From Streptomyces sp. T39 (GTDB lineage Bacteria > Actinomycetota > Actinomycetes > Streptomycetales > Streptomycetaceae), in contig NZ_RDBP01000012.1 of the NCBI RefSeq assembly GCF_008042045.1, forward strand, positions 1,365,729-1,429,728: a stretch of DNA of 64,000 nucleotides, read 5' to 3'. Within the stretch, counting starts at the first letter, position 1. Each line of letters begins with the position of its first letter. A program made the position numbers and the translations under genes. The notes beneath the pieces were generated by a model, which had not been told where the DNA came from, ran no database searches, and saw nothing but the letters and a program-made list of their open reading frames with translations. Below, in pieces: positions 1 to 64,000 of the stretch.

Positions 1-1966
1 GCCCCCGCCCCCCGGCCTCCGGCGCGGCCCCGCCCCCGAACGATTCCGCCTGACCGCCGGCCTCCGGGCGAGGGGCGCCCGCCGTCCCGCCGGTCGCGGC
101 CACCTCACCGCCGGCCTCCGGGCCGAGGAGACCGCCCCCGGCCGCCGGGCCGCCGGCCTCCCGGCGAAGGACGCCCGCCGTCCCGCCGGCGTCTCCCGCC
201 GAGCCGGACGGCCCACCGCGCTCCTGCACGGGGACGCCCACCGCGCCGCGCTCGTCCGCGGGCTCCACCGACGCGGTACGGCCGCCCCCGGCCGCCGCCC
301 CGTTCTCCGCAGCCTCCGCCACGGCCTCCTCCGGCCGTCGCGCCAGCGTCACGACCCGGTCGGCGAGGGAGAGCAGGGCGGGCCGGTGCACGACGAGCAG
401 GACCGTACGTCCCCGGGCCAGGCGTCCGACCGCCTCGACGATTCCGGCCTCGGTCTCGCCGTCCAGGGCTGCGGTCGGCTCGTCGAGCAGCAGCACCGGC
501 CGGTCGGCGAGGAACGCCCTCGCCAGGGCGATCCGCTGCCGCTGGCCCGCCGAGAGGCCGGCGCCGTCCTCGCCGAGCAGGGTCTCGGCGCCCTGGGGGA
601 GCGCCGCCACGACGTCGTGGGCGCCCGCCTGGCGCAGGGCGTCGAGCACCTCGGCGTCGTCGGCGTCCGGCCGGGCGAGGCGCACGTTGTCGGCGACCGT
701 CCCGGCGAACAGGCAGGGCCGCTGCGGGACCCAGGCGATCCGCTGCCGCCAGAGCACGGGATCGATGTCGCCCAGCTCCCGGCCCCCGACGAGCACCCGC
801 CCCTCGGAGGGTTCGGCGAATCCCAGCACCACATCCAGCAGGGTCGACTTCCCCGTGCCGCTCTCCCCGGTCAGTGCCACCGTCTCGCCGGGTTCCACCA
901 CGAGCGACGCCCGGTGGGGGGTCGCCTCGCCGCGCCCCGCGTGCCGCACGCTCAGGCCGTCGAACTCCAGCCGGAGGTCCGCCGGTACGGGGGCCGTTCC
1001 GGTGGGCCGCGGCCGGGTGCCAAGGATCTCGAAGATCTCCTCGGCGGCCGACAGCCCCTCGGCGGCCGCGTGGTACTGGGCCCCCACCTGACGCAGCGGG
1101 AGGTAGGCCTCCGGAGCCAGGATCAGGATCACCAGGCCGGTGTAGAGGTCGAGTTCGCCGTGCACCAGCCGCATGCCGATGGTCACGGCGACCAGGGCCA
1201 CCGACAGCGTCGACAGCAGCTCCAGGGCGAAGGAGGACAGGAAGGCGATGCGCAGGGTGCGCAGGGTGGCCTGCCGGTACTGCGCGGTGATCGTACGGAT
1301 CGAGTCCGCCTGCGCCTTCGCCCGCCCGAAGACCTTGAGCGTGGGCAGACCGGCCACCACGTCCAGGAAGTGCCCGGAGAGCCGGGAGAGCAGCTGCCAC
1401 TGCCGGTCCATCCGCGTCTGCGTCGCCCACCCGATGAGCACCATGAAGAGCGGGATCAGCGGCAGGGTCCCGACGATGATCGCGGCGGAGACCCAGTCGT
1501 CGGTGACGATCCGTGCGAGGACGGCCACGGGGACGACGACGGCGAGTCCGAGCTGGGGGAGATAGCGCGAGAAGTAGTCGTCGAGGGCGTCGATGCCCCG
1601 CGTCGCCAGGGCCACCAGCGACCCGCTGCGCTGACCGCTCAGCCAGCCCGGCCCCAGCTCTGCCGCCCGCTCCAGCAGTCGCCCGCGCAGTTCGGACTTG
1701 ACCGCGGCGCCGGCCCGGTGGGCCGCCAGCTCGGTGAGCCAGGAGACGACCGCGCGCCCGGCCGCCACGGCCGCCAGCAGGACCAGCGGGGTGGTCAGCC
1801 CCGACGCGGAGAGTCCCTGCTGGAAGCCGCCGACGACCACCTCGGCGACGAGCATGGCCTGGGCCACGACGAGTGCCGCGCCGAGCAGGCCGAGCACCAC
1901 CAAGGACACCAGGAAGACGCGGGTGGCCCTGGCGTACCGCAGCAGCCGCGGGTCGATCGGTTTCAC
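1..1966 (-). CDS. cydD: CydD half of a probably fused CydDC thiol-reductant ABC exporter (3' part beyond window)
   Basis: ABC exporter half with an N-terminal transmembrane domain followed by an ATPase domain; in bacteria CydDC exports glutathione/cysteine to the periplasmic side and is needed to assemble cytochrome bd. The ATPase has a Walker A (GESGTGKST, about 845-872), a signature region (LSAGQRQRIALARA, about 505-550) and a Walker B (LLLDEPTAALDG, about 460-500). The frame stays open to base 1 through an Ala/Gly/Pro-rich segment after the ATPase, as expected for the linker of the fused streptomycete CydDC. I chose GTG at 1964-1966, nine bases after GAGGAG; an ATG at 1975 is too close to that site. 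It follows cydB by 28 bp and is probably the last gene of the Rex-controlled operon. The start codon lies inside a parS site. What follows the linker is outside the window, so the fusion is inferred. Confidence 0.9.
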   Translation of the reverse strand, partial: MKPIDPRLLRYARATRVFLVSLVVLGLLGAALVVAQAMLVAEVVVGGFQQGLSASGLTTPLVLLAAVAAGRAVVSWLTELAAHRAGAAVKSELRGRLLERAAELGPGWLSGQRSGSLVALATRGIDALDDYFSRYLPQLGLAVVVPVAVLARIVTDDWVSAAIIVGTLPLIPLFMVLIGWATQTRMDRQWQLLSRLSGHFLDVVAGLPTLKVFGRAKAQADSIRTITAQYRQATLRTLRIAFLSSFALELLSTLSVALVAVTIGMRLVHGELDLYTGLVILILAPEAYLPLRQVGAQYHAAAEGLSAAEEIFEILGTRPRPTGTAPVPADLRLEFDGLSVRHAGRGEATPHRASLVVEPGETVALTGESGTGKSTLLDVVLGFAEPSEGRVLVGGRELGDIDPVLWRQRIAWVPQRPCLFAGTVADNVRLARPDADDAEVLDALRQAGAHDVVAALPQGAETLLGEDGAGLSAGQRQRIALARAFLADRPVLLLDEPTAALDGETEAGIVEAVGRLARGRTVLLVVHRPALLSLADRVVTLARRPEEAVAEAAENGAAAGGGRTASVEPADERGAVGVPVQERGGPSGSAGDAGGTAGVLRREAGGPAAGGGLLGPEAGGEVAATGGTAGAPRPEAGGQAESFGGGAAPEAGGRG
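55..189. repeat. Imperfect repeat in the CydD-CydC linker
   Basis: Two 39-bp copies (55-93 and 151-189) differ at 3 positions and lie exactly 96 bp apart, so they stay in frame (32 codons). A partial copy of the first 14 bases lies at 109-122. They encode an Ala/Gly/Glu-rich stretch between the ATPase domain and the presumed CydC half. Probably a slippage-expanded flexible linker. Confidence 0.6.
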
Positions 1967-1973
1967 GTGAAAC
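1960..1973. other. parS: parS site (ParB binding), exact
   Basis: Exact 14-bp palindrome GTTTCACGTGAAAC, the streptomycete ParB-binding consensus. It covers the start region of cydD: the GTG start is the complement of its CAC. Confidence 0.93.
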
Positions 1974-1994
1974 ATCTCCTCGCTGGTACGCGGG

Positions 1995-2996
1995 CTAGTG
2001 CGAGTCGGCCAGGTGCTGGGTGCCGATCCGCTTGCGGAACACCCAGTAGGTCCAGCCCTGGTAGAGCAGCACCAGCGGGGTGGCGATGACCGCGAGCCAG
2101 GTCATGATCTTCAGCGTGTACGGACTCGACGAGGCGTTGGTGACCGTCAGGCTCCACTCCTCGTTCAGCGTGGACGGCATCACGTCCGGGAAGAGCGCCA
2201 GGAAGAGCATCGCGACCGCGGCCGCGATCGTGACGCCGGACAGCGCGAACGACCAGCCCTCCCTGCCCGCCTTGATCGCCCCGATCGCGCCGAGCAGCGC
2301 CGCCACGGCGACTGCCAGCGCCACCAGGCTCGGTCCGTCGCCGCGCAGCACCTGGGTCCAGAGCAGGAAACCCGCCGCCGGCACCGCTGCCGCGAGGCCG
2401 AGCCGGAACGCGAGCCTGCCGGCCCGTACCCGGATGTCCCCGACCGTCTTCAGCGCTGCGAACACCGCGCCGTGGAAGGTGAAGAGAGCGAGGGTCACCG
2501 CTCCGCCGAGGAGCGCGTACGGGTTGAGCAGATCGGACAGACCTCCCACGAACTCCTTGTCCGCGTCGATCGCCACACCCCGCACGATGTTGCCGAAGGC
2601 GACTCCCCAGAGCACGGCGGGCAGCAGCGAGGTCCAGAAGATCGCGTGCTCCCAGTTGGTCTGCCAGCGCTCCTCATCCCGCTTGTGCCGGTACTCGAAG
2701 GCGACGCCGCGCACGATGAGGCAGACGAGGATCAGCAGCAGCGGCAGGTAGAAGCCGGAGAAGAGCGTGGCGTACCAGTCGGGGAAGGCGGCGAACGTCG
2801 CTCCGCCGGCGGTCAGCAGCCACACCTCGTTGCCGTCCCAGACCGGCCCGATCGTGTTGATCAGCACCCGCCGCTCGGCGCGGTCACGGGCGAGCAGCTT
2901 GGTCAGGACCCCGATGCCGAAGTCGAAGCCCTCCAGGAAGAGGTAGCCGGTCCACAGGACGGCGATGAGTACGAACCAGACGTTGTGGAGTTCCAT
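1995..2996 (-). CDS. cydB: Cytochrome bd ubiquinol/menaquinol oxidase subunit II
   Basis: Integral membrane partner of CydA in the bd-type terminal oxidase, which reduces oxygen to water with electrons from menaquinol at high oxygen affinity. The 333-residue protein begins with the typical CydB segment (MELHNVWFVLIAVLWTGYLF) followed by LEGFDFGIG, and has about eight hydrophobic helices. GPVWDGNEVWLL near residue 50 is the family hallmark. Length is normal for actinobacterial CydB. It lies 41 bp after cydA and 28 bp before cydD on the same strand, so cydA-cydB-cydDC is one operon. Identification is secure. Confidence 0.97.
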   Translation of the reverse strand: MELHNVWFVLIAVLWTGYLFLEGFDFGIGVLTKLLARDRAERRVLINTIGPVWDGNEVWLLTAGGATFAAFPDWYATLFSGFYLPLLLILVCLIVRGVAFEYRHKRDEERWQTNWEHAIFWTSLLPAVLWGVAFGNIVRGVAIDADKEFVGGLSDLLNPYALLGGAVTLALFTFHGAVFAALKTVGDIRVRAGRLAFRLGLAAAVPAAGFLLWTQVLRGDGPSLVALAVAVAALLGAIGAIKAGREGWSFALSGVTIAAAVAMLFLALFPDVMPSTLNEEWSLTVTNASSSPYTLKIMTWLAVIATPLVLLYQGWTYWVFRKRIGTQHLADSH

Positions 2997-3037
2997 GCCC
3001 CATCAGCTCCTCAGCGCTCTCAGTGCTCTCGGTGGGC

Positions 3038-4552
3038 TCAGTACGAGAAGGCCATCGGCCGGTCGGGGTCGCGGTCGTCGCCGCCGATCCGGGTGGGCGG
3101 GTTGAGGTCCGCCTCGGTGAGCTCGGGCGGGCCGGCCTTGACGTACTTCACGAGGAGCTTGACCTCGATCACCGCGAGCACGGCGTAGAGCAGGGTGAAG
3201 GCGATCATCGAGGTGAGCACCTCGCCCTGGGAGACACCGGGGGAGACCGCGTCGCTGGTGCGCAGCACGCCGTAGACGACCCAGGGCTGACGGCCCATCT
3301 CGGTGAAGATCCAGCCCCAGGAGCTGGCGATCAGCGGGAAGGTCATGGTCCACAGGGCGATCAGCCAGTACCAGCGGGCGAAGCGCGGCGCGAGGGCCTT
3401 GTTCCGGAAGAGGACCAGATGCGGCACCTCGTCCTCGCCGGTCCGCAGGGCGGGTGGCAGCAGGAACCTCTTGCGGGTCAGCCAGAGGCCGAGCATCCCG
3501 ATGGTGAGGGAGGCCATGCCGAAGCCGATCATCCACCGGAAGCCCCAGTAGGCGACCGGGATGTTGGGCCGGTAGTCCCCCGGACCGAACTTCTCCTGTT
3601 CGGCCTTGTTGATGTCGTTGATCCCGGGGACGTACGAGCTGAAGTCGTCGTTGGCCAGGAAGGACAGCAGGCCGGGTATCTCGATCGCGACCTTGTTGTG
3701 GCCGGCGTCCACATCCCCGTAGGCGAAGATCGAGAACGGCGCGGGCGCCTCGCCCTCCCAGAGCGCCTCCGCTGCGGCCATCTTCATGGGCTGCTGCTTG
3801 AACATCACCTTGCCCAGCAGGTCACCGCTGACCGCGGTGAGCAGACCGGCGACGGCGACGGTCACCAGGCCGAGCCGCAGCGAGGTGCGCATCACCGGGA
3901 TGTGCTTCCTGCGGGCGAGGTGGTAGGCGGCGATGCCGACCATGAAGGCGCCGCCGACGAGGAAGGCCGCGGTGATGGTGTGGAAGAACTGGGTGAGCGC
4001 GGTGTTCTGGGTCAGGACCAGCCAGAAGTCCGTCAGCTCCGCGCGGCCGCGCTCCTCGTCGATCCGGTAGCCGACGGGGTGCTGCATCCAGGAGTTGGCC
4101 GCGAGGATGAAGTAGGCCGACAGGATCGTGCCGATCGAGACCATCCATATGCAGGCCAGGTGGATCTTCTTGGGCAGCTTGTCCCAGCCGAAGATCCACA
4201 GGCCGATGAAGGTCGACTCGAAGAAGAAGGCGATGAGCGCCTCGAAGGCGAGCGGGGCGCCGAAGACGTCGCCGACGAAGCGCGAGTAGTCGGACCAGTT
4301 CATGCCGAACTGGAACTCCTGCACGATCCCGGTGACCACACCCATGGCGATGTTGATCAGGAAGAGCTTCCCCCAGAACTTGGTCGCCCTGAGGTACTTC
4401 TCCTTGTCGGTCCGTACCCAGGCCGTCTGCAGGCCGGCGGTGAGGGCGGCGAGCGAGATCGTCAGCGGCACGAAGAGGAAGTGGTAGACGGTGGTGATGC
4501 CGAACTGCCAGCGGGCCAGGGTCTCCGGCGCCAGTGCGAGGCTCGAATCCAC
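3038..4552 (-). CDS. cydA: Cytochrome bd oxidase subunit I
   Basis: Haem-bearing, quinol-oxidising subunit of the bd oxidase. The 504-residue protein has the haem b595 ligand candidate His24 in YHFLFVPLT, the b558 candidate His191 in FFHTITAAF, the Q-loop motif KQQPMK from residue 252, and GRQPW at about 420. The Q-loop is short, as in most actinobacterial homologues (E. coli CydA is slightly longer). The start is GTG at 4550-4552 after AAGGAGAG. The leader carries a perfect Rex operator next to a -10-like CATAAT, so the operon should be derepressed when NADH/NAD+ rises under oxygen limitation. Confidence 0.97.
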   Translation of the reverse strand: MDSSLALAPETLARWQFGITTVYHFLFVPLTISLAALTAGLQTAWVRTDKEKYLRATKFWGKLFLINIAMGVVTGIVQEFQFGMNWSDYSRFVGDVFGAPLAFEALIAFFFESTFIGLWIFGWDKLPKKIHLACIWMVSIGTILSAYFILAANSWMQHPVGYRIDEERGRAELTDFWLVLTQNTALTQFFHTITAAFLVGGAFMVGIAAYHLARRKHIPVMRTSLRLGLVTVAVAGLLTAVSGDLLGKVMFKQQPMKMAAAEALWEGEAPAPFSIFAYGDVDAGHNKVAIEIPGLLSFLANDDFSSYVPGINDINKAEQEKFGPGDYRPNIPVAYWGFRWMIGFGMASLTIGMLGLWLTRKRFLLPPALRTGEDEVPHLVLFRNKALAPRFARWYWLIALWTMTFPLIASSWGWIFTEMGRQPWVVYGVLRTSDAVSPGVSQGEVLTSMIAFTLLYAVLAVIEVKLLVKYVKAGPPELTEADLNPPTRIGGDDRDPDRPMAFSY

Positions 4553-4634
4553 GTCGTCTCTCCTTACGTCGGCGTGGTGACCGAGGGTTGCCCACCCGGC
4601 ATACCCCCACAGAGCGGGAGCAGCCGGACGAGCT

Positions 4635-4650
4635 TGTGAACGCGTTCACA
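4635..4650. promoter_or_regulatory. Rex operator upstream of cydABD
   Basis: Perfect 16-bp palindrome TGTGAACGCGTTCACA, identical to the published streptomycete Rex operator consensus. A second half-site TTCACAAGC (4651-4659) pairs with GCTTGTGAA (4632-4640). On the minus strand it lies just downstream of CATAAT (4660-4665), a plausible -10, so bound Rex would block transcription of cydA. Rex releases DNA when NADH accumulates. Confidence 0.92.
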
Positions 4651-4717
4651 TTCACAAGCATTATGGCGCACACGAAATCCGCACTGTTTGCCGGGGGGTC
4701 CTTTGAGCCACCGCACG

Positions 4718-4760
4718 CGACGGGACCCCGGTGGGCAGGGCGCTCACCGGGGTCCCGTCG
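4718..4760. terminator. Strong hairpin terminator after hisC
   Basis: Perfect 16-bp arms CGACGGGACCCCGGTG (4718-4733) and its complement (4745-4760) with an 11-base loop. It lies between the stop of the aminotransferase gene and the cydA promoter, so it insulates the cyd operon from read-through. Confidence 0.85.
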
Positions 4761-4803
4761 GGTGGGCGGGGTCCGGGTCCGGGCATTCCCGGACCCGGCG
4801 CCG

Positions 4804-5889
4804 TCAGCCCGCCAGCGTCTTGCGGAAGGCTTCCGCCGTGTGCAGGAAGACGTCGTTGGCCTCGTCCTCGCCGATGGTCACGCGCACGCCCTCCCCCGCG
4901 AACGGGCGCACCACGACACCCGCCTTCTCGCAGGCAGCCGCGAAGTCGAGGGTGCGCTCGCCGAGACGCAGCCACACGAAGTTCGCCTGGGTCTCCGGCA
5001 CCGTCCATCCCTGGCCGACCAGCCCCTCGTACACCCGGGTGCGTTCGCAGACCAGCGAGCCGACCCGGCCGAGGAGCTCGTCCTCGGCGCGCAGCGAGGC
5101 GACGGCCGCGTCCTGGGCCAGCTGCGAGACGCCGAACGGCACCGCGGTCTTGCGCAGCGCGGCGGCCACCGGCTCGTGGGCCACCGCGAAGCCCACCCGC
5201 AGCCCGGCGAGCCCGTACGCCTTCGAGAAGGTCCGCAGCACGGCCACGTTCGGCCGGTCCCGGTAGATCTCCAGGCCGTCCGGGACCTCCGTGTCCCGGA
5301 TGAACTCCCGGTACGCCTCGTCCAGGACCACCAGCACGTCGGACGGCACCCGGTCGAGGAAGCGTTCCAGCTCGGCACGGCGCACGACGGTGCCGGTCGG
5401 GTTGTTGGGGTTGCAGACGAAGATCAGCCTGGTCCGCTCGGTGATCGCGTCGGCCATCGCGTCCAGGTCGTGCACGTCGCCGGCGGTGAGCGGCACCTGG
5501 ACCGGGGTCGCCCCGCTGATCTGCGTGATGATCGGGTACGCCTCGAAGGAGCGCCAGGCGTACATCACCTCGTCGCCCGGGCCCGAGGTCGACTGGATCA
5601 GCGACTGGGCCACCCCCACCGAGCCGGTGCCGGTCGCCAGATGCGTCGCCGGCACGCCGAACCGCTCGGAGAGTTCGTTCATCAGGCCGCTGCACGCCAT
5701 GTCGGGGTAGCGGTTGAAGTTCCGCGCGGCGGCGACCGCGGTCTCCATCACCCCCGGGAGCGGCGGATAGGGATTCTCGTTGGAGGACAGCTTGAAGGCG
5801 GCCGGGCCGTCGGCCGCCGCCGGCTTGCCCGGCTTGTACGTGGGGATGCCGTCCAGCTCGGCGCGGAGCTTGGGACTCGTCTCGCTCAC
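4804..5889 (-). CDS. hisC: Histidinol-phosphate aminotransferase family (HisC-like)
   Basis: PLP-dependent fold-type I aminotransferase of 361 residues, the usual HisC length. It should transfer an amino group from glutamate to imidazole-acetol phosphate, or to an aromatic 2-oxo acid. Visible motifs are KLSSNENPY near residue 33, the PLP-phosphate region around ATGTGSVG (85-92), CNPNNPTG (159-166), and the Schiff-base lysine K223 in [15 protein letters not shown]. It stands alone, not in a his operon, as expected for the second streptomycete copy, which may act in aromatic amino acid synthesis (annotated hisC2 or pat elsewhere). Substrate specificity cannot be read from sequence. Confidence 0.9.
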
Positions 5890-6283
5890 CGCAGGTCCTC
5901 CTCAGACCGTCATGCCACTCGGTACCGCGGTGCGCGTCGGTACGGGACACCGGGCCTCCGCACACCAATACTGCTCACCTTATGAGGATTCGCCTCCGCT
6001 GCGAATGGCCCGCGGAAAGGAAGGGGGGAGCACGCCGCCCTGGCGCGCGCCCCTGGCTCACTCCGTGGCGCGCATCACCCGTAGTGGTGAGTTGAGACCT
6101 CTTCGCAACATGGACCCCTCAACAGGTCCACGCGCGCCGATAGCGGCAACTCTGCAACCGATAGGCTCAACTTCCTTGTTAAGTAAGGCTTTTGCTGCTT
6201 AATGATCATGCAGAAACGTGCCTGTCAACGTGTGCATATGCGACCGGCCAGACCCACCGCCCGCGCCCTACTATCGGCACGCC
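5890..6283. other. Divergent intergenic region with A/T-rich inverted repeats
   Basis: 394 bp between the divergent hisC and lacI-type genes, with no credible gene. From about 6165 to 6210 it is unusually A/T-rich and holds TTAAG (6179-6183) inverted to CTTAA (6198-6202), a CCTT/AAGG pair (6174-6177, 6185-6188) and the palindrome TGATCA (6204-6209). These are candidates for an operator of the adjacent LacI-type regulator. Confidence 0.4.
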
Positions 6284-7396
6284 ATGACAGCAGCAGGGAA
6301 GCACCAGGTGAGCCGGACGGAAACATCCCGCCGGGGCGGTCGGCAAGGACGGGCGGGCATCCGGGACGTCGCCGCCGCGGCCGGCGTCTCGATCACGACC
6401 GTCTCCGACGCGCTCAACGGGAAGGGCAGACTCCCGGACGCCACCCGTCGGCACGTCAGGGAGGTCGCCGACCGGCTGGGCTACCGCCCCTCGGCCGCCG
6501 CCCGCACCCTTCGTACCGGGAAGTCCGGCTTAATCGGCCTCACCGTGACGACCTACGGGGATGAACCTTTCACCTTCACGGAGTTCGCCTACTTCGCGGA
6601 GATGGCCAGAGCCGCCACATCGGCGGCGCTCGCCCGCGGCTACGCGCTGGTCATCCTGCCCGCCACCTCACGCCACGACGTCTGGTCGAACGTCGCCCTC
6701 GACGGCACCGTCGTCATCGACCCCTCCGACCACGACCCCGTCGTGACCGAGCTGGTCCGCCAGGGGCTGCCGGTCGTCTCCGACGGCCGCCCGGCCGGCA
6801 CGCTGCCCGTCACCGCCTGGGTCGACAACGACCACGAGGCCGCCGTCCTCGACCTGCTCGACCATCTCGCCGCGGCCGGCGCCCGCCGGATCGGCCTGCT
6901 CACCGGCACCACCACGGACACCTACACCCGGTTGTCGACCACCGCCTACCTCGACTGGTGCGCGCGCGTGGGCCAGGACCCGGTCTACGAGTCCTATCCC
7001 GCGCACGACCCCTGCGCGGGCGCGGTCGCCGCCGACCGGCTGCTCGCCCGGCCCGACCGCCCCGACGCCGTCTACGGCCTCTTCGACCCCAACGGCACCG
7101 ACCTGCTGGCCGCCGCCCGCCGCTACGGGCTGCGCGTCCCGGACGACCTGCTGCTGGTGTGCTGCAGCGAGTCCACGGTCTACGCGACCACCGAGCCACC
7201 CATCACCACGCTCTCCCTGAAGCCGCGCCGCATCGGCACGGCCGTGGTCCAGCTGCTGATCGACGCCATCGAGGGGATCGACGAGGACCGGCCGGTCGAG
7301 CAGGTGATACCGACCGAACTGATCGTCAGGACGTCGTCCCAGCGCCGCCCCCCGCGGACCACGGTCAGCGCCCCACGGTCTCCCGCGAAGGACTAG
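6284..7396 (+). CDS. LacI-family transcriptional regulator
   Basis: DNA-binding repressor-type protein of about 370 residues. The N-terminal helix-turn-helix (about residues 26-48, IRDVAAAAGVSITTVSDALNG) and the hinge helix are typical of LacI/GalR. The remainder is a periplasmic-binding-protein-like sensor domain ending in the usual dimerisation region. No sugar operon is adjacent, so the ligand and targets are unknown. The ATG at 6284 has no Shine-Dalgarno but a -10-like TACTAT at 6269-6274, suggesting a leaderless message. GTG at 6308 is an in-frame alternative with a weak ribosome site (AGGGAAG). Confidence 0.88.
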   Translation: MTAAGKHQVSRTETSRRGGRQGRAGIRDVAAAAGVSITTVSDALNGKGRLPDATRRHVREVADRLGYRPSAAARTLRTGKSGLIGLTVTTYGDEPFTFTEFAYFAEMARAATSAALARGYALVILPATSRHDVWSNVALDGTVVIDPSDHDPVVTELVRQGLPVVSDGRPAGTLPVTAWVDNDHEAAVLDLLDHLAAAGARRIGLLTGTTTDTYTRLSTTAYLDWCARVGQDPVYESYPAHDPCAGAVAADRLLARPDRPDAVYGLFDPNGTDLLAAARRYGLRVPDDLLLVCCSESTVYATTEPPITTLSLKPRRIGTAVVQLLIDAIEGIDEDRPVEQVIPTELIVRTSSQRRPPRTTVSAPRSPAKD

Positions 7397-7410
7397 ACCT
7401 TCCGAATAGG

Positions 7411-7451
7411 GATGAATCGGCCGGCGAACCGGGGGTGCGGAAGGATTCATC
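7411..7451. terminator. Inverted repeat after the LacI-type gene
   Basis: Perfect 8-bp arms GATGAATC (7411-7418) and GATTCATC (7444-7451), with partial outward extension, 15 bp after the stop codon. The 25-base loop is long for a terminator, so it may instead be a regulator site. Confidence 0.35.
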
Positions 7452-7569
7452 ACCCCTGGTGCGTCACACACCGCCGGGCTCATTCCTATGATGGGCGAAC
7501 GACACCGCGGACCACCCCGACCAGGCTGGGCCGAGAGGTGAACGGCGGCGCGACGGTGTGGAGGGGTCG

Positions 7570-8643
7570 ATGACTCAGGGGGCCGGTCAGGGACCCGTGG
7601 TGCGGACGGCGACGCTGCGCGATTTCCGCGTGCCGCCGTACGCTCAGGTGCCGGTGCAGTCGCAGGCCGCGGACCCGGGGCACCCCGGCAACGCGGTCCC
7701 GGAGGGCGAGATGCCGGAGGGCTACACGCCCACCGCCCGCGACCTGCCGGTGATCAGCCGCGGCGGCCCGGGCGACACCGTCCAGGTGCGGGTCGAACCC
7801 GACCCGCAGCCCGCGCCCCCCGGCCGCGGCCCGCTGTACGTCGTCGGCGACGTCCACGGCTACCTCGAGGAACTGGTCGCCGCCCTCGCCGAGCAGGGCA
7901 TCATCGACGCGGACCTGCGCTGGGCGGCCGGCAACGCCCGCCTGTGGTTCCTCGGCGACTTCACCGACCGCGGTCCCGACGGCATCGGGGTCATCGACCT
8001 CGTGATGCGGCTCTCCGCCGAGGCGGCGGCCGCGGGCGGCTACTGCAAGGCTCTGATGGGCAACCACGAGCTGTTGCTGCTGGGCGCCAAGCGCTTCGGC
8101 GACACCCCCGTCAACTCCGGCGCCGGCACCGCCACCTTCCAGGCGGCCTGGCTGCTCAACGGCGGCCAGAAGTACGACATGGACCGGCTCCAGGAGGTCC
8201 ACCTCCAGTGGATGGCCCGGCTCGACGCCATCGTCGAGGAGGACGGCCACCTGCTGCTGCACTCCGACACCACCGCGTACCTCGACTACGGCACCACGAT
8301 CGAGGACGTCAACGACGCGGTGCACCAGGTCCTCACCCTCAACGACGCCGACCAGTGCTGGGACCTGTTCCGCAAGTTCACCAAGCGCTTCGCCTTCCGT
8401 GACGAGGGCGGCCCGGACGCGGTCCGCGAGCTGCTCGCCGCCTACGGCGGCCGGCGCGTGGTGCACGGGCACAGCCCCATCCCGTACCTGCTCGGCGAAG
8501 TCGGCACCGAGGACGGCGAGGACGGCGCCCGCCCCCTGGTCGACGGCCCCCATGTGTACGCGGACGGTCTCGCCATCGCCATGGACGGCGGAGTGACCAT
8601 GGCCGGAAAGCTTCTCGTACAACAGCTCCCCCTCCAGGACTGA
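7570..8643 (+). CDS. Calcineurin-like metallophosphoesterase
   Basis: Phosphoesterase of 357 residues with the metal-binding motifs of the PPP/calcineurin superfamily in order: GDVHG (93-97), GDFTDRG (129-135), GNHE (164-167) and GHS near residue 300. These bind two metal ions and hydrolyse phosphoester bonds, most like bacterial serine/threonine phosphatase-type enzymes. The first 85 residues are Pro/Gly-rich and probably disordered. The ATG at 7570 follows GGAGGGG at proper spacing. A -10-like TATGAT lies at 7487-7492. It appears monocistronic; the natural substrate is unknown. Confidence 0.85.
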   Translation: MTQGAGQGPVVRTATLRDFRVPPYAQVPVQSQAADPGHPGNAVPEGEMPEGYTPTARDLPVISRGGPGDTVQVRVEPDPQPAPPGRGPLYVVGDVHGYLEELVAALAEQGIIDADLRWAAGNARLWFLGDFTDRGPDGIGVIDLVMRLSAEAAAAGGYCKALMGNHELLLLGAKRFGDTPVNSGAGTATFQAAWLLNGGQKYDMDRLQEVHLQWMARLDAIVEEDGHLLLHSDTTAYLDYGTTIEDVNDAVHQVLTLNDADQCWDLFRKFTKRFAFRDEGGPDAVRELLAAYGGRRVVHGHSPIPYLLGEVGTEDGEDGARPLVDGPHVYADGLAIAMDGGVTMAGKLLVQQLPLQD

Positions 8644-8798
8644 GCCGGTTCGCGACGGGCGATTTACGGAAACCCTCTGTCACGCCGCGCCGTCGCCGCT
8701 CTACCATCGGCTTATCCGTAGCAGGCTCTCCTCCGTTTACGCCCCATTGCCCGGCACCGACGGGCGATCCGCGGCCTACGGAGCATCGGGGGATGCAC

Positions 8799-9617
8799 AT
8801 GAACAGCGCTCCGCACCTGCTGACCGAGGACCGCGCAGAGTACGAGCGCGTCCTCGACGAAGCACTGCGCGACGACCGGGCACGCCGGGAACCGGCCGCC
8901 GGGACGGCACGACTGAGCACCGAACAGCTGCGCACCATGGCGCTGAACGCGACGGCACTCATCGTCGCGTCGGCCGCCGCCGAGTACGAGCACTACGTGA
9001 AGGTCCGCGCCGAGGTGCGCGCCGCGGCGGGCGGCACGGGACACGGAACGGCCGGGCTCGGACCGGCCGTCGGGGCGGCGGAGAGCGGCGCGGGTGTCGC
9101 CGCCGTGGTCGCCGTGCTCGCCCCGCTGCTCGCGGGAACCGCCGCGGCGATCTTCCTGATCGCCGGCTACCTGCTGAAGATGCTCAGCCCGCCGCCTGCC
9201 TTCGCCGACACCCTGCTCTCCGCGGGATGGGTCTTCGGCGCTCTCACCGCGGCCGCCGTTCTCGCCGCCGCCGTCGCCCTGCTGCTCACCGCGCTGCGCA
9301 ACGACGCCAGCCATGTCGCGGACGGCAGAGCCCACGACGAGCCGCCGCCCGAGGTGAGGGACGCGAAGGAGGCATGGTGCGAGGCGCTGCTGGACCGCGG
9401 CATCCTGCCGTTCCTGCGGGCCGCGCTGGCCGAGCGCCCCCAGACGCCGGCCCCCACGGACGCCGGGCCGCCGGTGCGCCGCATCCCCAGGATCGGCTAC
9501 AGCGGTCCGGAGTTCTCCAGCCCCGCCGAGGGCCGCACCGCGGGCCGGCGCCCCCGGTACACCAGCCCCGACTTCTCCAGCCCGGACTTCGGGGGCCCCG
9601 AGCACCAGCCGGACTGA
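8799..9617 (+). CDS. Two-helix membrane protein with a repeated Ser-Pro-Asp-Phe tail
   Basis: I do not recognise a named family. The 272-residue protein has a charged, probably cytoplasmic N-terminus and two strong hydrophobic segments near residues 97-128 (AAVVAVLAPLLAG onward) and 145-167. The charged C-terminal region ends in variants of one motif (GPEFSSP, YTSPDFSSP, SPDFGGP). The tail looks disordered and could be a binding or modification site. Start is ATG 8799 or ATG 8793; the GGGGG stretch favours 8799. It converges on thiC across a strong hairpin. Confidence 0.7.
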   Translation: MNSAPHLLTEDRAEYERVLDEALRDDRARREPAAGTARLSTEQLRTMALNATALIVASAAAEYEHYVKVRAEVRAAAGGTGHGTAGLGPAVGAAESGAGVAAVVAVLAPLLAGTAAAIFLIAGYLLKMLSPPPAFADTLLSAGWVFGALTAAAVLAAAVALLLTALRNDASHVADGRAHDEPPPEVRDAKEAWCEALLDRGILPFLRAALAERPQTPAPTDAGPPVRRIPRIGYSGPEFSSPAEGRTAGRRPRYTSPDFSSPDFGGPEHQPD

Positions 9618-9707
9618 CCCCCGGCGCCCGGCATCCCGGCACCCGCATCCCATCCGGCCGGCATGCGGCACCGGCCCCGGCATCCCGCCCGCACCCGGCG
9701 CACGGTG

Positions 9708-9759
9708 GCGCGGCGGGGCCCGGCGGCTCCCCCGTGAACCGCCGGACCCCGCCGCGCCC
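9708..9759. terminator. Bidirectional hairpin between membrane gene and thiC
   Basis: Nearly perfect 20-bp G/C arms (9708-9727 and 9740-9759, one mismatch at 9747) with a 12-base loop, placed between convergent stop codons. Confidence 0.8.
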
Positions 9760-9764
9760 CCGGC

Positions 9765-11655
<1,891 letters not shown>

Positions 11656-11735
11656 TGTGCAAAGGTGCCACCACGCTAGCGCCCGCTCTGGCGCGCTGAA
11701 CAGAGGGCCCCTCGCGTTCTTGCGATGATCTGTCG

Positions 11736-13070
11736 GTGACCTCATCGCCGCAGAACCCCGAACAGCACGGCCACGACCACGGTCATGTGCACAGTCACGG
11801 GCCGGCAGCGCCCGTTTCCCAGCACCTTCGCAAGGTCATCGCCGCGGTGCTGATCCCCTTCGCGACGGCCGTCCTCGTCGGTCTCGTGGTGCTGTGGCCG
11901 GGCGGGACACCCGGCCACGAGCGCTCGGGAGTCGGCTTCGACCGGCAGACCGAACAGGGCAGGGTGGTGAGCCTCGAGGAGGTCGACTGCAAGGACGTCA
12001 ACGCGGCGCAGGTGCCGCCCACGGGGGACACCTCGACCCCCGAGGGGCGCGAGGCGGTCGCATCGCAGCGCGGTGACTGCGGCAGGGCGACGATCGAGGT
12101 CGTCACGGGCAAGGACAAGGGGCGGACCTTCGTCGAGATCGTCCAGCCCGACGCCCCGCGCCAGTTGAAGGAGGGGCAGGGCGTCATCGTGGCCTACGCG
12201 CCGGACGCGCCCCGCGATCTCCAGTACTCGGTCACGGACGTCGACCGGGACTTCCCCATCGCCCTGTTGGCGGGCATCTTCGCGCTCGTCGTGGTGGTGG
12301 TGGGCCGCATGCGCGGCGTGATGGCGCTGATCGCCCTGGCCGCCTCGTTCGCCGTGCTGACGCTCTTCATCCTGCCGGCCATCCTCCAGGGGTCGAACCC
12401 GCTGGTGGTGGCCATCGTGGGAGCCAGCGCGATCATGCTCATCGCGCTGTACCTGTGTCACGGGGTCAACGCCCGCACCTCGGTCGCGGTGCTGGGCACG
12501 CTGATCTCCCTGCTGCTGATCGGGCTGCTCGGTTCGCTCTTCATCGGCTGGGCGAGCCTGAGCGGGAACACCGACGACAACACCGGTCTGATCAAGGGGC
12601 TCTACCCGGGGATCGACATGAGCGGTCTGCTGCTCGCCGGAGTGATCATCGGTTCGCTCGGTGTCCTCGACGACGTCACCGTGACCCAGACGTCGGCGGT
12701 CTGGGAACTGCACCGGGCGGACCCGGCGATGGGTCCCCGCGGGCTCTACCGCTCCGCCATCCGCATCGGCCGTGACCACATCGCATCCGTGGTCAACACC
12801 CTGGTCCTCGCGTACGCGGGTGCGGCGCTCCCGCTGCTGCTGCTCTTCTCGATCGCGCAGTCGAGCGTGGGGACGGTGGCCACGAGCGAGCTGGTGGCGG
12901 AGGAGATCGTGCGCACGCTGATCGGCTCGATCGGCCTGGTCGCGTCCGTGCCCGTGACGACCGTGCTCGCGGCGCTGGTGGTGTCCGCCGACCGCCCCCA
13001 GGAGCAGCCGAACGGCACGGCGCCCGCGGCACCGGTCCGGGGTGGCCGGGGACGTCGCCGCAAGCGGTAG
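11736..13070 (+). CDS. YibE/F-family multi-helix membrane protein
   Basis: Predicted membrane protein of 444 residues. The His-rich N-terminus (HGHDHGHVHSHG, residues 11-22) precedes one helix, an extracellular domain of about 130 residues with two cysteines, then about seven helices of the YibE/F-like family. That family is poorly characterised, so its substrate is unknown. The His stretch suggests metal binding but is not proof. The C-terminus is Arg/Lys-rich (GGRGRRRKR). The GTG start at 11736 has no ribosome site and a -10-like GATGAT lies 7 bases upstream, consistent with leaderless expression. It is divergent from thiC. Confidence 0.82.
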   Translation: MTSSPQNPEQHGHDHGHVHSHGPAAPVSQHLRKVIAAVLIPFATAVLVGLVVLWPGGTPGHERSGVGFDRQTEQGRVVSLEEVDCKDVNAAQVPPTGDTSTPEGREAVASQRGDCGRATIEVVTGKDKGRTFVEIVQPDAPRQLKEGQGVIVAYAPDAPRDLQYSVTDVDRDFPIALLAGIFALVVVVVGRMRGVMALIALAASFAVLTLFILPAILQGSNPLVVAIVGASAIMLIALYLCHGVNARTSVAVLGTLISLLLIGLLGSLFIGWASLSGNTDDNTGLIKGLYPGIDMSGLLLAGVIIGSLGVLDDVTVTQTSAVWELHRADPAMGPRGLYRSAIRIGRDHIASVVNTLVLAYAGAALPLLLLFSIAQSSVGTVATSELVAEEIVRTLIGSIGLVASVPVTTVLAALVVSADRPQEQPNGTAPAAPVRGGRGRRRKR

Positions 13071-13155
13071 CGGCCGACGGCGGGGACGGCACGGGCAGCC
13101 GCCCGGGCCGCGGGCGTGCGGACCGGGCCGGCGCGGCGGCGCGCCGCGGAGTCTG

Positions 13156-13590
13156 TCAGCCGGCGTTCTCCTCGGCGAGGATCCGCCCCAGCGCCTCCTC
13201 CAGGCTCAGCTCGAAGTCACCGAGCGCGAGCTCCTGACCCAGCGGGACGAGCTTGTCGGTGCGGTCGAGGAAGGCGACCAGCGGCGGGGCGCCCACCCGG
13301 AAGAGCGCCGAGTCGCCGCCGACCCGGAGCCGGATGTGGACGTCCGAGAGCGCCTCGGGCCGGGTGGGCGCGATGTGCACATCGCCGTCCCCGCTCGGCG
13401 CGTTGATCCCGTCGAGAAGCAGTTCCCGACCGAAGGCCCAGGTCACCGGCGCGTCGCCGGGCAGGTGGAACGTCATCCGCACCGCGTACGGATCGGATGT
13501 CTCGTAGCCCAGCTCCACCGGGATCCGGAAGGAGAGCTCGTCGGAGACGAGAAAGCTCATCAGAACCTCGGCCTGAACCGACTCGCGCAT
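13156..13590 (-). CDS. ssgA: Sporulation and cell division protein SsgA
   Basis: SsgA-like proteins exist only in morphologically complex actinomycetes. SsgA activates sporulation-specific septation and marks sites of septum formation and branching. The 144-residue sequence matches SsgA closely (MRESVQAEVLMSFLVS at the start, MTFHLPGDAPVTWAFGREL in the middle, VAFLDRTDKLVPLGQE later) and ends in a short acidic tail. The ATG at 13590 follows GAGG at about 7 bases. The upstream neighbour on the same strand is ssgR, its known activator, as in S. coelicolor. About 140 bp separate them, enough for a separate ssgA promoter. Confidence 0.96.
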   Translation of the reverse strand: MRESVQAEVLMSFLVSDELSFRIPVELGYETSDPYAVRMTFHLPGDAPVTWAFGRELLLDGINAPSGDGDVHIAPTRPEALSDVHIRLRVGGDSALFRVGAPPLVAFLDRTDKLVPLGQELALGDFELSLEEALGRILAEENAG

Positions 13591-13730
13591 CACATACCTC
13601 GCAGTAGATGAAGCAATGAATGACCGTGCTGGCGAAGCAAGAAGTTGGCCAAGAACGATCCCCGTTGGGCACAGAGGCCCTCTTGACGCCATCGTGCTCC
13701 AAGCGCTAGCAGATCACAAGGAGTGATTTT

Positions 13731-14501
13731 TCAGATACTGATAGAGAAGGCAAGTGACCTCAGAAGGCCACCGATCCCCTCGCGTAACTGCTCAACTGCC
13801 GGACGCAGCCTGAGTTCTTGGTGCAAGGGAAGAGAAATGGCCATCGTCGCGGCCAGGTTACCCACAGTGATCGGGATGGCCGCGCAGACGGTACCGAGCG
13901 CGTACTCCTGACGCTCCACGACCGGTTCCATCCGGCCGATGGAGGCGAGGCGTTCCATCAGCGCCGCCTGGTCCCGCACCGAGTACGGTGTCACCGGCTG
14001 GACGGGATGACGGTCCAGGTGGTCCTTGCGCGCCGCCTCGTCGAGCTGGCTGAGCAGGCACTGACCGATCGCATGGGCGTGACCGGTCTCCCGGAAGTCC
14101 GCCCATTCGTGGACGGCGGGGGAGTACGGCGTGTCCGAGACCGCCACCAGCTCGATCTCGCCCTCGCGGTAGACCGCGAAGTACACGGGCACGCCGATGG
14201 CGTCCCGCCAGTGGGTCAGGGACTCCTCGAGCGTGCTGCGACGATTCTGCACCTCGCCCCCGAGCGCCAGCCTGCCGACGGCCTCGCCGAGGGTGAACAC
14301 ACCCTTGTCACGCCGGAGGTAGTCCTCGTGCGTCAGGGTGCGCAGCAGGTGGTAGGCGGTGGGAAGCGGGATCCCGGTCTCCCGCGCGAGCTGCTTGGCG
14401 GGGGCACCGTCGCGGTGCGCGCCCGCGGCCTCCAGCAGCCTCAACGCACGCTGCACCGAGCCGATCAGGGTAGGGACAGCGGCATTCGTGGCGCCGGCCA
14501 A
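13731..14501 (-). CDS. ssgR: IclR-family activator SsgR
   Basis: IclR-type regulator of 256 residues, with an N-terminal winged helix (about residues 12-75) and a C-terminal ligand-binding domain. In S. coelicolor SsgR is needed for ssgA transcription, and the synteny here (ssgR immediately upstream of ssgA, same strand) supports the same role. Start ATG 14501. An inverted repeat GCTGCCA/TGGCAGC lies about 200 bp upstream and could be an operator. The family assignment is clear from the helix-turn-helix and the AIGQCLLSQL segment; the specific name rests on context. Confidence 0.92.
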   Translation of the reverse strand: MAGATNAAVPTLIGSVQRALRLLEAAGAHRDGAPAKQLARETGIPLPTAYHLLRTLTHEDYLRRDKGVFTLGEAVGRLALGGEVQNRRSTLEESLTHWRDAIGVPVYFAVYREGEIELVAVSDTPYSPAVHEWADFRETGHAHAIGQCLLSQLDEAARKDHLDRHPVQPVTPYSVRDQAALMERLASIGRMEPVVERQEYALGTVCAAIPITVGNLAATMAISLPLHQELRLRPAVEQLREGIGGLLRSLAFSISI

Positions 14502-14701
14502 AGGTCACCCCCCAGGCATGGTGACGGGCAGCGGCCCGCCCGCGGGAACCGCCCCCGCGCGGCCGCCGCGACCCCCGGGTCTCCCGATCGGCGGTCCCGG
14601 CCGGCCGGGCAGCCGGTCCGACCACCTGGGCGGCCACGACACGGCGAAAGCGCCGGTCGGAGCCGTCACATGTGGAGAGGTGCCGAAGAGTGCGGCAGAG
14701 A

Positions 14702-14721
14702 GCTGCCACTCTAATGGCAGC
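14702..14721. promoter_or_regulatory. Inverted repeat upstream of ssgR, candidate operator
   Basis: GCTGCCA (14702-14708) and TGGCAGC (14715-14721) with a 6-base spacer. It lies in the region between ssgR and the DUF5326 gene, where an ssgR promoter is expected. A protein-binding role is inference. Confidence 0.4.
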
Positions 14722-14787
14722 CCTCCGCCGTGACAGGCATAAAGCGGAGCGTTCCCCCGGGCGGGCTAACGGGCCCGCCGCCCCGGC

Positions 14788-15009
14788 TCACCACTCCTTG
14801 CCGGACGGGCCCGAGGAGCCCGTGAACTTCCGTACGACGAAGACCAGTCCGCCGATCAGCGCGACGAAGAGCAGCACCTTGAAGAGCACAGTGATCACGA
14901 AACCGACGATGCTGGTGATCAGTCCGCCGAACACGGCGAGGGCGATGACGGGCACCGCGATCCACTTCACCCACCAGGGCATCCCCGCGAATATCTCCCG
15001 CACAGCCAT
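14788..15009 (-). CDS. DUF5326-family small membrane protein
   Basis: 73-residue protein with two hydrophobic helices (roughly residues 13-34 and 36-58) and a short basic tail rich in Ser/Gly. It resembles the streptomycete DUF5326 family, whose function is unknown. Start ATG 15009 has a purine-rich site (GAGAAAGAGG) 5 bases upstream. It appears to be transcribed with the cupin gene upstream on the same strand, although 122 bp separate them. Confidence 0.8.
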   Translation of the reverse strand: MAVREIFAGMPWWVKWIAVPVIALAVFGGLITSIVGFVITVLFKVLLFVALIGGLVFVVRKFTGSSGPSGKEW

Positions 15010-15131
15010 CGTCGTACCTCTTTCTCCGAGTGCGTGCTGTCGATGCTAGGCGGAGGGGCGGGGCGTGCGGGGGCCCGCGAGCCCTTGGACTCCCCGGAGC
15101 GGACCCTTAAGGGAACGGTGGAATCCGTGGG

Positions 15132-15449
15132 TCAGCCCTCGGGGGGCGAGAAGACCACCATGACCCGCAGGTCCTCGCTGATGTGATGGAACTTGTGCGG
15201 CACCCCGGCCGGCACGTAGACCACGCTGCCCCGTCCCACCTGGGTCGTCTCCATCCCGACGGTGATCGACGCCCGGCCGCTGACGACGAAGTAGACCTCG
15301 TCCTGGTTGTGGGGGAGCTGCGGGTCGACCTGGCCGGCGTCGAGCGCGTACAGCCCGACCGACATGTTCCGCTCGCGCAGGAACTGCAGATACGCGCCGT
15401 CGTTCGCGGCGCGTTCCGCCTCCAGTTCGTCCAGTCGGAATGCCTTCAT
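15132..15449 (-). CDS. Small cupin-domain protein
   Basis: 105-residue single-domain cupin. The metal-site motif is partly visible as PHNQDEVYFVVSGRASITVG, with PHKFHHI nearer the end. The His and Glu residues would bind one metal ion. Small cupins include isomerases, dioxygenases and ligand sensors, so no reaction can be assigned. It is divergent from the four-helix membrane protein, with 50 bp between starts. Confidence 0.8.
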   Translation of the reverse strand: MKAFRLDELEAERAANDGAYLQFLRERNMSVGLYALDAGQVDPQLPHNQDEVYFVVSGRASITVGMETTQVGRGSVVYVPAGVPHKFHHISEDLRVMVVFSPPEG

Positions 15450-15499
15450 CGCCGTCCGCCCCTGCCGTTGATCCGATCACGTCTGCCACGATCAGACAC

Positions 15500-15877
15500 A
15501 TGATGAATTTCGTAGTCAAGACGCTCGCGAACGCAGGGGCGCTGCTGGTCGCCATCTGGCTGGTGCACGACATCACGCTCACCGGGGACAGCACCGGCAG
15601 GAAGGCGCTCACCCTGGTGCTGGTGGCGCTGATCTTCGGTCTGGTCAACGTCATCGTGAAGCCCGTCGTGAAGCTGCTCACGCTTCCGCTGTTCATTCTC
15701 ACGCTCGGGCTGATCACCCTGGTGATCAATGCCCTCATGCTGCTGCTGACGTCCTGGCTCGCCGACCAGTTCTCCCTCAACTTCCACGTGGAGGGCTTCG
15801 GTACCGCCGTCCTCGGCGGCCTGATCATCTCCGTGGTCTCCTGGGCACTGAACGTGGCCCTCCCGGACAAGGACTGA
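15500..15877 (+). CDS. Four-helix membrane protein of the phage-holin-like family
   Basis: 125-residue protein with four hydrophobic helices spaced through the whole length and little else. It belongs to the group often named phage holin family (mycobacterial four-TMS, superfamily IV). The name is a family label: no lysin, portal or other phage gene is near, so this is a chromosomal membrane protein of unknown role. Two ATGs (15500, 15503) are in tandem. There is no Shine-Dalgarno, which suggests a leaderless transcript. Confidence 0.8.
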   Translation: MMNFVVKTLANAGALLVAIWLVHDITLTGDSTGRKALTLVLVALIFGLVNVIVKPVVKLLTLPLFILTLGLITLVINALMLLLTSWLADQFSLNFHVEGFGTAVLGGLIISVVSWALNVALPDKD

Positions 15878-15964
15878 GCACTTCCGGCGCTGCCCGAGAA
15901 TGGTGGCGGCGCCGGGCGAGGTCCCTCTCCGGCGCGGAACAGGCGCAGCGGAGGAGCGAGCGGC

Positions 15965-17101
15965 ATGACGGAGACACCCCTGGGCGAGGGCACCCGAGCG
16001 GTACGCGCGGGCCTTCCGGAGCCCCTGCAGTACGAACCGACCCTGCCCGGACCGGTGTTCGCCGCCCACTTCCACCTCTCCGGCGACCCCACCGGCCCCT
16101 ACACCTACGGCCGTGACTCCAACCCGACGTGGACGCATCTGGAGCGCGCGATCGGCGAGCTCGAGGCCCCGGGGGAGGACGTGCACACCGTCTCCTTCGC
16201 CTCCGGGATGGCCGCGATCTCCGCCGTGGTGATGTCCCAGCTCCGCACCGGCGACGCCGTCGTCCTCCCCGACGACGGCTACCAGGCGCTCCCCCTCCTC
16301 CGCGAACAGCTGGAGGCCTTCGGGATCGAGGTGCGCACCGCGCCCACCCGGAACGACTCGCAGCTCGCGGTGCTCGACGGGGCCCGGCTGCTGTGGATCG
16401 AGACCCCGTCCAACCCCGGCCTCGACGTCTGCGACGTGCGGCGGCTGGCCGAGGCCGCGCACGCGGCCGGCGCCCTGGTCGCCGTCGACAACACCCTCGC
16501 CACGCCGCTGGGCCAGCGGCCGCTCGATCTCGGCGCCGACTTCTCGGTCGCCAGCGACACCAAGGGCATGACCGGCCACGGGGACGTCCTGCTCGGCCAT
16601 GTGACCTGCCGCGACGCCGAGCGGGCGGCCGAGGTGCGGCGCTGGCGCAAGATCGTCGGCGCGATCCCGGGGCCCATGGAGGCCTGGCTCGCCCACCGGT
16701 CGCTCGCCACCCTCCAGTTGCGGTCGGACCGCCAGAACGCGACGGCACTCGCCCTCGCCGAGGTCTTGGAGCGCCGTGCGGACGTCACCGGCCTGCGGTA
16801 TCCGGGGCTGCCGGGCGACCCGTCGCACAAGGTCGCCGCCCAGCAGATGCGGCGCTTCGGCTGCGTGGTCTCCTTCGTCCTGCCGGACCGCGCCCATGCC
16901 GAGCGCTTCCTCGCCGCACTGCGCCTCGTCGACGACGCCACCAGCTTCGGCGGGGTCCGCTCCACCGCCGAGCGCCGCGGGCGCTGGGGCGGGGACGACG
17001 TGCCCGAGGGCTTCATCCGCTTCTCCGTCGGCGCCGAGGACGCCGGGGACCTGCTGGCCGACGTGACCCGGGCACTCGACGAGGCCGCGGGCACGGCGTA
17101 G
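15965..17101 (+). CDS. Cystathionine gamma-lyase / gamma-synthase family enzyme
   Basis: PLP enzyme of the Cys/Met metabolism family, 378 residues. The PLP lysine is K200 in SDTKGMTGHGD, and other signatures are SGMAAISA (residues 80-87) and ETPSNPGLDVCD (146-157). The reaction is probably cleavage of cystathionine to cysteine, 2-oxobutyrate and ammonia. The family also contains cystathionine gamma-synthase and methionine gamma-lyase, which cannot be excluded. The ATG follows GGAGGAG by 9 bases. Two tandem hairpins end the transcript, so it is a single-gene unit. Confidence 0.87.
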   Translation: MTETPLGEGTRAVRAGLPEPLQYEPTLPGPVFAAHFHLSGDPTGPYTYGRDSNPTWTHLERAIGELEAPGEDVHTVSFASGMAAISAVVMSQLRTGDAVVLPDDGYQALPLLREQLEAFGIEVRTAPTRNDSQLAVLDGARLLWIETPSNPGLDVCDVRRLAEAAHAAGALVAVDNTLATPLGQRPLDLGADFSVASDTKGMTGHGDVLLGHVTCRDAERAAEVRRWRKIVGAIPGPMEAWLAHRSLATLQLRSDRQNATALALAEVLERRADVTGLRYPGLPGDPSHKVAAQQMRRFGCVVSFVLPDRAHAERFLAALRLVDDATSFGGVRSTAERRGRWGGDDVPEGFIRFSVGAEDAGDLLADVTRALDEAAGTA

Positions 17102-17130
17102 GGCCGTCGTCCGGTGCTCCCGGCCCCGGC

Positions 17131-17169
17131 GGCCGTTCCGTGCCGGGCCCTCACCGGCGCGGAACGGCC
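17131..17169 (+). terminator. First of two tandem terminator hairpins
   Basis: Perfect 10-bp arms GGCCGTTCCG (17131-17140) and CGGAACGGCC (17160-17169), 29 bp after the lyase stop codon. Confidence 0.7.
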
Positions 17170-17179
17170 TGACGGAGGA

Positions 17180-17212
17180 CGGTCCGAGCCTCCCCCCTCG
17201 TGGCTCGGACCG
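17180..17212 (+). terminator. Second tandem terminator hairpin
   Basis: Perfect 11-bp arms CGGTCCGAGCC (17180-17190) and its complement (17202-17212) with an 11-base C-rich loop. Confidence 0.75.
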
Positions 17213-17294
17213 CCCCGGTCCCTGCTGACGAAGAACCGTGCCGACAAGGCTAGTTGACTGAGCGTCAGTGTCCAATCACAGTAGCGACAGCGAC

Positions 17295-17312
17295 CTATCG
17301 ACTTATTTATAG
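17295..17312. promoter_or_regulatory. Candidate LysR-type operator
   Basis: CTAT (17295-17298) inverted to ATAG (17309-17312) across 10 bases in an A/T-rich patch about 45 bp upstream of a LysR-family gene. Dyads of this spacing are typical of LysR binding, but no binding is shown. Confidence 0.35.
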
Positions 17313-17355
17313 TTGACCGGGTTCGGGAGAGACGTCGGACCGGGAGGGGCATGGG

Positions 17356-18246
17356 ATGGATCTGGCCCTGCTGCGCACATTCGTCACGGTGCACCGGGCC
17401 GGCTCCTTCACCCGCGCCGCCGCCCTGCTCGGCCTCTCCCAGCCCGCCGTCACCGGTCAGATACGCACCCTCGAACGCCAGCTGGGCCGCCCCCTCTTCC
17501 TGCGCCAGGCGCGCGGTGTCACGCCGACCACCATCGGCGACGAGCTCGCCCAGCGGGCGGCACCCCATCTGGACGCGCTGCTGGAGATCACCGAGGCGGA
17601 ACTCGACGGCGACTCCGCCGTCCGCACCGTGCATCTGACCGGTCCCCCGGAGTTCACCGCACTGCGCGCCCTGCCGGCACTGACGCCGCTGACCGGCCAG
17701 GGGCTCGCGCTGCGGACCTCGTTCGGCACCGCGGAGGAGTCGCTCGACGGGCTGGCCGCCGGCCGTCACGACATCGCCATCACCACCGCCCGCCCGCGCG
17801 GCGGCCTGCTGAGCGCCACGGCCCTGTGCGACGAGGAGCACGTCCTGGTGGCGGCCCCGCGCTGGGCGGCGCGTCTGGGGCCCGACGATCTGCGCACGGG
17901 CCATGTCGTGCTCGAGCAGCTGCCCGTGGTCGAGGTGCACGAGACGCTGCCGCTGGTGTCCCGCTACTGGCACAGCGTCTTCGAGTCCCGTCCGGCGGCG
18001 GCCGGCGCCGTCATCGCCCCGGACCTGCGCGCCGTCCTGGAAGCGACCGCCGCCGGGGCCGGGCTCGCGGTGCTGCCCCGGTATCTGTGCGAGGAGGCGC
18101 TGGCCCAGGGCCGGGTCGTCGCCCTCCTGGAGCCGCCCGTCCCGCCGCTGCGCACGTACTTCCTGGTCGTCCGCACCGGCACCCTGGCCCATCCGCATGT
18201 CGCACGGGCCCACGAGTGCCTGCTGCGCGCGGCCGCCGAATGGTGA
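17356..18246 (+). CDS. LysR-family transcriptional regulator
   Basis: 296-residue LysR-type regulator. The winged helix covers about residues 1-60, with the recognition region around LLGLSQPAVTGQIRTLERQLG. The co-inducer domain follows and is of normal length. The ATG at 17356 sits after GGGAGGGG. The gene is followed by a NUDIX hydrolase 61 bp on; no clear divergent target exists, because the upstream neighbour reads in the same direction. The effector is unknown. Confidence 0.88.
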   Translation: MDLALLRTFVTVHRAGSFTRAAALLGLSQPAVTGQIRTLERQLGRPLFLRQARGVTPTTIGDELAQRAAPHLDALLEITEAELDGDSAVRTVHLTGPPEFTALRALPALTPLTGQGLALRTSFGTAEESLDGLAAGRHDIAITTARPRGGLLSATALCDEEHVLVAAPRWAARLGPDDLRTGHVVLEQLPVVEVHETLPLVSRYWHSVFESRPAAAGAVIAPDLRAVLEATAAGAGLAVLPRYLCEEALAQGRVVALLEPPVPPLRTYFLVVRTGTLAHPHVARAHECLLRAAAEW

Positions 18247-18307
18247 GCGCCCGCACCCGAACGGTCCGGTGCGTTTCAGACGCCGCGGCGTGGGCCACTC
18301 TCTTGCC

Positions 18308-18787
18308 ATGACCGAACGACCAGTGGTCAAGCGCACCGCACGCGCCATCCTGCTCGACGGGGACGATCTCGTCCTGATCAAGCGCACCAAGCCCGGCGTC
18401 GATCCTTACTGGCTCACTCCCGGCGGCGGTGTCGAACCGGAGGACGCGACCGTCGTCGACGCCCTCCACCGCGAGGTCCACGAGGAGCTCGGCGCCAAGA
18501 TCGTCGACGTGGTGCCCTGCTTCGTCGACACCGTCGAGCACATCGCCGACGGCGGGGTGACCGGGGTGAAGGTGCAGCACTTCTTCGTCTGCCGGCTGGA
18601 GTCGATGGACCCCTCGCAGCGCCACGGCCCCGAGATCGACGAGCCGTGCGGGGAGTACGAGATCGTGCGGGTCCCGTTCAGCCGGGTCGGCATCGCGGCG
18701 GTCCATCTCGTGCCGCTGTCCCTGCGGCACTACCTGGACGGCAACATCGAGGGCGTGCGGGCGATGCACGCGCCGGACCTCGGCTGA
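18308..18787 (+). CDS. NUDIX hydrolase
   Basis: 159-residue protein of the NUDIX superfamily, which hydrolyses nucleoside diphosphates linked to another moiety. The NUDIX box is visible at about residues 40-62, from GGVEPEDATVV to the catalytic helix REVHEELGAKI. An acidic loop after HFFVCRLESMDP may set specificity. The ATG at 18308 lacks a ribosome binding site. The substrate (nucleotide sugar, oxidised nucleotide or coenzyme) cannot be inferred. Confidence 0.88.
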   Translation: MTERPVVKRTARAILLDGDDLVLIKRTKPGVDPYWLTPGGGVEPEDATVVDALHREVHEELGAKIVDVVPCFVDTVEHIADGGVTGVKVQHFFVCRLESMDPSQRHGPEIDEPCGEYEIVRVPFSRVGIAAVHLVPLSLRHYLDGNIEGVRAMHAPDLG

Positions 18788-18818
18788 CCCGGCGGGTGCG
18801 GTGCCCTCGCGGCGGGGG

Positions 18819-20336
18819 TCACTTCCCGACCGCGACCAGATCCTCCAGGGAGTCGTGCCGGATGCGGTCGACGGGTATGCCGATGCCGCGCAGGGCGTGC
18901 ACCCCGCTGCGGATCATCCCGGGCGGCCCCGAGAGATAGGCGTCGAAGTCGTTCCAGGGGCCGTGCCTGCCGAACTCACGCAGCGCGGAGGGGAACTGGG
19001 CGCGGTCGTCGACCACGGGGCGGACCGACAGCCACGGATGGGCCTGCTGGAGCCGGAGCATGGTGTCGATGTCGTAGAGGTCGAAGTCCGTGCGGGCCCC
19101 GTAGAACACCTCGACCGTCCGCCGCTCACCGTGCTTCGCCACGTCCTCCACGAGTGCCTTGATCGGCGCGATGCCCGTGCCCCCGCCGAGGCAGAGGAGA
19201 CCGTTGTCGGTGGTGTGGTCGACCGTCATCGAGCCGGCCGGCGGGCCGAGGCGCAGGACGTCCCCGGGGCGGGCGCGGTGCACCAGCGCGTTGGAGACCC
19301 AGCCCGCGGGGACCGCCTTCACATGGAACGACAGCAGACCGTCCGATCGCGGCGCCCCGGCGAACGAGTAGTGCCGCCACACCCGGGGCCACCAGGGCGT
19401 CTCCAGGGTCGTGTACTGGCCGGCCAGGAAGGCGTACGGCGTGTCCGGCCGCACGGTGACCACCGCGATGTCCGGGGTCCGCAGATCGTGCGAGACCACC
19501 TCGGCGTCCCACCAGGCGGGGGCGTGGAGCTCGTTCTCCGCCGCCGCGTCGATCATGATCTGCGAGATCGTCGTGTACGTGCGCACCCAGGCCGCCTCGG
19601 CGGCGGAGTCCCACGTCCTGGTCGCGTACTGGGCCAGGGCGCCCAGCAGGGCCTCGCCCACCGCGGGGTAGTGCGCGGGCTGCGTGCCGTACTTGCGGTG
19701 GCCCCGGCCCAGGTGCTGGAGGTACTCCGTCAGCACCGCGCTGTCGTCCATGTGCTCGGCGGCGGTCAGCAGGGCCTTGAGCAGCCGGTCGCGCTGGGTG
19801 TCCATGGCCACGGGGAACATGCCGCGCAGGGCGGGGTGGCGTGTGAACAGCAAGGCGTAGAAGTACGAGGTGACCTGATCCGCGACGGGCTCGATCTCGG
19901 CGAGGGTGCGGCGGACCAGGAGCGCGTCGGGGGACGCGGGCGAGCCGGGATCCCGGGCCGGCGCGGCGGAGCCGACCGGTGGGTGCTCGGTCCCGGCAGG
20001 GGTGCTCTCCGGGCCGTGTGCGGCCGCGTCGCCCGCGTCGTCCACCTCGTCCCGGGGCAGGTCGGGGACCACGGAGAGGCGTGGGCGCTCGCGCCGGGAG
20101 GCACCCGACCCCACCGGCCGTATGGCGCTCACCGGTCGCGACGGCGTGGCCGCCGTACCGGCGCTCTCCCCGTCCCCGCTCCGCTCGCCCGCTCCGGTCC
20201 GGCCGGCGGTCCCGCCGGGGGCGGCGTCGGCCGCGGAGGACTGCTCATGCGGCGACGGCTGCCTGCGAGGGCTGAACCATCCGCCGTTGTCGTCCGGCGT
20301 CCCGTTGTCTGCCGACGTGGTGGCCGGAGCGTCCAT
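18819..20336 (-). CDS. Globin-reductase (flavohaemoprotein-like) with a long N-terminal extension
   Basis: About 505 residues: a disordered 135-residue N-terminal stretch rich in Pro, Ala, Gly and Ser; a globin domain (about 138-272) with proximal His213 in LGRGHRKYG; an FAD-binding domain with RHYSFAG (about 321-327); and an NAD-binding domain with GGGTGIAP (about 384-391). The likely role is nitric oxide dioxygenation or electron transfer to haem-bound oxygen, protecting against NO. I chose ATG 20336 after GAGGCGAGACA. The frame stays open upstream to 20687, but that part has no recognisable sequence. Confidence 0.85.
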   Translation of the reverse strand: MDAPATTSADNGTPDDNGGWFSPRRQPSPHEQSSAADAAPGGTAGRTGAGERSGDGESAGTAATPSRPVSAIRPVGSGASRRERPRLSVVPDLPRDEVDDAGDAAAHGPESTPAGTEHPPVGSAAPARDPGSPASPDALLVRRTLAEIEPVADQVTSYFYALLFTRHPALRGMFPVAMDTQRDRLLKALLTAAEHMDDSAVLTEYLQHLGRGHRKYGTQPAHYPAVGEALLGALAQYATRTWDSAAEAAWVRTYTTISQIMIDAAAENELHAPAWWDAEVVSHDLRTPDIAVVTVRPDTPYAFLAGQYTTLETPWWPRVWRHYSFAGAPRSDGLLSFHVKAVPAGWVSNALVHRARPGDVLRLGPPAGSMTVDHTTDNGLLCLGGGTGIAPIKALVEDVAKHGERRTVEVFYGARTDFDLYDIDTMLRLQQAHPWLSVRPVVDDRAQFPSALREFGRHGPWNDFDAYLSGPPGMIRSGVHALRGIGIPVDRIRHDSLEDLVAVGK

Positions 20337-20766
20337 TGTCTGCCTCGCCTCGAACATCTTCTGGTCGGTTCCCGCACGTCCGCCTTCCGGACGCGCTGCC
20401 TTACCTGCTCTGTCCGCACCTGCCCGCTGTCGCAGCATGTCAGGCGCCCCATGGTCAGGGGAGGAAGTCGGGAAAGTCCGGGCAGCCGAATCCGATTCCC
20501 TCCTCAGCTCGTGCCACCGCGTCGCCGTGCTGCCCGCAGGGATCTCCGCGCCCACATGGAACCACCGGGGCCGACGCGCCCGTCCAGCCTCAACCCGGTT
20601 TCTGCACACGGCCGGTCCTCGATCTTCACGTTCACCGTGCCCGCGCAGCCGCCCCCCGGCCCCCCCTCCCCCCGGGGACGGCTCCACGCATACGCCGCAG
20701 CTCGTACGCAGGGATACTCCCGTCGTCAGACGCGCCCGCCGGGACCCGCCCGGCAGGGTGTTTCAC
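20337..20766. other. Divergent intergenic region without a credible gene
   Basis: 430 bp between the globin-reductase start and the next plus-strand gene. Open frames here have no conserved motif. A run rich in C with a short G-rich complement lies around 20650-20692. A parS site ends the stretch. No other element was recognised. Confidence 0.4.
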
Positions 20767-20773
20767 GTGAAAC
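20760..20773. other. parS: parS site, exact
   Basis: Exact GTTTCACGTGAAAC. The GTG start of the following membrane protein (20767-20769) lies inside the palindrome. Confidence 0.92.
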
Positions 20774-21324
20774 ATCTCCAGCACCCCGCCCGCCGGGGAG
20801 TCCTCGCCATCCATGTCACCGCGTCCGCCGGCTGGCTCGGGCTCACCCTCGGCCTGCTCGCCCTGGCGCTCACCGCCCTCTCCTCCGGGAGCCCCTCCGC
20901 CGCCGAGGCCTCCTACCGGTCCATGAAGGTCTTCACGGACTGGCTGGTACTGCCGATCGCCCTCGTCACCCTGCTCAGCGGTCTGGTGCTCTCCCTCGGC
21001 ACCCCGTGGGGCCTGGCACGCCACCGATGGGTCGTCGCCAAGTTCTGGCTCACCCTGGCCACCACCGTCGCCTCGGTCGTGCTGCTGCGGCCGGGCGTCG
21101 ACCGCGCCGCGGCGGCCGCCGTGTCGGGGCTGCCGGTGCCGGAACCCCGCGACCTGGTGATGGGCCCGGCGGTCTCCCTCGCGGCCTATGTCTTCATGAC
21201 GGTCGTCTCCCTCCTCAAGCCCTGGGGCCCCACCCGGCGCGGCCGTCGGCTGCGGAGCGCGTCACGCCGGACGCCCGGTTCCCGGAAAGGGGTGGACGCG
21301 CGATCGGTGCGTCGGACAGCCTGA
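20767..21324 (+). CDS. Four-helix membrane protein (DUF2269-like)
   Basis: 185-residue integral membrane protein with four predicted helices and conserved-looking His and Trp residues (AIHVTASAGWLG, HRWVVAKFWLT). It resembles the uncharacterised DUF2269 group; the assignment is tentative. The GTG at 20767 follows CAGGG at about 10 bases, and GTG at 20758 is an in-frame alternative. The C-terminus is strongly basic. The next gene begins 4 bp after its stop codon, so the two are probably co-transcribed. Confidence 0.65.
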   Translation: MKHLQHPARRGVLAIHVTASAGWLGLTLGLLALALTALSSGSPSAAEASYRSMKVFTDWLVLPIALVTLLSGLVLSLGTPWGLARHRWVVAKFWLTLATTVASVVLLRPGVDRAAAAAVSGLPVPEPRDLVMGPAVSLAAYVFMTVVSLLKPWGPTRRGRRLRSASRRTPGSRKGVDARSVRRTA

Positions 21325-21328
21325 CCCC

Positions 21329-22183
21329 ATGTCGACTCCGCTCCCCGAACTCCCCATCCGGCGCCTGACCCGCGAGGACGTCGTCGCCTGCGCCGACCTC
21401 TCCGAAAACCGCGGCTGGCCACGCGAAGACCACAAATGGGGGCTCCTGCTCACCGCGGGCACCGGATACGGGATCGACGACCCCGACGGCAAGGGCCTCA
21501 TGGCCGCCTCCGTCCTGACCTCGTACGGCACCGGACTCGCGGCCATCGGCATGGTGCTCGTCGCCGAGCGCCACGCCCGGCGCGGGGTGGGCCGCCGCCT
21601 GATGCACCATGTGCTCGCCGAAGCCGGTGACACCCCCGTCACCCTGCACGCGACGCCCAACGGACAGCCGCTCTACGAGGAACTGGGCTTCGCCACCGTG
21701 GGCAGGGCGGAGATGGTCAAGGGCCACTTCACGGGGACAGAACCGGTCCCGGCAGTGGCGACCCGGCCGGCGACCGCCGATGACATGGCCGCCGTCACCC
21801 GGCTGGACGCCGAGGTCTTCGGCGTCGACCGTACGCACATGATCACCCGGCTGCCCGCCTTCGCCGACCGGATCCGGGTGGCCGAGGAGGACGGCGAGCT
21901 CACGGGCTACGCGGCGGCCTGGCCGAACATGGCCACGCAGGTCATCGGCCCTCTCATCGCCCGCGACACGCGAACGGCCCAGGCACTGGTCGCCTCACTC
22001 GCCGCACAGACCGACCGGCCGCTGCGCACGGACATCGACGTCCGGCACGAGGAGTTGCTCTCCTGGCTGAGGAGGCAGGGGCTGGAGACGATCACGTTCA
22101 ACGCGGTGATGACCCGTGCCACACCCGCCCTGCCCGGCGACTGGACGCGCCGGTTCGCACCCCTGACGGTGGCTGCCGGCTGA
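21329..22183 (+). CDS. GNAT-family acetyltransferase with two domains
   Basis: 284-residue member of the Gcn5-related N-acetyltransferases. The N-terminal domain has the acetyl-CoA loop at ERHARRGVGRRLMHHVL (about residues 71-87) and the typical LYEELGF end. A second domain after residue 145 (ATADDMAAVTRLDAEVFGVDR) resembles the C-terminal part of two-domain GNATs. The substrate is unknown. It is coupled to the upstream membrane protein by a 4-bp gap. Confidence 0.87.
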   Translation: MSTPLPELPIRRLTREDVVACADLSENRGWPREDHKWGLLLTAGTGYGIDDPDGKGLMAASVLTSYGTGLAAIGMVLVAERHARRGVGRRLMHHVLAEAGDTPVTLHATPNGQPLYEELGFATVGRAEMVKGHFTGTEPVPAVATRPATADDMAAVTRLDAEVFGVDRTHMITRLPAFADRIRVAEEDGELTGYAAAWPNMATQVIGPLIARDTRTAQALVASLAAQTDRPLRTDIDVRHEELLSWLRRQGLETITFNAVMTRATPALPGDWTRRFAPLTVAAG

Positions 22184-22197
22184 CGCCACGACGACGG

Positions 22198-22236
22198 AGG
22201 CCTTGCCGCGGGGCGCTGTCCCCCGCGGCAAGGCCT
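22198..22236. terminator. Bidirectional terminator between GNAT and MFS genes
   Basis: Perfect 15-bp core arms GGCCTTGCCGCGGGG (22199-22213) and complement (22221-22235), extended by an A-T pair, with a 7-base loop. It lies between convergent stop codons. Confidence 0.88.
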
Positions 22237-22256
22237 TGGTCGTTCCCGGTGGGCGC

Positions 22257-23465
22257 TCAGTGCGCGACCGGCAGCCCCTCGCGTTCCGGGACGCGGAGGG
22301 CGGGTGCCGTCCCGCGCCGGTCGGCCCTGCGCTCCAGGGCCGCGGAGAGGACGGCGAGCGCGAGTGCCGAGGCGGCGAGCAGGGCGCCGACCCAGTTGGG
22401 AGCGGTCAGTCCGAACCCGGCCGAGATGACCAGTCCGCCCAGCCAGGCCGCGAGCGCATTGCCGAGGTTGAAGGCTCCGATGTTGACGGCGGAGGCCAGC
22501 GTGGGCGCCCCCTTGGCCTGGTCCAGGACCCGCTTCTGCAGCGGCGGCACGGTGGCGAAGCCGAGGGCGCCGATCAGCACGATGGAGATCGCGGCGGGGA
22601 CCTTGTGGTGCGCGGTGACCGTGAACAGCGCCAGCACCAGGGCCAGGGCCCCGAGGGTGACGTAGAGCAGGGGCATGAGGTGCCGGTCGGCGTAGCGGCC
22701 GCCCAGGAGGTTGCCGCCGACCATGCCGAGACCGAAGAGGACCAGCAGCCAGGTGACCGAGGAGTCGGCGAACCCGGCGGTCCCGGTCATCATCGGGGCG
22801 ATGTAGGTGATCGCGGCGAACACCCCGCCGAAACCGAGCACGGTCATCGCCATGGCGAGCAGCACCTGGGTGTTCGTGAAGGCCGCCGCTTCGTCACGCA
22901 GCCGTACGCCCTGGGGCCGGGGCATGTCGGGGACGAGCTTGGCCACACCGGCCAGACCCACGACACCGAGCACGGCGACGACGGCGAACGTGGTCCGCCA
23001 GCCGATCGACTGACCGATGAAGGTGCCGCCGGGGACCCCTACGACATTGGCGACGGTCAGCCCGGTGAACATCATCGCGATCGCACCCGCCTTCTTGTGC
23101 GGGGCGACGAGCTCGGCGGCGACGACCGATCCGATGCCGAAGAAGGCGCCATGGGCGAGGGAGGCCACGATCCGGCCGGCGAGCATCGCTCCGAAGGACG
23201 GAGCCACGGCCGAGAGCAGGTTGCCGACGACGAACAGGCCCATCAGCAGCATCAGCATCCGCTTCCGGGAGACCTCGGTGCCGAGCGCGGTCATCAGTGG
23301 AGCCCCGGCGACCACGCCCAGGGCGTAGCCGGTCACCAGCAGTCCGGAGGTGGGGATCGACACTCCGAAGTCGGCGGCCACCTCCGGGAGCAGGCCTATG
23401 ATCACGAATTCGGTGGTGCCGATGCCGAAGGCTCCGACCGCAAGAGCCAGTAGCGCGAGAGGCAT
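22257..23465 (-). CDS. MFS efflux transporter (DHA1, AraJ/CmlA type)
   Basis: 402-residue, twelve-helix major facilitator of the drug:H+ antiporter-1 kind. The N-terminus FGIGTTEFVIIGLLPEVA is the classic start of this group, and GTEVSRKRMLMLLM is the loop 2-3 region with its basic residues. It is divergent from a MarR-family gene, with 147 bp between, a layout common for regulated drug efflux. Export of a toxic compound is likely; the compound is unknown. Confidence 0.87.
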   Translation of the reverse strand: MPLALLALAVGAFGIGTTEFVIIGLLPEVAADFGVSIPTSGLLVTGYALGVVAGAPLMTALGTEVSRKRMLMLLMGLFVVGNLLSAVAPSFGAMLAGRIVASLAHGAFFGIGSVVAAELVAPHKKAGAIAMMFTGLTVANVVGVPGGTFIGQSIGWRTTFAVVAVLGVVGLAGVAKLVPDMPRPQGVRLRDEAAAFTNTQVLLAMAMTVLGFGGVFAAITYIAPMMTGTAGFADSSVTWLLVLFGLGMVGGNLLGGRYADRHLMPLLYVTLGALALVLALFTVTAHHKVPAAISIVLIGALGFATVPPLQKRVLDQAKGAPTLASAVNIGAFNLGNALAAWLGGLVISAGFGLTAPNWVGALLAASALALAVLSAALERRADRRGTAPALRVPEREGLPVAH

Positions 23466-23513
23466 GGGTTGGCCCCTTCCAGGGTTGCTTGAGCGCTTTA
23501 CAGGCGTTCACAA

Positions 23514-23553
23514 TAATTGCAGACGCCGACTAATTGCAAGCGCGGGCTATTGC
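23514..23553. promoter_or_regulatory. Three ATTGC repeats between MFS and marR genes
   Basis: ATTGC occurs at 23516-23520, 23533-23537 and 23549-23553 at 16-17 bp spacing. The first two are extended to TAATTGCA. Placed between divergent efflux and MarR genes, they are good candidates for the regulator's binding sites. Confidence 0.5.
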
Positions 23554-23612
23554 GGCCGTCGTCTATCCTGGCAAGGACTGGTGGCGAGCCGCCCGGCACC
23601 GAGGAGAGACAC

Positions 23613-24071
23613 ATGACTGCGACCGATCCCGCACTCACCGCCCTCGCCCAGGGGTGGTGCGCCCTCTCCCTGCTGCACGGCAGGATCGAGTCCCACATCG
23701 AACGGGCCCTGGAGGCGGGGCACGGACTGAGCATGCGGGAGTACTCCCTCCTCGACGTCCTGAGCCGCCAGCACAGCGGTCCCGGCGGACACCTCCAGAT
23801 GAAGCAGGTCGCCGACGCGGTCGTGCTCAGTCAGAGCGCCACCACCCGGCTGGTCTCCCGCCTGGAGGACCGCGGCCTCCTCTCCCGGTATCTCTGCGAC
23901 ACCGACCGCCGGGGCATCTACACGGACGTCACCGAGAGCGGCCTGGCGCTGCTGGCCGAGGCCCGCCCGACCAACGACACCGCCCTGCGCGAGGCCCTCG
24001 ACGAGGCGGCGAAGAACCCGGAACTCGCCCCGCTCGTCAGGGCCGTCGAGGAGCTGAGGGTCCCCGCGTAG
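23613..24071 (+). CDS. MarR-family transcriptional regulator
   Basis: 152-residue winged-helix protein. The DNA-binding region runs from LQMKQVADAVVLSQSATTRLVSRLEDRGLLSR to the wing RRGIYTDVT. N- and C-terminal helices form the dimer. It is divergent from the MFS exporter and likely represses it and itself. The ATG follows GAGGAGAGACAC. A GNAT gene begins 11 bp downstream and is probably in the same transcript. Confidence 0.9.
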   Translation: MTATDPALTALAQGWCALSLLHGRIESHIERALEAGHGLSMREYSLLDVLSRQHSGPGGHLQMKQVADAVVLSQSATTRLVSRLEDRGLLSRYLCDTDRRGIYTDVTESGLALLAEARPTNDTALREALDEAAKNPELAPLVRAVEELRVPA

Positions 24072-24081
24072 TCTGCGGATC

Positions 24082-24534
24082 ATGAGTGATCTGCTGATAC
24101 GCGCCGCCGGCCCCGATGACCTCCCGGCGATCGTGGCCATGCTTGCCGACGACCCTCTCGGCGCACAGCGGGAGTCCCCCGGCGACCTTGCCCCGTACCG
24201 GGCAGCGTTCGAGCGGCTGGCCCGCGAACCCCATCAGCACCAGACGGTCGCCGTTCGGGACGGCCGGGTCGTCGGCACACTGCAACTGACCGTGATTCCC
24301 GGGCTGTCGCGGCGCGGAGCCACCCGTTCGGTCATCGAGGCCGTCCGGGTGCACCAGGACGAGCGCGGCAGCGGACTGGGTACGCAGCTGATCCAGTGGG
24401 CCATCGAGGAGTCCCGGCGCTTGGGCTGCAGCCTGGTCCAGCTGACTTCCGACGTGCAGCGGTCCGACGCACACCGTTTCTACGAGCGGCTCGGCTTCAC
24501 TCCGTCCCATGTGGGCTTCAAGCTCCCCCTCTGA
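24082..24534 (+). CDS. GNAT-family acetyltransferase
   Basis: 150-residue single-domain GNAT. The acetyl-CoA site is EAVRVHQDERGSGLGTQL (residues 93-110), and the end is RFYERLGFTPSHVGFKL. It follows the MarR gene by 11 bp. Enzymes in this position often acetylate the compound that the neighbouring transporter exports, but that is inference. Confidence 0.87.
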   Translation: MSDLLIRAAGPDDLPAIVAMLADDPLGAQRESPGDLAPYRAAFERLAREPHQHQTVAVRDGRVVGTLQLTVIPGLSRRGATRSVIEAVRVHQDERGSGLGTQLIQWAIEESRRLGCSLVQLTSDVQRSDAHRFYERLGFTPSHVGFKLPL

Positions 24535-24570
24535 CGCCCGGGGCGGGACCGGAGACATCGGCACACGCAA

Positions 24571-24600
24571 CAGGGCCGGCGGGAGAGCCGGCCCTGTTTC
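24571..24600 (+). terminator. Intrinsic terminator after the marR-GNAT unit
   Basis: Perfect 10-bp arms CAGGGCCGGC (24571-24580) and GCCGGCCCTG (24587-24596), a 6-base loop, then TTTC. It overlaps a parS-like site. Confidence 0.85.
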
Positions 24601-24609
24601 ACGTGGAAC
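24596..24609. other. parS: parS-like site, one mismatch
   Basis: GTTTCACGTGGAAC differs from the consensus at one base (A to G at position 11). It overlaps the terminator of the upstream gene. Confidence 0.7.
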
Positions 24610-24615
24610 AACGCC

Positions 24616-25992
24616 TCAGAGTCCGCGCCATCCCGCCTCGTCCACCCCGCCCGGCACGGCCTCCGAGGGCCCGTACGGCTCACGGGTGAAGACGAAGGAC
24701 CCCAGGTCGAGATGGCTCACCGACCCGTCGGCCCGCCGCACCACCGACAGGGTCTCCCCCGCGTAGTAGCCGTCCATGCCGGTCCACCGGCCCTCGCCCA
24801 CCGCGACGAAGCGCGACTTCCGGCCCCCGCCCCGGAGCATCTCCAGCTCCACCCCGCCGTCCGCGGCGAGACGCAGCCCGTAGGCGTAGGTCCCCCAGTA
24901 CCAGGGGCCCGTCAGCTCCAGCAGTTCCGGGTCCACCGCGGGAAGCGGCCGCCACGGCTGAGGGATCCTGGGCTCGGCATCGCCGACGATGCGCACCAGA
25001 TCGGCCGCCGTGGTGCCGGGGGCCGGCCCGGAGGTGGCATTGGTGAGCGCCACCGCGGCAACGCCGTCCTCCACACTCACCCAGAGCCCCGCGAGGAAGC
25101 CGGGCAGCGAACCGCCGTGACCGATCAGCGTCCGCCCCTCGCTCCGGACGATCTGCACGCCCAGGCCGTAGGTGCTGATCCAGTCCCCCGTCTCGGCGGG
25201 AACGGAGGGCGTCCGCATCTCCCGCACGGAAGCGGCACCGAGCACCCGGTCGTCCCCCTCGGCGAGGAACCAGCCGAAGCGGCAGAGATCCTCGACGGTC
25301 GACCACAGCTGGCCCGCGGGAGCCATCAGCCCCAGATCCTCGGAAGGTTCGGGCAGCATCACATCCGCCCAGGGGTGGACGGCCCAGCCTCCGGCATGCG
25401 GCGCACTCGGCCGGACGCCCGTACGGGTCAGCCCCAGCGGATCGAGGATCTCCCGTTGCAGTGCCTCCTCCCACGACACTCCCCGCACGGCCTCCACCAG
25501 CGAGCCCAGCACGGTGTAGCCCGGGTTGGAGTAGTGGTGCCGGCGCCCCGGCGGGTGCATACGCGCCCCCTGGCCGAGCACATCGGCGAGTTCGGGGCGC
25601 AGGGTCCCCGGTGTCCGCTCCCACCAAGGAGCGGGGGACTCGGCGCTCAAGCCGGCGCTGTGGCCCAGCAGTTGGGCGACGGTCACCTCGCCGACCCCGG
25701 TGCCGGGCAGATGCTTCTCCAGCGGATCGCCCAGATCGAGCAGGCCCTCGTCGCGCAGGCGCATCACCAGGACGGCGGTGAAGGTCTTGGTGATCGACCC
25801 GATGCGGTACTGCGTACCGGGTTCAGGAGCGTGCCCCTCGACACAGCTGCGGGATCCCGTCCATACGATCTCCCCGTCCCTGAGCACCGCGGCCACAAAG
25901 GACGGGGTCCGCCCCTCCGACTGGGCGACGGCGATGCGATGCAGCAGCGCCCTGCGCGTACTGGGGAGGAGTTCTTCCGGCGATGAGGTCAT
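24616..25992 (-). CDS. Serine hydrolase of the class C beta-lactamase / D-Ala carboxypeptidase family
   Basis: 458-residue beta-lactamase-fold protein. Active-site motifs are SITK (Ser66-Lys69), YSN (154-156) and HGG (292-294) in the family order. There is no signal peptide, so it is probably cytoplasmic, like many esterase-type members. A C-terminal segment of about 120 residues after the catalytic domain resembles the lipocalin-like extension of this group. It could be an esterase, peptidase or amidase; true beta-lactamase activity is uncertain. Confidence 0.85.
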   Translation of the reverse strand: MTSSPEELLPSTRRALLHRIAVAQSEGRTPSFVAAVLRDGEIVWTGSRSCVEGHAPEPGTQYRIGSITKTFTAVLVMRLRDEGLLDLGDPLEKHLPGTGVGEVTVAQLLGHSAGLSAESPAPWWERTPGTLRPELADVLGQGARMHPPGRRHHYSNPGYTVLGSLVEAVRGVSWEEALQREILDPLGLTRTGVRPSAPHAGGWAVHPWADVMLPEPSEDLGLMAPAGQLWSTVEDLCRFGWFLAEGDDRVLGAASVREMRTPSVPAETGDWISTYGLGVQIVRSEGRTLIGHGGSLPGFLAGLWVSVEDGVAAVALTNATSGPAPGTTAADLVRIVGDAEPRIPQPWRPLPAVDPELLELTGPWYWGTYAYGLRLAADGGVELEMLRGGGRKSRFVAVGEGRWTGMDGYYAGETLSVVRRADGSVSHLDLGSFVFTREPYGPSEAVPGGVDEAGWRGL

Positions 25993-26234
25993 AGGGCAGG
26001 TCTACCTGCGGCCGCCCCGGCACGTCGAACGCTTTACGCCACACGGTGATGCGAGCTCCACGACCCCGAAATGCCGCTCCCCCGGCCGGTCTTCGGCCCA
26101 GACCGCCGGCGCGTGCGACGGCGGGGTCTCGCCGCCGAGCACGAGGACTGCCGGCGGTCCCGGCTCGCGCGCCGATGAGTTTCCCCCGCCGTGCCGGTCC
26201 GTACGCGTGAGACCGACTCACGAAAGGCTGCGCC

Positions 26235-26798
26235 ATGCGGAAACTGATCTACGGCATGAACCTGAGCCTGGACGGCTACATCGCCGCGCCCGGCGACGAC
26301 ATCGGCTGGGGCGTGCCGAGCGACGAGCTGTTCCAGTTCTGGTCCGACCAGTTGCAGGCGACCGACCTGACGCTGTACGGGCGCAAGCTGTGGCGGACGA
26401 TGAGCTCCCACTGGCCGACCGGCGACCAGCAGCCCGGCGCCACCCCGGCGGAGATCGCGTTCGCGCGCCGGTGGCGGGACATGCCGAAGGTGGTGTTCTC
26501 CTCGACGATCGACACGGTCGACTGGAACACCCGCCTGGTCACCGGCGACGCGGTCGCCGAGATCACCCGGCTCAAGGCCGAGGACGGCGGCCCGATGGAC
26601 ATCGGCGGCGCGACGCTCGCCGGCGCGGCCATGCGGGCCGGGCTGATCGACCAGTACGTGCTGGCCACCGCGCCGGTCCTGGTGGGCGGCGGCACACCGT
26701 TCTTCACCGCGCTGGACAACTGGGTAAACCTGAACCTGGTGGAGACGCGGACGCTTCCCGGCGGTGTGGTCCTCACCAGGTACGAGACGAGGCGCTGA
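26235..26798 (+). CDS. Dihydrofolate reductase-family protein (RibD C-terminal domain)
   Basis: 187-residue stand-alone reductase domain. The start (MRKLIYGMNLSLDGYIAAPG) and the NADPH-binding part GGATLAGAAMRAGLIDQYVL are the hallmarks of the RibD-C/DHFR fold. Many such streptomycete proteins are not true folate reductases, so the substrate is open. The ATG follows GAAAGG by 7 bases. Confidence 0.87.
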   Translation: MRKLIYGMNLSLDGYIAAPGDDIGWGVPSDELFQFWSDQLQATDLTLYGRKLWRTMSSHWPTGDQQPGATPAEIAFARRWRDMPKVVFSSTIDTVDWNTRLVTGDAVAEITRLKAEDGGPMDIGGATLAGAAMRAGLIDQYVLATAPVLVGGGTPFFTALDNWVNLNLVETRTLPGGVVLTRYETRR

Positions 26799-26992
26799 CG
26801 CCCGTCCCGGGGACGACCGCCCGAGGGGTGCCGGTTCTCGCCGCTCGTGGCACAGGTCGCGCTCGCCGACCAGCACTCTTCCGCTGTCCCGGGTCGATGG
26901 CACAGCCGCTCGGTCTCACGAACGTGGCACTTCCTCGTGGTGTCCGCTCACCGAGTGGCCCCCAACCCTGGACCCACACGCTCCAAGCGGGC

Positions 26993-27637
26993 TCAGATCT
27001 CATGATCATCCCTGTGGCGACCGAGGCTGCGGCCGAAGCGTTCGGAGATGGCCGGCATCAGGCTCTGGCCTTCGCCGGGCCGGTCCAGGCCGAAGACGTA
27101 GCCGGGGAAGTCGAGCTCCTTCTGCACTTCCCAGATCCCATTGTGGTCCTCCGGCGGGAGGATGCGCGCCGGGTCGCCGACGGCGACCCAGCCGATCGGC
27201 ACCGTCGAGTCGGCGGGCAGGACCGTGCGCAGGTGCACGACGCCGTTGATCCGTACCTCGGAGCGGGTCCCGATCCGTGCTCCGTTGAAAACGCGGCTGC
27301 CGGTGGCCAGGAAGACCTCGTCCTCGACCCGGCAGCCGGTCAGGTAGGAGGTGGGGCCCACCAGGACCTGTCGCCCCAGGACCAGCGGATCCCGTCGGGT
27401 GCCGCGCAGAACCGCGTTCTCCATCACGATGCAGCCTTCGCCCAGCTCCACCGGCCCGCCCTCGGCGGTGAGCACCGCACCGAACAGCACCCGGCACCCG
27501 GCCCCCACGCGGACGTCCCCGCACAGCGTGGCGTTCGGAGCGACGTAGGCCGTGGGGTGGACGGAGGGCGAACGGCCCTCATGAGTGAGAAGCATGGCCG
27601 CGATGAACCGTCCTTTCGTATGCCTGCCGGTTTCCAT
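26993..27637 (-). CDS. Gamma-carbonic anhydrase-like hexapeptide-repeat protein
   Basis: 214-residue left-handed beta-helix protein. Hexapeptide repeats run from about residue 25 to 150 (PTAYVAPNATLCGDVRVG, then GEGCIVMENAVL and GARIGTRSEVRING). The conserved metal-site histidines of true gamma-carbonic anhydrases are not evident in the expected positions, so it may be an acyltransferase or a structural homologue. The start is ATG 27637, 10 bp after the upstream stop codon; an internal ATG at residue 15 is possible. It is in an operon with the gene upstream. Confidence 0.75.
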   Translation of the reverse strand: METGRHTKGRFIAAMLLTHEGRSPSVHPTAYVAPNATLCGDVRVGAGCRVLFGAVLTAEGGPVELGEGCIVMENAVLRGTRRDPLVLGRQVLVGPTSYLTGCRVEDEVFLATGSRVFNGARIGTRSEVRINGVVHLRTVLPADSTVPIGWVAVGDPARILPPEDHNGIWEVQKELDFPGYVFGLDRPGEGQSLMPAISERFGRSLGRHRDDHEI

Positions 27638-27646
27638 GACGTACCG

Positions 27647-28420
27647 TCATGAGGTCGGGGTGCTGGTCAACGCGTCGACCAGCTGGGCGAACTCGACACG
27701 TTGCCGGACGGTCAGCGTGGCATAGAGCGGCGCCTGCAGCTCGTCCGTGAGCCGCTCGGCGCGCTGCCACTGGGGGATCAGGGCCGCAGCGGCCGGGCCC
27801 GGCTCGCGCCAGCCGTAGTGGGCCGCCTTCTCGACGCCGAGGTGGACGACCATCGCCTCCCGGGCGCTCAGCCCACACAGGCGTACCGCCGCCAGATGGC
27901 AGGCACCGCGGTGTTCCCGCAGGACGTGGATGCGCTGCATCGCTGCCCCGACCGGGTCGTCGCTGGGCACGGGCTGCGCGCGCCAGCCTGCGAACAGCGG
28001 CAGCGCGTCGGCGTCGGCGGCATCGATCAGCCGCTGGGCCAGGCAGTTGAAGTGCTCCACATCGGCATCGGCAGGGATGTGGGCGCGCCCCCACGTCCGC
28101 ACAGCCTCTGCGTAGCAGGCGACGGCCCCTTCCGCCGGCATCACGGGCCTGCCGACACGCCAACCGGTGGCTACGAGATCGGGGCCGAGGAATCCCTGCA
28201 CCGCCTGGACCACAGCGGCCGGTGCCTCGCCGAGCACCCCGAACCGGCCGCGGCAGTAGAAGCCACGCCCGGGAGCGAATCCGGCGTGCAGGCCGATGGT
28301 GGCGGTCGCCTCGTCGGACATGAACTCGTCGCCGAAGTCGTGGACCCGCCTGGCCACGGCGGCGATGCAGTCGAAGATCTCCATGCGCAGAAGGTCGCCC
28401 ACCTCGACACCGCAGGTCAA
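27647..28420 (-). CDS. SCO6745/SalK-like protein
   Basis: 257-residue protein resembling the streptomycete family named after SCO6745 (also SalK-like, after a salinomycin-cluster protein), based on the pattern of the C-terminal half: LREHRGACHLAAVRLCGLSAREAMVVH followed by WQRAERLTDE. These proteins are all-helical with a winged-helix-like end; function is not established. Its stop lies 10 bp before the hexapeptide-repeat gene. It is divergent from a LysR regulator that may control both. Confidence 0.6.
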   Translation of the reverse strand: MTCGVEVGDLLRMEIFDCIAAVARRVHDFGDEFMSDEATATIGLHAGFAPGRGFYCRGRFGVLGEAPAAVVQAVQGFLGPDLVATGWRVGRPVMPAEGAVACYAEAVRTWGRAHIPADADVEHFNCLAQRLIDAADADALPLFAGWRAQPVPSDDPVGAAMQRIHVLREHRGACHLAAVRLCGLSAREAMVVHLGVEKAAHYGWREPGPAAAALIPQWQRAERLTDELQAPLYATLTVRQRVEFAQLVDALTSTPTS

Positions 28421-28421
28421 G

Positions 28422-28455
28422 GGGATGTTTTCTGAGGAAACCCTTTAGCTAATCT
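28422..28455. promoter_or_regulatory. Candidate LysR operator and promoter
   Basis: An imperfect dyad (GGGATGTTT... and GAAACCC, 28422-28443) lies in the 43-bp divergent gap. TAATCT (28450-28455) ends 8 bases before the LysR ATG, a fit for a -10 of a leaderless transcript. Inferred only. Confidence 0.4.
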
Positions 28456-28463
28456 ATCGAGTC

Positions 28464-29405
28464 ATGCTCGATATCCGTCGTCTGCACATGCTCAGGACCG
28501 TCGCTGCCCGCGGCTCCATCACCGCGGCCGCCCAGTCCCTCGAGCTGTCCGCCGGTGCCGTGTCCCAGCAGCTCACCGCACTGAGACACGACGTCGGGGT
28601 CGATCTCCTGCGCCCCGACGGACGAACCGTCGCGCTCACGGAGGCGGGCCGCGTCCTCCTCGAACACGCCGACCGGATCCTCGCCGCCATGGAGGAAGCC
28701 GAGTGCGCCGTCGCGGCGGTCAAGGGCACGGTCGGCGCCACCGCCACGCTCGCCGCGCTGCCGTCGACCGTCGCCAGGATCGTGGCCCCCGCCCTCAGCG
28801 CGCTGCGCGCGGATCATCCGCAGCTCGCCGTCACCTGCCTCATCACCGACCAGGCACAGCTGCGCGAACTCACACTCGGCACCGTCGACGTGGTGCTGGG
28901 GCAGCACTACCACCACCTGCCGGAGACCACGCCCCGGAGCATCGCGGTCTCCCCACTGCTCGACGACCCGCTACTCGTCGTCACCGCCACCGACGGATCC
29001 GGCGAAAGGCCCGTCGGCCTGCGCGACCTGGCCACGCACCACCTCGTCCTGCCGCCGGCGACCACGGACTGCGGACAGGCCGTCCTGCACGCCTGCCGAC
29101 AGGCCGGCTTCACCCCCACGACCCGCTACGTCACCGCCGACATCGCCGCCCAGCTCGCCCTCGCCCGGTCCGGCCTCGCCACCGCGCTCGTCCCCCAGAC
29201 GGCCATCGATCCGGCCACGCCAGGAATCCGCACAGCCCCCATCGAGGACCACCCGATCCAACGCCTCCTGTTCGCCGCGACCCGCCACACCGAAACGACC
29301 AACCCGACGACCGCGGCCGTCATCGCGGCACTTCGCACAGCGGCGCGGCAGGACCGCCCCGCGCACCTCCCGCGCCAGCCTGAGAAACAGGACCGCGAGC
29401 AGTGA
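28464..29405 (+). CDS. LysR-family transcriptional regulator
   Basis: 313-residue LysR-type regulator. The winged helix (residues 1-60) includes MLDIRRLHMLRTVAARGS, then ITAAAQSLELSAGAVSQQLT. The effector domain is of normal length. It is divergent from the SCO6745-like/hexapeptide-repeat pair, whose promoter overlaps its own, so those genes are the probable targets. There is no Shine-Dalgarno before the ATG. Confidence 0.88.
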   Translation: MLDIRRLHMLRTVAARGSITAAAQSLELSAGAVSQQLTALRHDVGVDLLRPDGRTVALTEAGRVLLEHADRILAAMEEAECAVAAVKGTVGATATLAALPSTVARIVAPALSALRADHPQLAVTCLITDQAQLRELTLGTVDVVLGQHYHHLPETTPRSIAVSPLLDDPLLVVTATDGSGERPVGLRDLATHHLVLPPATTDCGQAVLHACRQAGFTPTTRYVTADIAAQLALARSGLATALVPQTAIDPATPGIRTAPIEDHPIQRLLFAATRHTETTNPTTAAVIAALRTAARQDRPAHLPRQPEKQDREQ

Positions 29406-29515
29406 GCGGACGGGGCCAGGTCACCCGCCTTCGCGTCCTTGGCATCCGCTCTGAGGACCACGGCGCCGGCGCGGCATCCGCGACGGTGCCGGCCTCGAGC
29501 GGAGTCACCCCACGG

Positions 29516-29533
29516 GCAGGGCGTTCGCCCTGC
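29516..29533 (+). terminator. Short stable hairpin after the LysR gene
   Basis: GCAGGGCG (29516-29523) and CGCCCTGC (29526-29533) separated by TT. The stretch 29406-29709 around it contains no credible gene. Confidence 0.5.
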
Positions 29534-29724
29534 TGTCCGGTCCGATTCGAGTTGGCAGCTGGTGGGTCGCTGACCTGTGAGGTTGCCAGGTGGTTCGAGA
29601 ATGACGCCGGGCGCTGTTCTCAGACGAGTCGGCTTCCGTGGAAGAGGGCGCGCTCCGGGCCGCCTCCCCGGAACGCCGGATACTCGTTCGGTCGCTTGTC
29701 AGTGAGGGCATGCAGAATGCGTCC

Positions 29725-30435
29725 ATGAGTCGCGACTACCGGCCCGGTGACGTGCTGTTGCTGGAGTGCCCGTTCACTGAGACCGCCGTCACCGAGGTCA
29801 CCCGTTACTACGCGTCCGTGCGGTGGCCGTGGTTGGAGGTGGACCCGCAGGCCGAGAACATCAGGTGGAACGGCCAGAGGGCGCTTCCGACGCCAGCGGC
29901 TCGCGAGTGGGAGCTCTTCCGAACGGAACCGGCGGAGACCGCACTGAAGCCGGGCGATACCTGCCGGGTGGGAATCCCCGCGACCGTGGTGCACGTCCAG
30001 GCGGTTCATCGCTTCGATCCGCCCCTGGTCACCGGCATGCTGCCGCGGCCCGCGTCCTACGTCGAGGTTCTGCGGCAGGGTGAGACCCATGATCCTGACC
30101 TTGAGGACCAGGGCTACGCGATCGATCCGGCCGGCGGTGAACCGATACGCATCGAGCTGTTCTTCCGTCCGTACGCCTTCCTCGAACCGGGTGATGAGGT
30201 TGCCGACCGGAACGGGCGCGCCTGGCGGTTCGATGCGGCCTGGGACTGGCATCCCTTCGACGGTGAGCAGTCGGGCACTCCGGCCTGGCCGCTGGCGCTG
30301 CTCTCCCGCCGTGGTGAGCCGACACCGAAGGAAGCCGTGGAGGTTGCCCGGGCGACGGCGGTCGGCAGCCATGCGGACGAACTGGAGCGCTGGAGCGGAC
30401 TCACTCTCGCGCGACCAGCCGCCCATCAGCAGTAG
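29725..30435 (+). CDS. Conserved streptomycete protein of unknown function
   Basis: 236 residues from ATG 29725 (in-frame ATG at 29710 is an alternative). I recognise the pattern of a conserved streptomycete hypothetical family (RPGDVLLLECPF near the start, VRWPWLEVDP and IRWNG after it, RPYAFLEPGDEV near residue 150) but no functional domain. The sequence is soluble and rich in Trp and Pro, with beta-strand-like spacing. The gene stands alone just left of a repeat-rich region. Confidence 0.6.
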   Translation: MSRDYRPGDVLLLECPFTETAVTEVTRYYASVRWPWLEVDPQAENIRWNGQRALPTPAAREWELFRTEPAETALKPGDTCRVGIPATVVHVQAVHRFDPPLVTGMLPRPASYVEVLRQGETHDPDLEDQGYAIDPAGGEPIRIELFFRPYAFLEPGDEVADRNGRAWRFDAAWDWHPFDGEQSGTPAWPLALLSRRGEPTPKEAVEVARATAVGSHADELERWSGLTLARPAAHQQ

Positions 30436-30630
30436 CCTCGCGGGACCGGACAAGAGCAGATGGTAAGCGCTGCCAGCAGTCAAGATCACCCGGATGCCGT
30501 TCGTTCACTTCACTTGCCGCGTGAAATGGTGAGAATCCGACAACGCGGATGAGACCGAGTGAGAATCTGCCAGCTGGGCTGCGACAGGACACCCGCGAAT
30601 CTCAGATGGATGGCACAAGTGCCGAAGCGG

Positions 30631-30683
30631 TGCCATCGCGGCTGAGACTGTGCCGCGAATCCTGAGACCCTGCAAGGCGACTG
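30631..30683 (+). repeat. 53-bp repeat, left copy
   Basis: Ungapped alignment with 35709-35761 shows 38 of 53 positions identical. Shared blocks include TGCCAT, CTGAGA and CAAGGCGAC. Confidence 0.65.
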
Positions 30684-30685
30684 TA

Positions 30686-30707
30686 GGTTCTCACTTTCGG
30701 TGTCATG
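30686..30707 (+). repeat. Inverted 22-bp repeat, left copy
   Basis: GGTTCTCA-N7-TGTCATG. The complement of 35727-35748 has the same layout, with 18 of 22 positions identical. Confidence 0.6.
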
Positions 30708-30978
30708 TGCCGACGCTATGACCTGGAGGTTCCCCTCCCGGCTCACGACGTGTCGGCAGGCGGCTGTCTCAGATCGGTGTCATTTCCTCAGACTGTCCAG
30801 CCGGCTGCCCCGGACCTCATGAGCCTGTGATGAGGCTCGTTGTTTTCCCCACCCGGTGCTCAGAGGTTCCCCAGGCCTGCTCACACTTCTCCCCACCCGC
30901 AGCGCGTGGACCTGCGGACGGATGTCACTCGGAGGGGCCGTTCGATAACCAGCCCAGCCCGAGCTGGAACGGCCGATG

Positions 30979-31410
30979 CTATGGATGCTCGGTCGCCGCC
31001 GGCAGGTTGTGCCATGCATGTCCGCAGGCGCCTTTGCAGTACCTCTCGCGGCGGCGAGTGTCAGCAACGGCGAACACGGAAACGAGGACGCGGAACGCCT
31101 TGACGTATTCGGCGGAGGGCAGGCCCGTGAACCCGTAGCGGGGCGGGTCCATGCAGATCATGACCGAGGGATTAGCCGTGGGCTTCACACCAGACCGCGC
31201 CACCCCCGCACGGCCGTCCGCAGCCGTAATGTGCGCCTGCATCGCATAGCCAGCGACTTCCTGAAGAACCATCTGCTGGCGTGTCGGGGCGAGGTCGGAG
31301 AACCAGCTCACCCCAGCGTTCAACGTGCGGAGCCCTTGGGCGATCTCGTTGGCGACCCGCTCGATCTCGCGCCGGAACGTGCGGCCGTCGTCGCTGCTGG
31401 GTTCAGTCAT
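30979..31410 (-). CDS. DUF5958-family protein
   Basis: 143-residue protein with the pattern of DUF5958, a streptomycete family of unknown function: EIAQGLRTLNAGVSWFSDL in the first third, SGVKPTANPSVMI in the middle, and RVLVSVFAVADTRRRERYCKG then CGHAWHNLP near the end. The closing Cys and His residues could bind metal. It is the first gene of four on the minus strand of the islet, each separated by gaps of 39-126 bp. No ribosome site precedes ATG 31410. Confidence 0.7.
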   Translation of the reverse strand: MTEPSSDDGRTFRREIERVANEIAQGLRTLNAGVSWFSDLAPTRQQMVLQEVAGYAMQAHITAADGRAGVARSGVKPTANPSVMICMDPPRYGFTGLPSAEYVKAFRVLVSVFAVADTRRRERYCKGACGHAWHNLPAATEHP

Positions 31411-31536
31411 CGCTGGATGATTTCATGACGCTGATTCCGGGCGAGGGCTAGCACCAGCACCGACAAAGCACGAGCGACCCCGGCCATCGTTGCCTCCAGC
31501 AATCAAGCGGGGGGCGAAGAGCAGCACTGGCCGATT

Positions 31537-31941
31537 TCACAGATCCTCATCACCTGCATCGACGGCCGTCCGTTCCATCCACTCACGCACCTTCACGGCT
31601 TGCTCGATGCGGTTGACGATGTCCTTCTTGGATGCCGTGTCCAAGGTCGCTGGGATCTTGTCGAAGGTGTCGGGGAGGACGTCGAGGAGACCCCAGACCT
31701 GTTCGCCGGTGCTGACCGTCAGCAGTTGCTGGCACCTCCACTGCAGCGGCGTGTCGGGGCGGTGCGTGAGCCGCTGCACGAGCGTCGGGAACAGGTAGTG
31801 CGTCGCCTCCGCGGCGAGGTGCTCTCGGAGCCAGTCGACCGGGAGCCGCTGGCTGAAGCCATGCATGGCGGCCTCCTGGGCCAGGTCCAGGAGCTGAGCG
31901 GTGTCGACCGCTCGGACGGTGCGGGGAAGGGTCGGGGCCAT
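31537..31941 (-). CDS. Hypothetical protein (islet)
   Basis: 134 residues, no recognised domain. It is mainly helical by appearance (LLDLAQEAAMHGFSQRLP, then HLAAEATHYLFPTLVQRLT), acidic at the C-terminus, with no membrane segment. The codon third positions look coding in this frame. It lies between other islet genes on the same strand. Function unknown. Confidence 0.55.
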   Translation of the reverse strand: MAPTLPRTVRAVDTAQLLDLAQEAAMHGFSQRLPVDWLREHLAAEATHYLFPTLVQRLTHRPDTPLQWRCQQLLTVSTGEQVWGLLDVLPDTFDKIPATLDTASKKDIVNRIEQAVKVREWMERTAVDAGDEDL

Positions 31942-31980
31942 GCCCCGATGATGCCAAGAAGCCTCCGCGGGGCCGAGCAG

Positions 31981-32283
31981 TCAGCCGGGCCGGGATGCAA
32001 TCTGGAAACGGGCAGCCCCCCAGACTTCCTCGAACTCCTCGAAGGTGAGTTGTTCGGGGTCATGGCCTTCCCATTCTGAGATGGGCAGCTCGGCGGTGAT
32101 CCCGAACCTGCTGTCGTACTCGTCGAGGCGGCCTGCGTCGCGGGCCCGCTGCCACTCGGCGAGGGAGGCAGCTGCGATCGGGGTCAGCTCAGGCCCTTCG
32201 AGTTCGACCTGCCGGATCACCCAGCCTTCGGCGTCGACCTCGAAGTAGAACCAGGTGTCTTCCTCGTCCCAGTAGCAGCGCAT
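31981..32283 (-). CDS. Small conserved streptomycete protein
   Basis: 100 residues from ATG 32283 (a GTG at 32295 is in frame). Aromatic-rich start (MRCYWDEEDTWFYFEVD) followed by GWVIRQVELEGPELTPIAAASL and a strongly acidic end. I have seen this pattern in streptomycete hypothetical proteins, sometimes near toxin-like genes, but no function is known. Size and acidity would fit an immunity protein; that is speculation. Confidence 0.6.
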   Translation of the reverse strand: MRCYWDEEDTWFYFEVDAEGWVIRQVELEGPELTPIAAASLAEWQRARDAGRLDEYDSRFGITAELPISEWEGHDPEQLTFEEFEEVWGAARFQIASRPG

Positions 32284-32341
32284 CCAGGTGGTCACCAGGC
32301 CATGATGACGGGCCAGGTGCACCGCGCTGCTCCGCTTCGCC

Positions 32342-32677
32342 TCATGACTGGGCGATGAATCCTGCGGATCGATCGAGCTGGAAAGGAGAACCGACCCGGG
32401 TGGGATCCCAGCCCTGATCCCGTGCCGCTCGAATGCCGGCAGCAACGTGTGCTGGGCGAATGGGCTCCGTCTCGACGCCCACCCAGTTGCTGGGGTGGGC
32501 CTGGCCGCTGGTGACGATCAAGGTCGTGCCCGGCCGGCTGCCGCCGGCCGCTTCGACCGCGTAGGTCATCGGTGTCCAGCAGAGTCCCTGCATGTAGGAG
32601 GGCTTCCTGCGGATCCGCCAGCGGTACTCGATTCCGTCAACGGTTATGCGCCGGGAACCCTTCTTGTTCAGCGCCAT
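32342..32677 (-). CDS. Conserved streptomycete hypothetical protein
   Basis: 111 residues, beginning MALNKKGSRRITVDGIEYRW, a start shared by a common streptomycete family of unknown function. The rest has beta-strand-like spacing (TLIVTSGQAHPSNWVG) and a helix (AAGIRAARDQGWDP). The ATG follows GGAGGCGAAG. No catalytic motif is visible. Confidence 0.62.
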   Translation of the reverse strand: MALNKKGSRRITVDGIEYRWRIRRKPSYMQGLCWTPMTYAVEAAGGSRPGTTLIVTSGQAHPSNWVGVETEPIRPAHVAAGIRAARDQGWDPTRVGSPFQLDRSAGFIAQS

Positions 32678-32877
32678 CTTCGCCTCCTCCGCTGTTGGAC
32701 TGTGCTGTGTCGCCGCGGTCGCGAAAAGCAGGTTGCACGCGAACGTACCGAACGTTATCGCCGACGAGCACCTTCGGGACTACGGATGGGTTGATCAGCC
32801 CATAAGTTGGTGTCAGTGCCGAGCGGCCCGGCGCATCGCACCCGCCCCGGGTGCACTCACCGCGATCGGAGAGCACC

Positions 32878-34119
32878 GTGAAGAACAGGACGTTGTGGCG
32901 TGTAGTTGACAACGAGAGTGGTAGCCAGTCCATCGTCAGCACGCCCTCCGAGGCGGTCGCGTTCGTCAACAGCCGGTTCGACACCGATGACGACGACGAG
33001 CCGTTCAGCGTCACCGAGGTCGGTCCTCTCCTTCCGAAGCCGCTCGGGGTCATCACCGCATGGGCCGCCGAGAAGGACGGCGAGCGAACCGACGGGCGTA
33101 CTGCCCCGATCACCATCAGGCCGGTTGTGACGGACAACGCCAGCGAGTGCGATGACGTCGTGCTCTGGGGCGACGTGTACGTCTCCTGGGACCACGACAT
33201 GTACACCGTCGAGGGGCCGGACGGCTCCGAGTACAGCGAGGCTTACAGCGCAACCGAGTTGAGTGCGATCCTTGACGTGTACGCCGACGACTATGAGTAC
33301 GCGCCTGAAGGGCCCGACAGCCACAGGTGGCCGAAACCGGAAGAGTTGATCACCTACGGCGCCCAGGAGTGTGCCAAGCGGTTCGGGCACCTCGACGACG
33401 ACGCCCTGCTGTGGCTCGCTGCCACCCGCATCACGCTCGCCGTGTGGCGCAACACACCCGTCGAGAACTGGCATGCCGGGAAGAGTCCGCTGCACGACGG
33501 CACGATGATGCGGATCAACACGGCAACCACCCGACTCGTGCGCTCGATGCTGTCGTTCGACCGTGTCGACTGGATCGGTCTCGGTCTCGCGATCGTCAAC
33601 CCGTCCCGGGTTCTACCGACAGGGCAGTCCGTACTCGAGCTCGGGCTGGCCTGCCACAACCCTGACGACCCGGCGCACGAGGTTGATCCGCGAGATGAAC
33701 TCGCGGAGATGGCGCAGGTCGCGATCTCATGGGGGCGAAGGTACTGCCTTCACGAGAAGGAGTTCGGCCTGCGAACCCTGATCGAATCCTTCTGTGCGTC
33801 CGACAACGGCTGGTTTGGAGCACCGAGTTGGGGGCGCATCGTCGATCGGTTCCTTACGGCTGTCGACGACCGGGAGAATGCGCACTGGGGCATATACCAG
33901 GACAAGCCTTGGTTCAACGAGTGGTTCACCAACCGGCCGGCCGACATTGCGGATACCACAGAATTTCGTCGGCTGCTCCTTGCCGGGCCCGACCTGCTTT
34001 CCGAGGAGGCCGCCGAATGGTGCGTGGATGGTGCCATCGGCTACGTCTGCCAGGACGACCACGCGAACGACTGCTGGCGGTGCGGTATCCCGCTGGCAAC
34101 GGAATCCCCCAACGAGTGA
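32878..34119 (+). CDS. Large hypothetical protein (islet)
   Basis: 413 residues from GTG 32878, which follows GGAGAG by 4 bases. No recognised domain. The N-terminal third is acidic (TDDDDEPF; ECDDVVLWGDVYVSWDHDMYT). The C-terminal part is helical with many Trp, ending in a Cys/His cluster (VCQDDHANDCWRCG) that could hold a metal. It is the longest gene of the islet. No signal or membrane segment. Confidence 0.55.
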   Translation: MKNRTLWRVVDNESGSQSIVSTPSEAVAFVNSRFDTDDDDEPFSVTEVGPLLPKPLGVITAWAAEKDGERTDGRTAPITIRPVVTDNASECDDVVLWGDVYVSWDHDMYTVEGPDGSEYSEAYSATELSAILDVYADDYEYAPEGPDSHRWPKPEELITYGAQECAKRFGHLDDDALLWLAATRITLAVWRNTPVENWHAGKSPLHDGTMMRINTATTRLVRSMLSFDRVDWIGLGLAIVNPSRVLPTGQSVLELGLACHNPDDPAHEVDPRDELAEMAQVAISWGRRYCLHEKEFGLRTLIESFCASDNGWFGAPSWGRIVDRFLTAVDDRENAHWGIYQDKPWFNEWFTNRPADIADTTEFRRLLLAGPDLLSEEAAEWCVDGAIGYVCQDDHANDCWRCGIPLATESPNE

Positions 34120-34444
34120 AGGTGTGCACCAGCATAGAAAGGCAGCAATCCACTGACCGCACTCTCTCCCGCCTACTCGGCGGCCTCCCCTGCTTGGGGA
34201 GCCAGTCGCGGCTCCACTGACTGGAGATGTGCGGGCGCTTCTGACGGATCTGTGGCAGCAACGCTAGCCCGGCTGCCCGCTGGTCGGCCACAAGCTCCGT
34301 GAGCCCTACAGGAGTGTCTGGGTCCGCTTCCACACTCCGTCGGGTCTTTGACATCAGTATCACCGGCCTGCTGGTTTCTTGATAACCACGGCTTCCACGA
34401 CACGGAGGTCGAGCAGGTCGCCGGACCTCCGGGATCATGACGCC
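34120..34444. other. Gap with two small hairpins
   Basis: 325 bp with no convincing gene. CTCCCC/GGGGAG (34185-34201) and CCAGTC/GACTGG (34202-34224) follow the 413-residue gene and may end its transcript. Confidence 0.4.
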
Positions 34445-34843
34445 ATGCAACTCCGATACTTCAATCAGACCGGATGGACCGCCATCTTCAATGGCACTGA
34501 GACCGAGATCGGTCGCATGGTGCGCGTGGAGGGATGGGATCCCGCAACCGGGACAGCCTTGGTGGTCGACCCGCAACGAGGGGCACTGCGCCAGGTCACG
34601 GACTACGTGGACTTCTCCCACTTGGAGCGGGCCGATCAGGTGGTCGCCGCGATACCCGGTGGGGGATGGCGGGCACACTGGACGGATGAAGGGCCGGGTG
34701 GATCACCTCTCACGGAGCAGGTGCTGGCCTGGTTGATCACTTCGCAGGGCCGGGCGACTGCCATCACAGTCGATGCTCAGGGGCATGTGGAGGACGCCGA
34801 CAGCGCCGACGCCTTCATACCGCCGGGTGAGGAACTTCAGTGA
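34445..34843 (+). CDS. Hypothetical protein, first of a coupled pair
   Basis: 132 residues from ATG 34445. No recognised domain. It has a beta-like N-terminal part (YFNQTGWTAIFNGTETEIG) and an acidic C-terminus (VEDADSADAFIPPGEELQ). The stop codon overlaps the GTG start of the next gene (GTGA), so the two are translationally coupled. It could be one half of a toxin-antitoxin or immunity pair, but nothing in the sequence proves this. Confidence 0.55.
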   Translation: MQLRYFNQTGWTAIFNGTETEIGRMVRVEGWDPATGTALVVDPQRGALRQVTDYVDFSHLERADQVVAAIPGGGWRAHWTDEGPGGSPLTEQVLAWLITSQGRATAITVDAQGHVEDADSADAFIPPGEELQ

Positions 34844-35241
34844 CGGCGTCGATGCCGCAACAGGCGGGCCCGGCGTCCGAGGGTCGGGCTTCTGATGCCG
34901 ACTGGGAGGCTCCCTACTACCGGGTTCGGGCCGCCGGCTTCCAGGTGCTCTTCCTCGTGGAACCGGACGAGGCGATCGAAGAGGTCTGCAACGTCGATGC
35001 CGAGGTTCATCTTGCCGACGGGTCGCGCTGGAGTTCCACGATCTTCACTCTCGCCGAGGTGGATCGGCTCATGCGGAGCTGGGAGGCGAGCGGAGAGGCG
35101 GTCTCCGGGCAGTGCTTCTTCTGCGCGGACGGGCTGATCGTGCGGAATCCCGGCATCGGCAGCATGATGCGCGTGATTGCCGGGCTCGTGGCCTCCGGCG
35201 AGTTGGACGGGGTGTTCCGACGCATTGCCGACCCGGAATGA
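34840..35241 (+). CDS. Hypothetical protein, second of a coupled pair
   Basis: 133 residues from GTG 34840. No recognised domain. A beta-rich middle (VLFLVEPDEAIEEVCNVDAEV) precedes a helix with LMRSWEASGEAVSGQCFFC and a hydrophobic C-terminal helix. The overlap with the upstream gene implies equal or ordered expression. Confidence 0.55.
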   Translation: MTASMPQQAGPASEGRASDADWEAPYYRVRAAGFQVLFLVEPDEAIEEVCNVDAEVHLADGSRWSSTIFTLAEVDRLMRSWEASGEAVSGQCFFCADGLIVRNPGIGSMMRVIAGLVASGELDGVFRRIADPE

Positions 35242-35253
35242 TCATGCCGCATC

Positions 35254-35703
35254 TCAGGGCATCGTGTTGTCCTGCATCTTTCGAATGGCCTTGAGCACCT
35301 TCTTCCCCAGGGGAGTGAGCGTCATGGGCCTACCTCGTTCCGCCCGGACCAGGAGTGGTCCACCGAGTTCTCGTTCGACCCGGTTGATCTGTGCGACGAG
35401 GGTGAACGTGTTGAGGCCGAGGCCGCTCGCTGCGGCACCGAGGCTGGGGTAGGGAGATGCAGCCGCGAATCGGCTCAACCGTTCGCTGGCCCCCTGGCCG
35501 CCGAGTGCCGGCCGAAGGATGCTTGGTGCTCGGCTGGCCTGGTCGATTGCCCGAAGTACCTGGCTGTGACTGGACCCTCCGCGTGGTCGCAGCGGAACGT
35601 CGTGGGTCTTGGCCCAGCGGGCCATGTTCGCGGTGCTCATGCCAGCTTCTCGGGCGAGGTCCAACAGCGTCCGGCGGCGGTGGACGTACTGCTCGATGAG
35701 CCG
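35254..35703 (-). pseudogene. 5'-truncated HTH gene (LysR-like HTH at C-terminus, transposon-associated type)
   Basis: The frame begins just after a TGA at 35701-35703, with no ATG or GTG start upstream of residue 22 (TTG at 35664 is possible). It reads LIEQYVHRRRTLLDLAREAG, a first helix-turn-helix, then LRPALGGQGASERLSRFAAA and a LysR-like HTH (TLVAQINRVERELGGPLLVRAERGR). Comparable proteins are linked to mobile elements in streptomycetes, as I recall. It ends next to the right repeat, so insertion or deletion probably removed the N-terminus. Confidence 0.55.
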
Positions 35704-35708
35704 TCAGA

Positions 35709-35761
35709 TGCCATTGCGACTGAGAAAATGACACGGAATTTGAGAACCCACAAGGCGACGG
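35709..35761 (+). repeat. 53-bp repeat, right copy, abutting dnaB
   Basis: 38 of 53 positions match 30631-30683. It ends one base before the dnaB stop codon (35763-35765). The inner part (35720-35733) is the terminal inverted-repeat motif; the outer part matches 30686-30707 on the other strand. Confidence 0.65.
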
Positions 35762-35762
35762 A

Positions 35763-37241
35763 TCAGGTCTGCGCCATGTCGACGAACCGCGAGTAGTGCC
35801 CCTGGAAGGCCACGGTGATCGTGGCCGTCGGGCCGTTTCGGTGCTTGCCCACGATGATGTCCGCCTCGCCCGCGCGCGGCGATTCCTTCTCGTACGCGTC
35901 CTCGCGGTGCAGCAGGATCACCATGTCGGCGTCCTGCTCGATGGAGCCGGACTCACGCAGGTCGGACACCATGGGCTTCTTGTCGGTGCGCTGCTCGGGC
36001 CCTCGGTTCAGCTGCGAGAGCGCGATCACGGGGACTTCCAGCTCCTTGGCCAGCAGCTTGAGGTTACGGGACATGTCCGAGACCTCCTGCTGGCGGCTCT
36101 CGGCGCGCTTGGACCCACCGGACTGCATCAGCTGCAGGTAGTCGATGATCACGAGCTTGATGTCGTTGCGCTGCTTGAGGCGGCGGCACTTGGCCCGGAT
36201 CTCCATCATCGACAGGTTGGGGGAGTCGTCGATGTAGAGGGGCGCGGACGACACCTCGGGCATCCGGCGGGCCAGGCGCGTCCAGTCCTCGTCCGTCATC
36301 GTGCCGGACCGCATGTGGTGCAGGGCGACGCGGGCCTCGGCGGACAGCAGACGCATGGCGATCTCGTTGCGGCCCATTTCGAGGGAGAAGATGACGCTCG
36401 GCAGGTTGTGCTTGATCGACGCCGCGCGGGCGAAGTCCAGTGCGAGCGTCGACTTGCCCATCGCGGGACGTGCGGCGATGACGATCATCTGGCCGGGGTG
36501 GAGCCCGTTGGTGAGGGAGTCGAAGTCGGTGAAGCCGGTGGGGACACCGGTCATCTCACCGCTGCGGGAGCCGATCGCCTCGATCTCGTCGAGGGCCCCC
36601 TCCATGATGTCGCCCAGCGCCAGATAGTCCTCGCTGGTGCGCTGCTCGGTCACGGCGTAGATCTCGGCCTGCGCCGAGTTCACGATCTCGTCGACGTCGC
36701 CGTCGGCGGCGTATCCCATCTGCGTGATCTTGGTGCCGGCCTCGACCAGGCGGCGCAGCACGGCACGCTCGTGAACGATCTCCGCGTAGTACGAGGCGTT
36801 CGCCGCCGTCGGGACGGACTGCACCAGGGTGTGGAGATACGGCGCACCGCCGACCCGGGTGATCTCGCCGCGCTTGACCAGTTCGGCGGCGACGGTGATG
36901 GGGTCGGCGGGCTCGCCCTTGGCGTAGAGGTCGAGGATCGCCGTGTAGACCGTCTCGTGGGCCGGCCGGTAGAAGTCGTGGCCCTTGATGATCTCGACGA
37001 CGTCCGCGATGGCGTCCTTCGAGAGCAGCATGCCGCCGAGGACGGACTGTTCGGCGTCCAGGTCCTGGGGGGGCACCCGTTCGAAGCTCGGAGCGCTGTC
37101 CCAGCCGCTGCCGTCCCTCCCTCGGTCGTGCCTGTCCTCACGGCCACCACGGCCCTCGCTGCCGCGCCGACGGGAGGCAGGGAGGCGGTCGCCGGGGCTG
37201 TCCGCCGCCCACGGATCGTCCAGAGGCTCGGAGATGCTCAC
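35763..37241 (-). CDS. dnaB: Replicative DNA helicase DnaB
   Basis: Hexameric 5'-3' helicase loaded at oriC. 492 residues with an actinobacterial Arg/Gly-rich N-terminus (residues 20-45), the N-terminal dimerisation domain, then the RecA-like core with Walker A ARPAMGKST (about 256-264) and Walker B LVIIDYLQL. The start GTG 37241 (MSISEP) is preferred over GTG 37250 because GGAGGAG is 9 bases upstream of the former and touches the latter. Its leader holds a DnaA-box cluster. No intein was seen. Confidence 0.97.
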   Translation of the reverse strand: MSISEPLDDPWAADSPGDRLPASRRRGSEGRGGREDRHDRGRDGSGWDSAPSFERVPPQDLDAEQSVLGGMLLSKDAIADVVEIIKGHDFYRPAHETVYTAILDLYAKGEPADPITVAAELVKRGEITRVGGAPYLHTLVQSVPTAANASYYAEIVHERAVLRRLVEAGTKITQMGYAADGDVDEIVNSAQAEIYAVTEQRTSEDYLALGDIMEGALDEIEAIGSRSGEMTGVPTGFTDFDSLTNGLHPGQMIVIAARPAMGKSTLALDFARAASIKHNLPSVIFSLEMGRNEIAMRLLSAEARVALHHMRSGTMTDEDWTRLARRMPEVSSAPLYIDDSPNLSMMEIRAKCRRLKQRNDIKLVIIDYLQLMQSGGSKRAESRQQEVSDMSRNLKLLAKELEVPVIALSQLNRGPEQRTDKKPMVSDLRESGSIEQDADMVILLHREDAYEKESPRAGEADIIVGKHRNGPTATITVAFQGHYSRFVDMAQT

Positions 37242-37389
37242 CCGTGCCACCTCCTCCCGTCCGCTCAGCGGACCTCTGTCGTGGCACTCTTTCTACGGCA
37301 CGACACTGACAAATCGACTCGCTCGATGCCGCTGCGGCGCGTCGGGCGACGGTTCACGGTAGGCCCCCGGAAGGCCTCAGCCAATCTCG

Positions 37390-37478
37390 TTATCCACAGG
37401 CTGTGTGGATGAACGACCAGATGCTGTGGAGAACTCTCCGCATCCTGTGCACGGACCGGGGGACAGCACTGTGGACAA
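37390..37478. promoter_or_regulatory. Cluster of four DnaA-box-like sites
   Basis: TTATCCACA at 37390-37398 (plus), TCATCCACA as the complement of 37404-37412, TTCTCCACA as the complement of 37425-37433, and TTGTCCACA as the complement of 37470-37478. The last is the streptomycete consensus and the first is the classic E. coli box. Density is well above chance for a high-G+C genome. Confidence 0.7.
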
Positions 37479-37629
37479 CATCGGAGATCACCCAAGAAAC
37501 ACCGGATGACCTGCACCGTTGCCGTCCACCGGCTGTGGGGGAGAAAAACTTTCCCGCTCGGGCCAAGATCAGAACAAACGGGCCCGGAAGGCGCTCGCCC
37601 ACCGACGACTTGTAAGGGATGCAAGACAA

Positions 37630-37659
37630 TTGCGTCTCTTACCTGTGGAAGATTAGATT
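37630..37659 (+). promoter_or_regulatory. Leaderless promoter of the MATE gene
   Basis: TTGCGT (37630-37635), 18-bp spacer, TAGATT (37654-37659), then ATG 7 bases later with no Shine-Dalgarno. Confidence 0.5.
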
Positions 37660-37665
37660 GACCGT

Positions 37666-39003
37666 ATGACTCAGGCCCCCGCGACCGTCCGCGCCCATCG
37701 GCGCCGGCATGACCGAGAGATCATCGCCCTGGCCGTTCCGGCCTTCGGCGCCCTCGTCGCCGAGCCCCTCTTCGTGATGGTCGACAGCGCCGTCGTCGGC
37801 CATCTCGGCACCCCTCAGCTCGCCGGCCTCGGGGTCGCCGCGGCACTTCTGATGACCGCCGTCAGTGTCTTCGTCTTCCTGGCCTACGCCACCACGGCGG
37901 CCGTGGCGCGACGCGTCGGTGCGGGCGACCTCCGGGCGGCGATCCGCCAGGGCATGGACGGCATCTGGCTGGCGCTCCTCCTCGGCGCTGCCGTGGTCGC
38001 CGTGACCCTGCCCGCCGCTCCCTGGCTCGTGGACGTCTTCGGAGCCTCGGAGACCGCGGCCCCCCACGCCATCACCTATCTGCGCATCTCCAGCCTCGGC
38101 ATCCCCGCCATGCTGATCGTGCTCGCCGCCACCGGCGTGCTGCGCGGCCTCCAGGACACCCGCACACCGCTCTACGTGGCGGTCGGCGGCTTCGCCGCCA
38201 ATGCCGCCCTCAACGTCGGACTCGTCTACGGGGCGGACCTCGGTATCGCGGGATCCGCATGGGGCACCGTGATAGCCCAGTGCGGGATGGCGGCCGCCTA
38301 TCTCTTCGTGGTCATCCGCGGCGCACGCACCCACGGAGCCCCCCTGCGCCCCCACGCGGCGGGCATCCGGGCCAGCGCCCAGGCCGGCGTACCGCTGCTG
38401 GTACGCACCCTCTCCCTGCGCGCGGTCCTGATGATCGCCACCGCCGTGGCCGCCCGCCTGGGCGACACCGACATCGCGGCCCACCAGATCGCACTCTCCC
38501 TGTGGAGCCTGCTCGCCTTCGCCCTGGACGCCATCGCCATCGCCGGACAGGCGATCATCGGACGCTATCTGGGGGCCGGGGACTCGGAGGGAGCCCGCCA
38601 GGTGTGTCGCCGCATGGTCCAGTGGGGCATCGTCTCGGGCTTCGTCCTCGGCCTTCTCGTGGTCCTGGCCCGCCCCCTGTTCATCCCCTTGTTCACCGGG
38701 GACCAGGCGGTGAAGGACACCCTGCTGCCCGCTCTGCTGGTGATCGCCGTCTCCCAGCCGATCGCCGGGGTGGTCTTCGTCCTCGACGGCGTGCTCATGG
38801 GTGCGGGGGACGGCCCGTATCTCGCCTGGGCGATGCTCCTCACCCTGGCGGCCTTCGCGCCCGTCGCCCTGCTGATACCGGTGTTCGGCGGCGGGCTCAC
38901 GGCGCTCTGGTGGGCCATGACCCTGATGATGACCGTACGTCTGGTGACGCTGTGGTGGCGGGCTCGATCGGGCCGGTGGATCGTGACAGGCGCGACCCGC
39001 TGA
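37666..39003 (+). CDS. MATE-family efflux transporter
   Basis: 445-residue, twelve-helix multidrug and toxin extrusion protein of the DinF-like subfamily. The first helix pair (IIALAVPAFGALVAEPLFVMVDSAVVG) carries the conserved Asp used for cation coupling. It exports cationic compounds using Na+ or H+. In S. coelicolor the equivalent gene also lies next to dnaB. Transcription probably starts at the ATG. Confidence 0.92.
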   Translation: MTQAPATVRAHRRRHDREIIALAVPAFGALVAEPLFVMVDSAVVGHLGTPQLAGLGVAAALLMTAVSVFVFLAYATTAAVARRVGAGDLRAAIRQGMDGIWLALLLGAAVVAVTLPAAPWLVDVFGASETAAPHAITYLRISSLGIPAMLIVLAATGVLRGLQDTRTPLYVAVGGFAANAALNVGLVYGADLGIAGSAWGTVIAQCGMAAAYLFVVIRGARTHGAPLRPHAAGIRASAQAGVPLLVRTLSLRAVLMIATAVAARLGDTDIAAHQIALSLWSLLAFALDAIAIAGQAIIGRYLGAGDSEGARQVCRRMVQWGIVSGFVLGLLVVLARPLFIPLFTGDQAVKDTLLPALLVIAVSQPIAGVVFVLDGVLMGAGDGPYLAWAMLLTLAAFAPVALLIPVFGGGLTALWWAMTLMMTVRLVTLWWRARSGRWIVTGATR

Positions 39004-39041
39004 CCGCCCCCGGCAAGCTTCACGACACGATCCTCCGCCCG

Positions 39042-39055
39042 GTTTCACGTGAAAC
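39042..39055. other. parS: parS site, exact
   Basis: Exact GTTTCACGTGAAAC, 39 bp after the MATE stop codon. A second exact site begins 27 bp on. Confidence 0.94.
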
Positions 39056-39068
39056 ATGCGGGTAGGAC

Positions 39069-39082
39069 GTTTCACGTGAAAC
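39069..39082. other. parS: parS site, exact
   Basis: Exact GTTTCACGTGAAAC, second of a close pair between convergent genes. Confidence 0.94.
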
Positions 39083-39090
39083 GTACGCGA

Positions 39091-39119
39091 AAGGGCCGCA
39101 CCCTCGGGGTGCGGCCCTT
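39091..39119. terminator. Bidirectional terminator of the rpsF-rplI operon
   Basis: Perfect 13-bp arms AAGGGCCGCACCC (39091-39103) and complement (39107-39119) with a TCG loop and A/T ends. Confidence 0.9.
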
Positions 39120-39143
39120 CCTCTGCTCAGTCGATCACGCTGC

Positions 39144-39590
39144 TCAGGCGGCGACGACCTCGACACCGAGCTGCGCGGCGACCTCGGGGTGCAGACGCAC
39201 GGACACCTGGTGCGAGCCCAGGGTCTTGATCGGCGCACCGAGCTCGACACGACGCTTGTCGACCTCCGGACCACCGGCAGCCTTGATCGCCGAGGCGATG
39301 TCGGCCGGGGTGACGGAACCGAACAGGCGGCCCGCGTCGTCGGAGCGAACGGCCAGGCGCACCTTCACGGCCTCGAGCTGACCCCGGATGGAGTTCGCCT
39401 GCTCGATGGTCGCGATCTCGTGGATCTTGCGGGCGCGGCGGATCTGCGCCACGTCCTTCTCGCCGCCCTTGGTCCAGCGGATCGCGAAACCACGCGGGAC
39501 CAGGTAGTTGCGAGCGTAGCCGTCCTTGACGTCGACGACGTCGCCGGCGGCACCGAGGCCAGAGACCTCATGGGTGAGGATGATCTTCAT
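39144..39590 (-). CDS. rplI: 50S ribosomal protein L9
   Basis: 148 residues, normal for bL9. It starts [28 protein letters not shown], the invariant N-terminal domain that binds 23S rRNA. It is the last gene of rpsF-ssb-rpsR-rplI; the stop is followed by a strong hairpin. The start lies 19 bp after the rpsR stop. Confidence 0.98.
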
Positions 39591-39608
39591 GTCTAGGTCA
39601 CCCTTCCC

Positions 39609-39845
39609 TTATCGCGCGGTGGACGTGTAGGGCAGCAGCGCCATCTCACGGCTGTTCTTGACGGCCGTGGCGACGTCACGCTGGTGCTGCGTGCAGTTGC
39701 CGGTCACGCGACGGGCACGGATCTTGCCGCGGTCGGAAATGAACTTCCGCAGCATGTTCGTGTCCTTGTAGTCCACGTACGCGGTCTTGTCCTTGCAGAA
39801 CGCGCAGACCTTCTTCTTAGGCTTGCGCACAGGCGGCTTCGCCAT
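39609..39845 (-). CDS. rpsR: 30S ribosomal protein S18
   Basis: 78-residue bS18 with the family core ([17 protein letters not shown]). It has CAFC near residue 15 and a further Cys in GNCTQHQ, so it is probably the zinc-binding (C+) type; streptomycetes often carry a second, Cys-free copy elsewhere. Partner of S6 on the ribosome. Start ATG 39845. Confidence 0.97.
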
Positions 39846-39887
39846 GGTGTTTCTCCTGTGTGATCAAGAAGTGGGGTACGAGCTGCC

Positions 39888-40478
39888 CTAGAAGGGCGGC
39901 TCGTCCGAGTAGCCGCCGCCGGAACCCCCGGAGCTTCCGCCCCAGCCGCCCCCGCCGCCCTGCTGGCCACCGCCGGCCGGCGCGCTGGTGGCCCAGGGGT
40001 CGTCGGCGGGTGCACCGCCGCCGCCCTGCTGGCCGCCGCCACCGGGGCCGCCGCCCCAGTTGCCGCCGCCGCCACCCTGCTGACCGCCGCCGTATCCGCC
40101 CTGGCCGCCGCGACCCGTGGTCTTGGTGACCTTGGCCGTGGCGTTCTTCAGGCTGGGGCCGACTTCCTCGACGTCCAGCTCGAAGACCGTCCGCTTGACG
40201 CCCTCGCGGTCGTCGTACGACCGCTGCTTCAGACGGCCCTGCACGACGACGCGCATGCCCTTCTGAAGCGACTCGGCGACGTTCTCCGCCGCCTGCCGCC
40301 AGACCGAGCAGGTGAGGAACAGGCTCTCGCCGTCCTTCCACTCGTTGGTCTGCCGGTCGAAGGTGCGGGGAGTGGACGCGACGCGGAACTTCGCGACCGC
40401 CGCACCGGACGGGGTGAAGCGCAGCTCGGGGTCGTCGACGAGATTGCCGACGACCGTGATGACGGTCTCGCCTGCCAT
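39888..40478 (-). CDS. ssb: Single-stranded DNA-binding protein
   Basis: 196-residue SSB. The OB-fold occupies about residues 1-112 ([20 protein letters not shown] at the start). A long Gly-rich linker ([14 protein letters not shown]) precedes the acidic tail ending DEPPF, the docking peptide for partner proteins. Its place between rpsF and rpsR is universal, and marks it as the essential copy (SsbA). Confidence 0.97.
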
Positions 40479-40551
40479 GGGTGAACCTCTCGGCGGGATT
40501 GCTTCTGGCTGCTTGCTGCTACTCGAACCCGATGACCTCTGAGCGGAAAGC

Positions 40552-40842
40552 TCAGTGGGTCTCGGGACGGAGGACCTTGGTCCGGAGGACCGACTCGTTC
40601 AGGTTCATCTGGCGGTCGAGCTCCTTGACGACCGCAGGCTCGGCCTGCAGGTCGATGACCGAGTAGATGCCCTCGGGCTTCTTCTTGATCTCGTAAGCGA
40701 GACGACGACGGCCCCAGGTGTCGACCTTCTCCACCTTTCCGTTGCCCTCACGGACGACGGAGAGGAAGTTCTCGATCAGCGGGGAGACAGCGCGCTCCTC
40801 GAGATCGGGGTCGAGGATGACCATCACCTCGTAGTGACGCAT
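40552..40842 (-). CDS. rpsF: 30S ribosomal protein S6
   Basis: 96-residue bS6 starting [22 protein letters not shown] 40842 follows AAAGGAGGTGGG. First gene of the operon. Its leader has a hairpin with an adjacent CCG that may be the S6:S18 autoregulatory motif. Confidence 0.97.
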
Positions 40843-40852
40843 GTGGAACCCA

Positions 40853-40895
40853 CCTCCTTTGGACTCAGCGGCCACGGTCGTTCCGTGGCAGGAGG
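40853..40895 (-). promoter_or_regulatory. Candidate S6:S18 autoregulatory RNA in the rpsF leader
   Basis: On the minus strand the leader has CCTCC (complement of 40891-40895), hairpin CCACGG/CCGTGG with loop AACGA (40872-40888), CCG directly after the hairpin (40869-40871), and GGAGG of the ribosome site (40853-40857) able to pair with CCTCC. This is the plan of the known rpsF leader motif: an S6:S18-binding CCG in a bulge and sequestered ribosome site. Placement is inferred by eye. Confidence 0.4.
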
Positions 40896-40995
40896 GTCGT
40901 GATGCGTACGCAACGGTATCCGCGGCCACTGACAATCCCCGCGTGTTCGCGATCGATCGTGTCCTGGCCAGGGCAGACACCGGTGCAGACCGTAC

Positions 40996-41025
40996 AGCCT
41001 ACCCGCAGACCGGCTTCCGGTTGAA
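40996..41025 (-). promoter_or_regulatory. Possible rpsF operon promoter
   Basis: Minus strand TTCAAC (complement of 41020-41025), 18-bp spacer, TAGGCT (complement of 40996-41001). Only moderate consensus match. Confidence 0.35.
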
Positions 41026-41113
41026 ATCCGGTGCCAGATGGCCGCAATCTGTACACATCGGGTGCGCGCGGCGCTACGATGCGCCGCCTTCCGGCACAGG
41101 CAGGAGGTGCCCC

Positions 41114-41431
41114 ATGGCACACGCAATGCGACGACAGGCCGCCCCCGCCGGTCTTCTCTCCACCGACGGCAGACCACATCCGCTGCAGGACTCCCTGATG
41201 GCGGCGACCCTGGTGCTCGGCGCCGTCGCCTTCATCACGGCGATGTTCCACCATCTGCATCTGCTCAGCTCATGGGCGGGTCTCCTCGGCATCCTGGCCG
41301 GGGCGTACGGGCAGTTCATCTCGGCCACCACCCGGGAGCGCTTCCTGCTGATCCTGGGACTCGGCGCATCGGCCGTGGGCTTCTACCTGGGCATGGCGCA
41401 CGGCGGCCTGTTCGGCGGCCTCCTCGGCTGA
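41114..41431 (+). CDS. Small three-helix membrane protein
   Basis: 105 residues from ATG 41114, which follows AGGAGGTG. Three hydrophobic segments (about 30-48, 50-66 and 76-100) with a Gly-rich end (AHGGLFGGLLG). It matches a conserved streptomycete membrane protein found next to rpsF; function unknown. Divergent from the ribosomal operon. Confidence 0.75.
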   Translation: MAHAMRRQAAPAGLLSTDGRPHPLQDSLMAATLVLGAVAFITAMFHHLHLLSSWAGLLGILAGAYGQFISATTRERFLLILGLGASAVGFYLGMAHGGLFGGLLG

Positions 41432-41465
41432 CCGGGGTCCGGCACGGAGCACCGCCCCGCCGCGA

Positions 41466-41497
41466 CACGGTGCCGTCCCTCTGCTGACGGCACCGTG
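41466..41497 (+). terminator. Terminator after the small membrane protein
   Basis: Perfect 12-bp arms CACGGTGCCGTC (41466-41477) and complement (41486-41497) with an 8-base loop. Confidence 0.8.
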
Positions 41498-41720
41498 CGC
41501 CCGTCCCGGGGGCCCGCCGCACGGCCCGGCCCCCGGACAGCGCATCGGCGGCGAACCGCTGCGAAAGGCGGGGCGGGGCCGTGTGCGGCCGCTTCCGCCT
41601 CCGGACGGCGGCCCGCTCCTGCGCACAACCATTCGGGGCGGTTCCCGGGCGCAGTAGGCTTCGGCGCGAGAGCCGGAGCCCCTGAACCCATGGGGACACA
41701 CCTGCCGAGGAGCGCCCCGC

Positions 41721-42839
41721 ATGAGCCTGACCCTGAGGACCATCAGCCGTGAGCAGCATCTGGCATACATCCAGACACTGCCCTCGGCCAGTCACTGCCA
41801 GGTTCCGGCGTGGGCGGACGTGAAGACCGAGTGGCGCTCCGAGAACCTGGGCTGGTTCGACCGGAGCGGTGAGCTCGTCGGCGTCGGCCTGGTGCTCTAC
41901 CGCCAGCTGCCCAAGATCAAGCGGTACCTCGCCTATCTTCCCGAGGGCCCGGTCATCAACTGGTACGCCCCCAACCTGGACGACTGGCTGCAGCCGATGC
42001 TGGCCCACCTCAAGAACCAGGGCGCCTTCTCCGTGAAGATGGGCCCGCCGGTCGTGATCCGGCGCTGGGACGCTCCCGCGATCAAGGCCGGCATCCAGGA
42101 CCCCGACGTGAAGCGCCTGCGCGACGTCGAGGCGACCCACATCGAGCCGCGTGCCTTCGAGGTCGCGGACCGGCTGCGCAAGATGGGCTGGCAGCAGGGC
42201 GAGGACGGCGGCGCCGGCTTCGGCGACGTGCAGCCGCGCTACGTCTACCAGGTGCCCCTCGCGAACCGTTCGCTGGACGACGTCCTCAAGGGCTTCAACC
42301 AGCTGTGGCGACGCAACATCAAGAAGGCCGAGAAGGCCGGCGTCGAGGTCGTGCAGGGCCGCTACGAGGACCTCGCCGAGTGGCAGCGTCTCTACGAGAT
42401 CACCGCCGAGCGCGACCGCTTCCGTCCGCGTCCGCTCTCCTACTTCCAGCGCATGTGGACCGTCCTCAACAACGAGGACCCCAACCGCATGCGGCTCTAC
42501 TTCGCCCGGCACAACGGAGTGAACCTCTCCGCGGCCACCATGCTCGTCGTCGGCGGCCACGTCTGGTACTCCTACGGCGCCTCCGACAACATCGGCCGTG
42601 AGGTGCGGCCCTCCAACGCCATGCAGTGGCGCATGCTGCGCGACGCGTACGCGATGGGCGCCACGGTGTACGACCTGCGGGGCATCAGCGACTCGCTGGA
42701 CGAGACGGACCACCTGTTCGGTCTCATCCAGTTCAAGGTCGGAACCGGCGGCGAGGCCGTGGAGTACGTGGGCGAGTGGGACTTCCCGCTCAACAAGCTG
42801 CTCCACAAGGCTCTCGACATCTACATGTCCCGCCGCTAG
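41721..42839 (+). CDS. femX: FemX-type peptidyltransferase (FemAB family)
   Basis: 372-residue FemAB protein: two GNAT-like domains with a helical insertion (RNIKKAEKAGVEVVQGRYEDL). FemX adds the first residue (Gly in streptomycetes) to the peptide of lipid II using charged tRNA, which is the basis of the interpeptide bridge. The S. coelicolor femX gene lies at the same place. The typical YDLRGISDSLDETDHLFGL block near the C-terminus is present. Start ATG 41721. Confidence 0.9.
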   Translation: MSLTLRTISREQHLAYIQTLPSASHCQVPAWADVKTEWRSENLGWFDRSGELVGVGLVLYRQLPKIKRYLAYLPEGPVINWYAPNLDDWLQPMLAHLKNQGAFSVKMGPPVVIRRWDAPAIKAGIQDPDVKRLRDVEATHIEPRAFEVADRLRKMGWQQGEDGGAGFGDVQPRYVYQVPLANRSLDDVLKGFNQLWRRNIKKAEKAGVEVVQGRYEDLAEWQRLYEITAERDRFRPRPLSYFQRMWTVLNNEDPNRMRLYFARHNGVNLSAATMLVVGGHVWYSYGASDNIGREVRPSNAMQWRMLRDAYAMGATVYDLRGISDSLDETDHLFGLIQFKVGTGGEAVEYVGEWDFPLNKLLHKALDIYMSRR

Positions 42840-42854
42840 ACCGCGGAACCCACT

Positions 42855-42876
42855 CGCCGGCCCCGAGCGGCCGGCG
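42855..42876 (+). terminator. Hairpin between femX and the alr-like gene
   Basis: CGCCGGCC (42855-42862) and GGCCGGCG (42869-42876), 6-base loop, just after the femX stop. It may attenuate rather than stop transcription, since the next gene reads in the same direction. Confidence 0.6.
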
Positions 42877-42939
42877 GGTCCGTAACCTCGTACACGTCCC
42901 CATTCACGCCGAAGTCACCAGAAAGGTCCCGGGCCTGTC

Positions 42940-43971
42940 ATGGCGCTCTCCCTCTACGTAGACACCGCGCGCTGGCGGGCTCACCAGAAGTCGGTGATCG
43001 ACCAGTTCCCCGGCCTCGTCCCGGTCTGCAAGGGCAACGGCTACGGCTTCGGCCACGAGCGGCTGTCCGAGGAGGCGGCCCGTTTCGGCTCCGACATGCT
43101 GGCCGTGGGCACGACCTACGAGGCGGCGCGGATCAAGGACTGGTTCGGCGGCGACCTGCTGGTGCTGACGCCGTTCCGGCGCGGTGAGGAGCCGGTGCCG
43201 CTGCCGGACCGGGTGATCCGCTCGGTCTCCTCGGTCGACGGTGTGCACGCCCTGGTCGGTGCGCGCGTGGTCATCGAGTGCATGAGCTCGATGAAGCGTC
43301 ACGGCATCACCGAGCAGGAGCTCGGGCAGCTCCACGCCGCGATCGAGGACGTCCGCCTGGAGGGCTTCGCCCTCCACCTTCCGCTGGACCGCACCGACGG
43401 CTCGGACGCCGTCGAGGAGGTCATCGGCTGGATGGACCGGCTGCGCGCGGCCCGGCTGCCGCTGCACACGATGTTCGTCAGCCATCTGCGCGCCGAGGAG
43501 CAGGCACGGCTCCAGCAGCAGTTCCCGCAGACCCGCTTCCGCGCCCGGATCGGCACCCGGCTGTGGCTGGGCGACCACGAGGCGACCGAGTACCGCGGCG
43601 CGGTGCTCGACGTCACACGGGTCTCCAAGGGCGACCGCTTCGGCTACCGCCAGCAGAAGGCGGCATCGGACGGCTGGCTGGTCGTCGTGGCCGGCGGCAC
43701 GTCGCACGGCGTGGGCCTGGAGGCGCCCAAGGCGCTGCACGGAGTGATGCCGCGTGCCAAGGGCGTGGCCCGGGCCGGTCTGGCGACCGTCAACCGCAAT
43801 CTGTCGCCGTTCGTCTGGGCGGGCAAGCAGCGCTGGTTCGCCGAGCCGCCGCACATGCAGGTGTCCATCCTCTTCGTGCCCGCCGACGCCCAGGAGCCGA
43901 AGGTGGGCGACGAGCTGGTGGCCCACCTGCGCCACACCACCACGCAGTTCGACCGCCTGGTCGAGCGCTAG
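42940..43971 (+). CDS. Alanine-racemase-like PLP protein
   Basis: 343 residues with the N-terminal TIM-barrel of alanine racemase: K31 in PVCKGNGYGFG corresponds to the PLP lysine of the VKANAYGHG motif. The C-terminal half (GTRLWLGDHEAT; VSKGDRFGYRQQ) resembles the racemase beta domain in outline. It differs from canonical Alr in length and motif spacing, so catalysis of Ala racemisation is uncertain. Its place after femX and before PBP genes suggests a role in peptidoglycan precursor supply. Confidence 0.72.
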   Translation: MALSLYVDTARWRAHQKSVIDQFPGLVPVCKGNGYGFGHERLSEEAARFGSDMLAVGTTYEAARIKDWFGGDLLVLTPFRRGEEPVPLPDRVIRSVSSVDGVHALVGARVVIECMSSMKRHGITEQELGQLHAAIEDVRLEGFALHLPLDRTDGSDAVEEVIGWMDRLRAARLPLHTMFVSHLRAEEQARLQQQFPQTRFRARIGTRLWLGDHEATEYRGAVLDVTRVSKGDRFGYRQQKAASDGWLVVVAGGTSHGVGLEAPKALHGVMPRAKGVARAGLATVNRNLSPFVWAGKQRWFAEPPHMQVSILFVPADAQEPKVGDELVAHLRHTTTQFDRLVER

Positions 43972-43997
43972 GACCTCTCCGTCGGATCCCGGCCGGC

Positions 43998-44062
43998 TCG
44001 CGCGCTCCGGCGCGCGAAGGGCCCCAGGACCTCCCGGGGGGCGTCCGGCGCCCCCCGGAGGT
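43998..44062. terminator. Two hairpins between convergent genes
   Basis: TCGCGCGC/GCGCGCGA (43998-44017, loop TCCG) and a 14-15 bp arm pair from ACCTCCCGGGGGGCG (44029-44043) to 44049-44062 with one bulge. Confidence 0.8.
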
Positions 44063-44063
44063 G

Positions 44064-45620
44064 TCACACGGTCGGCTGGGGCTCCTTCTCCGCGCCGGGG
44101 CCGGGCGGGCTGCCCCAGTCCACCCGCGGCCCCTCCACGGCCTTCGTCGCGTCCTGCTGCGGCCGCGCGGCGCGGCCCAGGACGAACACGTCCTCCGCAC
44201 CGTCGAGCACCCCGCCCGAGGGGTCGTCGGTCCCGTCCGTCCGCACACCGTCGCGCTCCGGCTTCAGGATGTCCCTGACGATCACCGCGCACAGGTACAG
44301 CGTCCCGAGCAGGTGCAGCGCGATCGCCAGCTGGTAGCCCTCCGGCGGCAGCCCCTGGTGCTTCTCACTGGTGGTGTACGCGAGGTACATCCAGATCCCC
44401 AGGAAGTACATGACCTCGCACGCCTGCCACACGAGGAAGTCCCGCCAGCGGGGGCGCGCGAGCGCGGCGAGCGGGATCAGCCACAGCACGTACTGCGGCG
44501 AGTAGACCTTGTTGGTGAGGATGAACACCGCGACCAGCAGGAACGCCAGCTGGGCGAAACGGGGCCGCCGGGGCGCGGTGAGGGTGAGCACGCACAGGCC
44601 GATGAAAGCGGCGACCACCAGCACGATCGCCGTGTCGTTCACGGTCCGGACGTCGATCGGCTCACCGGTGCGCTGGGTGATGACCAGCCAGAACGAACCG
44701 AAGTCGATCTGCCGTTCCTGGCTGAACGTGTAGAACTTCTTCCATCCCTCGGGCGCGAGGAGCATGACCGGGAGATTGACCACCAGCCAGGCGCCCGCCG
44801 CCGCGAGGGAGGCCGTGAAGAACTCCCGCCACCTCCCCGCGCGCCAGCACAGCGGCAGCAGGGGGGCCAGCAGGAAGACGGGGTACAGCTTGGCCGCCGT
44901 CGCCAGACCGATCAGGATGCCGAAGGCCAGCACCCGTCCGCGGGACCACATCAGCATCGCCGCGGCGGTCAGCGCCACCGCGAACAGGTCCCAGTTGATG
45001 GTCGCGGTGAGCGCGAAGGCCGGGGCCAGGGCCACCAGCAGACCGTCCCAGGGGCGGTGGCGGTGCGTCCGGGCGGTGCAGACGGCGATGACCGCCGTAC
45101 AGGCCATCAGCATGCCCGCGTTGACCAGCCAGTACAGCTGCTCCTGCTGCATGACGTCGGCGTCGGAGATGCCCAGCCAGAAGCCGATGTCGCTGATCCA
45201 CGCGGCGACCTGCATGAACAGGCCGGTCAGCACGGGGTATTCGAGGTACTGCATGTCGCCGGGCAGCCGGTCGAAGTACGGGATCAGCCCTTCGGAGAAG
45301 CCCCGCCCCAGGTAGAGGTGGGGGATGTCCGAGTAGCAGGCATGGGTGTACTGCGAGCTGGTGCCGCGGAACCAGGCCCAGTTGTAGCAGGGCAGTTTCT
45401 GCACCATGCCCAGGGCGAACAGGCCGATCGCGGTGAGGGCCACGACGGCCACCGGGGTGAGCCTGCGGTTGCCGTCGGGCAGCGCTCGGCGCCCCGACGG
45501 GCCGCCGAGCAGTTCGCTGCCCGCCCTCGCGACGCTGTCGCGCAGGGTGGGGCGCACGTCGGGGCGTTCCCGCCGCGGGGACCGGTCCTCGTTCACGCTC
45601 GTCTCTTCTGCGCTGGGCAT
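44064..45620 (-). CDS. Glycosyltransferase family 87-type membrane protein
   Basis: 518 residues from ATG 45620 (GGCAGGA 8 bases upstream). About eleven hydrophobic helices follow a 50-residue charged N-terminus. The first outside loop carries LPCYNW and HACYSDIPHLYLGRG, and LEYPVLTGLFMQ follows, as in GT87 enzymes that use polyprenyl-phosphate sugars. The C-terminus is a charged tail. It probably adds a sugar to a lipid or wall polymer; the sugar is unknown. The PBP gene lies upstream on the same strand. Confidence 0.8.
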   Translation of the reverse strand: MPSAEETSVNEDRSPRRERPDVRPTLRDSVARAGSELLGGPSGRRALPDGNRRLTPVAVVALTAIGLFALGMVQKLPCYNWAWFRGTSSQYTHACYSDIPHLYLGRGFSEGLIPYFDRLPGDMQYLEYPVLTGLFMQVAAWISDIGFWLGISDADVMQQEQLYWLVNAGMLMACTAVIAVCTARTHRHRPWDGLLVALAPAFALTATINWDLFAVALTAAAMLMWSRGRVLAFGILIGLATAAKLYPVFLLAPLLPLCWRAGRWREFFTASLAAAGAWLVVNLPVMLLAPEGWKKFYTFSQERQIDFGSFWLVITQRTGEPIDVRTVNDTAIVLVVAAFIGLCVLTLTAPRRPRFAQLAFLLVAVFILTNKVYSPQYVLWLIPLAALARPRWRDFLVWQACEVMYFLGIWMYLAYTTSEKHQGLPPEGYQLAIALHLLGTLYLCAVIVRDILKPERDGVRTDGTDDPSGGVLDGAEDVFVLGRAARPQQDATKAVEGPRVDWGSPPGPGAEKEPQPTV

Positions 45621-45728
45621 GCTGCACATCCTGCCGTAAGGGGGCGGGGATACGGCGAGGGCCGCCGCATCCCGTACGCCGCGGGAGGCGGCGCGAGGGG
45701 ATGCGACGGCCCGTGAGCCGTGCGGTGT

Positions 45729-45748
45729 GCGGGGCCTGCGGGCCCCGC
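45729..45748 (-). terminator. Terminator of the PBP gene
   Basis: GCGGGGCC (45729-45736) and GGCCCCGC (45741-45748) with loop TGCG, just beyond the PBP stop. Confidence 0.6.
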
Positions 45749-45756
45749 GGGGGGGC

Positions 45757-48462
45757 CTAGGTCCCGTCGGACCCTCCGATGAACCCTCCGCCGTTGCTGT
45801 TGCCGCCGCCGTTGTTCCCCCCGGAACTCTCCTCCTGCGACTCGCTGGGACTGGGGGAGACGCCGCCGTTGGTGGCTCCCTGGTCACCGCCCTGGTCGGT
45901 CCCGCCGGAGGGCCGGCAGGTCCAGTCCTCCCACGGGTTGCACGTCTCGGAAGGCCGGGGCGTGATCGAGGGGCTCGGCGTCGGGGTCGGCGACTGGGAC
46001 GGCGTCGGGGTCGGGGACGGGCTGGTGGTCGGCGTCGGCTCGGGGCTCTTGGCGCCACCGCCCCAGACGGCCTCGCCGTCGAGCTCGCCCGGCTTGCTGA
46101 AGTCGATGGCCTTCTCGCCCTTGAGGGCCTGGGTCATGTAGTCGTGCCAGATCCGGGACGGGAACGACGAGCCGTGGATCTTCGGCTGGTCACCCGTGCC
46201 GTACATGTCCTCGAACTGGCGGTCCTTGTTCTTCTCGTTGTCGTCCAGGCGGTACATGTCGATGGCGGTCGACAGCTGCGGCGTGTAGCCGACGAACCAC
46301 GCCTGCTTGTTGCCGTCGGTCGTACCCGTCTTGCCGGCCACGTCACGGCCCGGGATCCGGGCCTTGCGGCCGGTGCCCTCGTCGCTGTCGACCACGTCGC
46401 GGAGCACATCGGTCACGTTGGTCGCCACGGCCTTGCTGAACGGCCGCTTGACCTCGTCCTCGTGCTCGTAGATCACTCCGCCCTGGTACTCCACCCTGGT
46501 CACGGAGTACGGGTCGCGCTGCTCGCCCTCGGCGGCGAAGGTGCCGTAGGCGCCCGCCATGCGGATCGCGCTGGGCGAGGAGATACCGAGCGAGAACGAC
46601 GGCACGTCGGACTTCACCAGGCTGTTCTCCAGCAGTCCGGCGTCGACGGCCGCCTGCCGGACCTGCGGGATGCCGATGTCCATGCCGAGCTGCACATAGG
46701 GGGAGTTGGCGGAGCGGATCATCGCGCGGCGCAGGCTCATGTCGGGGTAGCTCGCGTCGTCGTCGTTGACCTGCTGCCACTCCTCCCCGTTCTCGTCGTG
46801 CCAGACGCTGCCGTCGTAGTTCCGGATCGTCAGCTTGTTCTTGCCGCTGTACCGGCTCTTGTCCGGATCGACGATCTTCCGGTCCTCGGCGCCCTGCTCC
46901 TTGCCCAGCTCGGGGTTGCGCACCCCGTCGCGCATCGCGGCGGCCAGCACGAACGGCTTGAACGTCGAGCCGACCTGGGCGCCGGTCGCGTCGGCGTTGT
47001 TGGTGAAGTGCTTGGTGGCGTCCGTACCGCCGTAGATCGCGATGATCTTGCCCGTCTTCGGCTCTACGGACGCGCCGCCGAACTGCACGTGGGTGTCGGT
47101 CTTCGGCCGCTTCTTCGGATCGATGTACTCGTCCTGGATCTTCTTGACGGACTTCTCGAGCTCGGTGACCTTCTTCTTGTCGAAGGTCGTGTGGATCTCG
47201 TAGCCGCCCTGGGCGAGCTTGACGGAGTCGATGCCCCGGTCGTTCTTGTTGATGAAGTTCGCCTTGGCCAGGTCGACCAGGTAACCGATCTGGCCGCTCA
47301 GCTGGGCGTTCTTCTTCAGCGGGTCGGGCATCGGGAACTCGGTGTACTTGGCGCGCTCGGCGGCGTCCAGGTGACCGTCCTTGACCATCTCGTCGAGGAT
47401 CCAGCGCCAGCGCTTGGTGGCCCGCTCCAGGTTGTCCTTGGCGGTCGCCTTGGAGTCGATCTCGGGGGCGCCGGCCGGGTCGTAGTACGTGGCGCCCTTC
47501 AGCAGCGCGGCCAGGAACGCGCACTGGCTGGCGTTGAGCTGGTTGGCGTCCTTGCCGTAGTACGTGCGGGCGGCGGCCTGGATGCCGTACGCGCCGCGGC
47601 CGTAGTACGCGGTGTTGAGGTACCCGGCCATGACCTCGGGCTTCTTCACCTCGGTGTCGATCTTGATCGAGATGAAGAGTTCCTTGAGCTTCCGCGTCAC
47701 CGTCTGCGACTGGTCGTTCAGCCGGTTGTTCTTCACGTACTGCTGGGTGATGGTCGAGCCGCCCTGGGTCTGCTCGCCCGTCGCCATGTTCAGCACCGCG
47801 CGGCCGATGCCCCGGGGGTCGATGCCCGAGTCCTTCCAGAAGGTCTTGTTCTCGGCCGAGACCACCGCGTTCATCATCTCGCGCGGGATCTGGTCGAAGG
47901 CGATGATCTGGCGGTTGGTCTCACCACCGGTCGCGGCCATCTGCGAGCCGTCCGCCCAGTAGTAGACGTTGTTCTGCGCGGTCGCCGTCTTGTCCGGGTC
48001 CGGGATGCCCACCATGGCGTACGCGATCGTCGCGGCGCCCATGAGGGTGCCGAGGAAGGCGATGCACAGGCCCGTGACGAGCTTCCAGGACGGCATCCAG
48101 CGACGCCATCCGTCCTTGTCGTGGCGCGGGTAGTCGATCAGGCGCTTGCGGCCCGGGCCGCGCCCGGCGCCGCCCCCACCGCCGCCTCCACCGGTGCCCC
48201 GGCGCCCGCCTCCGCGGCCACCGCCGCCGTGGCCGGCCGCGGCCGGCTCGTCCACCCGCCGGCGCCCGCCCCGCTGGGCACGGCGGGCCTCCGCGCGGCC
48301 TCCGTAGGGCCGCTCCTCCTCACCGAAGGAGGCGGCAGGGGAAGCTGACGTGGCACTTCGGCCGGGCGCCGCACGGCGGCCGGAAGACTGCTGTGCGGCG
48401 CGACGGGCCGCGGCGCGACCGCCACCCTGCGGCTGTGGCGGTTTGCGACGGTGCTCGCTCAT
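45757..48462 (-). CDS. Class A penicillin-binding protein
   Basis: Bifunctional wall synthase, 901 residues. A basic/poly-Gly cytoplasmic tail (1-127) precedes a helix (about 128-151). The GT51 domain has catalytic-type E204 in SAENKTFW and GGSTITQQYVKN (234-245). The transpeptidase has S499-K502 (GSTFKPF), SAN (584-586) and KTG (711-713). A 100-residue Pro/Thr/Ser-rich then Gly/Asn-rich tail faces the wall. Divergent from padR. It polymerises and crosslinks lipid II. Confidence 0.93.
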   Translation of the reverse strand: MSEHRRKPPQPQGGGRAAARRAAQQSSGRRAAPGRSATSASPAASFGEEERPYGGRAEARRAQRGGRRRVDEPAAAGHGGGGRGGGRRGTGGGGGGGGAGRGPGRKRLIDYPRHDKDGWRRWMPSWKLVTGLCIAFLGTLMGAATIAYAMVGIPDPDKTATAQNNVYYWADGSQMAATGGETNRQIIAFDQIPREMMNAVVSAENKTFWKDSGIDPRGIGRAVLNMATGEQTQGGSTITQQYVKNNRLNDQSQTVTRKLKELFISIKIDTEVKKPEVMAGYLNTAYYGRGAYGIQAAARTYYGKDANQLNASQCAFLAALLKGATYYDPAGAPEIDSKATAKDNLERATKRWRWILDEMVKDGHLDAAERAKYTEFPMPDPLKKNAQLSGQIGYLVDLAKANFINKNDRGIDSVKLAQGGYEIHTTFDKKKVTELEKSVKKIQDEYIDPKKRPKTDTHVQFGGASVEPKTGKIIAIYGGTDATKHFTNNADATGAQVGSTFKPFVLAAAMRDGVRNPELGKEQGAEDRKIVDPDKSRYSGKNKLTIRNYDGSVWHDENGEEWQQVNDDDASYPDMSLRRAMIRSANSPYVQLGMDIGIPQVRQAAVDAGLLENSLVKSDVPSFSLGISSPSAIRMAGAYGTFAAEGEQRDPYSVTRVEYQGGVIYEHEDEVKRPFSKAVATNVTDVLRDVVDSDEGTGRKARIPGRDVAGKTGTTDGNKQAWFVGYTPQLSTAIDMYRLDDNEKNKDRQFEDMYGTGDQPKIHGSSFPSRIWHDYMTQALKGEKAIDFSKPGELDGEAVWGGGAKSPEPTPTTSPSPTPTPSQSPTPTPSPSITPRPSETCNPWEDWTCRPSGGTDQGGDQGATNGGVSPSPSESQEESSGGNNGGGNSNGGGFIGGSDGT

Positions 48463-48834
48463 CGAACGACTACTCCTCGGGCAGGCGAGACGCCTGGAAG
48501 CGGCAGTTGAGTTCCGGTCCCCCCGAAATGGATACGGACGAGCTCTTCCCAGAGCTCATCCGCTGCGCATCCACGGCGATGACGCTCGGGGGCGTCACTT
48601 GGTTCCCGGTGGTCTGCATGCCGCACAGACTACGCACGGTCAAAACCCTCCTAGCCCTGAAGTTCACCCCATATCAGGCAAGTCACCGCCTGTGAATTGA
48701 CGATGTGACGCCGTTCACGATGACCCCCCTTGTCGCAGCAGGAACACCCCTCTATCGTGCTGATGTATCGACTCGATACATCAGCACGACACATCGGACC
48801 GGCATACGGACTCCGTACGGCGAGGGAGGCAGCG
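48463..48834. other. PBP/padR divergent region
   Basis: 372 bp with no gene. The only striking element is the 33-bp palindrome at 48756-48788; the rest looks like ordinary leader DNA. Confidence 0.5.
48756..48788. promoter_or_regulatory. 33-bp perfect palindrome, PadR operator
   Basis: Arms CGTGCTGATGTATCGA (48756-48771) and TCGATACATCAGCACG (48773-48788) around a single C. The core ATGTATCGA...TCGATACAT has the ATGT-N-ACAT form of PadR operators. It ends 46 bp before the padR start, so it is probably the autoregulatory site. Confidence 0.85.
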
Positions 48835-49545
48835 GTGAGCAGGCGCTCAGGCATCCTCGAGTTCGCCGTACTCGGACTGCTCCGTGAAGCCCCGATGCAC
48901 GGATACGAGCTGCGCAAGCGGCTCAACACCTCGCTGGGAGTCTTCCGGGCCTTCAGCTACGGAACCCTCTACCCCTGCCTCAAGACGCTGGTCGCCAACG
49001 GCTGGTTGATCGAGGAGCCCGGGCACGCACCCGAGGACGCCCTCGCCGCCTCCCTCGCGGGGCGCCGGGCGAAGATCGTCTACCGGTTGACGGCCGAGGG
49101 GAAGGAGCACTTCGAAGAGCTCCTCTCCCACACCGGCCCCGACACCTGGGAGGACGAGCACTTCGCCGCCCGTTTCGCCTTCTTCGGCCAGACGGAGCGC
49201 GAGGTGCGGATGCGGGTGCTGGAGGGCCGCCGCAGCCGGCTGGAAGAGCGCCTGGAGAAGATGCGCGCCTCTCTCGCCCGCACCCGTGAACGCCTCGACG
49301 ACTACACGCTCGAACTGCAGCGGCACGGCATGGAGTCCGTGGAGCGTGAAGTGCGCTGGTTGAACGAGCTCATCGAGAGCGAGCGGGCGGGACGGGATCA
49401 GCGACAACCGTCCCCCGGGAACACCGCTCAGCAGGACAACACATCTGGAGCGACGGACGGCCTGCCCCGGCGGCCCGGGAATCGCGGGGAGACCTCTCCC
49501 GGCGACTCCGGCCCGCCGGATCCGTCCGACGACACCGCCAAGTGA
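48835..49545 (+). CDS. PadR-family transcriptional regulator
   Basis: 236 residues from GTG 48835 after GAGGGAGG. Winged helix at residues 1-90 ([26 protein letters not shown]), then a coiled-coil-like dimerisation helix ([23 protein letters not shown]). The tail of about 50 residues is polar and disordered. It lies 59 bp before ino1 on the same strand and divergent from the PBP gene, so either may be its target. The effector is unknown. Confidence 0.9.
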
Positions 49546-49604
49546 AGCCCCGCGCTCCGCAGGGTTTCATCCGGAATACCGAGATCACACAGGGAGCAAC
49601 CGGA

Positions 49605-50687
49605 ATGGGTTCGGTTCGCGTAGCCATCGTCGGCGTGGGCAACTGCGCCGCCTCGCTGGTGCAGGGCGTCGAGTACTACAAGGACGCCGACCCGGCCGGC
49701 AAGGTGCCGGGTCTGATGCACGTGCAGTTCGGCGAGTACCACGTCCGCGACGTCGAGTTCGTCGCCGCCTTCGACGTGGACGCCAAGAAGGTCGGTCTCG
49801 ACCTGGCCGACGCCATCGGCGCCAGCGAGAACAACACCATCAAGATCTGCGACGTGCCGTCCTCCGGCGTCACCGTGCAGCGCGGCCACACCCTGGACGG
49901 TCTGGGCAAGTACTACCGCCAGACCATCGAGGAGTCCGCCGAGGCCCCGGTCGACATCGTCCAGATCCTCAAGGACAAGCAGGTCGACGTTCTGGTCTGC
50001 TACCTGCCCGTCGGCTCCGAGGACGCCGCGAAGTACTACGCGCAGTGCGCCATCGACGCCAAGGTCGCGTTCGTCAACGCCCTGCCGGTCTTCATCGCCG
50101 GCACCAAGGAGTGGGCGGACAAGTTCACCGAGGCCGGTGTCCCGATCGTCGGCGACGACATCAAGTCGCAGGTCGGCGCCACCATCACGCACCGTGTGAT
50201 GGCGAAGCTGTTCGAGGACCGCGGTGTCATCCTGGACCGCACCATGCAGCTGAACGTCGGCGGCAACATGGACTTCAAGAACATGCTCGAGCGTGAGCGT
50301 CTGGAGTCCAAGAAGATCTCGAAGACGCAGGCCGTCACCTCGCAGATCCCCGACCGCGAGATGGGCGAGAAGAACGTCCACATCGGTCCGTCGGACTATG
50401 TCGCCTGGCTCGACGACCGCAAGTGGGCGTACGTCCGCCTCGAGGGCCGCGCCTTCGGTGACGTCCCGCTGAACCTCGAGTACAAGCTCGAGGTGTGGGA
50501 CTCCCCGAACTCCGCGGGTGTCATCATCGACGCCGTGCGTGCCGCGAAGATCGCCAAGGACCGTGGTGTCGGCGGCCCGATCCTCTCGGCCTCCTCGTAC
50601 TTCATGAAGTCCCCGCCGGTGCAGTACTTCGACGACGAGGCTCGTGAGAACGTCGAGAAGTTCATCAAGGGCGAGGTCGAGCGCTAA
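49605..50687 (+). CDS. ino1: Inositol-3-phosphate synthase
   Basis: NAD-dependent enzyme that converts glucose-6-phosphate to 1L-myo-inositol-1-phosphate, the source of phosphatidylinositol and mycothiol in actinomycetes. 360 residues, the short bacterial type. NAD motif [12 protein letters not shown] (residues 6-17); [12 protein letters not shown] and [13 protein letters not shown] are family signatures. ATG 49605 after AGGGAGCAACCGGA. Ends in a 17-bp hairpin. Mycothiol links it to the redox theme of the region. Confidence 0.96.
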
Positions 50688-50709
50688 GCGCCGCATCTCC
50701 ACACCCCAT

Positions 50710-50750
50710 CGAGGAGGGTCCCCGGGTCACTGCCCCGGGGACCCTCCTCG
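50710..50750 (+). terminator. Strong terminator after ino1
   Basis: Perfect 17-bp arms CGAGGAGGGTCCCCGGG (50710-50726) and complement (50734-50750), 7-base loop. Confidence 0.92.
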
Positions 50751-50768
50751 TATGTGACGCTTGCTCGC

Positions 50769-52037
50769 ATGTCCGCCGTGGGTGATCTGTGTGTCCTTCT
50801 GCGCCTGAGGAACTTCCGCCGGCTTCTGGCGGTCCGGCTGCTGTCCCAGTCGGCCGACGGCGTCTTCCAGGTCGCCCTCGCCACCTATGTGGTCTTCTCG
50901 CCGGAGCGGCAGACCTCCCCTGCGGCGATCGCCTCCGCCATGGCCGTGCTGCTGCTGCCCTACTCCCTCGTCGGCCCCTTCGCCGGTGTCCTGCTGGACC
51001 GCTGGCGGCGGCGCCAGGTGCTGCTCTACGGCAATCTGCTGCGTGCCGTGCTGGCCTGCTGCACCGCGCTGCTCATCCTGCTGTCCGTACCCGACTGGCT
51101 CTTCTACGCCTCCGCGCTCACGGTCACCGGCGTCAACCGTTTCGTGCTGGCCGGGCTCTCCGCCTCCCTGCCCCGGGTGGTCGACTCCGAGCGTCTCGTC
51201 ATGGCCAACTCCCTGTCGCCGACCGCCGGGACCCTGGCGGCGACCGCGGGCGGCGGTCTGGCCTTCGCGGTGCGCCTCCTGCTCTCCGACTCCGACGCGG
51301 CGGTGGTCCTCCTCGCCGCGCTCCTCTATCTCTCCTCCGCGTTCATGAGTCTGCGGATGAGCCGTGCCCTGCTCGGCCCCGAACCCGAGGTTCTCCAGCC
51401 CCGTCTCGCCGCCGCCCTGGTGTCGACGGCCCGCGGCCTGCTGGACGGGCTGCGCCACCTGAGGGGCCGGCCCGCTGCCGCTCACGCCTTGGCGGCCATG
51501 ACGCTGCTGCGCTTCTGCTACGGCGCCCTCACGGTCATGGTCCTCATGCTCTGCCGGTACGCCTGGTCCGACTCGGACGCCGACGGCCTGGCACTGCTCG
51601 GCCTTGCTCTCGGCGTCTCCGGTGCCGGTTTCTTCGCGGCGGCCGTCCTGTCCCCGTGGGCGGTCGAACGGTTCGGACGCTACGGGTGGATGGCCCTCTG
51701 CGCGGGTGCCGCGGCGGTGCTGGAGCCCGCCCTGGCGCTCCCCTTCGCTCCGGCGCCGATGCTGGTGGCCGCCTTCCTCCTGGGGCTGGTCACCCAGGGA
51801 GCGAAGATCGCCACGGACACCGTCGTCCAGACATCGGTGGACGACGCCTACCGGGGCCGGGTCTTCGCGCTCTACGACATGCTCTTCAACATCGCCTTCG
51901 TCGGAGCGGCCGCCATCGCGGCCCTGATGCTGCCACCCGACGGCCGCTCGGTTCCCCTGGTGGTGATGGTGGCGGCCCTCTACGCCGCCGTGTGCGCCAC
52001 GCTGATCCGGTGGCGGCACGGCGAACCGACGGGCTGA
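50769..52037 (+). CDS. MFS transporter
   Basis: 422 residues, about twelve helices, MFS_3/enterobactin-exporter-like type. FAGVLLDRWRRRQVLLYGN is the conserved loop 2-3 motif, and VQTSVDDAYRGRVFALYDML a typical mid segment. ATG 50769 has no clear ribosome site; GTG at 50754 is an in-frame alternative. It reads towards a pair of parS sites and the convergent cca gene. Substrate unknown. Confidence 0.87.
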   Translation: MSAVGDLCVLLRLRNFRRLLAVRLLSQSADGVFQVALATYVVFSPERQTSPAAIASAMAVLLLPYSLVGPFAGVLLDRWRRRQVLLYGNLLRAVLACCTALLILLSVPDWLFYASALTVTGVNRFVLAGLSASLPRVVDSERLVMANSLSPTAGTLAATAGGGLAFAVRLLLSDSDAAVVLLAALLYLSSAFMSLRMSRALLGPEPEVLQPRLAAALVSTARGLLDGLRHLRGRPAAAHALAAMTLLRFCYGALTVMVLMLCRYAWSDSDADGLALLGLALGVSGAGFFAAAVLSPWAVERFGRYGWMALCAGAAAVLEPALALPFAPAPMLVAAFLLGLVTQGAKIATDTVVQTSVDDAYRGRVFALYDMLFNIAFVGAAAIAALMLPPDGRSVPLVVMVAALYAAVCATLIRWRHGEPTG

Positions 52038-52051
52038 CGGTGAGAGGTCGT

Positions 52052-52065
52052 GTTTCACGTGAAAC
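52052..52065. other. parS: parS site, exact
   Basis: Exact GTTTCACGTGAAAC between convergent MFS and cca genes, 41 bp from the next site. Confidence 0.94.
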
Positions 52066-52092
52066 ACGACCCCCGAAACGCATCGGCGCGAT

Positions 52093-52106
52093 GTTTCACG
52101 TGAAAC
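52093..52106. other. parS: parS site, exact
   Basis: Exact GTTTCACGTGAAAC, second of the pair, 24 bp from the cca stop codon. The inverted repeat extends beyond the 14-mer (CGATGTTTCACG and complement). Confidence 0.94.
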
Positions 52107-52130
52107 ATCGCGCCGACCACACCACCGAAC

Positions 52131-53597
52131 TCAGTTCTGCGCCGCCCACCACTCCTTCAGCGCGGCGACCGCGGCGTCACGCTCCATCGGGCCGTTCTCC
52201 AGCCTGAGGTCCAGGAGAAACGCGTACGCCTTGCCGATCAGCGGCCCGGGGCCGATGCCGAGGATCTCCTGGATCTCGTTGCCGTCGAGGTCGGGACGGA
52301 TCGAGTCGAGCTCCTCCTGCTCCTGGAGCTGCGCGATCCGCTCCTCCAGCCCGTCGTAGGCGCGCGACAGAGCGGTGGCCTTGCGCTTGTTCCGGGTGGT
52401 GCAGTCCGACCGGGTCAGCTTGTGCAGCCGGTCGAGCAGCGGTCCGCCGTCCCGCACGTACCGCCGGACGGCGGAGTCGGTCCATTCGCCGGTGCCGTAG
52501 CCGTGGAACCGCAGATGCAGTTCCACCAGCCGCGACACGTCCTTGACCATGTCGTTGGAGTACTTCAGCGCCGTCATCCGCTTCTTGGTCATCTTCGCCC
52601 CCACGACCTCGTGGTGGTGGAAGGAGACCCGGCCGTCCTTCTCGAACCGGCGTGTCCGCGGCTTTCCGATGTCGTGGAGCAGGGCGGCCAGCCGCAGCAC
52701 CAGGTCCGGGCCGTCCTGCTCCAGGGCGATGGCCTGGTCGAGCACGGTGAGTGAGTGCTCGTACACGTCCTTGTGACGGTGGTGCTCATCACTTTCCAGG
52801 CGAAGCGCGGGAAGCTCGGGCAGAACGTGCGCGGCGAGCCCGGTGTCCACCAGCAGCGCCAGGCCCTTGCGGGGGTGCGCCGCCAGCAGCAGCTTGTTCA
52901 GCTCGTCCCGCACCCGCTCGGCGGAGACGATCTCGATCCGCTCGGCCATCGCCGTCATGGCCTCCACCACGTCCGGGGCGACCTCGAAGTCCAGCTGGGC
53001 GGCGAAGCGGGCCGCGCGCATCATGCGCAGCGGATCGTCGGAGAAGGACGCCTCGGGCGTGCCGGGCGTCCGCAGGATGCGAGCGGCCAGGTCCTCGAGA
53101 CCGCCGTGCGGGTCGATGAACTCCTTCTCCGGGAGTGCCACGGCCATGGCGTTCACGGTGAAGTCACGGCGGACGAGGTCGTCCTCGATGGAGTCGCCGT
53201 AGGAGACCTCGGGCTTGCGGGAGGTCCTGTCGTACGCCTCCGAGCGGTACGTGGTTACCTCGATCTGGAATCGCTGGACCTCGTCCCCGACCCGGCCGTC
53301 CTTCTGCGCCCCGACCGTGCCGAAGGCGATGCCGACGTCCCAGACGGAGTCGGCCCAGGGCCGGATGATCTTCAGAACGTCCTCGGGCCGGGCGTCGGTG
53401 GTGAAGTCCAGATCGTTGCCGAGCCGCCCGAGCAGCGCGTCGCGCACCGATCCTCCGACCAGGGCGAGACGGAAACCGGCATCCTGGAAACGGCGGGCGA
53501 GGTCGTCGGCGACAGGAGAGACCCGCAGCAGTTCGCTCACCGCGCGGCGTTGCACCTGGCTCAGGGCTGTGGGGCTGTCTTCATTGGCGTTCGGCAC
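52131..53597 (-). CDS. cca: CCA-adding tRNA nucleotidyltransferase (poly(A) polymerase family)
   Basis: 488 residues from GTG 53597. Class II nucleotidyltransferase: LVGGSVRDALLGR and DLDFTTDARPED carry the metal-binding acidic residues, RDFTVNAMA follows, and an HD domain (LLHDIGKPRTRR) sits in the second half. It adds or repairs the CCA end of tRNAs; actinobacterial members may also act as poly(A) polymerases, so pcnA is an alternative name. The start has no Shine-Dalgarno and a -10-like TACCCT just upstream. Divergent from the DUF6049 gene. Confidence 0.93.
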   Translation of the reverse strand: MPNANEDSPTALSQVQRRAVSELLRVSPVADDLARRFQDAGFRLALVGGSVRDALLGRLGNDLDFTTDARPEDVLKIIRPWADSVWDVGIAFGTVGAQKDGRVGDEVQRFQIEVTTYRSEAYDRTSRKPEVSYGDSIEDDLVRRDFTVNAMAVALPEKEFIDPHGGLEDLAARILRTPGTPEASFSDDPLRMMRAARFAAQLDFEVAPDVVEAMTAMAERIEIVSAERVRDELNKLLLAAHPRKGLALLVDTGLAAHVLPELPALRLESDEHHRHKDVYEHSLTVLDQAIALEQDGPDLVLRLAALLHDIGKPRTRRFEKDGRVSFHHHEVVGAKMTKKRMTALKYSNDMVKDVSRLVELHLRFHGYGTGEWTDSAVRRYVRDGGPLLDRLHKLTRSDCTTRNKRKATALSRAYDGLEERIAQLQEQEELDSIRPDLDGNEIQEILGIGPGPLIGKAYAFLLDLRLENGPMERDAAVAALKEWWAAQN

Positions 53598-53806
53598 AGC
53601 TGAAAAGGGTACGTGCCCCGGCCGGTCGAAGCAGTCGGGTTGTCCCCCGGCCCCCGGGAACACCTCACGGGTCCGTCACGATCCTTTCGTGGCGATCTTG
53701 TGGAGCAGACCGCGGCACTTCGACACAGCGGGTCTCGTTACCATGCGTGGACGCAAGGACCAGAGAACCACCAAGGGCAAGCAGACGACGAGGGACGGGC
53801 GAGCGC

Positions 53807-56179
53807 GTGGCCGAGGCGGCAGACACCCAGGGGATGCGTACTCCTCCGGCCCGCCGGTGGCTGCGGCGCACAGCCTCCGTGATCGCGGGACTACCGCTCG
53901 TGGCCGGGCTCCTGTGGGGTCCGGGCACCCCGGCCGCCACCGCTCAGGAGGCCGTCGGCAGCAGCACCGTCGATGTGTCCCTGAACACGATGACGCCCGC
54001 CTCTCCCGGCGAGAAGGACACGATCAGGATCTCGGGAACGGTGATCAACCGCGGCAAGCAGGCGATCACCGACGCCCATGTCGATCTTCGCGTCGGTCAG
54101 CAGCTCACCGGCCGTGCCGCCATCGACCGCGCCACGGAGCGCGTGACGGAGGGCAGGGTCTTCGACCCGATCCTCGACGGATCGCGGATCGACGACAAGT
54201 ACGCGCTCGAGATCCCCCGGCTCGCCGCCGGCGTGAGCCAGGACTTCTCGCTCTCCGTCCCGGCAGGCGAGCTCGACCTCGACGAGAACGGCGGGGTCTA
54301 CCAGCTCGGGGTGTCACTCACGGGCCGGACCGCGGCCCTCCCGTTCGACCAGGTGCTCGGCATCGAGCGGACCTTCCTGCCCTGGCAGCCGGAGGCGACC
54401 GAGAAGCGGACGCAGCTCACCTACCTCTGGCCGCTGATCTCGACCACGCATCTGACCTCGGAGACCGGTTCCGACGAGCAGCAGACCCCTGTGTTCGAGG
54501 ACGAGTCGCTGGTCGCCGAGCTGTCCCCCGGCGGGCGCCTCCAGCAGATGGTCTCGCTCGGCACGCAGCTGCCCGTCACCTGGGTCGTCGACCCGGATCT
54601 GCTGGCCACGGTCGACGCCATGGCCGAGGGATATGTCGTCCGGCAGGGCGACACCACGGTTCCCGGCAGCGAGAAGAACCAGAAGATCGCCCAGAGCTGG
54701 CTGAACGACCTCGGGAAGGCCGTGCAGGGCCGCAAGGTCGTGGCCCTGCCCTTCGCCGACCCGGACCTGGCCTCCCTGGCCCACCGCGGCAAGGCCGTGC
54801 CCGGCTCGCTCAGCCATCTGCAGCCCGCCACCGAGGTCGCCAGGGCCACCGTGGAGTCGACGCTCCTCACCACGCCGTCGGTGGACTTCGCCTGGCCCGT
54901 CGACGGCGCCGTCGACGCCGCGATCGTCGACGTGGCCACCTCCGCCGGCGCCGACAACGTCATCGCCCGCAGCGACAGCATCGGGGACGACCTCCCGTAC
55001 ACCCCGACGGCCGCGCGCCCCATCGGAGGCGGCACCACGGCCGTGGTGGCCGACTCACGGCTCTCCAAGGCCTTCCAGGGCGACATGACCAGGGCGGACG
55101 ACTCCGCGCTCGCCGTGCAGACGTTCCTCGCCCAGACGCTCGCCCTGACCCTCCAGGACCCGGAGAAGCAGCGCAGCATCGTCGTCGCCCCTCAGCGCAT
55201 GCCCACGGCCGCCCAGGCCCAGAGCATGGCCCGCGCCCTGCAGGCGCTGGACGGCAAGCGCTGGACCCAGCCCCTCGACCTGCCGGCCGCCGCCGAGGCC
55301 AAGCCCGACGCCGACGCCAACACCCGGGTGCCCCGCGCCTCCGAATACCCGGCCAAGCTCCGCAAGCAGGAGATGCCCGTCGAGACGTTCCGCGAGATCA
55401 GCGGAACCCAGAAGAACCTGGACATGTTCGAGGGCATCCTCACCCAGGCTGACCGGGTGAGCACCCCCTTCGGCCGGGCGATCGACCGCCAGCTCTCGAC
55501 GTCCTGGCGGGGCAACCCGCAGGGCGCCCAGCAGTACCGCGGCGGGGTGCAGACCAATCTCAAGAACCTCACCGAAGAGGTCCAGCTGATCCAGAAGTCC
55601 GATGTGACGCTCTCCGGCCGCAGCGCGATGATCCCGGTCACCGTGCAGAACCAGTTGGTCCAGGGCGTGGACGACCTGGTGCTGCGGCTGACCTCGCAGA
55701 GCCCCACCCGGCTCGGGCTCGACGACAAGGCCATGGCGGAACAACCGGTCCGGGTCGGCGGCGGACACAGCCAGACGGTGAAGTTCCCCGCCGTGGCCAA
55801 TGCTAACGGTCAGGTCCAGATGACCGCCCAGCTCTTCACCAAGGACGGCACCCCCTACGGCGACTCCATGGCCTTCACCGTGAAGGTCTCGGAGATCACG
55901 CCCCAGGTGATGCTCGTCATCGCCGGCGGGGTGCTGCTCCTCGTCCTCGCGGGGATCAGGATGTACACCCAGCGACGTCGCGCAGCCGCGCTCGATGCTG
56001 CCGGCTCCGGCGAGAGGACCGCGGAGGAAGCGGCCGAGGGGACGCCGGACGCCGGGACCGGCGACCCTGTCACCCAGGCCGGCGACGGCCCGGATCCCGG
56101 GCAGGCGAGTGACCTGTCACCTGACACCCGACCGGAAAGCGCCGACCCGTCCGGCGCTGGTGAGAAAGTGGACCGTTGA
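53807..56179 (+). CDS. DUF6049-family secreted membrane-anchored protein
   Basis: 790 residues from GTG 53807. Signal peptide about 1-46 (RRTASVIAGLPLVAGLLWGP, cleavage near ATAQE), a large extracytoplasmic part with beta-type domains, a single C-terminal helix (VMLVIAGGVLLLVLAGI) followed by an acidic cytoplasmic tail. The family (DUF6049) occurs upstream of murJ in actinobacteria and is of unknown function; the position suggests a role in wall assembly. It is followed 45 bp on by murJ. Confidence 0.85.
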   Translation: MAEAADTQGMRTPPARRWLRRTASVIAGLPLVAGLLWGPGTPAATAQEAVGSSTVDVSLNTMTPASPGEKDTIRISGTVINRGKQAITDAHVDLRVGQQLTGRAAIDRATERVTEGRVFDPILDGSRIDDKYALEIPRLAAGVSQDFSLSVPAGELDLDENGGVYQLGVSLTGRTAALPFDQVLGIERTFLPWQPEATEKRTQLTYLWPLISTTHLTSETGSDEQQTPVFEDESLVAELSPGGRLQQMVSLGTQLPVTWVVDPDLLATVDAMAEGYVVRQGDTTVPGSEKNQKIAQSWLNDLGKAVQGRKVVALPFADPDLASLAHRGKAVPGSLSHLQPATEVARATVESTLLTTPSVDFAWPVDGAVDAAIVDVATSAGADNVIARSDSIGDDLPYTPTAARPIGGGTTAVVADSRLSKAFQGDMTRADDSALAVQTFLAQTLALTLQDPEKQRSIVVAPQRMPTAAQAQSMARALQALDGKRWTQPLDLPAAAEAKPDADANTRVPRASEYPAKLRKQEMPVETFREISGTQKNLDMFEGILTQADRVSTPFGRAIDRQLSTSWRGNPQGAQQYRGGVQTNLKNLTEEVQLIQKSDVTLSGRSAMIPVTVQNQLVQGVDDLVLRLTSQSPTRLGLDDKAMAEQPVRVGGGHSQTVKFPAVANANGQVQMTAQLFTKDGTPYGDSMAFTVKVSEITPQVMLVIAGGVLLLVLAGIRMYTQRRRAAALDAAGSGERTAEEAAEGTPDAGTGDPVTQAGDGPDPGQASDLSPDTRPESADPSGAGEKVDR

Positions 56180-56224
56180 GCGATGTCGTGGCCGGTCGGC
56201 CGGGGACGATGAGGTGGGGTAGTC

Positions 56225-58408
56225 ATGAACGCGCCGTATGACGGTGACCGCGGTCAGGGCGCGGGCGGTAACCCGTCCGGCCAGGGCCCGACGCCTCATC
56301 AGCCTCCCCACGATCCCTACGCCCCGCAGGACCCGTACGCCCAGGATCAGTACGCCCACGACCCGTATCTCCAGGACGCGTACCACCCCGATCCCTACGC
56401 GGCCCAGGATCTCTCCGCCCAGGACCCGGTCTCGGAAGCCCTCTACGACCGGTCGGCGCACCCGCCGCCGCCCCCGGGCAGCTACGAGGCGCCGAACCCC
56501 CTCTACCAGCAGCCCCCCACATCGCCGTACGCTCCGGACCCCCGGGTCTGGGCACAGACCCCTCCGCCCGAGCCGGACGGGCCCTCGCGCCATCTGCCGT
56601 ACGGGGACGACGCGCGGACCACGCAGTTCACCGGTGTCGACGACCTGGTCACCCGGGCCGGAGAGCAGCAGCCGGAGCCCGACGCCTTCGCCCATCTCTT
56701 CCGGGACCAGCAGGCCGCGGGCGTCCCCGCGCCGGCCCCCGAGCCCGATCCCGTGCCCGTGCCCCCCAAGAAGCCGGCCGGGCGCGCCTCCGGGCTGCTG
56801 AGGTCCAGCGCCGTGATGGCGGCGGGAACCCTGGTCTCCCGCCTCACCGGATTCGTGCGCAGCCTGGTGATCACGGCCGCGCTCGGTGCCGCCCTGCTCG
56901 GTGACACCTTCACCGTCGCGTACACCCTGCCGACGATGATCTACATCCTCACCGTCGGCGGCGGTCTCAACTCCGTCTTCGTCCCGCAGCTGGTCCGGGC
57001 GATGAAGAACGACGAGGACGGCGGCGAGGCATTCGCCAACCGTCTGCTGACCCTCGTGATGGTGGCGCTGGGCGCCATCGTCGCCATCGCCGTCTTCGCC
57101 GCGCCACTCCTCGTCCAGTTGATGTCGGACACGATCGCGAGCGACCCGGCGGCAAACAACGTGGCCGTCACCTTCGCCCGCTACTGCCTGCCCACCATCT
57201 TCTTCATGGGCATCCACGTGGTGATGGGCCAGATCCTGAACGCGCGGGGCAAGTTCGGCGCGATGATGTGGACCCCGGTCCTCAACAACATCGTCATGAT
57301 CACCACGTTCGGTCTCTTCATCTGGGTCTACGGGACCTCGGCCGAGTCCCAGATGGGCGTCCAGACGATTCCGCCGGAGGGCGTCCGCCTCCTCGGCATC
57401 GGCACCCTCCTCGGCCTGGTCGTCCAGGCCCTGGCGATGATCCCGTACCTGAGGGAGACCGGGTTCCGGTTCCGTCCGCGCTTCGACTGGAAGGGCCACG
57501 GGCTGGGCAGGACGGTCAAGCTCGCCAAGTGGACCGTGCTCTTCGTCCTCGCCAACCAGGCGGGTGTCCTCGTCGTCACCCAGCTGGCCACCGCGGCCGG
57601 TGAGGCCTCCGGCAAGCAGGGCGCCGGCTTCATCGCCTACACCAATGCCCAGCTGATCTGGGGCATGCCACAGGCCATCATCACCGTCTCGGTGATGGCC
57701 GCCCTCCTCCCGCGGCTCTCCCGCGCCGCCCACGACGGAGACCCGGGCGCCGTGCGCGACGACATCTCCCAGGGCCTGCGCAACTCCGCGGTCGCGATCG
57801 TCCCCGTCTCCTTCGCGTTCCTCGCGCTGGGCGTCCCGATGTCCACGCTGCTGTTCGCCTCCAGCGGCCACCAGGCCGCCCAGGGCATGGGCTTCATCCT
57901 GATGGCCTTCGGCCTCGGTCTGATCCCGTACTCCGTCCAGTACGTCGTCCTGCGTGGCTTCTACGCGTACGAGGACACCCGCACCCCCTTCTACAACACG
58001 GTGATCGTCGCCGCGGTCAACGCGGGCTCGTCCGCTCTCTGTTACGCGCTGCTCCCCGCCCAGTGGGCGGTCGTGGGCATGGGCGCCTCCTACGGCCTCG
58101 CCTACGCGGTCGGCGTGGGCGTCGCCTGGCGACGGCTCAAGAAGCGTCTCGGCGGAGACCTGGACGGCTCCCATGTGACGCGGACCTACGCCCGGCTGTC
58201 GATGGCCTCGGTTCCCGCCGCGATCGCCGGCGGCGCGGTGGCCTACGGGATCACCACCCTGCTCGGCAGCGGGGCCGGCGGTTCCCTGGTCGCACTGGTC
58301 ATCGGCGGGATCGTCCTGCTGGGCATCTTCTTCGTCGCGGCGAAGAAGATGCGCATCGCGGAGCTCAACGCCCTGGTCGGAATGGTCCGCGGACGTCTCG
58401 GACGATAG
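56225..58408 (+). CDS. murJ: Lipid II flippase MurJ (MviN)
   Basis: 727 residues. The N-terminal 185 residues are cytoplasmic and rich in Asp, Pro, Tyr and Gln, with repeats of the type DPYAPQ/DPYAQD/DPYLQD. Then 14 or more helices of the MOP superfamily (MAAGTLVSRLTGFVRSLVI at the start). MurJ moves lipid II across the membrane. ATG 56225 after GAGGTGGGGTAGTC. Next gene is a pseudokinase, as with MviN in mycobacteria. The extension could bind that partner. Confidence 0.94.
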   Translation: MNAPYDGDRGQGAGGNPSGQGPTPHQPPHDPYAPQDPYAQDQYAHDPYLQDAYHPDPYAAQDLSAQDPVSEALYDRSAHPPPPPGSYEAPNPLYQQPPTSPYAPDPRVWAQTPPPEPDGPSRHLPYGDDARTTQFTGVDDLVTRAGEQQPEPDAFAHLFRDQQAAGVPAPAPEPDPVPVPPKKPAGRASGLLRSSAVMAAGTLVSRLTGFVRSLVITAALGAALLGDTFTVAYTLPTMIYILTVGGGLNSVFVPQLVRAMKNDEDGGEAFANRLLTLVMVALGAIVAIAVFAAPLLVQLMSDTIASDPAANNVAVTFARYCLPTIFFMGIHVVMGQILNARGKFGAMMWTPVLNNIVMITTFGLFIWVYGTSAESQMGVQTIPPEGVRLLGIGTLLGLVVQALAMIPYLRETGFRFRPRFDWKGHGLGRTVKLAKWTVLFVLANQAGVLVVTQLATAAGEASGKQGAGFIAYTNAQLIWGMPQAIITVSVMAALLPRLSRAAHDGDPGAVRDDISQGLRNSAVAIVPVSFAFLALGVPMSTLLFASSGHQAAQGMGFILMAFGLGLIPYSVQYVVLRGFYAYEDTRTPFYNTVIVAAVNAGSSALCYALLPAQWAVVGMGASYGLAYAVGVGVAWRRLKKRLGGDLDGSHVTRTYARLSMASVPAAIAGGAVAYGITTLLGSGAGGSLVALVIGGIVLLGIFFVAAKKMRIAELNALVGMVRGRLGR

Positions 58409-58528
58409 GACGATCCGGTCCTGGCACAACCATCGTCGGACGCCGTGTGTCGTGCATAGCGTCCGACTGTGGGCACAATTGGCATGGCGTTTGAGTACGG
58501 CGCAATGGATGGGGAGGCAGGAACGACG

Positions 58529-60265
58529 GTGGCGGAACGTAGCACGGCTGCCGTCGACGTGGCCGACAACGGCGGGGAAGAACCGCTGACAGCGCAGAAG
58601 CGCGAGGCCACGACCGACGGGGCGGCTGAATCCCAGAAGACTCCGGAGACGAACGCGCCGGAGGAAACGGACGGCGGGGAAAAGGGAGCCGAACCTCCGA
58701 TCGCGACGCCCGACTTGCACAGCGGCCACAAGCTCGCCAAGCGCTACCGGCTCGAGGAGTGCGTCACCCGTCTGGACGGTTTCAGCAGTTGGCGTGCCGT
58801 CGACGAGAAGCTGCGCCGAGCCGTCGGCGTGCATCTGCTGCCCGCGGACCATCCGCGCGCTCGGTCCGTCCTCGCCGCCGCCCGTTCCTCGGCTCTCCTC
58901 GGCGACCCCAGGTTCGTCCAAGTGCTGGACGCCGTCGAGGAGAACGAGCTGGTCTATGTCGTTCACGAATGGCTTCCGGACGCCGTCGAACTGACGACGC
59001 TGCTCGCGGCAGGCCCTCTGGAACCTCACGAGGCCTACCAGCTGGTCGAGCAGGTGGCGCTCGCGATGACCGCGGCCCACCGGGAAGGGCTCGCCCACCT
59101 CCGGCTCACCCCGGGGGCCGTGCTGCGCACCTCCACCGGCCAGTACCGCATCCGCGGTCTCGCCGTGAACGCGGCACTGCGCGGTATCTCCGCCGACCGT
59201 CCGCAGCGCACCGACACCGAGGCCATCGGCGCCCTTCTCTACGCGGCGCTCACCCAGCGCTGGCCGTACGAGAACGACGCCTACGGGCTGTCGGGCCTCC
59301 CCAAGGGGGTCGGCCTGGTCGCCCCCGACCAGGTGAGGGCTGGCGTCCACCGGGGCCTGTCCGAGCTCGCCATGCGGGCGCTCGTCAACGACGGGGCCAC
59401 GGCATCCCGTCAGGAGCCGCCGTGCACCACGCCGGACGAACTGGCGAAGGCGGTTGCGGCGATGCCCCGGATCCGCCCGCCGGAGCCGACGTTCGCGGCA
59501 CCACCGGACTACCAGCGCACGACGTACCAGCAAGGCACCTACGGACGTCCCCCGGCTCGCCCGGGCGCCGCCGTCACCCAGTCGGCTCCGGTGCCCCCGG
59601 CGCCGCTCGAGAGCCGCACCGGCAGGGCGCTGAAGTGGACGGTCTCGGCCCTGCTGATCGCCGCGCTCGGGCTCGGCAGCTGGCAGGTCGCCGACAAGCT
59701 GCTGGACGACAACAAGGGGGCCCGGGAGACTCCGTCCTCCGAGACGTCCACCACGGACGGCGAGAACGACAAGCCGGCCGCACCGACACCCCTGAAGGTC
59801 CAGGCCGCCCAGGAGTACGCCCCGGACGGTTCTCCGCAGAACTCCGCGAACGTGGGCGCCACCTACGACAGCGATCCCTCCAGCTACTGGCGCACCAAGT
59901 CCTACTTCGACGGGCCTGAGTTCGCCCCGTCGGTGAAGCAGGGCGTCGGGATCGTCTTCGACCTCGGCAGTGAAAAAACTGTCACGGGTTCCTCCATAGC
60001 GTTGCGCTACGGGGGAGAGCACACCACGATCAGCCTCTATGCCGCTGATTCCCTTTCGCCTTCCGGCCCTGTCGGTTCGATGAAGCAGATCGCGACGGGC
60101 CGGACCGGTGGATCGGCGCTCGAACTGAGGAGCAAGGACGGCAAGGAGTCCGTCTCGAGCCGGTACGTGCTCCTGTGGATGACGGCGATGCCGCACTCGC
60201 CGCAGGACGGGTTCAGCGACGCCGGTTACAAGCAGGGGATCACGGACGTCTCCTTCACCGGCTGA
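58529..60265 (+). CDS. Membrane pseudokinase linked to MurJ
   Basis: 578 residues from GTG 58529 (GGGGAGG 11 bases upstream). Residues 1-70 disordered; a protein-kinase-like fold from about 70 to 320 with the HRD loop replaced (HREGLAHLRLTPGAVLRT) and no DFG; hence a pseudokinase. A helix (about 367-387) follows, then a Thr/Ser linker and an extracellular beta-rich domain resembling discoidin/carbohydrate-binding modules (about 415-578). In mycobacteria the kinase-like part of MviN binds a phosphorylated FHA protein to control wall synthesis; a similar role is inferred here. Confidence 0.85.
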   Translation: MAERSTAAVDVADNGGEEPLTAQKREATTDGAAESQKTPETNAPEETDGGEKGAEPPIATPDLHSGHKLAKRYRLEECVTRLDGFSSWRAVDEKLRRAVGVHLLPADHPRARSVLAAARSSALLGDPRFVQVLDAVEENELVYVVHEWLPDAVELTTLLAAGPLEPHEAYQLVEQVALAMTAAHREGLAHLRLTPGAVLRTSTGQYRIRGLAVNAALRGISADRPQRTDTEAIGALLYAALTQRWPYENDAYGLSGLPKGVGLVAPDQVRAGVHRGLSELAMRALVNDGATASRQEPPCTTPDELAKAVAAMPRIRPPEPTFAAPPDYQRTTYQQGTYGRPPARPGAAVTQSAPVPPAPLESRTGRALKWTVSALLIAALGLGSWQVADKLLDDNKGARETPSSETSTTDGENDKPAAPTPLKVQAAQEYAPDGSPQNSANVGATYDSDPSSYWRTKSYFDGPEFAPSVKQGVGIVFDLGSEKTVTGSSIALRYGGEHTTISLYAADSLSPSGPVGSMKQIATGRTGGSALELRSKDGKESVSSRYVLLWMTAMPHSPQDGFSDAGYKQGITDVSFTG

Positions 60266-60291
60266 CGGAGCAGAGGGGAGGGGGCTCACCG

Positions 60292-60996
60292 TTGAACGAC
60301 GAGACACTCGGCGACCGGAGCGATCAGGATCTCCTGGCACTCCACGTCGCCGGGGACCCGGAGGCCTTCGGTGAGCTGGTGCGCCGGCATCGCGACCGGC
60401 TCTGGGCCGTGGCGCTGCGTACCCTGGGGGACAGGGAGGAAGCCGCCGACGCGGTCCAGGACGCCTTCGTCTCCGCCTTCCGGGCCGCGGCGGGATTCCG
60501 TGGGCAGTCCGCGGTCACGACCTGGCTGCACCGCATCACGGTGAACGCCTGCCTCGACCGGGTCCGCAAGGCCGCCTCCCGCAAGACGTCCCCCGTCGAC
60601 GACACCGAGCGGCTGGAACAGCTGCTGGAACCGCATGAGTCCGCCGAGGCACCCGCGGAGCGCGGTGACCTCCATCGGGAGCTGCTCGCCGCCCTGGCCC
60701 GGCTCCCCGAGGACCAGCGGGCGGCACTCGTCCTGGTGGACATGCAGGGATACCCGGTGGCGGAGGCCGCCCGGATCCTCGATGTCCCGACCGGGACGGT
60801 CAAGAGCCGCTGCGCCCGCGGCCGGGCACGCCTGCTGCCCATGGTCAGCCATCTGAGAGCCGAGGGCTCGGATATCCCCGTGGACGACGGGGGAAGGAAC
60901 CGGACGGCAGGGACATCCGTCCCACCGGAGTCGGGAGCGAAAAAGCCGGGACCCAACGGTCCGGCTGCGGTGAAAGGTGGAGGTGGGCGCGCGTGA
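60292..60996 (+). CDS. sigM: ECF sigma factor SigM
   Basis: 234 residues from TTG 60292, 10 bases after GGAGGGGG. Sigma region 2 (about 25-92, AFGELVRRHRDRLWAVALRTLGDREEAADAVQDAF) and region 4 (about 130-185, LPEDQRAALVLVDMQGYPVAEAARILD) are intact; there is a long polar tail. The downstream anti-sigma gene overlaps by 4 bp. In S. coelicolor the same pair (SigM-RsmA) is described, and the locus precedes trxB here too. It directs stress or development genes. Confidence 0.9.
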   Translation: MNDETLGDRSDQDLLALHVAGDPEAFGELVRRHRDRLWAVALRTLGDREEAADAVQDAFVSAFRAAAGFRGQSAVTTWLHRITVNACLDRVRKAASRKTSPVDDTERLEQLLEPHESAEAPAERGDLHRELLAALARLPEDQRAALVLVDMQGYPVAEAARILDVPTGTVKSRCARGRARLLPMVSHLRAEGSDIPVDDGGRNRTAGTSVPPESGAKKPGPNGPAAVKGGGGRA

Positions 60997-61895
60997 CATC
61001 CTCGACCGACGCGAACCGGCACCCTGACGTCTCGGAGATCTCCGACCTCACCGAAGGTCTCCTCCCACCGTCCCGGGCCGCGGAGCTGCGCCGGCACCTC
61101 GACGACTGCGTCCTCTGCGCCGAGGTGCATGCCTCGCTGGAGCAGATCCGGGGCCTGCTGGGGACGCTGCCCGGCCCGAGCCGTATGCCGGCCGATGTCG
61201 CCGGCCGTATCGATGCCGCCCTCGCCGCGGAGGCCCTGCTGAGCGCCACGGCTCCGGCCGACCCGGTCGATGTTTCACGTGAAACATCGACCGATGCCCC
61301 CACGCCTCCCGCCGTCCCCGCGCCTTCCGCCGACCGGCCGGCCGGACGCCCGCGTGCTGCCACCGGTCCCGGCCGGAGCCGCCGACCCCGTCGCCGGACG
61401 GCCGTGCTCGGTGCCGTGCTGAGCGCGGCCGCTCTCGGCATGAGCGTCATCCTGCTGCAGTCCGGCACCCAGATGTCGGCCGACTCGGGTGCCGCCAAGG
61501 ACGCCTCGGTCAGCGCGGCCTCCGGCGATGCGGGCGAGTTCTCGGGAGAGCCGGTCCAGGAGCGCGTGCACACGCTGCTGTCGGTCGGCATCAGTTCCGC
61601 GGAACCGAGGATCGAGAAGGCCCCTTCGGCCGAAGCCGACAGCCCTGCCGTCTCTCCGAAGAGTTCGCCCACGGCCCCCGTGCCGCCCTGCGTCCAGCGC
61701 GGCACCGGCCGCACGGACCAGCCCCTCGCCTTCGAGGAGGGCCGCTACGCCGGGACCGATGCCTACCTCGTGGTTCTGCCGCACCCCTCCGATGCCACAC
61801 GGGTCCAGGCCTACGTGGTCGATGCCGCCTGTGTGGACGCGTCCGGTACGCCTGCCGGGGATCTGCTTCTCACCAGGGCCTTCCCCCGGGACTGA
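60993..61895 (+). CDS. rsmA: Zinc-finger-type anti-sigma factor (RsmA)
   Basis: 300 residues, GTG start overlapping sigM (GTGA). The anti-sigma part has H35-X3-C39-X2-C42 in RRHLDDCVLC; S. coelicolor RsmA was reported to bind a [2Fe-2S] cluster. A helix lies at about 136-156, and an extracytoplasmic domain with two cysteines follows. An exact parS site encodes residues 94-98 (VSRET). Membrane anchoring makes the sigma factor responsive to envelope or redox signals. Confidence 0.88.
   Translation: MTSSTDANRHPDVSEISDLTEGLLPPSRAAELRRHLDDCVLCAEVHASLEQIRGLLGTLPGPSRMPADVAGRIDAALAAEALLSATAPADPVDVSRETSTDAPTPPAVPAPSADRPAGRPRAATGPGRSRRPRRRTAVLGAVLSAAALGMSVILLQSGTQMSADSGAAKDASVSAASGDAGEFSGEPVQERVHTLLSVGISSAEPRIEKAPSAEADSPAVSPKSSPTAPVPPCVQRGTGRTDQPLAFEEGRYAGTDAYLVVLPHPSDATRVQAYVVDAACVDASGTPAGDLLLTRAFPRD
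61272..61285. other. parS: parS site, exact, inside rsmA coding sequence
   Basis: Exact GTTTCACGTGAAAC within codons for VSRET of the anti-sigma factor linker; the palindrome continues outward (CGATGTTTCACG and complement). Confidence 0.93.
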
Positions 61896-61923
61896 GAGAC
61901 CGCCAGCGCCGCTGTGCGATTGC

Positions 61924-61950
61924 GGGAATGCGCGCCCCTTAGGATCCGTT
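61924..61950 (+). promoter_or_regulatory. Sigma-R promoter of trxBA
   Basis: GGGAAT (61924-61929), exactly 18 bp, then GTT (61948-61950). This is the published consensus for the thiol-oxidative-stress sigma factor SigR of S. coelicolor, and trxBA is its classic target. Confidence 0.9.
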
Positions 61951-62018
61951 GGGTGGGGTGAGAGCGATGAAGCAGCCCCGTAGGCAGTAGGCAGTCCCCA
62001 GAGACGAGGAAGAAACCC

Positions 62019-62993
62019 GTGAGCGACGTTCGTAACGTGATCATCATCGGCTCCGGGCCCGCGGGCTACACGGCTGCCCTCTACACCGCGCGTGCTTCGC
62101 TGAAGCCGCTGGTGTTCGAGGGCGCAGTCACCGCCGGTGGCGCGCTGATGAACACGACCGATGTGGAGAACTTCCCCGGTTTCCGCGACGGCATCATGGG
62201 CCCGGACCTGATGGACAACATGCGCGCCCAGGCAGAGCGCTTCGGCGCCGAGCTGGTGCCGGACGACGTCGTGGCCGTGGACCTCACCGGGACCGTCAAG
62301 ACCGTCACGGACACCGCCGGCACCGTGCACCGCGCCAAGGCCGTGATCGTCACCACCGGTTCGCAGCACCGCAAGCTCGGTCTCCCGAACGAGGACGCTC
62401 TCTCCGGGCGCGGAGTCTCCTGGTGCGCCACCTGCGACGGCTTCTTCTTCAAGGACCAGGACATCGCCGTGATCGGCGGCGGTGACACCGCGATGGAGGA
62501 GGCGACCTTCCTCTCGCGCTTCGCCAAGTCGGTCACCATCGTCCACCGCCGGGACACGCTGCGCGCCTCCAAGGCCATGCAGGACCGTGCCTTCGCCGAC
62601 CCGAAGATCTCCTTCGCCTGGGACAGCGAAGTCGCGGAGATCCACGGCGACCAGAAGCTCTCCGGCCTGACGCTGCGCAACACCAAGACCGGCGCGACGT
62701 CGGAGCTCGCCGTCACCGGTCTCTTCATCGCCGTGGGCCACGACCCGCGTACCGAGCTGTTCAAGGGCCAGCTCGAGCTCGATGACGAGGGCTACCTGAA
62801 GGTGGCGGCTCCGTCGACGCGGACCAATCTCACCGGTGTCTTCGGTGCGGGCGATGTGGTGGACCACACCTACCGTCAGGCGATCACGGCTGCCGGCACC
62901 GGCTGCTCCGCCGCCCTGGACGCCGAGCGCTTCCTCGCCGCGCTCTCGGACAGCGACAAGACCGCCGAGCCCGAGAAGACGCCCGTCGTCTGA
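62019..62993 (+). CDS. trxB: Thioredoxin reductase
   Basis: 324-residue NADPH-dependent flavoprotein that reduces thioredoxin. FAD motif GSGPAG (11-16), redox cysteines C136 and C139 in CATC, NADPH motif [13 protein letters not shown] start at 62019 after GAGGAAGAAAC. trxA follows 53 bp on. Behind a sigma-R promoter, it should rise under disulphide stress. Confidence 0.97.
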
Positions 62994-63046
62994 CGACTCG
63001 ACTGCTTTCCTCCCACCCCCGCAGAGAAGAAGTTAAGGAGGCCGCC

Positions 63047-63379
63047 GTGGCCGGCGCCCTGAAGAACGTGACCGACAGCTCCTTCGAAGAGGACGTCCTC
63101 AAGAGCGACAAGCCCGTGCTGGTGGACTTCTGGGCAGCCTGGTGCGGCCCGTGCCGTCAGATCGCGCCCTCGCTCGAGGCCATCGCGGCCGAGCACGGCG
63201 ACAAGATCGAGGTCGTGAAGCTCAACATCGACGAGAACCCGGCCATCGCCGCCAAGTACGGCGTGATGTCGATCCCGACCCTCAACGTCTACCAGAACGG
63301 CGAGGTCGCCAAGACCATCGTCGGCGCCAAGCCGAAGGCCGCGATCGTGCGCGACCTCGAGGCGTTCCTCGGCGAGTAG
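63047..63379 (+). CDS. trxA: Thioredoxin
   Basis: 110-residue thioredoxin with WCGPC (C33, C36) and cis-Pro in MSIPTLNVY. GTG 63047 after AAGGAGGCCGCC. Reduces protein disulphides using electrons from TrxB. Ends in a bidirectional terminator. Confidence 0.97.
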   Translation: MAGALKNVTDSSFEEDVLKSDKPVLVDFWAAWCGPCRQIAPSLEAIAAEHGDKIEVVKLNIDENPAIAAKYGVMSIPTLNVYQNGEVAKTIVGAKPKAAIVRDLEAFLGE

Positions 63380-63391
63380 TCGACCGCCGCT

Positions 63392-63405
63392 GTTTCACGT
63401 GAAAC
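63392..63405. other. parS: parS site, exact
   Basis: Exact GTTTCACGTGAAAC directly after trxA, next to its terminator. Confidence 0.94.
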
Positions 63406-63406
63406 A

Positions 63407-63438
63407 CGTAGGGCCCACCCTCAGGGGTGGGCCCTACG
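63407..63438. terminator. Bidirectional terminator between trxA and the GNAT gene
   Basis: Perfect 14-bp arms CGTAGGGCCCACCC (63407-63420) and complement (63425-63438) with loop TCAG. Confidence 0.9.
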
Positions 63439-63458
63439 CATGTGCACGAACGATCCGC

Positions 63459-64000
63459 TCACAGCGGTCGCAGTGCCGGTTCCTTCTGCACCGCACCCAG
63501 CAGACGGTCCAGAGCCAGCTCCACATCCTCCTTCCAGGAGAGCGTGGTTCGCAGCTCCAGCCGCAGCCGTGGGTGTCTCGGATGGGGGCGTACCGTCTTG
63601 AAGCCCACCGCCAGCAGGTGATCGACGGGCAGCACACACGCCGGCTCCTTCCAACGGGCATCACCGAACGCCTCGATGGCCCGGAAGCCGCGGCGGAGCA
63701 GATCCTTGGCGACCGTCTGCACGATCACCCTCCCCAGCCCCTGTCCCTGATAGCCGGGCATCACCCACGCCGTCATGAGCTGCACCGCATCCGCGGCGAC
63801 CGGGCTGGTGGGAAAGGCAAGGGACCGGGGAACATAGGCAGGCGGCGCATAGAGCACGAAGCCGACCGCCACATCGTCGACATAGACGACCCGGCCGCAC
63901 GACCCCCAGTCGAGAAGGACCCCGGAGATCCAGGACTCCTTCTCCTCCTGCGCGGTGCCCGCTCTTACCGCGGCTTCCCCGCTGACCGGATCAAGCTCCC
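63459..64000 (-). CDS. GNAT-family acetyltransferase, 5' end beyond window
   Basis: The frame is open to the window end, so the start is not seen; at least 180 residues are present. The acetyl-CoA loop is WVMPGYQGQGLGRVIVQTVA, preceded by GRVVYVDDVAVGFVLYAPP. Streptomycetes have such a gene between trxA and parB, so parB and parA should follow beyond the edge. Substrate unknown. Confidence 0.82.
   Translation of the reverse strand, partial: ELDPVSGEAAVRAGTAQEEKESWISGVLLDWGSCGRVVYVDDVAVGFVLYAPPAYVPRSLAFPTSPVAADAVQLMTAWVMPGYQGQGLGRVIVQTVAKDLLRRGFRAIEAFGDARWKEPACVLPVDHLLAVGFKTVRPHPRHPRLRLELRTTLSWKEDVELALDRLLGAVQKEPALRPL

Follow-up and report, generated by a model that had tools for sequence, protein, structure and literature searches.

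What does a cluster of DnaA boxes do outside oriC, in front of the gene for the replicative helicase? The question is raised by the intergenic region between dnaB and a divergent gene for a MATE-family efflux transporter in Streptomyces sp. T39, within a window of 64,000 nucleotides (G000:C24:1365729-1429728; positions are those of the window unless preceded by C24, the contig). With a probability of about 0.62, we read the cluster as a DnaA-responsive regulatory array of the dnaB promoter region, which would probably activate the gene and also hold some DnaA near oriC. The array itself is a real, conserved element, and the kind of site to which it belongs is already known.

The DnaA-box array

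The genes and boxes of the region are the following:

35763-37250, minus strand: dnaB, replicative DNA helicase (TIGR00665, 551 bits against a cut-off of 385)
37390-37398, plus strand: DnaA box TTATCCACA, exact, promoter-proximal, at the same position in 33/33 streptomycete leaders
37404-37412, minus strand: DnaA box TCATCCACA, one mismatch (motif scan)
37425-37433, minus strand: DnaA box TTCTCCACA, one mismatch (motif scan)
37446-37454, minus strand: weak DnaA box CCGTGCACA, 3-bp gap to CTGTCCCCC (streptomycete leader alignment)
37458-37466, minus strand: weak DnaA box CTGTCCCCC, 3-bp gap to the perfect TTGTCCACA (streptomycete leader alignment)
37470-37478, minus strand: DnaA box TTGTCCACA, exact, a listed high-affinity box of S. 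coelicolor
37534-37542, minus strand: degenerate conserved box-like TCCCCCACA, adjoining AAGTTTTTC at 37543-37551 (weak evidence)
37644-37652, minus strand: weak DnaA box TCTTCCACA, distal to the others, where the MATE promoter is presumed to lie (leader alignment)
37666-39003, plus strand: MATE-family efflux transporter gene, divergent

A DnaA box was defined as a 9-mer with at most one mismatch to TTRTCCACA. The initial annotation had reported four such 9-mers within 89 bp upstream of dnaB; all four are present, with its coordinates and strands, and the gene that they precede is DnaB by TIGR00665. The count of four stands, but the array is larger, the weaker CTGTCCCCC, CCGTGCACA and TCTTCCACA having been missed in that first reading. 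As read from an alignment of 22 streptomycete leaders, the array runs, in the direction of dnaB, through TTGTCCACA, CTGTCCCCC, CCGTGCACA, TTCTCCACA, TCATCCACA and the opposed TTATCCACA, and the three weak boxes are found repeatedly across these leaders. CTGTCCCCC and CCGTGCACA are further supported as real because a Kitasatospora genome (L086) carries one-mismatch boxes in the corresponding places, at +12 and +24. E. coli DnaA favours pairs of boxes spaced by 2-3 bp (PMC11317965).

The whole window holds nine box matches, which is the shuffle level for its length, and four of these fall in the array. In the 415-bp dnaB/MATE intergenic region, the four boxes compare with 0.13 in shuffles, and 0 of 20,000 shuffles reach four. 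The locus therefore presents what defines a DnaA-box cluster, namely several 9-mers with at most one mismatch in about 100 bp, above chance and outside oriC. The same intergenic region contains two other strictly conserved blocks, GCAGGTCA and AAGTTTTTC (37505-37551), and a conserved inverted repeat before the MATE gene, GTAAG-N21-CTTAC (37612-37642), which resembles the site of a regulator.

The predicted promoter and leader of dnaB

On the dnaB side, the array is followed by three predicted elements:

37379-37384, minus strand: predicted dnaB -35, TTGGCT (conservation only)
37356-37361, minus strand: predicted dnaB -10, TACCGT, with a 17-bp spacer (conservation)
37251-37349, minus strand: predicted 5' leader of dnaB; two hairpins are conserved, with little covariation

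The TTATCCACA box ends 5 bp ahead of the block TTGGCT-N17-TACCGT, which we read as the predicted dnaB promoter. The arrangement of box, 5-bp gap, TTGG, 17 or 18 bp and TA-NGT is strictly matched in 28 of 33 streptomycete leaders, and the remaining five differ solely in having TACGGT. The -10 pattern of Streptomyces promoters is TANNNT. A sigma-70 scan did not call the dnaB promoter, TTGGCT being no consensus match, so that the call rests on conservation. Given this predicted layout, the proximal box TTATCCACA would be centred near -45, where activators often bind.

Of the two leader hairpins, one adjoins the ribosome-binding site, and a double change that keeps pairing was seen in 2 of 12 pairs. 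A regulatory RNA in the dnaB leader is not claimed, on account of these 2/12 covarying pairs, of a folding of the window's own leader that is no better than that of shuffles (z -0.72), and of an Rfam search of the leader that returned no RNA family.

Conservation across the class Actinomycetes

The initial annotation had made conservation in orthologous dnaB leaders a test of its proposal, and the boxes pass it. When the class was sampled evenly, with 70 genomes spread over about 30 families, at least one box was present within 900 bp upstream of dnaB in 66/70 genomes and at least two in 60/70; the mean is 3.4 boxes per 900 bp, as compared with 0.16 over the remainder of these loci. Four of the 70 have no box there at the threshold used. 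Likewise, almost all of 80 named actinobacterial dnaB loci have upstream boxes, and 500-bp upstream stretches contain 3.3 boxes where dinucleotide shuffles give 0.13.

The trait belongs largely to the class Actinomycetes, since at least two boxes occur in just 5 of 42 genomes of other actinobacterial classes (0/23 and 5/19). The five (L326, L332, L333, L337 and L344) may reflect old inheritance or convergence.

Position relative to oriC and other box clusters

The array had been placed outside oriC, correctly: dnaA lies at C24:1437345-1438367, and the oriC boxes beside it (C24:1438677-1439239) are 35 kb from the dnaB array. As a candidate oriC, which would be recognised by flanking dnaA and dnaN and an unwinding element, the array was rejected, its neighbours being dnaB and the MATE gene. 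Multi-box clusters were counted in the 800 kb around the window, a span that contains seven groups of at least three boxes: two are oriC, and the other five all lie within 95 kb of it. Two of the latter are three-box groups at C24:1357630-1357683 and C24:1488304-1488352; one precedes an RNA 2'-phosphotransferase-like gene and one a dehydrogenase E1 operon (genes named by eye).

A four-box cluster at C24:1460499-1460700 adjoins the 3' end of crgA (C24:1460741-1460992, minus strand). Boxes are present at this site in 47 of 50 class genomes, at least two of them in 40/50, with a mean of 2.5 against 0.064 per 420 bp. The cluster appears to match the "cryptic" DnaA site Rv0010c-Rv0011c of M. tuberculosis, because the two share a gene order, which we take to be ppiA, a membrane protein, the site and crgA in M. 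tuberculosis too. The authors of the M. tuberculosis study noted no counterpart of Rv0010c-Rv0011c in other species (PMC7738170).

The box cluster between pheA and serS (C24:1345928-1346208) was also considered as a class-wide site and rejected: it is present in 5/5 Streptomyces examined, whereas other families are without it. Four mycobacteria have another group of three boxes, which lies 5' of pheA at a distance of 4.6-7.4 kb and is probably the Rv3843c site.

We give even odds to a broader arrangement: an ancient pair of Actinomycetes sites flanking oriC, made of the dnaB-coupling array and the crgA array, to which lineages add a third cluster of their own. The crgA array would then correspond to the site that is linked, in M. 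tuberculosis, to tolerance of isoniazid, and probably to H69 of S. coelicolor, while the third cluster would be pheA-serS in Streptomyces and the one near Rv3843c in mycobacteria.

Proposed control of dnaB and alternative explanations

The initial annotation had suggested a tie between the boxes and dnaB expression, and three lines of evidence now support it: the boxes follow dnaB in about 30 families, one of them abuts the conserved predicted promoter, and mycobacterial data point the same way. DnaA binding was mapped by IDAP-seq in M. tuberculosis and by ChIP-seq in M. smegmatis, and the bound places comprise oriC, rpmH-dnaA, Rv0057 upstream of dnaB, Rv0010c-Rv0011c and Rv3843c-RVnc0040 (PMC7738170). 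The DnaA variant I282T shows weaker binding upstream of dnaB together with less dnaB mRNA, a correlation in one mutant (PMC7738170). The DnaA regulon of Caulobacter also includes dnaB (PMC8203912).

In the mechanism that we propose, DnaA would bind the array cooperatively, starting from the perfect TTGTCCACA and its two weak neighbours, each spaced by exactly 3 bp; binding would extend via the further boxes to TTATCCACA, abutting the predicted -35. At that point DnaA would touch the RNA polymerase and increase transcription of dnaB, and the supply of helicase would thereby track the level of the initiator. The same array, 35 kb from oriC, would retain a small number of DnaA molecules. The steps differ in strength. 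Binding of DnaA to the array in this species is very likely, and control of dnaB by the array is likely, helicase production being probably tied to DnaA because the array is class-wide and stands directly against the predicted dnaB promoter. Activation rather than repression is less certain, and is favoured by the promoter layout combined with the mycobacterial and Caulobacter data; the timing of initiation may also be affected.

Titration of DnaA, which the initial annotation had offered beside control of dnaB, is plausible for the array as one of its effects. As the whole explanation it is unlikely: the array would be a datA-like or D78-like sink that binds spare DnaA and lowers the frequency of initiation, its adjacency to dnaB being incidental. 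The S. coelicolor clusters near oriC do repress untimely initiation (PMC4585315, PMC5742627), the five T39 clusters counted outside oriC in 800 kb are all within 95 kb of it, the other class-wide cluster is placed 3' of crgA rather than in an obvious promoter, and titration fits the observed pattern too because dnaB is near oriC in the complete genomes examined. Yet a sink need not remain at dnaB, nor share its orientation, and 179 boxes point with dnaB against 52 in the opposite sense (a p-value for this bias is only a guide because the boxes of related genomes are not independent); nor need it hold a fixed 5-bp distance from the promoter, as seen in 33/33 streptomycetes.

Rather improbable is the opposite sign of control, in which DnaA represses dnaB, as happens to dnaA in several bacteria. 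That autorepression is the classical example (PMC8203912), and an array adjacent to a promoter may also block the polymerase; against this, no strong box overlaps the predicted dnaB -35 or -10, and the mycobacterial mutant with weaker binding has lower, not higher, dnaB mRNA. Very improbable is that the array governs the divergent MATE gene, ahead of whose start the conserved weak box TCTTCCACA lies by 13 bp: the strong boxes are on the dnaB side, and the boxes accompany dnaB under either neighbour, persisting in most other families, where rplI replaces the transporter gene upstream. Chance or neutral sequence has a negligible probability. Short motifs do turn up in every genome, and the nine matches of the window are at shuffle level, but the clustering (4 against 0.13) and the conservation counts refute it.

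Should activation of dnaB through the array prove true, the initiator would itself determine how much of the helicase that it loads is supplied, across a class to which both Streptomyces and the tuberculosis bacterium belong, and Streptomyces could serve as a model for DnaA sites relevant to mycobacterial drug tolerance. Moreover, the old class-wide sites (dnaB, crgA) are set apart from the lineage-specific ones, and this division shows where to cut in order to separate titration from the control of transcription.

Comparison with known systems

Relative to the literature surveyed, whose coverage was partial, three things are new: the conservation of the array through the class, the layout at the predicted promoter, and the crgA match. 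No priority is claimed. The nearest known site is that of M. tuberculosis and M. smegmatis, on the same side of the same gene, where TTGTCCACA and one-mismatch variants occur in four mycobacterial genomes. Its box number and spacing are unlike those of the streptomycete array, and there is no divergent MATE gene; furthermore, the conserved promoter block next to the streptomycete array was not recognised in the mycobacterial leaders compared.

The H69, H24 and D78 clusters of S. coelicolor are likewise groups of DnaA boxes outside but near oriC, three in number, whereas five pass the threshold in T39 (800 kb). Judging by cosmid names, we take the dnaB array to be probably the counterpart of H24, the crgA cluster to be likely H69 and the pheA-serS cluster to be a possible D78. 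The initial annotation had cited these three clusters but had missed that the dnaB array is probably equivalent to one of them. The deletion phenotype described in S. coelicolor is reportedly that of D78 rather than of H24.

The datA locus of E. coli and the clusters of B. subtilis also lie outside oriC and restrain initiation. What marks a datA or DARS site is that, helped by IHF or Fis, it stimulates the hydrolysis of DnaA-ATP or the release of ADP; datA acts together with IHF, by hydrolysis. Lastly, in the distant phylum of Caulobacter, dnaB has predicted DnaA boxes upstream and is expressed in a DnaA-dependent manner (PMC8203912).

What the first reader, a model, noticed from the sequence alone, without database searches (positions are those of the whole stretch)
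58529..60265. MurJ-linked pseudokinase with an extracellular carbohydrate-binding-like domain
The kinase-like fold has lost the HRD and DFG motifs, and beyond the helix there is a beta-rich domain like discoidin modules. It could sense wall polymers outside and signal to MurJ inside through a non-catalytic mechanism.
Basis: partly seen in the sequence, partly recalled or inferred. Interest (0 to 1): 0.5.

Follow-up and report, generated by a model that had tools for sequence, protein, structure and literature searches.

The report
Dead-kinase sugar-binding partner of MurJ
A soil bacterium carries, right beside the gene for its cell-wall building-block flippase, a membrane protein with a dead kinase inside and a sugar-binding-type domain outside; it is a stand-alone version of a regulator known from the tuberculosis bacterium, and related bacteria still carry it with an apparently intact kinase.

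Summary
The gene (58529 or 58469 to 60265, +) follows murJ and encodes a kinase-fold domain, one transmembrane helix and an outer beta-domain. All five catalytic residues are replaced (H122, A137, R212, A217, G230). The outer domain is of discoidin/CBM32 type by family profile and fold. It is the unfused counterpart of the C-terminal half of mycobacterial MviN, whose pseudokinase is published as a PknB-phosphorylated docking platform for FhaA.

The newer part is the comparison. None of 66 homologues of the window's class is catalytically complete; in other classes 16 of 28 murJ-adjacent homologues with the outer domain keep all five residues. The kinase-domain tree nests the pseudokinases among these intact kinases, though the family clade is weak without the motif columns. 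The pseudokinase therefore probably descends from an active receptor-type kinase of the murJ locus that still exists elsewhere. I found no paper saying so.

The parts
58529..60265 (+). gene of the stand-alone MviN-type pseudokinase with TM helix and outer CBM32/discoidin-type domain (longest ORF from 58469)
58724..59473 (+). pseudokinase domain (about residues 86-335 of P0001); H122, A137, R212, A217, G230 in place of K, E, D, N, D; hinge W168 at the place of MviN W789
59510..59533 (+). juxtamembrane motif YQRTTYQQ (T351), YQ[RH]TxYQQ in 11 of 11 same-genus copies; candidate phospho-docking site
   Evidence: role is inference
59636..59692 (+). single transmembrane helix (residues 390-408)
59786..60262 (+). 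outer beta-sandwich domain of discoidin / F5-8C / CBM32 type (residues 440-598)
56225..58408 (+). murJ (lipid II flippase), immediately upstream
53747..56179 (+). DUF6049 protein, recurrent neighbour upstream of murJ
60292..60996 (+). ECF sigma factor of SigM type, downstream neighbour
   Evidence: NCBIfam SigM 290.6 bits, cut-off 190
60993..61895 (+). putative anti-sigma factor (weak zf-HC2, below cut-off)
   Evidence: name is inference

Best explanation
It is the unfused orthologue of the C-terminal half of mycobacterial MviN: a murJ-linked single-pass membrane pseudokinase. Shown here: the inner domain has the kinase fold's sequence with every catalytic residue lost and a Trp at the hinge where MviN W789 fills the nucleotide pocket; one TM helix; an outer discoidin/CBM32-type domain; gene linkage to murJ; FhaA and a PknB-type kinase encoded elsewhere in the same genome. 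Inferred: PknB phosphorylates a juxtamembrane Thr (best candidate T351 in YQRTTYQQ), FhaA docks there through its FHA domain and so adjusts MurJ/peptidoglycan synthesis; the outer domain anchors or informs the complex by binding a wall glycan or envelope glycoconjugate. Inferred from trees and motifs: the protein descends from a catalytically active receptor-type kinase at the same locus, which persists in other classes of the phylum; catalysis was lost before the window's class diversified, and again in other lineages.
For: Whole-domain match to the MviN pseudokinase structures (profile 6.4e-57). Motif loss and class-wide pattern: 0 of 66 class members have all five residues, 0 have the alphaC Glu, 53 have none of the five. 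Hinge Trp in 58 of 66 class members, 0 of 22 intact kinases; its distance to the MviN Thr is 158 residues, matching W789/T947. Activation-loop span 19 versus 41 residues in an intact homologue. CBM32/discoidin profile and fold. Own genome encodes FhaA (FhaA_N 4.8e-42, FHA in the same frame) and a PknB-type kinase a few kb away. Active ancestor: a class-built outer-domain HMM hits 33 of 34 other-class members at 1e-26 to 1e-44; 16 of 28 murJ-adjacent ones have all five residues; among the 57 other-class loci chosen by murJ alone, 21 hold the gene and 12 of these are intact. Kinase-domain tree: 29 family rows one clade 100/98 apart from 31 generic kinases, class pseudokinases nested within.
Against: No ligand, phosphorylation, interaction or activity is shown. 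With motif columns removed the family stays one clade of 29 but support falls to 52/74, and the pseudokinase stem is long (1.63). MviN F724 has no aromatic counterpart in the window (Ser by the alignment). T351 is conserved in its genus only and is not alignable to T947. FhaA is near universal (259 of 296 genomes), so its presence discriminates nothing. The outer-domain model is of modest confidence and the window's own copy has no Pfam hit. Intact motifs do not prove activity. Published data conflict on whether FhaA inhibits or promotes peptidoglycan synthesis (PMC11898655 passages).
Confidence: 0.62

Rival explanations
1. Pure anchor: the pseudokinase half is a structural scaffold that holds MurJ or a larger elongation complex together; the outer domain tethers it to the wall, with no ligand-regulated signalling and no FhaA docking in this genus.
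For: Catalysis is lost in all 66 class members; fusion to MurJ in 8 of 66 fits a scaffold; in M. tuberculosis the pseudokinase part is dispensable for growth (PMC6180346 passages).
Against: A juxtamembrane Thr motif is kept in 11 of 11 same-genus copies and FhaA and a PknB-type kinase are encoded; a pure anchor would not need them, though this is indirect.
Confidence: 0.25
2. Other-class murJ-linked genes with intact kinases are not orthologues: an ordinary active kinase domain replaced the pseudokinase domain at the same locus, or the outer domain was shuffled between kinases.
For: With motif columns removed the family clade is weak (52/74). Outer domains do move: the Solirubrobacterales-type kinases L185, L203 and L043 carry one on a kinase that groups apart, with murJ on other contigs for L185 and L203.
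Against: Same slot between murJ and sigM/trxB in many loci, same outer domain, full-length tree separating class and other classes into one clade each at 100, kinase-only tree 100/98 with the pseudokinases nested beside the partly degraded f20.
Confidence: 0.15
3. The domain is not dead but a divergent nucleotide binder or an enzyme of another kind (as SelO or SidJ).
For: Several known pseudokinases gained other activities (PMC12599244 section 4).
Against: All five catalytic positions are changed with no conserved polar replacement set across the class; a hinge Trp sits where it blocks the pocket in MviN; MviN is reported not to bind ATP or Mg (PMC12599244).
Confidence: 0.05

Closest known systems
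MviN (Rv3910) of Mycobacterium tuberculosis, pseudokinase and extracytoplasmic domain (Gee et al. 2012, not held, seen only through citing papers; PDB 3OUN/3OTV/3OUK/3UQC)
   Same: pseudokinase, TM helix, carbohydrate-binding-type outer domain, linkage to MurJ; whole-domain sequence match
   Different: fused to MurJ in one protein there, separate gene here; T947 site and F724 have no clear counterpart here
ActPs3 bacterial pseudokinase family (PMC12599244)
   Same: actinobacterial, all three catalytic motifs lost, shortened activation loop, hinge Trp, TM helix after the domain
   Different: the review says other ActPs3 members lack the carbohydrate-binding domain; here it is present in an unfused member and most relatives
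'protein kinase family protein' seen downstream of unextended mviN (PMC10166564, S6 Fig legend)
   Same: same gene slot, almost certainly the same gene
   Different: there named a kinase family protein; the paper states that the extended pseudokinase domain appears only in organisms with arabinogalactan
PknB / PknA type receptor kinases
   Same: kinase fold, single TM helix, outer domain
   Different: window protein lacks all catalytic residues and has a CBM32/discoidin-type domain in place of PASTA repeats; separate clade in the tree
CBM32 / F5-8C discoidin modules
   Same: fold and profile of the outer domain
   Different: bound sugar unknown; no binding-site test made

Membership tests
MviN/ActPs3 pseudokinase | loss of all three canonical catalytic motifs (VAIK, HRD, DFG) | tested here: met
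   H122, R212, G230 in the window
[quoted passage not shown]
   19 residues from the DFG-Asp position to the conserved Asp, 41 in an intact homologue
MviN/ActPs3 pseudokinase | bulky aromatic W789 in the nucleotide site | tested here: met
   W168; 58 of 66 class members W, 0 of 22 intact
MviN/ActPs3 pseudokinase | bulky aromatic F724 in the nucleotide site | tested here: not met
   window has Ser at the aligned place; W725 is kept. So orthology is claimed on sequence and synteny, not on the full ActPs3 signature
[quoted passage not shown]
MviN/ActPs3 pseudokinase | fusion to the MurJ domain | tested here: not met
   separate ORF; 8 of 66 class members are in one frame with MurJ. This feature defines MviN, not ActPs3
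MviN/ActPs3 pseudokinase | PknB-phosphorylated juxtamembrane Thr that recruits FhaA | not testable with these tools
   candidate T351; FhaA gene present
MviN/ActPs3 pseudokinase | back-to-back dimer, no ATP or Mg binding | not testable with these tools
   needs protein
CBM32 / F5-8C (discoidin) domain | beta-sandwich jellyroll fold | tested here: met
   VIA Z 10.2 to 5XNR and 10.1 to 7D2A (rmsd 3.0 and 2.9, 122 and 119 residues), Foldseek best 8WAB 3.9e-4; model pLDDT 59
CBM32 / F5-8C (discoidin) domain | family profile match over threshold for this protein itself | tested here: inconclusive
   0 Pfam families for the window copy, F5_F8_type_C in 36 of 65 members at E 0.01
CBM32 / F5-8C (discoidin) domain | sugar or glycan binding | not testable with these tools
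   no binding assay
active Ser/Thr receptor kinase (PknB type) | Lys, Glu, Asp, Asn, Asp catalytic set | tested here: not met
   none of the five in the window

The most novel reading that the evidence does not exclude
The MviN-type pseudokinase is the dead descendant of a catalytically active murJ-linked receptor kinase with a CBM32/discoidin-type outer domain, and the active form is still carried by other classes of Actinomycetota. Lipid II flipping would then originally have been controlled by a kinase reading envelope glycans, and the pseudokinase kept the scaffold and sensor after phosphorylation was taken over by PknB, with further independent losses in at least some other lineages.
Probability: 0.7. 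Interest if true: 0.62.

Novelty: new variant of a known kind. Interest (0 to 1): 0.5.

Why it matters
It moves the MviN-FhaA control point out of the mycobacteria: the pseudokinase module is a separate gene in most of the class sampled, contrary to the published view that it goes with arabinogalactan. If the murJ-linked kinases of other classes are active, they give a living 'before' state for a pseudokinase, so that one can ask directly what the kinase phosphorylated, what the outer domain binds, and what was kept when catalysis was lost.

Tried and rejected
Intact kinase site: rejected. Unrelated outer fold: rejected at profile and fold level. An outer domain unique to this gene: rejected. 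FhaA presence as a discriminator between intact and dead forms: useless, 259 of 296 genomes have it. A penicillin-binding protein of a named Acidimicrobiaceae contig was used to place families; f53 is near it, the rest is not clear enough to name. Viral contigs gave nothing. MurJ-linked discoidin kinases in print: searches returned none among open-access papers; subscription papers are not covered. ECOD paper PMC6588880 (passages) is irrelevant.

Rows dropped: L046 (a PknB-type fragment beside a penicillin-binding protein) counts in the 34 and 22 but not in the 33, 28, 21 or 16; 12 of 100 rows were left out of the tree (5 truncated, broken or misassigned, 7 near-copies). The trees hold 63 rows chosen by me: families f14, f15, f17 and f45 and most class rows were left out, and 31 of 106 generic kinases kept. 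The wider quick tree (157 rows) needed 3 changes for family versus generic, with two own-genome kinases inside the family's span at weak support. Loci were chosen by kinase score, so counts over all loci are not frequencies; the murJ-chosen subset is given apart. The alignment behind the outer-domain HMM was made jointly with the other-class rows.

Full report
What is there. murJ lies just upstream, 56225-58408. Further neighbours are a DUF6049 gene (53747-56179), a SigM-type sigma factor (60292-60996) and a putative anti-sigma gene; the next genes look like trxB and thioredoxin downstream and a CCA-adding enzyme upstream (names recalled from sequence; CCA and trxB were used as tblastn markers). 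The organism is a Streptomyces by inference: its PknB kinase domain is 91-92% identical to six named Streptomyces contigs and at most 75% to eight other named actinobacteria compared.

Inner domain. Pfam sees it only below threshold (20.8 bits). The best solved relatives are PknA/PknB and, across the whole domain, the MviN pseudokinase. The aligned catalytic positions are H122, A137, R212, A217, G230. The AlphaFold model, made from only three sequences, is good for the N-lobe and upper C-lobe (pLDDT near 80 for residues 1-150 of the model) and poor after; it matches kinases (PknB 1O6Y Z 19.3, rmsd 3.6, 222 residues). A hinge Trp, W168, sits at the place of MviN W789: the Trp-to-Thr distance in a mycobacterial-type homologue is 158, as 947-789. 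It is Trp in 58 of 66 class members and in 0 of 22 catalytically complete ones.

Outer domain. The window copy alone has no Pfam hit; 36 of 65 homologous domains match F5/8 type C, 26 a NedA-like galactose-binding family and 15 CBM_AftD. The profile finds CBM32 modules of a sialidase and a glucanase/chitosanase. The 166-residue model (pLDDT 59, pTM 0.61) aligns with CBM32 modules at Z near 10, but also with other galactose-binding-like folds such as SUN domains at Z 9.5. So the fold class is supported; sugar binding is not tested.

Comparison. From 296 genomes of the phylum and 148 of the class I fetched stretches around murJ or around kinase hits: 149 loci. A homologue was found in 66 of 79 class loci and 34 of 70 other-class loci. 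One of the 34 (L046) is a PknB-type fragment and is set aside. In the class, 57 of 66 follow murJ on the same strand, 8 are in frame with it, 1 has no murJ in the fetched DNA. None of the 66 has all five catalytic residues, 53 have none. In other classes 21 of 33 have all five; of the 28 adjacent to murJ it is 16. Selection matters: among the 57 other-class loci chosen by murJ alone, 21 hold the gene and 12 of these are complete; 36 lack it. Partly degraded forms occur in families f14, f15, f17, f20 and f45.

Are they the same gene? An HMM of the outer domain built from class members hits all 33 at 1e-26 to 1e-44. The neighbours match. In the full-length tree of 88 rows, motif columns left out, class and other classes each form one side of a branch with support 100. 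In the careful kinase-domain tree the 29 family rows form one clade (100/98) apart from 31 generic PknB-type kinases, and the pseudokinases sit inside it, nearest to the half-degraded f20 and then to intact f16/f39/f47. Without the motif columns the clade remains but at 52/74; a group of 14 that joins the pseudokinases with f16, f20, f39, f44 and f47 has 96/89. Five catalytic residues are unlikely to be regained, so I read this as loss from an active ancestor. The kinases of L043, L185 and L203 carry the outer domain but group apart: the domain has also been shuffled.

How it may work. In M. tuberculosis PknB phosphorylates MviN T947 and FhaA docks there (PMC10166564 section 8; PMC12599244 section 8). 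The window genome encodes FhaA (C24:1472959) with an FHA domain in the same frame, and a PknB-type kinase at C24:1466398. A juxtamembrane motif YQ[RH]TxYQQ is kept in 11 of 11 same-genus copies; T351 lies 37 residues before the membrane segment, T947 28 before it in the mycobacterial-type homologue. I propose it as the docking site; this is inference. Whether FhaA restrains or promotes wall synthesis is disputed (PMC11898655 passages).

Literature. PMC12599244 says other ActPs3 members lack the carbohydrate-binding domain; PMC10166564 says the extended pseudokinase domain appears only in arabinogalactan organisms, while its S6 legend notes a 'protein kinase family protein' downstream of unextended mviN. 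The present data refine both. Gee et al. 2012 is not held; I know it only from citing papers and recall. Papers seen: PMC12599244 sections 4 (part 1), 6, 7, 8, 14 and passages; PMC10166564 section 8 and passages; PMC11898655, PMC6180346, PMC3989709, PMC6588880 passages; the rest search listings only.

Verdict.

Noticed in passing
L043, L185 (7887-9467), L203 (7281-8888): Solirubrobacterales-type kinases with intact motifs carry the same outer-domain family but group apart from the murJ-linked kinases; for L185 and L203 murJ lies on another contig.
   Followed up: partly
window 53747-56179 and loci: A DUF6049 membrane protein of unknown function sits upstream of murJ in several classes; a candidate member of the same flippase system.
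   Followed up: no
G326:C114, G355:C11, G377:C6, G393:C92 (family f84): Two murJ copies in tandem beside each other in one family.
   Followed up: no
G000:C24:93651-95381: The window's genome has a second murJ-like gene, 49% identical.
   Followed up: no
L076, L080 (family f72): Small-genome relatives in which the pseudokinase ORF lacks the outer domain; the murJ loci fetched from families f8 and f92 show no such gene at all.
   Followed up: no
L041, L050 (family f16): The kinase gene stays beside trxB and DUF6049 markers although no murJ is found in the fetched stretch.
   Followed up: no
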